In this document: positions 1 to 64,000 of the stretch, piece after piece
Position numbering within the stretch: the first letter of the stretch is position 1
Layout: every line of letters starts with the position of its first letter
Origin: Norana najaformis
Lineage: Eukaryota; Annelida; Clitellata; Crassiclitellata; Hormogastridae
DNA length: 64,000 bases
Assembly: GCA_964023275.1 (NCBI GenBank)
Contig: OZ029918.1
Span: 38,152,977 to 38,216,976 of the forward strand
Direction of reading: 5' to 3'
Made by a program: the position numbers and the translations under genes
The notes under the pieces: model-generated
The model's input: the letters and a program-made list of their open reading frames with translations, nothing else
Told to the model about the DNA's origin: nothing
The model's database searches: none

Positions 1-88
1 GGTGAGGTGAAAGAGGTCAAATCAACAGCTGGAGAAGTCGGGTGAAGAGATACAATGTTGTGAAAAGTTTTCTAATGTTTCTTTACAG

Positions 89-236
89 CCCTCCGAATCG
101 GCCAAGATCGCAAGTATTGGTGGCGTTTCCTCCTTGGAACTGAGCGCTGTGAAGGTTGAAGACAGCGGAACCTACACTTGCCAGGTGGAAAATGATCTCG
201 GAAAATCCTCTGCCACATGCAAACTTTCGATTCGAG
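89..236 (+). CDS. MYLK: MLCK exon a: C-terminal half of an Ig domain
   Basis: Acceptor TTTACAG before 89, donor GTTAAC after 236. Encodes 49 residues (phase 0 in, phase 1 out) with the Ig F-strand signature DSGTYTC and the G-strand VENDLGKSS. The N-terminal half of the domain must be on an exon to the left of the window. Confidence 0.9.
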
Positions 237-3200
237 GTTAACATTAACTAGTTTCATAGATTTTGCAGTTCTACTAATTTGTTGAATTTACAATGGATTT
301 AGTGGTTAGCATGCATACCTGCCTATTGTTTCTTCTGTCTTGTCGATTCCCTTTGTCAGTTCTTACTGGCCGTAACCTCAAAACTTTCACAATGCATGTA
401 AACATATGTTATTTAAGAAAGAAGTATTTGTAAAAATGTAAACAGATATTTATATAACGGCACATCAGGATAAAACCACCGTTGAGCTCTTGATGAAATG
501 AAGTTGTTTTCTAGTTTTATTTGATTCTAGTTGCATTCTTTTTAAATAAAAAAATTAATTTTATTTCACAGAATACTGAGTTTAGAAATTATTTTTCCAA
601 GAGAAACAATCTGAACTGTTTGGGAAACTTTTAGGAGTGAGTCGTGGAGTGGAAAGCAATGTGCAGCATGTTGGCCGAGGTTCAACTTCTGTGAGGAATG
701 TCCTGGGGAACAACAAATTGCAAGACGATGGTAAAAATTTCCCCTATGAAGCCACTGAGAATCGCCTTCTAAGCTGTGAAAACAAAAAGGAGGAAACTAA
801 CCACAGCCCAAGGGTCATCAAAAGGTCAGATGAATTAGAAGGATACTCTCGTTCATCAGATGAGGAGAAATTTTCACCAGCAGATGGCGCCGATTCTGAT
901 ACACTTTTGACATCTGCAGAAAACTTGTCGCCTCGGCCTAAAGACTCACAGACACAATTACCATTATCTGCGGAAATTCCATCGACCGGGTTTTCCCATA
1001 CACAACCGGAATTTCCGGAGTCGAGGAAAACCGATTTGTACACAGTTCAAGTTGGATCGGTTGCCACTGATGATGAAGACGACGATGCTTTTGAGGCGCC
1101 GTCACGTGATGCTCTGTCCACTTCAGTCGACGAACCACCATTCATCGAAGACCTTCAGCCGGAGAACATCCACATCCTGTGTGGATCGGAAATCCATCTC
1201 CTGGCTCGGTTTAGCGGTCACCCACTTCCAAGAACAAAATGGCTTAAAGGCACAGAACTTTTGGTTGCAGGTGCATTTTTTCAAATTTTATTTTTATTCT
1301 GTGTTGTTTTATTTTTATTTTATTTTTATTCTGTGTTGTTCTGTTTACATATGCGTCAGAGATTCGTTATGACCAGTGATGGTAAAAAAGCTTTTGAAAA
1401 GTAGTAAATTACTGGTAGCATTTAAAATGACCCCTTGAGATTTAAAAAAATTCTGGGGATAAGAATTACATCAGGAGTGCCATCTACTGGTGAAGTTCTG
1501 CCATTGGGGACCGTGGAAAGGAACGACATTGAAACACTGCATTGTCAGTGTTACACATTGAAAGATATGTCATCCCTCGTGCTTCTTCATAGACATTACA
1601 TATTCATTAACATTCTATGGCATGTCTAATTAGCAAGCTGTGAAAAAACTGAAGCGCATGCTGACTCTAACTCCAATTAACATTGGTTTACAGAACGCAC
1701 CTGCGTAGCGATGGATATGAACAGTTGCGTTATACCGTCGCCGCTAATGTTTTTGGCCCCATGTCACCTTTGACCTTAATAGCAGCTAGAGGTAACAGTT
1801 ATACGTTGTATTGTTTTTCAGATTTACTAGTTTATGATTAACCGTTTTCAAAACTATAAGTTGAAAATTTTTTTCTGTAAAACAGTCTGATGTGTGTTGA
1901 ACTGTTTAATTTTAGCCACTTTTCTTGCTTTTTTCAGATGACAGAATCCGATTTGAAACGAAGCCTCGATTCGCTGAGTTGACCATTTTGAACGCTCAGC
2001 CGCAGGACACTGGCACCTACACCCTCATCATCACCAACGAATTTGGCGAAGACAAACAGCTTTCGTCCGTCACTGTTGAAGGTTTATTCATAAATCTATA
2101 TAGGCCTACATACATGTAATAGGCTAAGACACGTCTAGCCTTGGTCCTTAGTCCATTTAGGGTCGCTCGGTCGATGGTACATTTAGTACAGTTTGACGGG
2201 ATGGTCCCTCGCTATGTATGTATGTATTTATGTGTGTACATGGCTGTTTACATGTTTAAAAGCTCACAAAGGTGCTTATACATAAATATTGCAAATAAAT
2301 AAATAAATAAATGTTACAAATAATTAAATAAATATTACAAATAAATAAATATTACAAATAAATAAAAATTACAAATAAATAAGTAAATATTACAAATAAA
2401 TAAATAAATATCACAAATAAATATATAAATATTACACATAAATAAATAAATATTACAAATAAATACTGCGCAGTGAATAGTTTTCGATGTTTTATGAGAA
2501 GTGTTCTGTTTTTTTATAACTGATTGCTTGGCTGTTTGATTAAGCAATTTACTGACTGATTTGATTAAGCAATTTACTGACTGATTATTTATTAACTGAT
2601 CTATTTTCGGATTGAATCTCTAGATAAGCCAGATCCTCCAGTGGGTCGACCAGCAGTGACCAGCGTCCTTGACAATTCGGTTGTACTTTCTTGGTCTGGA
2701 TCGAGTTATGATGGAGGATGCCCAGTCATGAGGTACCGGGTTGAAATGTCACGCCACGATACCAATGTCTGGGAAGTTCTGACAGACAATTGCGAGGTAA
2801 GCATCTCAACAAATCCAGTGATCACTAACTACCTGATATCTTCTTGCAAGCAACGAATGCAAAATCTCGTGATTCGGGGCACTGGCGTGTGGGCATGGAA
2901 CAGCCAAACACCATCCATCGTAGCCATCTGACTGTCTGCCTGCCGGACTCGTGGATCTTGAGTTCTTGACCTGGAACCGAAGCATTTTGACTGAGCACTT
3001 GTGAATAAGCTGGTTCCTGCGACTTAGCTTTAGTTGGGCGCTGTAGTAATCTGGAGATTACGATTACGATCTATTCTAGACGCTGCGAGTTTCCCGTTTT
3101 AAAAAACCAATTGAGACTATGTCCGTTATCAAACTCTTACTCAAATTCCACCACTGCCTTTAGTAGGGTGGTACCAGTCCCAAGCCTGGACAAAGGAGGA

Positions 3201-6200
3201 GGGTGATGCTTTGTTTTAACATAGCATCCTTAAAACACAACTACCTGTCTACCTCCCTATTAGCACTTGCTTTACTGAAGATACTATATAATTTGTTGTC
3301 ATTTACATGACATTGCAACTTGCTGACTTACGCACACTGACTGACTGACTGTCAAACTGATCAATCAGTTGATTGAATGGTTTATTGACTTTGTAGCACA
3401 CGACGTATCAGGTGAAAAATCTTGTCTCAAATACGCAATACAAGTTTCGCGTGAGCGCTGCGAACAAACATGGATTCAGCCGACCGGGCGACACATCGGA
3501 CTGCATTGTAACTAACGGACTGAAGGTTTCTTCCACTGCTGCTGCTCCGGCTGCAGGTGAGAAGCTGTTCTTCTTTCCTGTTCTTAGCTGTTTATTATTG
3601 GAACATTCTTTACGATGGGCTATAAAGGGTTAAGACTGTAAATTGTAATTGTAATAAAGACAACTTGTGTAGCTTCGTAATTTGCAAGCTACTTCTAGGG
3701 TGCTTTACGATGGTAACTGTCTGCACTAGCGCTAATTAATTTCTTAAGTAAGGAAGCAATTGTGTAAGTATGTAAGTAGCCTTTGTTAGTTTCTGACAAG
3801 CACACATGCATTACATTGTGCCTTTGTGAGTTACTTAAAAGGTGCTATACAAGTTTGGTGATACATACATAGATACATGCATGCATACATACATACATAC
3901 ATACATAAATATATACCTTTATGCATACATACATTCATTCAACATACATACTTACATACATATATACATACATACATACATTGTACACATCAGTTACACA
4001 CATATTTAAACTAGATTATAATACAAGCAAATGTGATAGACGAACATATATGCTGCGCTTTAGAGTTGCTGAACCACTGGTGGCCTAGGCTTGCTTTTGT
4101 TTGAAGTGTAAATTCAGCATTAGTTTCTCTTCGTCGTGTCATTTGCATCTGCTTTCTGGACACACAGTTAGCATCAATTACGCTAGTGTTCATTAACATT
4201 CTATGGCATGTCTAATTAGCAAGCTGTGAAAAAACTGAGGCGCATGCTGACTCTTAACTCCAATTAACATTGGTTTACAGAACGCAGCTGCGTAGCGATG
4301 GATATGAACAGTTGCGTTATACCGTCGCCGCTAATGTTTTTTGGCCCCGTGTCACCTTTGACCTTAATAGCAGCTAGAGGTAACAGTTACACGTTGTCTG
4401 CGGGACAGATGTTTCTACTTCTAGCTCTGCGCAAAGAGCCCTCTGTGAATGATCGCCAATTAGCAACGAAGTCCCTTGTGTGTTTTGAAGAGTTTTTGCT
4501 GGTTCAAATTTTATGTTGTTACGGAAATGAGCGGCGCTACGGAAATTGATAAAGGAGGTTATCTGCTTTGTGTGTTTTTCAAAGGTTAAGTTCACAAAGT
4601 GCTATTGTTTAGTGCCATCAGTTACTGCTACCTTTTATTACAATTGCACTATAAAAAGCAAAAATCTAATTCATATATTAAAGAGCTGTATCCTATTCCA
4701 GCGGATTCCATAGCATCAGAAGATAATTTTACAATGCAGAACTAAATGTGAATGTACACGTTTTTCTATAGCGACTGTATGGCCTCGACCCTGCTCATTT
4801 TTCAATGAATTCATCGGATGCGATCCTTTATCACCACTGCCAGTTTGAATGGGTGCCACGCCATTTAAAGTTCCTGTGTATGGGCCGTGCTAGCCCCAGA
4901 TTTAAATCTCTTAAATAAGTCACTCTCGGTATGCTAACCGGCATCCTCACGCACAGAGGCGCCTTGACGTACGCTTTAACCAATGTAGCTTACCACGCCA
5001 GTACAATAAGTATTATTTCAAACTTTATTTCGTGTCACATATTTCTTCTTCCTGTTCTAAATTTATTGGAAATGGTTGGCTGCAAGTGAAGGAATTTCAG
5101 AGTTCTAAAAATCACAGTCACCTACTGGAGCATGTCATGTTTAGAACTCGTGGCAACGATTTTCCAGAATTTGAAGTTTCCGCTACAGCCTTGAAATATG
5201 AAATATGTGAATGGGAGGAGCCAAGTAGGCGGAATGGTTGATTGACAGTTAGCAAACGAGTGTGGGAGAGTTAATCAGGAAATTTAAACACAAAGGGCTT
5301 CGTTGCTTTTCTTTTTATTTGATTTCTTCGCAGCTTTCTCTATTCTTTATTTTGAAATTCGATTATTTGTTTACCATTTTAGATGGAATTTGGCTTTGTA
5401 TTGTTTAGTGATATTTTCTATAATTTCTCTGTTTCAAATCATTGATCATTAAGCCATATTTGAATAAATTACTGGAACGTAGTAAAGGCGTTCAATTCCT
5501 TCTGTCAGGCCCTTAAGCCGGCAATGGACGAATCCCAAGGACCTGGACATGGGGCCAGTGCATCGCAGGACTCGTTATTACGTAAATAGGTATACCTGTC
5601 GTACGTAATTAGGCTACGCCCTATTTACGTAATAACGAGTCATGCCCTATTTACATAATGACGAGTAATGCCCTATTTACATAGTAAAGTGCACGTGTGT
5701 AAGTTTTTCTTTTCAGTTAAGCTTGCTGTAGGTATAACGTAGTTGTGTAGTTTTCTTCTTACGTTTGTGATTCTTGTTTCTGTATCTTTGCTCTTAGTTT
5801 TGCTTGTGTTTTTAGTGCATGTTTGTTTTGATTGATATTGCTTTGCTGTGTTTTGTGGAGATGCTGTAGTTTTTAGTTAGTATAGAATGTGATCTTCAAA
5901 AATTGCCTTTGTTAAAAATGTTTCAGTTTTGCAGGTCTTTTTCTGCATGTTTTGCATGTCTTCTTCTGTGTGTTCAGTAGTTTTTCTTGTGATTGCTTAT
6001 GTGTACAGATGCTCTGATGTTCGCAGTTTTGTTGTTTACGAATGTGCTAGTGTTTACAAACATGCTTATATTTACAGATCTGTTTAGGTATATATGTGCC
6101 GTATTTACGAACATTTATTTTTAAAGTGCATGTTTAAAAACCTTGTGCTTAAATAATTTTGCTCTTTTTCGTGTTTTTGTTATTGCTTTTATGTTTTTCC

Positions 6201-8416
6201 TTCCTGTCGGTTGCAGACGATTTTCCGTTTCTACCTCGTGCTGTCACAATTGAGAAAGAAAAAAAGTTTACAGACTCCTACGTCCTGGGAGAAGAGATTG
6301 GAAAGTAAGGGAAATTCTTCACTCTGTGTTGGAAGAGTCATGACTTTCGTAGTCGTAAGCTCGAGATTTCTACAGCGCCGAACGAAACTGGACTCGCCGG
6401 AACCAGCTTATTCACAGGAGCTCAGTCAAAACAAAATCGATAGGCAGGAAGGGTTCGATTTTAGGTTATGATCCAAGAGTCAGACTGGCAGGCAGTCAGT
6501 CAGATAGCTACAGTGGATAATGTTTGGAATTGAAAGGAAAGTGAGATAAGGGAAAGAGGAGTTTGATTAAGTTGTGATTTTAAACTTGTTTTGAGTTACC
6601 CAATTTTGGTGGAAAGATACAAGAAAGAAGAAGGAGCTTCAGGAGTAGGTTACTAGACAGCCTATTCCAAAAAGATGGGCAGACTGCAGCAAAAAACTTG
6701 TGCTGGACTTTGGAAGTTTGGGCCAGTGGAGCAACTAGCTAGTATTTGATGGTCGTATTTGTTCACTCGTGGTGGTATTTATGTGCTCATGGTGATACTT
6801 GCTTGCTCAGTGTGGTATTTGTATGGTTCTGATGGCATTTGCGAATTATGGACGGAAATGGGAGACGAGGAAGACCTAATAGGGAGTGGACAGATGATAT
6901 AAGGGATTGGTGTAAGCAAGACTTGCACGCCTTGATAAGAACAGCACAAGATCGGGAACTGTGGAGACAAGTGACAATGCATGCAGTGGACACCTACGGG
7001 CTCTCGGCCCATGGATCATGATGATGATGATGATGATGGCATTTGCACCCCCATGCTGCTATTTGATCCTTTTGGTGACATTTCTTCGTAGGGGTAAGTT
7101 TGGAAGCGTCTACAAATGCACAGAGAAGGCATCTGACCAACTGTTTGCGGCAAAGTTCATCCGGGTCAAGGCCGGTCTGCGTGATGAGTGTCGACAGGAA
7201 ATCGGAATAATGAACGAACTTCACCATCCAAAACTTCTCCTCCTGTGGGATGCTTTCGAATCTCCCAGAGAGATCATCCTAGTCATGGAACAGTAAGTCT
7301 AGGGCTCGCTTACTCAGGATTTGATTTATGCATGGCAGGGCAAGACAGGGGCAGGGCAGGGCAGTAGCCATTGTTAGAGTAGCAATCCTCCTAATAATAA
7401 AGTGTCATATCTCTTAATACGCTTGGTGTTCAAGTGTGACTCTGTATACGTTACAAAGTTTTTCAGTAACACCAATGCTAGTTCAATAACACCAATAAAC
7501 TACCACTGGTGTTATTAAATTAGCATTCATGTTAATAAACTAGCATTGATGTTACTAAACTAGCACTGGTGTTATTAAACTAGCATTGGTGTTATTAAAC
7601 CAGCATTGGTGTTATTAACTAGCATTGGTGTCACTAAATTAGCATCAGTGTTATTAAACTAGCATTGGTGTTACTAAACTAGCACTTATTTTACAGCGTC
7701 AGTGGAGGAGAACTAATGGAGCGAATCATCAACGACGACTATGTTCTTACGGAACGCGAGTGTATCCACTTCATGCGTCAGATTTGCGACGGAGTCCAGT
7801 ACATGCACTCGAACAACATCCTCCACCTGGACCTGAAGCCAGAGAACATTCTCTGCATTACTCCAAACAGCAACGAGATAAAGATCATCGACTTTGGACT
7901 GGCGCGCAAGTTCGACCCAAAGAAGGACTTCAAGATCATGTTCGGAACGGCGGAGTTCGTGGCCCCCGAGGTGATCAACTACGACTCGATTAACTACACG
8001 ACTGACATGTGGAGTGTCGGCGTCATCTGCTACGTCCTGTTGTCGGGGTTGTCACCGTTTGTTGGCAACGACGACAAGGAGACGCTTGTCAACGTGATGA
8101 AGGCGCAGTTTGACTTTGACGACGAGGAGTTTGACGAGATCACGGATGACGCAAAGGATTTCATTAGCAAGCTGCTTGTGAAAGACCCAAGGTCAGTAAG
8201 AAAGACTAATAATTAATAATTAATTAATTATATGTTGTTACCTTGTTTTCGTTATCTGTGTAGTGTAAAAGGCTGGCGTGGTGTTTGGTTAGCTGCATTG
8301 GTTAAAGCGTACATCAAGGCCTGACACGCACTGAGGATCAGTGAGGCTGTTGGTTGGTTGGTCGATGGTTCACTTGTTACAGTTAGACTGGAGAGGTAGG
8401 TCGGTGCTGCAATGCT

Positions 8417-8455
<39 letters not shown>

Positions 8456-10998
8456 CAAAAACTGCAACAATGATGATGAGATGCTGTAATAATGGTGTTT
8501 ATGATGACGACGACGATGATGATTGATGATAATGATGATGATGATGATGATGATGACGATGACGATGCTGATGACGATGACGTCGGCTGACGATGATGCT
8601 GATGCTGATATCGATGATGTAGGAAGCGGATGCTGGCGGATGACTGTCTCCAGCATCGATGGATGGCACAGGATGTCACCTACATGAGGGCAAAGAAGCT
8701 GAGCACAGCAAAGCACAAGAAGTTCATGGCCCGCAACAAGTGGCAGGTCAGTCCCCCCTCCGTCGACTACGAGAATGGCAGAGCTACGGTGGAGCAGCAT
8801 AGCGCAGGATAGGGTAGGGCGTTCTAGAGTAGGGTGGAGAAGGATAGGGTAGGGCTTTCTAGAGTAGGGTATAGCCGGGAAAGGTAGGTCCTTCTAGAGT
8901 AGGGTAGAGCCGGGAAGGGTAGGGCCTTCTAGAGTAGGGTGGAGCAGGTGAGGGTAGGGCCTTCTAGAGTAGGGTAGAGCCGGGAAGGGTAGGGCCTTCT
9001 AGAGTAGGGTGGAGCAGAATAGGGTATGGTCTTCTAGAGTAGGGTAGAGCAGGGAAAGGTAGGTCCTTCTAGAGTAGGGTAGAGCCGGGAAGGGTAGGGC
9101 CTTCTAGAGTAGGGTGGAGCCAGGAAGGGTAGGATAGGGCCATGGAGGGTAGGGTAGAGCCGGGGAGGATAGCGTAGAGTAGAGCCGGGAAGGATAGGGC
9201 CTTGTATAGTAGGGTAAAGCTGAGAAGGATGGGTTAAGGCCGGATAGAGTAGGTTAGAGCGAGGAAGGGTAGAGTAGAGCCAGATAGGTAGGTTTGCGCT
9301 AGGAGGGGTAGAGAAGTATCCCTGGCTGTGAGTAAGAAGTTTTGGACTTACAGCCTGTTTACATGCTGATGAAATGCACAGTTTAGTTTCAAGGTTGCAA
9401 GTAACGAGTTCTAAGTAATCATTTAGTGTATCTTAAAAGTTAGAGGTCTAGTTTACCATATTAGAGGAACCACAATATTCGCTTATTTGTAGAAAACTGG
9501 TCGTGCGTTGGTGGCTCTGAGGAGGATGGTTGGCCTGCAGAGAATGTCATCTGGTCATCTGGAGTCATGTCGGTCAACATTTTCGTCGTCCAGTCAAGGC
9601 GAGACACCAAGTTTGCTTAGCGACACTATGTCGACGAAGTCAGAGAGCGACGATTCGGGTTTTCGAAGCGCTAAGACTTGTTCAATTGATCTGAAAAGCG
9701 TGTTGGGAATTTCGAAAGATCTGGAAGGCACCAGTGATGCGAAGAACAGTGAAATTGGGAGCGAATGTGAGCTGAAGAATGACGATTCTTCCTCCAGTTG
9801 CGAAATGACGCTGTCGCAAGAGGGCAGATCAGGACTTTCGGAAAATGCTCCAGTGAGTCAGGATATGTTGGAGTTGTCGGATAGCGTGAGATCTTCGGAG
9901 TCGGAAAAATCTGAGGGTTTCATTGGGGAATCTTCGGTACTGGTGTCATCGGGGATGTCAGAAGAACAAGGAAATGAAGAAACACTGACGTTTTCTTCAC
10001 TCAAATTCGAAGGTAAACCACAACCTTCTGAAGTGATGTCACCTAGGACTTCAGGAGAGCAAGGAAATGAAGAAACAAGGACAATTTCTTCACTAAAATT
10101 TGAAAGTAAACCGCTACCTGTACTAGCATCGTGTAGTTTGAAAGAGAATGTCAAAGATAATCTATGTGAAAAGTCATTGAGAAAATCCTCAGACCAGCCG
10201 ACGAACGTCAGTGTGAAAAATGACGAGCATCCAAAACTCGTAAGAAAATCTTCGGATCAACCTTCCGACATAACAAAAAAGCGAGAACTGTTTTCCAGAA
10301 AATCCACCGACTTACCACCTCCTACCAAAAGTACAGAATCTCCACATAGAAAGTCTCTGGACCAAAAAACCGTCTCCAGATTCTCGGAAAAATCGAAAAC
10401 ACCAAAAACGTTTTCAGACCAGCCAAGTCACTCTCTCCCTAGTTCCCGCAATACTGCGTCTGCTGTGACACATGGAAAGTTGTCAAACAAGCCCAGCGAT
10501 GTTAAAACACCTACAAAAATCTGCGAAACATCTTCCATCACAAGAAAAACGCCAGCCTCGTCATTTCTACCGACCACAAAAACCTCGGATTCTCTCGTAG
10601 CGGCACGAAAGTTGGCAGTTCAACAGTTATCATCACAGAAATCCACGAAGCCAAAGAAAGTGCCAACTTTTGTGCGGAAGTTGAAGAACCTTCAGGTCCT
10701 AGAGGGTGCGGCGGCAAAGTTTGATGTTCTCGTCGATGGAAATCCCTCTCCAACGATCTCCTGGTTCAAGGACGGTAAAGAAATTCCACCAGCACCAGAA
10801 AAGTACCAGACTGAGTCGAACAACGATGGACGGTGGTCACTTTCTGTGATGAATTGCGGTGAGGATGATGATGCGGAGTATGGTTGCAAGGCTAGCAATG
10901 CACTCGGCAGTGTCCTAACAAAGGCGAACCTATACGTCGAACCGATAGGAGAAGAGCTTGACGCTAACAATGGTCCGTCACGCAACCAAGTTAAGTGA
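89..10998 (+). CDS. MYLK: Myosin light chain kinase, smooth-muscle type (3' ten exons; 5' end outside window)
   Basis: Ca2+/calmodulin-dependent Ser/Thr kinase that phosphorylates the myosin regulatory light chain to switch on actomyosin contraction. Exons 89-236, 635-1270, 1938-2081, 2624-2796, 3397-3556, 6217-6304, 7092-7292, 7697-8191, 8623-8746 and 9493-10998 join in frame to 1224 residues plus a TGA stop. Order: C-terminal half of an Ig (1-49), acidic Ser-rich linker, Ig (about 216-309), FN3 (310-408), kinase (about 440-697), autoinhibitory/CaM-binding segment (about 703-735), Ser/Lys-rich linker, C-terminal Ig (about 1113-1207). Kinase residues seen: GKGKFG 449-454, Lys471 in AAK, HLDLKPEN 560-567, DFG 582-584, APE 606-608. 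HLDLKPEN, the FN3 motif GSSYDGG and the KWQKTG calmodulin site are MLCK hallmarks, and this Ig-FN3-kinase-Ig order is that of vertebrate smooth-muscle MLCK. Intron phases agree at every junction. Upstream Ig domains and the start are missing. Confidence 0.93.
237..634 (+). other. MLCK intron, AT-rich, no recognisable element
   Basis: Ordinary AT-rich intron sequence between exons a and b. No repeat family or coding potential was seen. Confidence 0.6.
635..1270 (+). CDS. MYLK: MLCK exon b: acidic/Ser-rich linker and first half of second Ig
   Basis: Acceptor CTTTTAG, donor GTGCAT; phase 1 to phase 1. About 165 residues of low-complexity Ser/Glu/Asp-rich linker are followed by PPFIEDLQPENI, a typical start of an Ig I-set domain, and PRTKWLKG, the C-strand Trp region. 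The usual B-strand Cys is replaced (LLARFSG). Confidence 0.88.
1603..1809 (+). pseudogene. Exon-like segment, copy 1 (in the intron between exons b and c)
   Basis: A 207-bp block nearly identical to 4189-4397. It holds TTTACAG, a 98-bp candidate exon at about 1695-1792, and a GTAACA donor. Read with a phase-2 start, the 98 bp gives 32 FN3/Ig-like residues including YTVAANVFGP. Exon b ends in phase 1, and in that frame the segment runs into TGA. Inclusion would therefore truncate the kinase, and it is probably skipped or dead. Confidence 0.55.
1938..2081 (+). CDS. MYLK: MLCK exon c: second half of second Ig
   Basis: Acceptor TTTTTCAG, donor GTTTAT; phase 1 to phase 1. Encodes strands D-G with AELTILNAQPQDTGTYTL and TNEFGEDK. 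The F-strand Cys is Leu here, matching the missing B-strand Cys in the preceding exon, so this Ig has no canonical disulfide. Confidence 0.9.
2280..2470 (+). repeat. AT-rich tandem array (ATTACAAATAAATAAAT unit)
   Basis: Degenerate tandem copies of ATATTACAAATAAATAAATA fill the middle of the MLCK c-d intron. Confidence 0.85.
2624..2796 (+). CDS. MYLK: MLCK exon d: first half of FN3 domain
   Basis: Acceptor TCTCTAG, donor GTAAGC; phase 1 to phase 0. Contains DPPVGRP, SVVLSW and GSSYDGG, the last being very characteristic of the FN3 domain that precedes the MLCK kinase. Confidence 0.92.
2875..3080 (+). repeat. ATTACG-tailed interspersed element
   Basis: Reads GTGAATAAGCTGGTTCC...GGGCGCTGTAGTAATC and ends in ATTACGATTACGAT. 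The same body and tail recur at about 25250, 46960, 51050 and 59600, and inverted at 6350, 14350, 15300, 22180, 36900 and 52960. Confidence 0.8.
3150..3215 (-). repeat. Fragment of the CCTCCTCC...CTGGCACTACC module
   Basis: Matches the reverse complement of the short interspersed module abundant at 20-64 kb (CCACTGCCTTTAGT...CCAGTCCCAAGCCTGG). Confidence 0.75.
3397..3556 (+). CDS. MYLK: MLCK exon e: second half of FN3 domain
   Basis: Acceptor TTTGTAG, donor GTGAGA; phase 0 to phase 1. Contains the FN3 F-strand motif YKFRVSAANKHG, then an Ala/Ser-rich hinge leading toward the kinase. Confidence 0.92.
3860..3985 (+). repeat. (ACAT)n microsatellite
   Basis: Runs of ACATACATAC with interruptions, in the MLCK e-f intron. 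Confidence 0.9.
4189..4397 (+). pseudogene. Exon-like segment, copy 2 (in the intron between exons e and f)
   Basis: Second copy of the block at 1603-1809, differing by a few substitutions and two 1-bp insertions. One of these, in a T run, makes the candidate exon 99 bp (4281-4379). It can be read open from phase 1 to phase 1, which fits the flanking exons, so a 33-residue cassette insertion is formally possible. Its first two thirds are not domain-like in that frame, so a decayed duplicate is equally likely. Confidence 0.5.
4745..5003 (-). repeat. tRNA-derived SINE, family 2
   Basis: On the minus strand the head reads GTAAGCTACATTGGTTAAAGCG (A-box like) followed by a B-box-like GGTTAGCATACC. 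The body GGCGTGGCACCCATTCAAAC...GGTCGAGGCC ends with CGCTATAGAAAA and a simple tail. It aligns along its length with 41905-42150 (+) and 14122-14310 (-). Confidence 0.75.
5569..5641. repeat. Perfect 22-bp inverted repeat with tandem satellites
   Basis: 5569-5590 and 5620-5641 are exact reverse complements (GACTCGTTATTACGTAAATA + GG) around a 29-nt spacer. Two further partial direct copies of CCTATTTACATAATGACGAG follow, to about 5690. Confidence 0.9.
6217..6304 (+). CDS. MYLK: MLCK exon f: start of the kinase domain
   Basis: Acceptor GGTTGCAG, donor GTAAGG; phase 1 to phase 2. Encodes the pre-kinase segment and YVLGEEIG, beta strand 1 and the first Gly of the nucleotide-binding loop, which is completed by the next exon. 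Confidence 0.92.
6345..6720 (-). repeat. ATTACG-type element, inverted copy
   Basis: Contains GAGATTTCTACAGCGCC, CAGCTTATTCACAGG and CTCAGTCAAAACAAAATCGA, diagnostic of the family, plus the further body (GAGATAAGGG, TTATTCC). It lies just after kinase exon f. Confidence 0.75.
6835..7025 (+). mobile_element. LINE fragment: C-terminus of a non-LTR reverse transcriptase protein
   Basis: One frame reads RGRPNREWTDDIRDWCKQ...AQDRELWRQVTMHAVDTYG then a stop, the usual end of a non-LTR retrotransposon polyprotein. An (ATG)n tail follows at once. A near-identical inverted copy lies at 35217-35600, so the family was recently active. It was inserted in the intron 70 bp before kinase exon g. Confidence 0.8.
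7092..7292 (+). CDS. MYLK: MLCK exon g: kinase N-lobe
   Basis: Acceptor TTCGTAG, donor GTAAGT; phase 2 to phase 2. Contains the rest of the P-loop (KGKFGSVYKC), the catalytic Lys in FAAKF, the alpha-C Glu in RQEIGIMNELHHPKL and the hinge region VME. Confidence 0.95.
7440..7692 (+). repeat. 21-bp intronic minisatellite (AGCATTGGTGTTATTAAACT)
   Basis: About ten degenerate tandem units of TAGCATTGGTGTTATTAAAC run to within a few bases of the acceptor of exon h. Confidence 0.88.
7697..8191 (+). CDS. MYLK: MLCK exon h: kinase catalytic core
   Basis: Acceptor TTTTACAG, donor GTCAGT; phase 2 to phase 2. Holds HLDLKPEN (catalytic loop), DFG, FGTAEFVAPEV (activation segment) and DMWSVGVICYVLLSG (helix F). 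This is the largest kinase exon, and it reads without a break. Confidence 0.97.
8275..8345 (+). repeat. Head of SINE family 2 (truncated)
   Basis: TTAGCTGCATTGGTTAAAGCGTACATCAAGG matches the tRNA-like head of the elements at 41905 and 5000 (inverted). The B box and body are missing. Confidence 0.65.
8418..8620 (+). repeat. (GAT)n microsatellite
   Basis: ATG/GAT trinucleotide runs reach the acceptor of exon i. Long reading frames here on both strands are repeat artefacts. Confidence 0.92.
8623..8746 (+). CDS. MYLK: MLCK exon i: end of kinase and autoinhibitory segment
   Basis: Acceptor GATGTAG, donor GTCAGT; phase 2 to phase 0. Encodes the last kinase helix (CLQHRWM), then KKLSTAKHKKFMARNKWQ, which matches the pseudosubstrate/calmodulin-binding segment of smooth-muscle MLCK up to the Trp anchor. 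Confidence 0.94.
8805..9320 (+). repeat. G-rich minisatellite, TAGGGTAGGGCCTTCTAGAG unit
   Basis: About fifteen degenerate 30-35-bp units built from AGGGTAGGGCCTTCTAGAG and TAGGGTAGAGCCGGGA. It fills most of the intron that splits the calmodulin-binding segment after KWQ. The coding strand has many GGG runs. Confidence 0.9.
9493..10998 (+). CDS. MYLK: MLCK exon j: end of CaM site, Ser-rich tail, telokin-like Ig, stop
   Basis: Acceptor ATTTGTAG; 502 codons including TGA. KTGRALVALRRMVGL completes the calmodulin-binding helix. About 375 residues of Ser/Lys/Pro-rich linker follow, with a repeated RKSSDQP-like motif and an internally duplicated EQGNEET...SSLKFE block. The C-terminal I-set Ig has WFKDGKEI, a Cys in YGCKASN and NALGSV, the position telokin holds in vertebrates. 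The tail is much longer than in vertebrate MLCK. Confidence 0.94.
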   Translation, partial: KTGRALVALRRMVGLQRMSSGHLESCRSTFSSSSQGETPSLLSDTMSTKSESDDSGFRSAKTCSIDLKSVLGISKDLEGTSDAKNSEIGSECELKNDDSSSSCEMTLSQEGRSGLSENAPVSQDMLELSDSVRSSESEKSEGFIGESSVLVSSGMSEEQGNEETLTFSSLKFEGKPQPSEVMSPRTSGEQGNEETRTISSLKFESKPLPVLASCSLKENVKDNLCEKSLRKSSDQPTNVSVKNDEHPKLVRKSSDQPSDITKKRELFSRKSTDLPPPTKSTESPHRKSLDQKTVSRFSEKSKTPKTFSDQPSHSLPSSRNTASAVTHGKLSNKPSDVKTPTKICETSSITRKTPASSFLPTTKTSDSLVAARKLAVQQLSSQKSTKPKKVPTFVRKLKNLQVLEGAAAKFDVLVDGNPSPTISWFKDGKEIPPAPEKYQTESNNDGRWSLSVMNCGEDDDAEYGCKASNALGSVLTKANLYVEPIGEELDANNGPSRNQVK

Positions 10999-12900
10999 TA
11001 TCGCTAAAGGGGAGTTTGGTGAAAGTTGTGTATTTAATTATGCTTCCAAGGGATTACCGATATGTATATCTTCGGTAAAAGAATCATTCATGATCAGAGG
11101 CACATTTGCAGACCTCTATGCAGTGGGTTAGTTTCATGTACTTTTATTCCTGCAATTCTGTTTGATCCTAGGATCATGTTTATGACGTGTCTTCTCCTTC
11201 AAGTTCTCTACTTGAAGGGCATTTTCGAAGTCCAATGGCGCCATTGTTGACGTTGTTGAGCCTCGTCCTTTAGTTTACCATATCCGTCCTCCATCATCCA
11301 GTCTAGTAGCATTTGTCTAGGTCTTCTTTTCTTTCCCTCCATTCTTCCCTCTATGATATTTCTCAGGAGGGAATCACCTCTCAGTATGTGTGCAATCCAT
11401 TTCCTCTGTCTCGTTCTTATAGTAGCCATCCGAGATCTTTTCTCCTCTACCTGTTGAAGCACCTCTTGGCTTGTTTTATGCTCTGTCCAGCTATCCTTCT
11501 CCACTATATGCCAAGTGTCTAATACCACTACTAATAATACTAGTAGTAATAGTGACTTACAAGAGTTTACAGTTGAACCCATGATCGACAAAAATGCATT
11601 TTGCATACTAAACATTGACTTTTCGGGTTAGATGTTCCAGAACATTCAAAGATCAAATGTATAAAACAGGACTAAAAAAGTTTTCGATTTTCAGTTCTTC
11701 TAGAATGACGCCAGGAGTCCAACAAGTGTCCTGTGAGATAGTGCGCTTGTGTGTTTACATGGCACCCAGATTTGTTTATCATTCTCAGCTTTTAAGTCAA
11801 AGAATGATGTTAGTAAGTGCAAATCTTTGTGCTCTTTTTCAACCGTTGCTTGGGTTACATATGGAATGTATCCGTGGCATACACGCGGCCGTGCTAATCT
11901 CGGAATTTCGTATTTTAAGGATTTTACATTTTCTGTAGTGTACGCCGTATCGATTGATGGATTTTCTAAACTTTCCGGTGAACTTATCTGCTTGATGCTT
12001 ATCTAACAGGGATGAACGGTGTTCATGTTGAAGTACATCTAGCAACAACACCACGTCTCAGATGAAGGGCGTCGTTGTGACTTGTTTGTAAGACGTTGCA
12101 CTTTTAAGATCTGATTACATGCCAAGGAGCTGTGGAGTTTCAAGCATTCTTAAGAAGTATTTGCGAGTCTCAGGTCTTAGAAAGAACTGCTTCCACACCA
12201 ATAATAATTTAAACTGCTATGACTGGACTAAAATGAGTTTTTGAATGACAAGAGGGTGCAAAACTATTATGAAGGGAGTTCTGCATACGGCGATTTTGCG
12301 TCAGTACACTTGATAGTAAAATAAGTGCAAGATTGAATAAAGCAGAGAGAATATGTGATTTGCTACTGAAAACCTCTTGCAAGCAGAAAGTCTGATTTCA
12401 GAAGTTCGAACAATTGAACGTGATTACCCAGAGAGTTTCTGTAAGTTCTTTTGCCAGAGATTTTTAACAAGACTTTCAGAGGCTGTGTTTTTGTCAACTC
12501 AAAACGTCAGTCTGTCTCAGTAATGGTCCAGAGTTTCATATTAAATGTACATTATTTTTTACATGCATCCTTAAAAACTGGCTTTTCTTAATCGTACATC
12601 GCAATTTAATGACGTTCTTGATGAAACAACATAGTAAGAATAGGGCCTAACTGGCTTATTCCGCGCAGGGTGTCGGCGCTAGTTCGGCAAAATGTCCCTT
12701 CTGGGAAACCCTGTTGTCCTAACTGTACTAAATGGACCACCAACAAACCGTCCCGTATAATTGTAATAAATAGAGCGAACGACCTTGACCGCTCAGTCAA
12801 ACTGCGCTAAATGTACCAAGGACCACGAACACACGTGTCTTATAATAATGATGATATGATGCTAATAAATGATAATCACTTTTTTCTTTTCTGTGGCATT
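10999..12900 (+). other. MLCK 3' UTR and downstream sequence
   Basis: AT-rich, with AATAAA hexamers near 12336 and 12764 that could end the MLCK transcript. It contains an antisense LINE fragment at about 11210-11500. No conserved coding sequence was recognised in the rest, including the ~107-codon frame starting at 11615. Confidence 0.5.
11208..11500 (-). mobile_element. LINE fragment: reverse transcriptase C-terminal region
   Basis: Minus-strand frame with RTRQRKWIAHILRGDSLL, GRMEGKKRRPRQ and LLDWM, the Arg/Lys-rich C-terminal segment of RTE-like non-LTR proteins. It continues upstream into unrelated sequence and is truncated. Confidence 0.7.
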
Positions 12901-13590
12901 ATTTTCTAGCTATAATAAAATTGTAATGCCGCATTTTGGATCCTCGTTTCTGTCGTTGTAACTTGCAATTGTAACTAAAATAAGAAATTTTACTTCCTTG
13001 AGCCACTAATTCACGAAATGTTCCACTGTTAGCTTGACGAACATAGGTTACGTTGAACTGTGAGAAAATCACCAGACATTTTCTAAATATATTTGACCAC
13101 TTTTTGAAAGGCAGTGGTCGTTTTTATTTATTTATTCTGACCTGTAACTTGTAAAGTGCACAATTATTACAAAATCATTCTGGTTGTATTGTATGCAGAT
13201 TTTGTGAAACATTATTGGGACATTATTTTTATAAGATATTTAGCAGTTAAAATGTCGATGTTCGCATTTGTATTTTATTTTTTTGTGCTTGCTTACATGA
13301 GACGTCTAATCCAACTTCTCTCATACATTATATTGCATTGAAAATGTTTTCGTGACTTAGAGTCTAGTAAAATTGCGTATATTTAACGGTAACTGTTGAC
13401 AATATATTGGAATAGAAACTAACTTTTGTGTGTTTTCAAAACCGTTTTGTTTACGAAATATCGGGATTGTAGAATTTAGATGATAAAAATAACTCGGGGC
13501 CGTCCAATACGGACATCCGGGGGTCATCTAAATGCGGACATTTGAAGCTGAAGCTGAGGAGGAGGGTGACGGCAACTGCGTTTGATGCCA
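12901..13590. other. Intergenic AT-rich DNA, nothing recognised
   Basis: Between the convergent MLCK and nucleotidase genes. No repeat family or conserved frame was seen. Confidence 0.5.
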
Positions 13591-13599
13591 TAAGCTGTC

Positions 13600-13925
13600 G
13601 TTAAACTAAGGAAACTACTTTAGACACCTTTATATCGCGTTTCCGCAGATATATAAAATCAGTTTCGTTTAAATCGCTGATACCGAAACTCCGCCACTGC
13701 CTTGTTTGGGGTAGTGCCAGTCCCAAGCCTGGATAAAAGAGGAGGACGACGGCAACGGCCTTTGATGCCACAAGCTGTCGCTCAACTGAGAAACTACTAC
13801 TACTACTACTAATTGTTGATACAACTCCGCCACTGCCTTGTTTGGGGGTAGTGGCAGTCCCAAGACTACCGACGGCAACGGTCTTTGATGCCATAAGCTG
13901 TCGTTAAACTCGGGAACTACTAATG
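13600..13925 (-). repeat. Cluster of CCTCCTCC/ATAAAGGTGTC modules
   Basis: Two to three inverted copies of the short interspersed module (CGCCACTGCCTTGTTTGGGG...GCCAGTCCCAAGCC) and one AAAGGTGTC module with its ATATAAA side. Confidence 0.8.
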
Positions 13926-14121
13926 GTTGATACCTTCCTTGTTAGGAAAGGTAAGATCGACGTCAACGCTCCTGGCAGCCCCAAGGTGTCGTTAAACTAT
14001 CACTCAATCGCGATTGCAATCGGCCAAAGTTGTAGTAAACTGGGAATTGACAGACAGTGCCGGATTTAGCTATAGACGTGGGGCCGGTTCCCACGCGCCT
14101 CTTGGTCATATGCACGTGTAT

Positions 14122-14310
14122 TTTATATAGCGCCCGTATGACCTCGACCCTGCTCATTTTTCAATGGATTTATCAGGTGAGATCCTTCACCACCGCTGCC
14201 CGTTTGAAAGTGTGCCACGCCATTTAAGGTCCCAGTGTACGGACCGTTCTAGACCGAGATTAAAATCTCTGAAATAAGCCACAGCCTGGACGCGAACCGG
14301 CAATAGTAGT
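14122..14310 (-). repeat. SINE family 2, inverted copy
   Basis: TATAGCGCCCGTATGACCTC...GTTTGAAAGTGTGCCACGCC matches 4770-4960 closely. The tRNA-like head is mostly lost. Confidence 0.75.
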
Positions 14311-14344
14311 AGCAAGATTACATTACTCAGATTAGAGGGGGATC

Positions 14345-14585
14345 ATCCATTGTAATCGTAATCCCAAGATTTCTACAGCGCCCAACGAAAGCCACGTCAC
14401 GGGGACCAGCTTATTCACAGGTGTTCAGTCAAAACAAAATTGATAGGCACAAGTTTTCGGTTCCAGGTCAAGATTCAAGAGTCCGGCAGATTGCATGGCA
14501 GCTATGGTGGGTGACATTTGGGACAGGAGCGGAAAAAGGGATGAAGAAGAAGGGAAGTCCATAAAAGACAGTGGAAAGGGAGGGC
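14345..14585 (-). repeat. ATTACG-type element, inverted copy
   Basis: TTGTAATCGTAATCCCAAGA, CTACAGCGCCCAACGAAAGC and ACAGGTGTTCAGTCAAAAC mark the family. Confidence 0.82.
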
Positions 14586-14691
14586 TCAAAGCAGGTAATT
14601 TTTGCAGATGTGTTTAAGAGACGACTCCAAGGGAACTGAACGTAACATCCCCATACAATTTGTAGCCTTAATAAAAATCACAAAAAGTTCG

Positions 14692-14697
14692 TTTATT
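14692..14697 (-). terminator. Candidate poly(A) signal of NT5C3
   Basis: AATAAA on the minus strand, about 190 nt after the stop codon; position fits, use unproven. Confidence 0.4.
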
Positions 14698-14887
14698 AAA
14701 ACAGTCCTAACGAAAGACAACCTATTTTCAATCACATGAATGGATGAAGATTCTAGAAGTTTTTTACCAATTATTTGGCCTACCTGATAAGAGAGAGATT
14801 TATAAAAGTTCAACAAAACAGGCTGGCAAGTATTCGCTGCCTTTGCAAATTTGATTCGGCTAAACACGTTTCAGATTCACTTGACGT

Positions 14888-15031
14888 TCACTTGAACAGT
14901 TTACATGATTCCAACTTCTTCGTTTCTTGAGAGAAAACCTTTTCCAAGATTAAATTTGGAGTATCCATTGTTTGGTCGTTGTCAATGACAATGTCGAATG
15001 CTTTTAGGAAAGCTTCTTTTCGATGCGAGTT
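14888..15031 (-). CDS. NT5C3: NT5C3 exon 7: C-terminus and stop
   Basis: Acceptor GCTTTAAG; 47 residues then TGA at 14890-14888. Encodes [19 protein letters not shown] and NLILEKVF, matching the family's last helix. A short charged extension follows. Confidence 0.9.
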   Translation of the reverse strand, partial: NSHRKEAFLKAFDIVIDNDQTMDTPNLILEKVFSQETKKLESCKLFK

Positions 15032-18000
15032 CTTAAAGCAACACGAACACATCAATCCACAAAGAAAAGCCTTTCACGCAAGTAAACTATTCCAAATGGG
15101 TATTATCATCATCAATACGAGCCTACCCCATGACCAGCATCTGCATACCAGATCAACCGCCATACCAACAAATATTGCACTCAATCATTCATAATCATAA
15201 TTGTAAACTTAAAACTAAAACGTAAACTAACATCGTAAATGGGTCAGGAGCGCCTCTGTTGAGTTTACTCTCAAAGAGGCGCTTAATAAATCTTTAAATT
15301 ACAATTACAACTTGAGATTTCTACATTGCCCAATGAAAAGTCTCAGGCACCAGTTTATTCACAGGCGCTCAGTCAAAATAAAATCGATAGGCAGGAAGGG
15401 TTTGGTTCCAGGTCAAGATCCAACAAGTAGGCAGGCAGCCAGTCAGACAGCTACAGTGGGTGGTATTTGGAATTGGAGTGGAAAGAGAGATAAGGGGAAG
15501 AGGAGGAATCCGGATAGGATCTGTGGAAGAGAAGTGTTTTCAGTTTTGAGGGAAAGACCTGCGGCTGAAAAAACACAAACCTGGTCGTTAAGGAAACCGA
15601 TCTTCAGAATGTTCCGACAGTTGGCTGTTCCATCAGCCATGGCGATGTCGCCAATTGAATCACCAAGGAGAATCACGTTGTCACGGTGAGACAGCATCTC
15701 AAAATAGTTAGACTTTGACAGCGCTGTCTCGTTCTTGTTGAAAACATGGATCAGTTCACCCTTGAATCCACAGATCATGCCCTAGCCAAGAACAACAAAG
15801 AAAAATTGATAGAACTGGAAATAAGATTAATGATAAATACATACAAAACTTCTGTAAAATACAATACAAAAACTTTAACATCATAAGAATATATAATTAG
15901 AGAAATATTACCAGGTGGAAATGGATTTCCAGACAGAAGCCAGCATGCACAAACAAATTACTTAGCGTTTTGACCCTAACACCACTCATACCTCTTCATC
16001 AACCATACCGCTTCACCAAACATACCTTTCAAATACCTCTTCATCAACCATACTTCGTCAAACATACATTAAACAGTCCTCTTCATTAAGCATACCTCAA
16101 ACATACCTCTTCATCAAAGATGTCTTAAAAACACTCTTCATCAAACATACCTCTTTGAAAACAAAACATACCTTAAACATTCCTCGTCATTAAACATAAC
16201 TCAAACACATATCTTTATCAAGCATACCTCTAGAATAAAAAATACCTCTTCATCAAACATACCTCTTCATCAAATATACGTGTCCATAAAACACACATCA
16301 TCAACCATACATATCAATAAACATACTTCTTCATCAAACATACTTCTTCATCAAAATCCATGTAATTAGACACAACTTTGATGTTGTCATGGAAGAACGC
16401 CTGCTGGTGGATCACTTCCTCTATCACGTCACCCAGACCAGCCGAGAATATAAGACACGGAATGCCAAACTGCTCCAGTTTCGAGAAGAAATCATCACAT
16501 CTGTCTCTGGGTGATCAACAACAAAGAATAGTAAGCTGAACCAAGGGACAGGAACAGCAAAAAAGTATTGAGGTTAAATTTAAAGCTGAACTGGCCTCTT
16601 ATCTAATCTAATCTAAAGACTTCTATAGCGCCGTTATCATAATGCCCAAGGCATCAGTCGATGGTCACTTCAAGGGAAAATCGCAAACAAAATCAAAATC
16701 CGCTGGAGAAGCCAGGTCGAATTCCGACAGGTCAGAGAAATCAGAAATCAGGAAACGGTGCACAGCAATGATTTCTAGTTTAGCAAAATGTCCCTTCTTA
16801 AGAAAATTGAGAAAACCGAAGAGGATATGGTGTACCAAACAGCAAAGAAAAATACCTGAGGGTGATATTTGATCGTGCAACACTTTCTTTAACGACGCTC
16901 CGATTAAGCTTCGAACGGACGAGAATATCATGTGCGTTGGTCCACCTAAAAATTAAATTACAAAAACCGGTGACTCAAGTAAGTACGTAAATAATGCATT
17001 TGTTAACACGCCATCTGTCCATCGGCTAAGTGAGGAATCGTAGGTGGTTTAACAGCCTCACTGGATCCTCGGTATAATTTTAGTACTACTGACTCAAATC
17101 GTATCGCTATCTTCTGCAAGGGATTGTAATTTTGGAATGCGACTTCTAAGTGACCATCAGTTGACGCCTTGTTCGTAACAGCAACAGCACTAAAGAGGTC
17201 TCCAGCTTATATTCAATTAGATTAGAGGCAATCAGGGGCACTCTTAACATCGGTGTATTCGGTGTAAACACAGAAGGGCCTGAACGACACAGAGTACAAC
17301 TGGCCGTTTAACACCTTGGTTATATAACGAAAGGCCAACATCTGGGAGGGCCCCTAGGGGAGCTTTACACTGAGATATTAAAAGCAATGGCGGGAATGCA
17401 CCAGTTTAAGCACTCCCCGAGATGATCGCCATGCAGGGAGCTCGCACAGATCCTTAAGATTCTGTTTTTCAGAGCCATTCTCTTGCACCAAAGAAGATTA
17501 AGATGGTCATCATAAACAGACAATGGTAATGCAAAAATAAGAAAAAACATTTTATTTCTGTAAATATAGACAGTCATATGACGAAGTCATTCTACAAAAG
17601 TGATGTCTGGTATTATGGCGGGCATGATTAAATATGCATTGGACACCTTCAATCCTTCAAACCATGGATACCGAGAAATACAGAATGATTTTTATTTACT
17701 TGTTTTACTTGCTACTTGCTCAGTCAGTAAATCTGAATCTGAGGCACAAGCACATGTGCAAAAAACTTGTTCAGGGTCGCTACACAGCAGTTGCTCAGCA
17801 GGTTCGAGTCTGCAGTCGTAGAATTGTAAATGAATTATTAAAAATGCTGACCATTGCACCATCGCTGGTAACTTTTCTTCCATCGTCTTATGAGGATCAA
17901 CTTCGATTGGATAGAACTTGTTGTAAAGATCGGTGAACAAATCGTTTACATGGGCAGGCAGCTGGCCCCCTTTTGCGAGAACATCTACAGAGAATAATTC

Positions 18001-18780
18001 AATAAAAATGAGGCCAGGTCAGTTAAGGTCAGATACGGCAAGGTAAGATTATTATTATATTATAATTATTATTATTATTAGTCAGATACTTATATTGCTG
18101 AAATTTATGAATTCACCTCAAAAGCATTTTGCTGGAAAAAATAAGTCCTCAATTGTTTGCAAAATGAAATGGGAGAAAGAGGATATTTTCAAGTACGGTA
18201 AGGTAAGATGTTGTAGCGTAAGTCTTTAGATAACATTAGATTTAATTAGTTATCTAGATAAACAGCTCACAAATATGATGAAGGATGCTAAAACATATAA
18301 GTAAAATAAATTTTAGGTTACCGTGTGAGCCACTACAGACTGTTCCGTCTTCGAGGTATGCTTTTGAAAGTGTCCGATCAAAGTCAACAATTACCTAAAA
18401 TAATTACAAGAAAATAATTAAATCAAATAAATCAGAAATACAAAAATAAATATAAATATAGTTCATTACAGGGATTTTATTCCAGCCGAAAAATCTCCTT
18501 ATAGAGAATTTATTACAGATGAAATATATTTCCTTACAAAGATTTTATCCAAAATGAAAAATATCTCCTGAAACACTTTATTTTAGCTGAAAAATATCTC
18601 CTTAAAAGAGATTTTTTACTTTACCATTGGTAACTGTTCCTTTATTCAACTTCATTCAGATTAAATTACCTGAAGATATTGGCTCCCGTTGATGGAGAGA
18701 TTATGAAGAATTTTCTCAACTGTTTCAAAATCTTTCGAAAGCACATTTCCTTTGCTCCTCAAATCTGTAAAGTCTGCCAT
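14888..18780 (-). CDS. NT5C3: Cytosolic 5'-nucleotidase III (pyrimidine 5'-nucleotidase), seven exons
   Basis: HAD-superfamily phosphatase that dephosphorylates nucleoside 5'-monophosphates, chiefly pyrimidine, in the cytosol. Exons 18780-18670, 18394-18322, 17984-17852, 16945-16856, 16506-16344, 15781-15581 and 15031-14888 join in frame to 304 residues, the family's usual length (about 290-335). Motifs: DFDRTLS 41-47 (nucleophile Asp41, acid/base Asp43), IEVDP and [23 protein letters not shown] 156-167 (motif II Ser157), [23 protein letters not shown], and [11 protein letters not shown] with the Mg2+-binding Asp231/Asp235. LKIGFLND follows, then a C-terminus of family type ([12 protein letters not shown]). 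Motif I has Arg where vertebrates have Met. The ATG at 18780 is preceded by an acceptor-like TTTTTTGCTAG, so a further 5' exon is possible. A candidate AATAAA lies at 14692-14697 (minus). Confidence 0.93.
15300..15565 (-). repeat. ATTACG-type element in NT5C3 intron 6
   Basis: TTACAATTACAACTTGAGAT, CTACATTGCCCAATGAAAAG and CAGTCAAAATAAAATCGATA identify it. It lies within 20 bp of the exon 6 donor. Confidence 0.82.
15581..15781 (-). CDS. NT5C3: NT5C3 exon 6: HAD motifs III/IV
   Basis: Acceptor TTGGCTAG, donor GTTTGT; 201 bp, phase 0 to 0. Encodes [14 protein letters not shown] and [17 protein letters not shown], the Mg2+-binding loop. Confidence 0.95.
15985..16362 (-). repeat. Minisatellite derived from the exon 5/intron 5 junction
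   Basis: On the minus strand, degenerate copies of TTTGATGAAGAGGTATG repeat through intron 5. The unit equals the last 12 coding bases of exon 5 plus its GTATG donor, so the array presents repeated decoy 5' splice sites. Confidence 0.85.
16344..16506 (-). CDS. NT5C3: NT5C3 exon 5: HAD motif II
   Basis: Acceptor ATCACCCAG, donor GTATGT; 163 bp, phase 2 to 0. Encodes [20 protein letters not shown] and [12 protein letters not shown]. The donor junction TTTGATGAAGAA/GTATG is the apparent source of the adjoining minisatellite. Confidence 0.93.
16596..16775 (-). repeat. (TTAGA)-tailed LINE 3' end in NT5C3 intron 4
   Basis: CTTCTATAGCGCCGTTATCA and TAATGCCCAAGGCATCAGTC match the sequence downstream of the LINE frame at 59215-59484. 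Its (TCTAA)n tail is at 16596-16618. Confidence 0.75.
16856..16945 (-). CDS. NT5C3: NT5C3 exon 4: cap-domain helix
   Basis: Acceptor TTTTTAG, donor GTATTT; 90 bp, phase 2 to 2. Encodes [16 protein letters not shown] and [13 protein letters not shown], matching the helix that shapes the substrate pocket. Confidence 0.9.
17852..17984 (-). CDS. NT5C3: NT5C3 exon 3: cap-domain helices
   Basis: Acceptor CTCTGTAG, donor GTCAGC; 133 bp, phase 1 to 2. Encodes [18 protein letters not shown] and [10 protein letters not shown], strongly family-specific. Confidence 0.94.
18322..18394 (-). CDS. NT5C3: NT5C3 exon 2: HAD motif I
   Basis: Acceptor ATTTTAG, donor GTAACC; 73 bp, phase 0 to 1. Encodes [17 protein letters not shown], with both catalytic Asp. 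Confidence 0.92.
18670..18780 (-). CDS. NT5C3: NT5C3 exon 1 (37 residues)
   Basis: [14 protein letters not shown]...SQYLQ, ending at donor GTAATT. It matches the N-terminal helix of the family (TVEKILHNL). The in-frame ATG sits directly after a polypyrimidine-AG, so the exon may be internal with the true start upstream. Confidence 0.75.
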
Positions 18781-20400
18781 CTAGCAAAAAATAGCCAATT
18801 CAAATTTAATTTGAAAAATATATCGCTTAAAACATTTAATTTGCAAATTATTACACCAATTCGTGCGACAGCTTCACGATTATGATTGACTTCAATATTG
18901 GTAATGTAAAGTTGGGTGAACGCTGTAATGTAGCGTAATGTTACCGTATTTTTATATAGCGCCTCTACCAACCTCGCAAGAGTTTTTGAATGATTAATGA
19001 ACCCTGCAGATGATTCGTCTCGATTAATTAAACCCCGAATTATGAAATAAACAATCAATCAGTGGAGGAATTCTGATCACGTGAAAATCGATTTATTCAG
19101 CCAGGACATGTATACGTCAACGAAAACAAAATTTTCCACATTAATCATCTCCAGCAACATGTCAATGCTAGTGAGACTTTAAAAAACTTGGAGATTAGAT
19201 TCTAAAAATGTCTACTTCAGGTTTTTAATTTGATGTTTAATATTTCGCAACAGTTTATACGTGTGTCATAACGCGAAAATTTCTATTTCATTAAAAAATT
19301 AAGCAGCAAAACTTGCCATTTAGATCAATAGACAGAAGCAGGAAACATGACCTATTGACGCCTTCAGTCCACTGTGACAAAATTGAGTTTATCTGTAATA
19401 ATCTGAGTTTAACTTCACTGTTTCTCTGTATTGAATTTTGCGATCAGTTTTCTAGCATGCCGCTGGTGAGAGAGAATGCTGGAAATACAGCTCTTCGTTA
19501 AACCAAGGTAATCATTATTTCGGTAGGAAGTTAGCGTTCAGCTGAAGCGCCACCTGCCGACGGAAGGTTGCATCAAGCCAAAGCTCTCAGGATTTTTCGT
19601 TTCAAATAGTGGGTTAAACAAGATACATAATGCATTTTAATACTTTAAAATCTACACAAATTGACCTGCGTCTCAGACTAAGCCGCCTGACTATTTTAAA
19701 ATTGAATTCGGCTAGCTTTTACAGCGCCATCGTTTGATTCTTTGTGAGTAGACAATGTACAGTGAGTAACAAACCTTCGACGTTCTTCATTGTGCTCTTG
19801 TGTCTTTGTCGGGGCATTATCAAATTTTAGTTTTAAGTAAGTAAGTAACTAACTAACTAACCAACCAAGTAGTTAAGTAAATAACGTAGCGTTGCGCTCC
19901 ATAGCGCTACGCGTTGAAACATAGGCCTATTGTATTGTATACCGGTGTTTCAAATTATTTATTCGCAAGATGGCAGCACAGCTGTGCCGTAGGCCTAACC
20001 AGAAGGGAAGAATCGCTGTCCCTTAAGTTAGCCTGACAGGCAGGCAGACATTTGTATCAAGCGTTAACGAATTCATTTTTCTTAGCCTCGGCATATGAGG
20101 GCCAATCGCTCCCTCGCCGCCTAACCTTCCCACTGACAGGGCTCGTGATAGCAGAGTTGGTTAAGGGCGTAAGTGGAGTCGAAATTGCACAACAAATTTC
20201 TTACCTGTCGGGAATTTGAACCCTTGAGCTATCAATTGACGGTCCAGCTCGTTAACCACTAGGCTATGTCATATTCAAGACGATTAGCGTCTCCCCCTCC
20301 TTCTTTCGTGTGCTTCGAACTGGCACCATCCGATCAGAGGCAGTGGCGGAGTTCTCTGCGTGATTGAATTAGTGAATACATAGCTTAGACTTGGAGCGTT
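18781..20400. repeat. Old repeat DNA: first copy of a diverged duplication
   Basis: About 19020-19555 aligns with 23020-23540 at moderate identity (shared TTTTCTAGCATGCCGCTGGT and CACTGTTTCTCT). 20045-20290 holds an inverted SINE family 3. No gene was recognised. Confidence 0.65.
20045..20290 (-). repeat. tRNA-derived SINE, family 3
   Basis: The minus strand reads TAGCCTAGTGGTTAACGAGC (good A-box/D-arm likeness) then AAGGGTTCAAATTCCC (B box/T-arm). The body is CAGTGGGAAGGTTAGGCGGC and AGGGAGCGATTGG. Sister copies are at 29170, 29675 and 32490. Confidence 0.8.
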
Positions 20401-21122
20401 TTTATGGTAAATATATGGAGCGTTGCATTTCGTCGTGTAGCTTTATTCAGTGTAATTGTAATTTAACATTTATATAGCGCCACTTAGAGAGAAACTATGT
20501 AGAGAAACGAAACCTTACGACCGGGGAAGGAGATCAGCCCTCACACACATTCCATTGTCATTGTCCAGTGTTTAGCGACATCTCGTGGCTGACAGTAACT
20601 ACGGTTCAAAGACTTAAATTTGGGGCTTTAGCGAGAATGACTTTAATATAGAAGAGGAAACAACCGACATAAAGGTGTCGAAGTAACGCCGAATATTATT
20701 CGTAATTTTAACGACATCTCGTGTCTGAAAATTCCATTGACAACGATATTAACCTTATTGTAAACCCAAGTTGGCCTACCCATTGTGCTATCCATTAAGC
20801 GAAATGAGGTTAATGCAGCGTCAGTACACGCGACATAAAGGTGTCCAAGTGCCACTGAATATAGATCCGTTTACAAAGTTTGTTCATGATTGTGCTTTTA
20901 TGGAAATCACCATATCCGGAGCGTAGAATTACAGAAGTTGCAACTAGCGATTAGGACTTAAAGAACAGCGAGAATGAGGTTAATATAGCGTCGGATACAT
21001 GCAACATAAAGGTGTCGAATATTGTTGGTACTTTATGGAATGTTTAACGACATCTTATGGCTGCCACGGTCAATGACATTGCCATTTACCTCATTAAAAT
21101 GCCTCAAAGCAGACTTGATAGT

Positions 21123-21533
21123 ATTAGTTCCTCAGTTTAACGACAACTTATGGCGTCAGAAACACGCAAAATAAAGGTGTCGAATATTGTTCGTAACATT
21201 TACAGCGATTCAGTTTGGCCACGCCCCCGAAGTGCTCCCATCCTCTAAATATATTCCGTCAACCTATCTCTATATTATGAATAAATGCGATGGATGAACA
21301 TAATAGGAAAGTGTTTTAAACCTTTGACCTTAGTTTTCATGCTGCGGCTGACCCTTAACCTCACGTCTACGAGTGTTCGGCGAGGGTATCGTAGTAAGAC
21401 ATGCATCTGCAGGGCGAATTCAAATTCTTTAAAGGAACAAAACTGTAAAATTCAATAGATAGATCGACATCATAAATAAAGTTCTTGTATGACGGGCGTC
21501 GGAACAGCTTTTTAAGAGTGAGACGGCGTTAGA
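21123..21533 (+). repeat. Recent segmental duplication, copy 1
   Basis: About 410 bp nearly identical to 23746-24157, from AGTTCCTCAGTTTAACGACA to GTGAGACGGCGTTAGA. Only a handful of differences were seen. Confidence 0.9.
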
Positions 21534-21966
21534 GTGGCATTAAGAGTGAGACGGCTGATAATTTAGTCACTGAAGGCGATTAATCGAGACGCTGCAAATT
21601 AGGGAAAAACTGATGTAATTGAGTGTGTGAGTAAGTAAGTAAGTAAGTAAGTCAGTCAGTCAGTAAGAAAGTAAGAAAGCAAGCAAGCAAGTAAGTAATG
21701 CATTTGTTTACGGTCTATATGACCATCAGTCGGCGTGGAAACATAGGTGTATTGTATCGTAGAGTATGGTATATCGCACCTTACCTTTACGGTGTTTAGA
21801 ATTATTCGTTCGCAAGATGGCAGAATAAATCTATCTTAGGCCTAACCAACAGAGACCATAAGCAATCTCAAGCTAGGGAAACAAATGTCGTTGAATTCTG
21901 GAGACTACGAACCATACTTGCACACCTTTATGTCGCATATTTTCGATGCTACATTAACATCATTCT

Positions 21967-22083
21967 CGCAACTCCGCCACTGCCTTGTTTGGGGGTAGTG
22001 CCAGTCCCAAGCCTGGGTAAACGAGGAGGGCGACGGCAACGGCCTCTGATGCCATAAGCCGTCGTTAAACTGAAGAACTATTA
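21967..22083 (-). repeat. CCTCCTCC module, inverted copy
   Basis: AACTCCGCCACTGCCTTGTT to GCCGTCGTTAAACTGAAGAA; full-length about 115 bp. Confidence 0.85.
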
Positions 22084-22179
22084 CTACTACCTTAATCGCT
22101 AACAATTTCAGACATTCATACAACAAATTCATGTCGATGTGAACGGTTCTGGCAGCCACAAGATGTCTGTAAACAGCTC

Positions 22180-22570
22180 AATCGTAATCGTAATTCCCAA
22201 GATTTCTACAGCGCCCAACGAAAGCCACGTCACGGGAACAAGCTTATGCACAGGCACTCAGTCAAAACAAAACCGATAGGCAGAAGAGTTCGGATCCGGG
22301 TCAAAATTCAAGAGTCAGGCAGAGAGACAGCGTGGCAGGTACGATGGGTGATGTTTTGGATTGGAGCGGAGAGATAAGAGGAAGAAGGGGAGTCAGGATA
22401 GGATCTGTGAACGAGAATGCTTCCAGTTTTGAATGGAAGGCCGATGCAGAAAATGCAAGCGGAGGAGCATTGGTGAGTTTATATGATGGATCAGGCAAGC
22501 GGTGGATCACAGGTGAGTTTGTTTGATGGATCAGATAACTGTCGCAGTTCTGGGAGGAGTTTATTCCAGA
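22180..22570 (-). repeat. ATTACG-type element, inverted copy
   Basis: Starts AATCGTAATCGTAATTCCCA, then CTACAGCGCCCAACGAAAGC; extends through GAGATAAGAGGAAGAAGGGG to GAGTTTATTCCAGAG. Confidence 0.85.
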
Positions 22571-23745
22571 GTGGTGGGGTCATTGTAAAATGAAAATGAC
22601 TAATTGATAGTTGCAATACAACCTGTCAGCTCTGCTGGGTCCTTAATGTCTTTCTGTTCTCAACTCAAGGTGCTTTTGTTTCAGCATGCTTATTCTCTTT
22701 TCATCCTGCTTTACTTTCTCATCATACTGGACAATGAAACTGAGAACTGGATTGCAAAGCTGTTTCGAGTGCCATCGATTTATGCCTAGTGCTCTGTCGC
22801 AATTGTGTAACAGAAGCAGCAAATTTTGGTTACTTAGATAAGAAGGGAATATTCTATAAAGGACGTCCACAAATGTAAATGTAAATGTACACGTATTTCT
22901 GAAACATTTTAAACTTCGAAAACAAATTTCGGATTTTCTTGGACACCTTTTAATCGCTTATATCCGATGCTATATTAACCTCATTCTCGCAAAATCGTAA
23001 ATTTTGCGGAGTTGTTTTCAATTAATTAAAACACGAATTATTAAACAAACAATCAACCAATTGACCTGCTCTGATCACGTAAAAATCGATTTTGTTATCG
23101 ACCTAAGACACGTTTACAAACTTTTCAACACTAATCGTCTTCGGCAAAATGTAATGCTAGACAGATAAAAAATTCGGAGATTCCATTCCCGGATTTTCAA
23201 CTGCAGGCGTTTCTTTGGTATTTAAGATAATTTCGCAACAGCGTATACGTGTTCTATGCCGCGAAATTTTTTATTCTATTAAAAAATAACCAGCAAAACT
23301 TGGCGTTTAGATCTATACACACAAACAAGTAATGTTACCTCATAACGCCTTGAGATTTTCTGTGATAAAACGGAGCTTAACTGTAATACTATAAGTTTTA
23401 ATTCACTGTTTCTCTATATTGAATTTTGCGAACTGTTTTCTAGCATGCCGCTGGTTAGAAAGTATGTTGGAGATAAATCTCTAGAGAGAACCAATGTAAC
23501 CATTCCTACGGTAGGAAATTAGCGATCTGCTGAAGCCCTTTCTACAATTGTTCAGGTTAAACATGATCTCCTAATCTCGCACCCCATGGGGACTAACGAA
23601 TAAGCGAAAATGAGTTCAAAGTAGAGTCTGAAACATGCAAAATAAAGGTGTCGGATTAGAGCCGCAGATATTTCGTGGTTTCCATTGTTTAACGACATCT
23701 TGTCGACATTAACCACCAACAAAAATAAAACTGAGCTAACTTAGT

Positions 23746-24157
23746 AGTTCCTCAGTTTAACGACAACTTATGGCGTCAGAAACACGCAAAATAAAGGTGT
23801 CGAATATTGTTCGTAACATTTACAGAGATCCAGTTTGGCCACGCCCCCGAAGTGCTCCCATCCTCTAAATATATTCCGTCAACCTATCTCTATATTATGA
23901 ATAAATGCGATGGATGAACATAATAGGAAAGCGTTTTAAACCTTTGACCTTAGTTTTCATGCTGCGGCTGACCCTTAACCTTAAGTCTACGAGTGTTCGG
24001 CGAGGGTATCGTAGTAAGACATGTATCTGCAGGGCGGATTCAAATTCTTTAAAGAAACAAAACTGTAAGATTTAATAGATAGATAGATCGACATCATAAC
24101 TAAAGTTCTTGTATGACGGGCGTCGGAACAGCTTTTTAAGAGTGAGACGGCGTTAGA
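23746..24157 (+). repeat. Recent segmental duplication, copy 2
   Basis: Near-identical to 21123-21533. It runs directly into the GGTA array, whereas copy 1 does not. Confidence 0.9.
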
Positions 24158-24932
24158 AAAGGTAGGTAGGTAGAAAGGTAGGTGGGTAGGTGGGTAGGTG
24201 GGTAGGTGGGTAGGTGGGCAGGTGGGTAGGTCGGTAGGTCGGTAGGTGGGTAGGTGGGTAGGTGGGTAGGTTGGTAGGTTGGTAGGTGGGTAGGTGGGTA
24301 GGTGGGTAGGTGGGTAGGTGGGTAGGTGGGTAGGAGGGTAGGTGGGTAGGTGGGTAGGTGGGTAGGTGGGTAGGTGGGTAGGTGGGTAGGTGGGTAGGTG
24401 GGTAGGTGGGTAGGTCGGTAGGTCGGTAGGTCGGTAGGTGGGTAGGTGGGTAGGTGGGTAGGTCGGTAGGTCGGTAGGTCGGTAGGTGGGTAGGTGGGTA
24501 GGTTGGTAGGTCGGTAGGTCGGTAGGTCGGTAGGTGGGTAGGTGGGTAGGTGGGTAGGTGGGTAGGTGGGTAGGTGGGTAGGTGGGTAGGTGGGTAGGTG
24601 GGTAGGTGGGTAGGTGGGTAGGTGGGTAGGTGGGTAGGTGGGTAGGTGGGTAGGTGGGTAGGTGGGTAGGTGGGTAGGTGGGTAGGTCGGTAGGTCGGTA
24701 GGTGGGTAGGTGGGTAGGTCGGTAGGTGGGTAGGTCGGTAGGTGGGTAGGTAGGTAGGTGGGTAGGTAGGTAGGTAGGTAGGTAGGTAGGTAGGTAGGTA
24801 GGTAGGTACGTACGTACGTAGGCAGGTAGGTAGGTAGGTAGGTAGGTAGGTAGGTAGGTAGGTAGGTAGGTAGGTAGGTAGGTAGGTAGGTAGGTAGGTA
24901 GGTAGGTAGGTAGGTAGGTAGGTAGGTAGGTA
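24158..24932 (+). repeat. 770-bp (GGTA)/(GGTG)n array
   Basis: Uninterrupted tetranucleotide DNA, mostly alternating GGTAGGTG with GGTC and GGTT variants and pure GGTA at the right end. The 333-codon minus-strand frame through it (PTYLPTYL...) is a repeat artefact. Confidence 0.97.
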
Positions 24933-25244
24933 ACTGTTAAGGCGACCTTCCCTCGCACACGTTGCAACGATCGATTAGGCATTTTCAAGTGTTTAACGAC
25001 ATCTTGTGGCTGACACTTCCGTTGACATCAACATTAAACTTTTGTTAGACGTATTAGATAAACAATTAGCAAGATTGAGATTAATGTAGTGTCAGAAATA
25101 CGCGATATAAAGGTGTACAAGAAGAAACGAATATTTTATTTATTTATTTTATTTAATGCAGTTTAACGGCGCGCAATGTCAGCACACCTCAATCTGAGGC
25201 GCGGAATATTGTTCGCTGTTTCAGATATTTAACGACATCTTGTG

Positions 25245-25325
25245 GCTGCCTGTGAATAAGTTGATCCCTACAACGTGGCTTTCGTTGGGCGCTGTTGAAA
25301 TCTCTGGATTACGATTACGATGCAA
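25245..25325 (+). repeat. ATTACG-tailed element, 3' fragment
   Basis: GTGAATAAGTTGATCCCTAC...GGGCGCTGTTGAAATCTCTG + GATTACGATTACGAT. Confidence 0.78.
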
Positions 25326-25779
25326 TAGCCGTTGGCGTCGACATTAATCACCATTACATAAACTGGTTTGGTTCCCACAGTTTAACATCGTCTGGCATCA
25401 AATGCCATTAACTTCAGTATTAGATTTTTTGTCCCGGTTGTGATCGTAACACCCAGCGATTAAGCGAGAATGTTAATATAGTTTCGGAAACACGCGACAT
25501 AAAGGTGTTCTAGAAAATCCGAATATTCTTCGTAGTTTCACATGTTTAACGACGTCTCTTGGCAGCCAGAGCACTTGATATCGACATTTTAACTTCATCC
25601 CCCGTTTGTGTTCGCACTAGGATAATAGTAGTAGTCTCCATTGTTCAACATTTTATTTCCGCGAGGGCCGTTAATAATAATTATAACTATCTTAGAACTT
25701 CCAATCATACTGTATTCATAAGTACTTACAATTCAACCATTCCGCTCAACATCTCCGTCCTACTTCATCCTGAAAATTT

Positions 25780-25892
25780 GGAAAGCGATCTTTAGCTTTA
25801 GCTGCCCCACCCCTTTGGAATAAGCTCTCGACAGAATTACGACAATTATCTGACTCTTGTAAAGCTAGTTTCTCAAAAATTATGCTTCCTTA
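25780..25892 (+). mobile_element. LINE fragment, reverse-transcriptase C-terminus
   Basis: One frame reads LALAAPPLWNKLSTELRQLS, the conserved C-terminal motif of CR1/Jockey-like non-LTR proteins. Upstream frames are broken. Confidence 0.6.
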
Positions 25893-25902
25893 GAAATAGC
25901 AG

Positions 25903-26020
25903 TAGTAGTAGTTCCACTGTTTAACGACATCTTATGGCATCAAAGGCAGTTGCCGTCATCCTCCTCCTTCATCCAGGCTTGGGACTGGCACTACCCCCAA
26001 ACAAGGCAGTGGCGGAGTTT
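25903..26020 (+). repeat. CCTCCTCC module
   Basis: GTAGTAGTAGTTCCACTGTT through GGCAGTGGCGGAGTT; full-length copy. Confidence 0.85.
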
Positions 26021-26809
26021 ACTCTAGATATGCATTAAATAGGAGTATTTATATTGCACCCATCAAGGGTATAAAAAGTATTTACAAATTGTAGTCACAG
26101 ATAATATATACATTATGTTACATTATATTTACAAAGATTAAATACAAAATTTTACCATTGGCTATTTTCATAATAATATTGAAAATTTCAAGATAAATAT
26201 CTCGAATGGAAAGAATAAATTTGTTTGACATTATTGTGTTGCTACATCCCAAAAAGAGTAAAAGAACTGCAAATTTTTACGACTATGAAGTTAATGTAGC
26301 ATCACAAACACGCGACATAAAGGTGTCCAAGCAGAGGAGAATTTAGTAGTGTTTACAAAATATGGTCATGATTGTGCTCTCGTGGAATCACCATCATGAC
26401 CCGCTCACGCATTTTTCCAACCGTCTGGGGTTTTCTAAATACGTCTCGGGGTTCGTTACAGCCTCTGAAACCCCCCATACCCTGATAGCTGCGATAAGAT
26501 TCACTCCACGCTTACGATAACTCTACGACAATTACGCGCAGCATTAGCATTTGACCTTCGACTGATGCCTCGAGCATTTTTACAGTGGCGCTATAGAAGT
26601 TTTTGGATTAGATTTTTAGATTAGCCTAGATTTTTCAACTTTTGCGTAATTTCGTTTGAAGAATATGTCACTTTAATTTATTAGTTAATTGTTTTTACAG
26701 TGTATTTGCTGAAACTTGCGCCGCTTATGGCTGCAGCCAGCGAGTAACTGTACAGGTATAGCGCCCTTCTCGGCCTCGACCCTGCTACGCGCTCTATGAA
26801 TAGTCGTAT

Positions 26810-26932
26810 TATTATCATTATTATTATTAAGATTATTATTATATTATATTATTAATGTTGTTGTTCTTCTTATTGTTGTTATTGTTGTTGGTATTGTTAT
26901 TGTTATTTTTATTGTTATTTTTATTTTTATTG

Positions 26933-26997
<65 letters not shown>

Positions 26998-27022
26998 GTT
27001 GTTGTTGTTGTTGTTGTTGTTG
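26810..27022 (+). repeat. (ATT)n/(GTT)n microsatellite after a LINE/SINE 3' end
   Basis: Follows TACAGGTATAGCGCCCTTCT...CGGCCTCGACC. The long poly-Leu and poly-Asn frames here are artefacts. Confidence 0.92.
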
Positions 27023-27026
27023 CATC

Positions 27027-27602
27027 TTGTGGCTGCCACGGCTATTGACCTCGACGCCGACCTCTTCTCGTCTTGTTTACCGACATCTATCGATGAAATA
27101 CCTTGGGTCGATAATGAATCCTAAAGGAGAATGGAAACATGATGTTAAGAACAGGATTAACGTAGCGTGGCAAAAATGGAAAGACCTATCGAGCGTATTA
27201 TGCGATGTCAAAATGCCAGTTCAAGTCAAAGGAAAGGTGTACAAAACAATAATAAGACCAGTGATGATATATGGAGCAGAAGCCTGGACATTGACGAAAG
27301 AGGAGGAAAAGCTGCTGGAGAGAACGGAAATGAGAATGATGCGATGGATACTTGGAATCTCACTGAAAGACAAGAAAAGGAATGAGTATATCAGACAGAA
27401 ATTGGGAGTGGCATGTATATCTGAGAAGGTACGAGAAGCCAGGTTGAGATGGTATGGTCATGTGATGAGGAGAGAGGAGGAAAACTGCATTAAAAGAATT
27501 ATGACAGCAGAGGTTTACGGACGCCGCAGTCGTGGACGAAAAAAGAAGAGATGGGGAGACATGATTCAGCAAGACCTAAAGCTTCTCAGGCTGAAGAAAT
27601 AA
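27027..27602 (+). mobile_element. 5'-truncated RTE-like LINE, reverse transcriptase C-terminal domain
   Basis: Open frame of about 190 codons with MKYLGSIMN, YKTIIRPVMIYGAEAWTLTK, RMMRWILGISLKDKKRNEYI and RLRWYGHVMRR. These are diagnostic of the region after the RT catalytic core of RTE-like non-LTR elements. The endonuclease and RT core are absent, the usual result of 5' truncation. The frame is intact from the (GTT)n junction to the stop, so the insertion is fairly young. Confidence 0.88.
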
Positions 27603-27716
27603 GATACTGAAGACAGAAACAAATGGAAAATAAGGATTCACGTGGCCGACCCCTCCCCTAGGAGGGGTTAATTCCAGCCAGAAGTAAAGAAGAAGGGCAT
27701 ATCGATTAACCGATGA

Positions 27717-27830
27717 AGTAGTTACTCAGTTTAACGACAGCTTATGGCATCAAAGGCCGTTGCCGTCGCCCTCCTCCTTTTTGCAGGCTTGGGTCTGGCA
27801 CTACCCCAAACGAGGCAGTGGCGGAGTTTT
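27717..27830 (+). repeat. CCTCCTCC module
   Basis: CAGTTTAACGACAGCTTATG...GGCTTGGGTCTGGCACTACC...GCAGTGGCGGAGTT. Confidence 0.82.
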
Positions 27831-28079
27831 TTTACCGATCAAGCGAGAATGTTTCATAATATAGCATTAAAACACGCGACATAAAGGTGTCCAAGTAGAG
27901 CCGAAAATTGTACGCTGTTTTCATATACATCCTGTGACTGCTACGGCCGTTGACATCGACATTAACCTCCTTATAAAGTTGCAAATTAATTGGAACTAAA
28001 TCTAAATAGACCGGGATCAACAACCTTAAGTGTGCTGATGAAACAGATCTGATGGACATTGAGCTTGTCTCCCTAACCG

Positions 28080-28720
28080 ACTAGAAACGCTGGAAGAGTG
28101 GACAAAGGCAGTGGGTAAGGGACATGGGATTGATGCTGTCTTTCTGGACTGCCAGAAGGCTTTTGATACCGTGCCTCACTCAAAGACTGATAAAGAAACT
28201 CAGAGGATATGGAAATGAGGGTATGCTGTTGAAATGGATGCAAGATTTCTTAACAAATCGGAAAACGAGAGTGCTAACAGTAACAGTCCTCAGCGGAGTT
28301 CCGCAAGGATCATTGTTAGGGCCATTGTTATCTTTGATCTGTATAAATGACATAATAAGCAGTTCTGTGAAGATATCCGGTGATGACCCAAAAATATGGA
28401 AAAAATACAAAATGATGAAGGTAAACAGATTTTGCAGCAAAATCTAGACAATTTGGGAGATTGGTCAAGGGAATGGCAATAAAAGTTCAACGCTTCCAAG
28501 TGCAAGCTTATACAAATTGGGCTAAGGAAGAAACTGATCTATCATCTGGGGGATGGAACAGATGTGGTGAAAAAGTACTAAAAATATCTACTCAAGTCAT
28601 CAGAAGTCTAGCTAGGATGCCACGTGAACAAAGGCTTCAAAAGCTGGGTCATTTTTCCTTAGAAGGAAGATTGACAGGTGACCCTAGTGAGACCTACAAA
28701 ATTTTACATGGACTTTGAAA
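28080..28720 (+). mobile_element. Decayed LINE with RT palm fragment
   Basis: Frames read DAVFLDCQKAFDTVPH, then KLRGYGNEGMLLKWMQDFLT and SGVPQGSLLGPLL (RT motif around the palm), later WSREW.KFNASKCK and LQKLGHFSLEGR with ETYKILHGL. Together these follow the order of a CR1/Jockey-like RT, but with frameshifts and a deletion over the YADD region. Non-functional. Confidence 0.85.
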
Positions 28721-29169
28721 TTGTATCATTATAAAGAAGGCTTAGTTGGAAAAGATAAAAACGATTGTACAGAACATCTAGTTTAAAATTACATTCTGAT
28801 TTACAGTATGTGTGTTGGCTATCGGAGGACAGGATTAACCAATAAGCGAAAATGACTTTAATATAGCGTCGGAAACATGCAAAATAAAGGTGTCGAAGTG
28901 GAGCCGAATACTGTTTGCAGTTTCATTGTTAACGACATCTTGTGGCTGCAAAGGTCGTTGACATCTAGATACACATCTGTTTAAAGTGGGAAAACATCTA
29001 TGAATTACACAAAGTTCAATCATTTATTGTCATCATATGATTACAAAGATCGTTGACGACAGTTCAAAGATTGCATTTAGTATTTAAAGTTCTATTTAAA
29101 GAATGTCTTATTATTATTTATAAACTAGACGAGAATAAAATCATTCCCTTAAGATATCCTGGCAGGAAG

Positions 29170-29392
29170 GCAGCCATTGCCATGAAGTGTTAGCGAATTC
29201 GTTTTTCTCAGCCTCGGCATATCAGGACCTATGGCCAGACCTTTCCCTCGCCGCCTGTTCTTCCCACTGACATTATACGGTCAGTGTACTTATTACAAAT
29301 ATCTGCCCTGTCAGGGATTTGAACCTCTGACCTTTCGATCGACAGTCTAGCCCGTTAATCACTAGAACATGTCATACTAAGGATGAATAACG
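29170..29392 (-). repeat. tRNA-derived SINE, family 3
   Basis: Minus-strand head TAGTGATTAACGGGCTAGAC and CAGAGGTTCAAATCCC; body TCAGTGGGAAGAACAGGCGG. Confidence 0.8.
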
Positions 29393-29674
29393 GCTCCCTC
29401 CTCATTAATCCAGACTTCGAACTGGCACTACCCGATTATAGTTAGTGGCCGAGTATCGAATATCGAGTATCGAATAAGCGAGAATGAGCTTGATATAGCA
29501 TCGAAATCACTCAACATAAAGGTGTCCAAGCAGAGCCGAAATAGTTCCGTTTATAAAGTTCGCCCAAGATTGTGCCATCATGGAATCACCATCATGACCT
29601 GCTCACACATTTCCCCCCAAACGTGTGGGGTTTTCTAAATACGTCCCTACCCTGGTTCGTTAGTGTTCGTGAAG

Positions 29675-29875
29675 TGTTAACGAATTCGTTTTTCTTAGCC
29701 TTGGCACATCAGAACCTATGGCCAGACCTCTCCCTCGCCGTTTAATCATCCCACTGACAGTGTACGGTCGGTGTGCTCATAACAAATATCTGCCTTATCA
29801 GGGATTTGAACCTCTGACCTTTCAATCGGCAGTCTAGCCCGTTAATCACTAGATTGTGTCATATTAAGGATGATT
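29675..29875 (-). repeat. tRNA-derived SINE, family 3
   Basis: Minus-strand head TAGTGATTAACGGGCTAGAC and CAGAGGTTCAAATCCC, as in the 29170 copy, with which it shares the surrounding body. Confidence 0.8.
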
Positions 29876-31164
29876 AACGGCTCCCTTCTCATAAACCCAG
29901 ACTTCGGACTGGCACCACCCGACTAAAGGCAGTGGTCGAATTCTTCACGTGATTGAATGCGATTGGTGAATACATAGCTTAGAATGAGAGCGTTTTAAAG
30001 GCAAATATGTGGAGTTTTATATATCGTCGTGTAATATTACTCAGTGTAATTGTATTTGAACATTTACATTGCGCTGCTATTAAAGAAACTATTTACAAAA
30101 ACGAAACCTTACGACCTGTGAAGGCGACTTTCCATCACAAATGTTGTAACTGGCGTTTAGTCAGTTTTGGCATAAGCCTCTAATTTTCGGCCGAAAGCGG
30201 ACTAACACATAAAAACAACAATACAATATGATTTTGCGTCTCCCTCCTCCTTTATAAAGGCTTGGGACTGGCACCACCCGAATACGGCAGTGGCGGATTT
30301 TGAATAACTAAAAAGCGGGTTCGACTTTAATATAGCGTCGGAAACAAGCAAAATGATGGTGTAGATGTAAAACTGAATATTGCTCGTAGTTTCCATTGTT
30401 AATGACATCTTGTGGCTTCCACGGCCGTCGGTATCGACAATTTAACCTCTAACGGAGAAGAGTCCTAATCATGCGATAAAGAATGAGGTTGATATAGCTT
30501 CAGAAACATACAAAATAAAGGTGTCCAAGTAGAGCCAAATATTTTCCCTTGTTTCCATTGTTACCGACATCTTGTGACCGCCAGGGCCGTTAATGGCAAC
30601 TAAACTATCCGAATACTTCTATAGCGCCACTTTAATAATGCTCAAGACATTAGTCGATGGTCGCTACTAAGCAAATTTGTTTTGCAAGCCAAATTCCATC
30701 GTGAGTCCGGTCGGAAAGACGAGTGGATGAAGTGAATTTTTAGTGCAAATGTGAAGGCCAAAAACTGACTTTGGCGATCGAAGATTTGCTGGAAGAGATC
30801 TAGAGTCTAGGGCCAGCGACAGAAAAGGTTCATACGACGAGAGTTGTCCCTGTCCATGGAATAGTCAGACTGAGGCAATCAGAAGAACTATTCGATTAGA
30901 AGCAAGTCTTGGAAGTCAGTGCAGAGTGAAGATAGTGAGGTTGGCTGAAAATAGTCTTGTATACAATTATTTGAATATTGTTCGTGGTTTAAAGTGTTGA
31001 ACGACACTCGTGGCTGTCACGGCCGTTGACATCGCAAATTATCTTTCAAGGGGAATTTCAATCAGCGACTAATAGGAGTTTCCAACGTTTGACGACATCT
31101 GATGGCATCAAAGGCGGTTGACATCTCACTGCAAGGAAGACTGTCCTAATAGCTGAATAAACGA

Positions 31165-31282
31165 TTAGTAGGAGTACCTCAGTTTAACGACAGCTTATGG
31201 CATCAAAGGCCGTTGCCGTCGCCCTCCTCCTTTATCCAGGCTTGGGACTGGCACTACCCCAAACAAGACCATCGCGGAGTTT
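31165..31282 (+). repeat. CCTCCTCC module
   Basis: TAGTAGGAGTACCTCAGTTT to CTACCCCAAACAAGACC; near full length. Confidence 0.82.
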
Positions 31283-31769
31283 CTTGTTAACCTCCGTCTC
31301 TGCACAGGATATATGGCCAAAGCGAGAACGAGATCAACTAATATAGCACCGAAACACACAACATAAAGGTGTCCGAGTACAGCCGAATATAGTTCCGTTT
31401 ACAAAGTTTGTCCATGACTGTGTCCTTATGGAAATCAACACCAGACCCCTCACGCATTTTCCCCAACCGTCTCGGGATTTCTAAATAGATTTCTAAATAC
31501 GTCCCGGGGTTTGTTATACCCTCTGAAGCCGTGGCAACTGCGCTCAGCCTTCCGATATCTCTCGGACTTTGAGACGTTGAGCTTTCGTCGATGAATTTTC
31601 AACTTATGCGCAATTTCAGTCCAAGAATATGTTATTTTGATTTGTTAATTAATTGTTTTTAATGTGTATTTGCTGACACTATCGCTGCATGTGGCTGCAG
31701 TCAGCGAAAAACTATACATGTACAGCGTACTTATTTCGGCTTCGGTAAATCTACGGCGCTATATTATTA

Positions 31770-32150
31770 TTATTATTGGTCTTGTCGTTAAGCGCAATGG
31801 TGAAGAAGCAACCCTGAATCAGCGGTTGCGTAAGTGTAGAACGTTCTGCCCGTGTTTCTTCGATGGACCGTGACCGGTGCGGATCGGACGAACATCCTGC
31901 TCCTCCGACTCCCTCCTCTTCGTCGTCGCCGTCGCCTGCTTCGATGGCGCCTGCGTCGTGGGCTTCGCTGATCCGAGCGTCGGCGTCTCCTCGACCTTGA
32001 TTCGCCGGCTGACCTAGGTCAGGCGCTGCGGCTCCTTGACCTTGAGGACCGGTTGGGACCCGTCGGCTGGGTCACGTCGACCAGCTCCAGGCTCTCTCCG
32101 TTTCTTTAATCTTGGTTACAGGCACCGCCTTCTCTCCTTCTTTAATTTCT
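31770..32150 (-). mobile_element. LINE C-terminal region, decayed copy
   Basis: Aligns with 60960-61300 (shared AAGAAGCAACCCTGA, GGCGCCTGCGTCGTGGGCTT and CGTCGGCTGGGT). The coding frame seen at 61 kb is broken here. Confidence 0.7.
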
Positions 32151-32152
32151 GC

Positions 32153-32154
<2 letters not shown>

Positions 32155-32195
<41 letters not shown>

Positions 32196-32196
32196 G
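32155..32196 (+). repeat. (ATT)n microsatellite
   Basis: Fourteen uninterrupted ATT units at the LINE fragment edge. Confidence 0.95.
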
Positions 32197-32489
32197 GTTT
32201 TTAACGACATCGACATTGACTTCTTGTTAAGTCTGTCAGGTATCCTGGCGAATAGTAATAGTTCCACAGTTCCACGTCCTATGGCATCAAAGGCCGTTGC
32301 TGTCACCCTCCTCCTTTATCCAAGCCTTTGCACTGGCACTAACTTACTAAACGAGGTGTCCGAGAAATACTTCTGATCAAGCGAGAATTATTCTCATATA
32401 TAGACTCGGAAATTCGCGATATAAAGGTGTCCAAGTAGAGCCGAATGTAATTCGAACATCAAAGCGTTTAACGGCATTCTGATGAGCAG

Positions 32490-32750
32490 ACACTGAAGTT
32501 CGATTAAGAGGCAGCCATGTGTATGAAGCGTTAGCGACTTCTTATTTCTTAATCTCGGCATACGAGGGCGGATGGCCAGTCCTCTCCCTCGCAGCCTAAT
32601 CTTCCCACTGACAGTTTATGCTCAGTAGTAGGGTAGGGGGCGTAGGTGGAACCAAAAGATCGAAACAGATTTTTTGCCTGTCGGGAATTTGAACCCCTGA
32701 CCCTTTGACTGACGATCCAGTTCCTTAACCAATAGACTATGCCATAGTAA
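32490..32750 (-). repeat. tRNA-derived SINE, family 3
   Basis: Minus-strand TAGTCTATTGGTTAAGGAAC and AGGGGTTCAAATTCCC; body TCAGTGGGAAGATTAGGCTG. Confidence 0.78.
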
Positions 32751-34129
32751 GGGTGATCAGCGTCTCCCTCCTGCTGATATGGGCTTCGGACTGGCACCAC
32801 TCGATTAGAGGCAGTGGCCGAGTTCTCTACGTGTTTGAATTAGTGAATACATAGCTTAGAATGGGAGCGTTTTAAAGGTAAATAAATGGAGCGTTGTATT
32901 TCGTCGTGTAGTATTTTTCAGTGTAATTTTAATTTTAATTCGACATTTATATAGCGCTGCTTCTAAAGAAACTAATTACTAAAAACTGTACAATTAGAAG
33001 TCAACGCCAGAGACCATCAGCAAGACAGAAGGATTCCATCATCTGCCTCTGGTCTTCACAGAATACCTAGACGCCACACGAACCATCAGAAAACCAGCGA
33101 AATACGAACTGAAAATAGCAAGACAAACGAACTAGAAACAATAACAGAAACTTACGAACAATAAATGTTACCTAAATAAGAATTTTAAAGACGTCAACGG
33201 CCACTGTAGCCATAAGATGTCGTTAAACTTCGGAAATAAAGAAAAAATACTAAGCAAAATGGGAGTTAAATGAATATAGAGGTTCTAAAAGAAGCGTTTT
33301 AAAGGTGTCTAATTGGCGCTTTGTATTTCATGTGTTGCTCTTTCGCTTAGTCAATGGGAAGGTAGCGGTAATTCCTAGGAAGCACTGGCCCCGAGTTCAG
33401 GACCTTGGAATTCGTCCATTGTCGGCTCAAGTCCGACGTGAAGGAAATGAGCGCCTCCCCAACGTTCCCCATGAAAAATGGGAGCTTTAATTTTTTACTT
33501 CACTGTTTTTACCGACATCTTGTGTTTCCCATGGCCGCTGAAATCGAGCTCAACCTTTTCTTTTAGTTCTTGAGTGAACTAGTTTTAGGTATTTATGTTT
33601 AACGACGATGTGTCATAACGAAGTCCTCCTCCTTTATCCGCTGAGGCTTAGACTGGCGCCACCTACAACAGGCCATGGCGGAGATCCCCACGTGAAATTA
33701 TTTATTTTTCTGTTTATCGCCATCTAAACTTCATCAGCGGCCTTTGACGTCGGTACTAGTTCCTCGTGTTCTGTTATTCAGTGTAATTGTAATTAGATAT
33801 TTATATATCTCCGCTCTTCTAGACAAACTAATTAGAGAAGCGAAATCTTACGACCTGCGAAGGCGACCTTCCTTCAAACAGTTATTATCTACCGAATAAT
33901 GAGTTTTCATTATTTAGCGACTAATAATCAGTTTCAATTATTTGTGGATGCCACAGCCCTTTACATCGATCAGAAAACGAATACGGTAAGGAAACTACCC
34001 ATTACGCGAGTATGAAGTTAATATAGGGTTGGAAGCACGCAACATAAAGGTGTCCAACTAGAGCCGAATATATAGTACGTAGTTTCGAGGGTTTAACGCC
34101 ATCTTGTGGCGGCCTGAATCATTTACAGT

Positions 34130-34389
34130 AGTAGTTCCAGTGTTAGCAACATTTTCGTCGCCCTCCTCCTTTATCCAGGCTTTGGACTGGCACTCCCCCA
34201 ATTAAAGGCAGTGGCGGAGTTAGAACCGTTTACATCAACATTAAGCTCTTATACCATAGTTCTATGAAAATTAAGTAGTAGTTCCTCAGTTTAACGACAG
34301 CTTATGGCATCAAAGGCCATTGCCGTCGCCCTCCTCCTTTATCCAGGCTTGGGACTGGCACTACCCCCAAACAAGGCAGTGGCGGAGTT
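34130..34389 (+). repeat. Two CCTCCTCC modules
   Basis: One partial (34130-34216) and one full copy (34273-34389), separated by module A sequence. Confidence 0.82.
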
Positions 34390-35216
34390 ATGTAAATTAA
34401 GCCACAACGACGGTATTAATTACAGCATCAGAAGCGGGTGATATAAAGGTGTGCATATAGAGCCGAAAATTGTTCGCAGGTGCAAAGGTTTAGCGACATC
34501 TTGTGACTGCCAGAGCCGTTGACATCAACATAGACTTATTGTATTGCATGCTAAACTAACTTTATGGCATCGCCGCCGTTGAAGTCATATCATAAATAAA
34601 CAATTTCGTTGTCTGCACATAACAAAATACAGGTAGCTAACACAGTAGTTCTTTTAAACTACACAAGTAGCTAACATCGATGAATCTGAATTTCAATTAC
34701 TAGCTCAGCGTATGTAGCCGAATTTTATGCAGTATACAGATATAACACGAGTCATAGTTTCACTTACCACTCCGTAGTTTCATACCGATATCCAATAAAC
34801 AGGTTTAAATTATCGGTAGGACATGAACAGAACGTGGCATATTCGCATATGTATGGCTTATGCATAAGCGAATATTGACAGCGATTCAGTCTGGCCAGAC
34901 GGTGTCACGCCCCCTAAGTGCGCCCATCCTTCTAATTATATTGCGCCAACTTTTAGTATGATTAAACGCGATTGATGAACATGCAGCCATAGAATGGAGG
35001 CGTTTAAAAGCTGTCTGATTTCACATTTGTCTTCATCAGTTGTTGTTGTTGTATCCAGTGTTTAACGAGTTAAACGACACCTTATGGTTTTGAGGGCCGT
35101 TGACCTTGCCCTGTCTTAAGACAGCATGCTACTCGGTGCTGTTTATCTTGTACTTCGGTTAACCGCGTTTCTCGCCACCTATCGATTGTTTGGTAAATTA
35201 TTCATTCATGTCATCA

Positions 35217-35600
35217 TCATCGTGATCCATGGGCCGAGAGCCCGTAGGTGTCCACTGCATGCATTGTCACTTGTCTCCACAGTTCCCGATCTTGTGCTGT
35301 TCTTATCAAGGCGTGCAAGTCTTGCTTACACCAATCCCTTATAGCATCTGTCCACTCCCTATTAGGTCTTCCTTGTCTCCCATTTCCGTCCATAATTCCC
35401 ATCATCACGCTTTTATTTTTCTTCTGTCATCCATCCTGCATATATGTCCAAACAAGCGTAATTTCCTTCTCATTATTATTTGTATTAGATCTTTTATGCT
35501 CAGTCTTCTTCGGACCTCCGTATTTGTTACCTTCGTTGTCCAATTCAGATGTAATATTCGTCTATAGCAGTACATTTCAAATGCTAATATCTTAATCATT
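35217..35600 (-). mobile_element. LINE fragment, sister of 6835-7025
   Basis: The minus strand reads RRLSIKDLIQIIMRRKLRLF and GHICRMDD, then RGRPNREWTDAIRDWCKQ to a stop, with an (ATG)n-side end at 35215. The last 60 codons nearly match those in the MLCK intron. It keeps about 60 more upstream codons. Confidence 0.85.
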
Positions 35601-36230
35601 CATGTACGCCACAGTTTTTATATGAAATACGGAAATTATTACTTCAGAACAACGTATCTAAACAAATTTTATGCAGCGAGTGTAATTTATTAAAACATAT
35701 ATCTCTAGAGTGGATTCAAGTTCTTTAAAGGAACATAACTATTTGACATAATAATTATATAGTTCGACACCATAATTAATAAAGTCTTTGTATCATGGCC
35801 TTAGAAAGGTTTCAAAATTTGGACGGCTCAATAAAATGTTACAGCGCGCTAGCCTTAATAAGCCATTGAGGTGTTTCGAATTACACTGCTTAGAAAGCGT
35901 AATTGTTACATAGGGATTCGAATTTCATATGTAAGATGGGGCATGGGCGTTGGAACCCATATTCGTGGGGCAGCCAAGTTGAAAAGTGGGTTGGCAAAAA
36001 TGGGATTTTGTCGTCCACTTGTTCAGTCCAAATTAATAAAAACAACTTTCGGAGTTGGTCGAAACCATACGGTCGCTACAGAAAAACGAACACATTTCCA
36101 TTTACATTTACTTGGGAAATATTGTCTGGTTTTGTAACTCAGCGGCTGAGAGTTTCTCTGGCCTTCACACAAGCGCTTCTCGCTAGAGGAGCTGATTCTA
36201 CAGCGTAAATAGAGCTGCTAATACACGCTG

Positions 36231-36540
36231 ACGACGGCTGACGTCATCTCTGGCAATGGACGATAGAGCTATAAATAGAACGCCTGACGTCATATCTGAC
36301 CAATGGACGATACAGCTATAAATAGAACGCCTGACGTCACCTCTGGCCAAAGGACGATAGAGCTATAAATACAACGCCTGACATAATCTCTGGCCAATGG
36401 GCGATATAGCTATAAATAGAATGCCTGACGTCACCTCTGGCCAAAGGACGATAGAGCTATAAATAGAACGCCTGACATCATCTCTGGCCAATGGGCGATA
36501 TAGCTATAAATAGAATCGTCGCAAGACGTCATCTGTGGCC
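36231..36540 (+). repeat. 47-bp minisatellite with CRE-, CCAAT- and TATA-like motifs
   Basis: Six to seven units with period 46-47 bp. TGACGTCA or a variant starts at 36239, 36285, 36332, 36379, 36426 and 36473. Each is followed about 15 bp later by GGCCAATGG or GGCCAAAGG, and about 17 bp later by TATAAATA. CCAAT and CCAAA units alternate, giving a 94-bp dimer. It ends 37 bp beyond the stop of the receptor gene on the other strand. Confidence 0.92.
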
Positions 36541-36576
36541 AACAGAGGCTCGCCAAGCTGAAGACGACAACATCAG

Positions 36577-57779
<21,203 letters not shown>

Positions 57780-57849
57780 CTAAAGACAAGACATATATCA
57801 CGATCATCTACATAATCATAATCATCATTATCGACACAAAAATATTAAT

Positions 57850-58165
57850 ATTAATGATCATAACTACCATCATCATCATCATCGTCGTCGTCGTCATATT
57901 CATCATCTTCGTCGTCGTCGACGTCATCATAATCATCATCACCACCATTGTCGTCATCATCACCATCAATTATCATTATCATCATCATCAACACCATCAT
58001 CATCACCGCCATCGTCGTCATCATCGTCACCATAATCATCATTATCATCAAATCACCACTACCACCACCACATTATCCACCACCACCACTACCACCACCA
58101 CCACCACCACCACCACAACCACCACTACCACCACCACCACCACCATCATCATCAGTTTCTGGCGC
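57850..58165 (+). repeat. (CAT)n and (CAC)n microsatellite
   Basis: CATCATCATCGTCGTCGTC then CACCACCACCACC; upstream of the TM1 exon on the other strand. Confidence 0.94.
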
Positions 58166-58199
58166 CATCTGTTTGTCGGCGATCGGTGAGAATAAATGA

Positions 58200-58990
58200 C
58201 CTGCACTATTTTTGGTCATTTGTCAAATTAAAGATTGTTCTCGCATTCAATTTACTAAGTCTTGTTCTGTCTTCGTTTGCGTATTCTGTCCAGAGCAGTC
58301 CGCGTCTTCTTCCGTTTCTTCTCTTTCCTTCGCGTCTTGCATGAATTGCATTGCGTGTAATTCGTCATTTGGCATTCATTCCACATCACCTAACCGTCGG
58401 AGTCTTCGTCGGACGATTTTATCTGATTGAGTTGTAAGCATATTCACGAACTGTTGTATTTCATCATTTCTGGTTTTTGCAGACGTGAGATTCCTCCAAT
58501 TTTCACAGCCAACTTATTTCCGTTGTGAGAATTCGCTTTTTCCATCTTGTTTCCTTCTTGTGCAGCGTTTGCATCTGTGTAGAAAAAATAGTTTTATCAT
58601 CGCCTCTTTCTCTGTTATCTTCCAGCTTCTCTGTATCTTCGCCGAAATGCGTCCAATTTTCTTTTCTATGTTTTTTCTTCTCATTTCTTTCTCGCTGTTT
58701 CGATCTGTGGTTATTGGACTTTCGGGACAGACGAATTGATTTACCAGTTCAGTAGGTTCTCCTTGAATGCTGATGTTTATTTCCGTCTCTTTGCTTTTTC
58801 AAAAAAAAACATTAGTTTAGTTTTCTCTGCATTTTTCAATTATCTGAATCTTCTGCTCGTTTTGTCCATTTGTGTCGTAATGTCTGGTAGTTCAGATCCG
58901 TGTCTGGTAAAAAGGTCATTGTCTTCGGCAAATCAAAGATTGTTCACTAAAACTTCGTTTAGTTTGAGTTCTGCTCTGGTGTTGTTTAGG
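58200..58990 (-). mobile_element. Decayed RTE-like LINE, RT C-terminal region
   Basis: Minus-strand frames, with breaks, read INIQ, then ELVNQFV and SPITTDRNSEKEMRRK, KIGRISAKIQRSWK. These follow the order of the RTE thumb/C-terminal domain (normally FVYLGS...TTDG...EI..R). Several stops and shifts. Confidence 0.65.
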
Positions 58991-58994
58991 TTCT

Positions 58995-59484
58995 AATCTA
59001 ATCTAATCTAGTCTAGTCTTGTCTAGTCTAGTCTTGTCTAATCTAATCTAATCTAATGACTTCTATAGCGCCGTTATCATAATGCCCAAGGCATCAATCG
59101 ATGGTCGTTTCAAGTCAAAATCGCAGTCAAAAATCATAAACCGTTGGAGAAGCCTGGTCGAATTCGGATGGGTCAGAGAAACCAGAAGCCAGGCTACGGT
59201 GGGTAAACAAGTTGGAAGAGATGTGTCTTTAGTTTAGGCCTTAATGACGTCAAAGAATTGACAGAACGAACTGAAACGGGCAGTGAATTCCCAATTTTTG
59301 GAGCAGCCATCGAGAAGGCCCGAGAGCTCAATACTGTCTGGGTATGGGACACAGCAAGAGTCACAATGTCCACTGATCGAGTGCAATGTCTAATAGTGCT
59401 AGAGAAACATAGAACATATGATAATAGGTTGAGTGCCATTGCTGCTTCCAATACGAGGTTGAATAGGTATAGTGATAAATGCAT
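58995..59484 (-). mobile_element. LINE 3' end with (TTAGA)n tail
   Basis: The minus-strand frame 59484-59215 ends SSRAFSMAAPKIGNSLP and LRPKLKTHLFQL, the C-terminus of a CR1/Jockey-like protein. The 3' UTR holds TGATGCCTTGGGCATTATGA and GGCGCTATAGAAGTC, then (ATTAG)n down to 58995. Confidence 0.83.
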
Positions 59485-59599
59485 TCTTGACGTGCCCCCA
59501 TTTTCGTCTGAAAACCAATCCTCATCTGCAGATACTACCCTGATTCCTCTTCTTCCCCTTGTCTATCCTGCAGATTCAAATTCTTAAAACACCACCCAT

Positions 59600-59756
59600 C
59601 ATAGCTGCCCGCCTCTTGGATCTTGACCTGGAACCGAACCCTTCTTACCTCTCGATTTGCTTTGACAGAGCGCCTGTGAATAAGCTGATCCTCGCGACTT
59701 AGCTCTCGTTGGGCGCTGTAGAAATCTCGAGTTTACGATTACGATTACGATATTTG
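59600..59756 (+). repeat. ATTACG-tailed element
   Basis: CATCATAGCTGCCCGCCTCT...GGGCGCTGTAGAAATCTCGA and GTTTACGATTACGATTACGA. Confidence 0.84.
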
Positions 59757-60190
59757 AAGTGTTCCTTCCATCGTTCTTGCATGCGTGTACTGTCTTTTAA
59801 AACTTTATCGCTTGCGTCTTTGATTGCTACAACTTTGATTTCGAAATCTCCACTAAGTGCCTTTATCCGACTAAAGAATTCTGCATTCTATCAACACTGA
59901 AAGCTTTCACGGCTTCTTTAGACAGTTGCACCATTCGATTATTTTCCCTCTTTGTTGTTTTCTTCTGAATTTTTCCAATCTTTAGCGGTAGTAGTTGCTG
60001 CCTGGTTCTGTTTACTTTTCCTTCACGAGTTCCAGCACTTCATCTGATATCCCAGGGGATAGGATCAGGTTTTTAACTGGCCGTCCAATTACTTTGTTGG
60101 TGGTGGTTTTTATTCCTTGTCGAGTAATTTTCCACACGTCTTCTGTGATGTTTCGATAGTTAATCTGTATCTTCCTCTCTGTCTGTGAGC
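59757..60190 (-). mobile_element. Decayed RTE-like LINE, region before the RT core
   Basis: Minus-strand frames read DVWKITRQGIK, SDEVLELVKEK and VAIKDASDKVLKDSTRMQER + WKEHF, the endonuclease-RT linker of RTE elements. With 58200-58990 it may be one element split by the later inserts between them. Confidence 0.68.
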
Positions 60191-60192
60191 TA

Positions 60193-60350
60193 AGGTAGCC
60201 GATTGCTTAGAGCGCTCCGCTTCAAACGTGGAGAGTACGGGTTCGAGCCTCCTCCCCTAATAAGGTACCTTGAGCAAATCCTTCACTCACAATTGCTCAG
60301 CGTCATCAATTGATGCTTAGTTATTACAGAGTGGAGCTTAATAAACGTAG
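60193..60350 (+). repeat. tRNA-derived SINE, family 1
   Basis: TAGCCGATTGCTTAGAGCGC (A box) and ACGGGTTCGAGCCTCC (B box), body CAATTGATGCTTAG and GTGGAGCTTAATAAACG, then the AAT/AAC tail. The head resembles a Leu/Ser-type tRNA. A body-only copy is at 38955-39045. Confidence 0.78.
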
Positions 60351-60730
60351 AAATAATAATAAAAATATTAATGATAACAGTAACAACTACTACAATAACA
60401 ACAACAACTACTACTACAATAACAACAACTACTACAATAATAATAACAACAACAATAATAATAATAATAATAACAATAATAATAATAACAATAATAACAA
60501 TAACAACAACAATGACAATAATAATAACAATAATAACAACAATAATAATATCAATAATAACAATAACAACAACAATGACAATAATAATAATAATAATAAT
60601 AATAACAACAACAATAATAATAACGACAATAATAATAACAACAATAATAATATCAATAATAACAATAACAACAACAATAACAATAATAATTATTATTATT
60701 GTTATTATACTCCATTAGAATCCGCATTTG

Positions 60731-60767
<37 letters not shown>

Positions 60768-60769
60768 GC

Positions 60770-60806
<37 letters not shown>

Positions 60807-60826
60807 GTTATCATTGTTATTATTGT
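60350..60826. repeat. (AAC/AAT)n facing (ATT)n
   Basis: 60350-60690 AAT/AAC units, then 60690-60826 ATT units after a 20-bp spacer; self-complementary halves. Confidence 0.95.
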
Positions 60827-60883
60827 GAAACAAATCTATTGTGTCACTTCAATTATGATACAAATCTATTGTTGCTGGAGCAA

Positions 60884-61767
60884 CTAGAGCTGCTGTGGCG
60901 TCCTGGTTGGCACACTGGAAACAGGTCGACTAGCTGCACCTCCGAATCGCGTGATCTTGTCTTTAAGCGCCGTGGTGAAGAAGCAACCCTGAGTTAGCGG
61001 TCGCGTAAGTGTAGAGCGTTCTGTGGGCGTTTCTTCGATGGGGCGCAAGAACTTCCGGTGTGGATCGGACGAACATCCAGCACCACCAACTCCCTCCTCT
61101 TCATCGCCGTCGTCGTCTGCTTCGAAAGCGCCTGCGTCGTGGGCTTCGCTGACCCGAGCGTCGACGTCTCCTCGACCTCGACCCGCCGGCTGACTTTCGA
61201 CAGGCGGTGTGGCTCTTTGACCCAGAGGATCGGTTGGGGCCCGTCGGCTGGGTTTCGACGACCAGTTCCAGGTTCTCTCCTTTTCTTTAATCTTGGCTTC
61301 AGGCACGGTGATTGTTCTCTGGAATTGCCAGTCTTCGCTTAAATCTGGCTCCAAGAATGTGCCATTAAAGGCAATCGCGTTAGATCGCTGGATGGCAATG
61401 GAGAGGCGTTGGAACAGGAAAGAAGTCTCCCTCTTATCTCCCGATGCTTGAGTTAAATGGCGTCCGATTTTCTTGATGAGGCTGAAGCCTTCCTGATTTA
61501 TGGGGCCTAGAGTCTCGAAGGCCAGAGGGACGAAGCAGTGTGTCGAGAGAATATCACTGTATTTTGAGGTCTTTCGTTCTGCTGCGATCTCAGCAGCAGC
61601 ACCTGCGACCACGGCTGTTCTGGATCGATAAGAGACTGCCAGAGTATTGTTATTATTATTATTATTATTATTGTTGTTGTTGTTATTATTATTATTATTA
61701 TTAATATTGAGGGCTAAAATGTCAGCATTTGAAGCAGCTATCAGCAGTCCTGATTTTTCACAGATCA

Positions 61768-61768
<1 letters not shown>
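60884..61768 (-). mobile_element. LINE C-terminal reading frame (interrupted by ATT array)
   Basis: Open frame with YRSRTAVVAGAAAEIAAERK, HCFVPLAFETLG, FLFQRLSIAIQRSNAIAFNG, then an Arg/Pro/Asp-rich tail. This conserved block closes many CR1-like non-LTR polyproteins of aquatic invertebrates, as far as I recall. A poly-Asn tract from an (ATT)n expansion sits inside the frame. The element is 5'-truncated. A decayed sister lies at 31770-32150. Confidence 0.78.
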
Positions 61769-61836
<68 letters not shown>

Positions 61837-61840
61837 CTTT
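61645..61840. repeat. (ATT)n and (AAT)n microsatellites
   Basis: 61645-61705 ATT/GTT and 61768-61838 AAT, on either side of 60 bp of LINE sequence. Confidence 0.95.
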
Positions 61841-62129
61841 TCAGGAGCCAGACATCAGCGAAGGTTAGTCATCTCAGAATATAATTTTTCTTCCGGATAA
61901 TTCCTTCAGTTGCATGCTACACACAATACGAAACTAATGAACACATTTATGACGCAAACGAAACGTGAGAGGAAATCGACAACGCTTAACTCGATTCACC
62001 ATATCCTAACACAACGAAGATGGTGCTCAAGCGTGACAAATGCATTCATCCGACGCTTAGATTGGTCCCCATCACAAGCTAGTAATCGCCAACTGAAGAC
62101 GAAGAAAACGTCCCAAGTCAATATATGGC

Positions 62130-63100
62130 AGTAGTTGCAATATTTAACAACATCTTATGCCAACAAAGGCCGCTGACGTCGATTGGAAGAAATATTTACA
62201 ATTTTCAAAGTACTTTTAAAACACAGCTACATGTACGACGTTGTTGTCCATGGGTTTAACGACATCTTATGGCAACTAAGGCCGTTGACGTCTTCGACAT
62301 GAAAATGTTGTTGACGTTGTCCATGAGTTCATTTCTTTCATCTTATCGTTTCCTTTAAGATTTTTGTTTCCGTAGGTAATGTATGTATTTTTCTTAATAC
62401 TGATTTTATACATGTACGACGTACCAGCTATGCTCAATATATAGCTTAGAAAGGTAGCGAATTAAAGGTGTCTAACTTTGCTTAGCGTTCAACGACATCT
62501 ATTGGCCATCAAATAGTAGTTCCAATGTTAAACGACATCTTATGGCATCAAAGGCCGTTGACCTCACCCTCCTCCCTTCCAGGCTTGGGACTGGCACTAC
62601 CCGAGTAAAAGCAATGGCGGAGTTATTTCTAAACGCATTTAGGCAGTTAAAAATCAACGGTATATTGCCAATGATGATTATATAGCTTAGAAAGAAAGCG
62701 CATTAAAGGTGTCTAACGTTGTTTTTTTTTAAAATATACCCATTGTTTAAGGACATCTATTGGTCGCCAGAGCCATCAACATGAAGCTTTCCTTACAGAC
62801 AACGTGCTTATTCCTCATTTCGGAAATTTTAGTTTTAATTGTAAGAGAACTTCTGCATAGCTGCCTCAAAGAAACCTCTAATTTTCGAACAACCTTTTCG
62901 AACTACCAACTTACAATTACAACTCCTTCCCCTCCTACCAGCTGCAATCCACCCTCTCTCCCCCTAGAAGTTCACCCCATTTTCCTTTCAGTGGGGTCGT
63001 AAACAATTTGTTTAATTTCCCTCACCTATCAACTGCATTGAATGCCATGAATGGACAGGCGCCAGTTCAAGTAGCATACATCCAAATCATTAGCTCGTGC
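62130..63100 (+). repeat. Modules A and B with CCTCCTCC module
   Basis: AACAACATCTTATGCCAACA, TTTAACGACATCTTATGGCA, a full CCTCCTCC module at 62515-62625, and two TATAGCTTAGAAAG...TTAAAGGTGTCTAAC modules at 62440 and 62680. 62800-63060 shows nothing recognisable. Confidence 0.72.
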
Positions 63101-63239
63101 AACTGAATGCCAAGACAGAGAAACTAAGGGTGCTATCTATGGTTATAGTCTGCCTTGGAGGGTCATTTTGCTACAGTTCGTTTGCCATATTCTTAAACGA
63201 AATTCTCACCGCGAGAACTTGCTTGTAGACCAATGTCCA

Positions 63240-63990
63240 GTGTTTAATGACGTCTTCTGGCCGCCAAGGCCGTTAACATCGAACTTGGCTTTCATGTATT
63301 TTAGCGAAAATAAAACAGATCATAAAGCCTTACCATCTGTTGTGTGTGTGCGTGCGTGCTTGCGTGCGTGTGTATAGATTATATTTAACGAGGCTGTCTC
63401 ATAGTGAAGATGATTGGCCCTCCTCTTGTGTTAAGACTTCGGACTGGCATTACCTAATTAAAGGCAGTGGCGGAATTTCCCCAACCACCGATTACTTTTC
63501 AATGTTTAACGACATCTTATGACTGCCAGGGTCGTTGACGTCAGCCTCACATTTTCTGAGACTTTCACTTGAAGCCCAATGCCCGCGATTACTTATTATA
63601 TGACTTAGAAAAGAAGCGTATTAAAGGTGTCTAACTTTGCATTTTGCAGCATATCCAGCGGTTAACGACATCTATCGTCCGCCAGGACCATTCACATCAA
63701 TACATATCCCATCGATTAGTAGTAGTAGTTCCAGTGTTTGACGACATCTTATGGCATCAAAGGCCGTTGCCGTCGCCCTCCTCCTTTATCCAGGCTTGGG
63801 ACTGGCACTACCCCAAACAAGGCAGTGGCGGAGTTGTGGAGGTACTATTATGCAAGTAATGAATATATAGCTTACAATGCAAGTATCAGAAAGGTGCCCA
63901 ATTGGAGTTTTCATTTCAAACAGTAATATTAGGTGTTTAACGACATCTTGCGGTTGCCAGGAACGTTGCCTTTGACATTACCTTACGTAA
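63240..63990 (+). repeat. Modules A, B and CCTCCTCC to the window end
   Basis: TTTAACGACATCTTATGACT at 63504, a full CCTCCTCC module at 63717-63836, and TTTAACGACATCTTGCGGTT at 63935. No gene was recognised. Confidence 0.78.
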
Positions 63991-64000
63991 CCATGTTGTT

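Follow-up and report, generated by a model that had tools for sequence, protein, structure and literature searches.

The window (the whole 64-kb stretch of DNA analysed here, from the annelid Norana najaformis) contains the 3' end of a receptor gene on the minus strand and, just past its stop codon, a tandem array of a 47-bp unit. As judged from its predicted exons, the neighbouring gene is a class B GPCR closest to the calcitonin and CGRP receptors, an assignment that rests on four exon pieces. The minus-strand open reading frame (ORF) at 38129-38425 matches Pfam 7tm_2 (PF00002) with an E value of 2.4e-5 (24.1 bits, with a cutoff of 20.6). The joined exon pieces show the CGRP type 1 receptor as their best PDB match (4.5e-32), followed by calcitonin receptors, and the best receptor alignment crosses the junction between the TM7 exon and the last exon. 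The parts of the receptor gene, in their order of transcription, are the following:

45952..46095, minus strand: TM3-TM4 exon of the GPCR, with approximate ends
38198..38333, minus strand: TM6 exon of the GPCR, with ends set by eye; the Pfam 7tm_2 match lies in ORF 38129-38425
37536..37577, minus strand: TM7 exon of the GPCR, 42 bp, with AG before and GTAAGG after it
36577..36774, minus strand: last exon of the class B GPCR, containing helix 8 and the C-tail (65 codons and the stop), with an AG acceptor before it and in phase
35686..35691, minus strand: nearest AATAAA past the receptor stop, which, if used, places the array within the 3' UTR

The stop codon of the receptor is the TAG at 36577-36579 on the minus strand, and the right end of the array at 36540 lies 37 bp from it, in agreement with the initial annotation, which had placed the array end 37 bp past the stop of a class B GPCR. 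Since the next minus-strand AATAAA is found at 35691, the array would begin ∼35 nt into the 3' UTR of the receptor and end at ∼340 nt. The array is thus probably contained in this 3' UTR, with TATAAATA oriented antisense to the receptor. The probable 3' UTR position is absent from the earlier description of the locus.

Tandem Repeats Finder (TRF) describes the array at 36234-36542 with a period of 47 bp, 6.5 copies, and 85% matches, which bears out the six to seven repeats of a 47-bp unit noticed at first. With the unit boundaries set by cutting at the CRE, six units of 46 to 47 bp span 36239-36515, followed by a decayed seventh copy. The first unit comprises 46 bp and the next four comprise 47 bp each, while the sixth reaches the edge of the array. 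The units and their putative remnants are the following:

36208..36233, plus strand: possible decayed half-unit at the left edge; a weak match, equalled by 30 of 500 shuffles of 35900-36238
36239..36284, plus strand: U1, 46 bp, with an exact CRE, a CCAAT box broken by a one-base deletion (GGCAATGG), and TATAAATA / CTATAAATAG
36285..36331, plus strand: U2, with an exact CRE, CCAAT (GACCAATGG), and TATAAATA; the sole unit with all three intact
36332..36378, plus strand: U3, with an exact CRE, CCAAA, and TATAAATA; the MEF2 match is broken (...TAC)
36379..36425, plus strand: U4, with TGACATAA as the CRE (two changes), CCAAT, and TATAAATA / CTATAAATAG
36426..36472, plus strand: U5, with an exact CRE, CCAAA, and TATAAATA / CTATAAATAG
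36473..36515, plus strand: U6, with TGACATCA as the CRE, CCAAT, and TATAAATA / CTATAAATAG
36522..36543, plus strand: degenerate seventh copy with AGACGTCA and CCAAC, lacking the TATA element; nhmmer match at 36525-36543 with an E value of 0.025

A profile built from five units recovers all six units and the weak seventh copy (E value of 0.025) and shows no further match below an E value of 3 in the 64-kb window. The head-to-tail arrangement of the copies and the unit length, within the range of ∼10 to 100 bp, identify the array as a minisatellite. Identity is 46/47 positions between U3 and U5 and 43/47 columns between U4 and U6, which indicates that the 94-bp dimer consists of a pair of the U3-U4 type present twice. 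The alternation of CCAAT and CCAAA units and the 94-bp dimer described previously are found in U3 to U6 but not in U1 and U2, where the CCAAT box of U1 is broken and U2 contains CCAAT.

The three motifs are kept to different degrees in the units. The exact CRE TGACGTCA is found in U1, U2, U3, and U5 (4/6) and the exact CCAAT in U2, U4, and U6 (3/6), while TATAAATA alone is intact in 6/6 units. CRE, CCAAT, and TATAAATA occur together in one of the six units, U2; an intact CCAAT is missing from the other three units with an exact CRE, as is an exact CRE from U4 and U6. The initial annotation described every unit as a mini core promoter, which is overstated in view of these counts. Its description of the CRE as exact or changed by one base in each unit applies to most of the array but not to U4, whose TGACATAA has two changes. 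CG-to-CA changes are present in two of the six CREs. The varying columns amount to 5 of 26 in the motifs and 9 of 21 in the spacers (Fisher p = 0.11), in a comparison of six related copies where three of the nine varying spacer columns vary only through the position of U6 at the array edge. The longest invariant run comprises 11 columns over AGCTATAAATA, with a permutation p value of 0.20. The motifs are not significantly better conserved than the spacers inside the array, though the difference points the expected way and six copies are a weak test.

The MEF2 consensus is CTA(A/T)4TAG, and the TATA element of the array sits inside CTATAAATAG, a perfect MEF2 site in five of the six units. This MEF2 reading of the "TATA" element is a further feature absent from the initial annotation. 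The 64-kb window contains five strict CTAWWWWTAG sites, all within the array, and ∼76 kb of flanking DNA contains two further ones. A combination of CRE, NF-Y, and MEF2 elements is found in the proximal promoter of c-jun. By its exact fit to the MEF2 consensus in five units, which account for all strict sites of the window, the array could be regarded as a muscle- or activity-type enhancer with CRE, NF-Y, and MEF2 rather than TATA elements, acting on the receptor or on a neighbor such as the kinase gene at 7 to 8 kb. This is highly improbable: the five sites are tandem duplicates that count as one event, and TATA and MEF2 elements are inseparable by sequence.

In the sense orientation of the receptor, the six copies of TATAAATA read UAUUUAUA, each with UAUUUAU, an AU-rich heptamer with a role in mRNA stability. 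The retention of TATAAATA in all units, alone among the three motifs, and the minus-strand AATAAA at 35691, which puts the array in the predicted 3' UTR, are consistent with a tunable stability element of the receptor mRNA. However, the 3' end of the receptor is itself predicted from AATAAA, and TATTTAT is common in the AT-rich window, with 65 matches on both strands. Folding of the sense strand is slightly stronger than that of shuffled sequences (z of -2.0, with 4 of 100 as good), which is in favor of such an mRNA element but only marginally above chance; the antisense strand shows a z of -1.5, with 10 of 100 as good. Overall, the mRNA element is very unlikely. These z values are also too weak for a structured RNA, which was rejected as a candidate. 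A repeat of like position, the much studied VNTR in the 3' UTR of the human gene DAT1/SLC6A3, is described in PMC2883569. A coding repeat was rejected as well, since 47 is not divisible by three and the three ORFs searched that adjoin the array or overlap it (35903-36205 and 36476-36784 on the plus strand and 36605-36877 on the minus strand) gave no Pfam match; the search covered ten ORFs in all but not three shorter ones that cross the array on the minus strand.

The array appears to be private to its locus. The initial annotation called for a genome search for the 47-bp unit; this search, performed with a 27-bp unit core and up to three mismatches, shows six matches in the 608-Mb genome, all of them in the array, and none for the control, at a threshold that more diverged copies could escape. 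As a DNA query, the 310-bp array gives one match in its own genome in a search that skips very common words. The array thus behaves as a single-locus repeat, neither dispersed nor satellite, and has been seen only at this spot in the genome. A dispersed element or a captured promoter was rejected in view of the lack of a further genomic copy in the searches with the 310-bp query and the 27-bp core (up to three mismatches). As these searches show no second copy in the genome, a comparison of motifs and spacers across loci has no second locus to draw on.

Compared to other arrays in its surroundings, the array shows an unusual packing of motifs. TRF yields 217 rows in 140 kb, 99 of them with a period of at least 15 bp, which reduce to 61 non-overlapping arrays. 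Of 24 motifs, at least three are found in one of the 61 arrays, the present one, which holds four (two overlapping); 57 arrays hold none, two hold one, and one holds two. The motif lists, with 24 strings for the arrays and 29 strings in the window count, were drawn up without reference to a database. Among 200,000 simulated 47-mers with the dinucleotide make-up of the window, none contains three of the elements CRE, NF-Y, strict MEF2, and TATA.

This packing is rare locally, yet at genome scale it is not clearly above chance. The ordered pattern TGACGTCA-N0-25-CCAAT-N5-35-TATAAA is found 17 times in 608 Mb, compared to 12 times for a reversed-pattern control. U2 is the sole unit of the array among the matches; by visual inspection, four or five of the 17 seem to belong to a single dispersed family that has no relation to the array. 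Tandem rows with a period of 38 to 200 bp cover 4.8% of the 140 kb sampled, a value to which the present array and long-period rows of simple repeats contribute. Multiplying 12 by 0.048 gives an expectation of ∼0.6 promoter-like arrays by chance genome-wide, depending on the gap ranges chosen, so that roughly one array of such promoter-like units is expected somewhere in the genome.

CRE-bearing repeats are likewise not special to this locus, since CRE pairs 32 to 62 bp apart occur at 374 places in the genome, compared to 108 for a control palindrome, and TGACGTCA itself is common, with 13 occurrences in 140 kb (four in the array) versus 1 to 4 for seven other 8-mer palindromes. CRE arrays as a selected class were rejected on the grounds that TGACGTCA itself is commoner than these seven palindromes and that the array L034, by eye, does not spare the CRE. 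L034 is a CRE-bearing array at 1500-1760, by eye a decaying ∼25-bp repeat with five exact TGACGTCA elements ∼50 bp apart. Another group, consisting by eye of dispersed ∼50-bp CRE...ACCAATCAC...ATATTATAAA modules, is found at L016, L017, L019, L020, and L031 (at about base 1501), the matches in L017 and L031 being on the reverse complement and L016 being the most divergent member. Some of these modules have more copies of TGACGTCA close by. The dispersed family may represent a mobile-element or multigene promoter of this genome.

The window contains several other features. An 8-bp repeat, GGTAGGTG, forms ∼96 copies with a 95% match at 24161-24932 (TRF). At 40242-40759, TRF shows about four copies of a 134-bp unit, whose sequence by eye also recurs singly across the window, which indicates a dispersed repeat turned into a tandem array. 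A plus-strand ORF at 26988-27599 resembles by eye the C-terminal region of a reverse transcriptase of the LINE type. The plus strand at 7683-8213 contains a protein kinase exon (Pfam Pkinase, 9.3e-47) with Ig-like exons nearby, as seen by eye; the predicted gene resembles those for myosin light chain kinase or titin-type kinases.

The DNA to the right of the array, at 36546-36960, carries five CRE half-sites, against an expectation of 0.22 based on the remainder of the window. The excess has a Poisson probability of 3.8e-6, compared to 0.0007 by dinucleotide shuffling and 0.003 by a uniform scan, all in a post hoc test. Three of the half-sites are located in the last coding exon, where, for example, ATG ACG TCA encodes M T S; one overlaps the branch-point-like sequence CTGAC before the acceptor, and one is intronic. 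An origin of these half-sites as decayed array units was rejected, with 36550-36800 aligning to the unit no better than shuffled sequences do (173 of 500 as good). The C-terminal coding exon of the receptor (36577-36774, minus strand) is a possible dual-use regulatory exon, or the half-sites accumulated there by chance.

These observations bear on the proposal that the array acts as an antisense promoter or enhancer. Here, CREB/ATF, NF-Y, and either TBP or MEF2 would bind the array and start plus-strand transcripts near 36535, ∼30 bp after the last TATAAATA, and these transcripts would cross the last exon of the receptor, leading to a cAMP-dependent feedback on the receptor. The geometry suggested in the initial annotation is correct, as a TATA-driven start would run antisense into the receptor, whose last exon ends at 36577. 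The motif packing among the local arrays (1/61), the invariance of TATAAATA, and the CRE half-sites reaching into the non-repeated flank speak in favor of this function, as does the type of the receptor. Receptors of the calcitonin type can signal via a pathway that activates CREB. According to PMC7200681, mussel receptors of this calcitonin/CGRP-like type raised cAMP in HEK 293 cells with human or salmon calcitonin, though the mussel peptides did not raise cAMP via those receptors. In contrast, all three motifs are united in only one of the six units, and four of the five flank half-sites have other readings (three coding and one branch-point-like). Moreover, no strict plus-strand splice donor is found at 36 to 50 kb, and the sole looser site at 36.5 to 40 kb is located at 39267. 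The longest ORF with an ATG start at 36536-37300 comprises 77 amino acids and runs through a CA-rich microsatellite. A new plus-strand gene starting from the array was rejected for this lack of a strict donor and of an ATG ORF longer than 77 amino acids. For the proposal of an antisense promoter or enhancer, the geometry is right, but positive support for a regulatory function goes no further than the motif matches and the post hoc excess in the flank. It is opposed by the single complete unit, the p value of 0.11, the lack of further genomic copies in the searches, and the 17 versus 12 ordered trios, and we consider it unlikely. Its more specific form, a cAMP-responsive antisense promoter through which receptor signalling raises antisense RNA against the receptor's own last exon with a strength set by the repeat number, is quite unlikely.

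The explanation favored here, with a probability of roughly two in three, is a minisatellite specific to this locus, lying in what is probably the 3' UTR of a calcitonin-receptor-like gene, with a promoter-like appearance inherited from one founding sequence. The plain minisatellite, put forward in the initial annotation as a fallback, is the better-supported reading. In the proposed course of events, a 47-bp stretch of the receptor 3' UTR, which by chance held good matches to CRE, CCAAT, and TATA/MEF2 elements, would have been tandemly duplicated by slippage or unequal exchange. A later duplication of 94 bp would have given rise to U3-U4 and U5-U6, and the CRE and CCAAT matches would since have decayed in several copies. 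The array would be transcribed as part of the 3' UTR and have no dedicated function, though it may still passively bind bZIP or MEF2-type factors. The local packing, the flank half-sites, the invariance of TATAAATA, the MEF2 sites, the fold, and the CREB-linked type of the receptor count against this minisatellite explanation. If it applies, the locus is a cautionary case, in which a repeat-rich genome yields about one promoter-like array by chance.

No minisatellite of CRE-CCAAT-TATA units was found in the titles and abstract openings returned by searches of open-access literature. Among known systems, the promoter of the human glycoprotein alpha-subunit gene contains a duplicated CRE. Such tandem-CRE promoters share with the array the repetition of the exact TGACGTCA at short spacing, but they are located upstream of their genes and the array is located downstream of a stop codon. 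Other minisatellites of the same genome also consist of mutated tandem copies in a repeat-rich region, and some of them bear CREs, as does L034; compared to the other 60 local arrays, the present one has more of the 24 motifs per unit. The DAT1 (SLC6A3) VNTR, described as human-specific (PMC2883569), is likewise repeated in tandem within the 3' UTR of a gene for a membrane protein, a position that is probable for the array. The two differ in gene, unit, and motifs, and polymorphism is known for DAT1, in contrast to the one assembly considered here. PMC5438627 describes MNS16A as a VNTR downstream of exon 16 of human TERT, with a 23-bp unit, GATA-1 sites, and measured reporter activity. Like the array, MNS16A is a minisatellite with repeated transcription factor motifs past the last exon of a gene and in a possible antisense promoter orientation. 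The array differs by its 47-bp unit and its CRE, CCAAT, and TATA/MEF2 elements. If the array does fire, it would provide an antisense feedback, tuned by the repeat, on a hormone receptor in a nonmammalian animal, comparable to MNS16A of human TERT.
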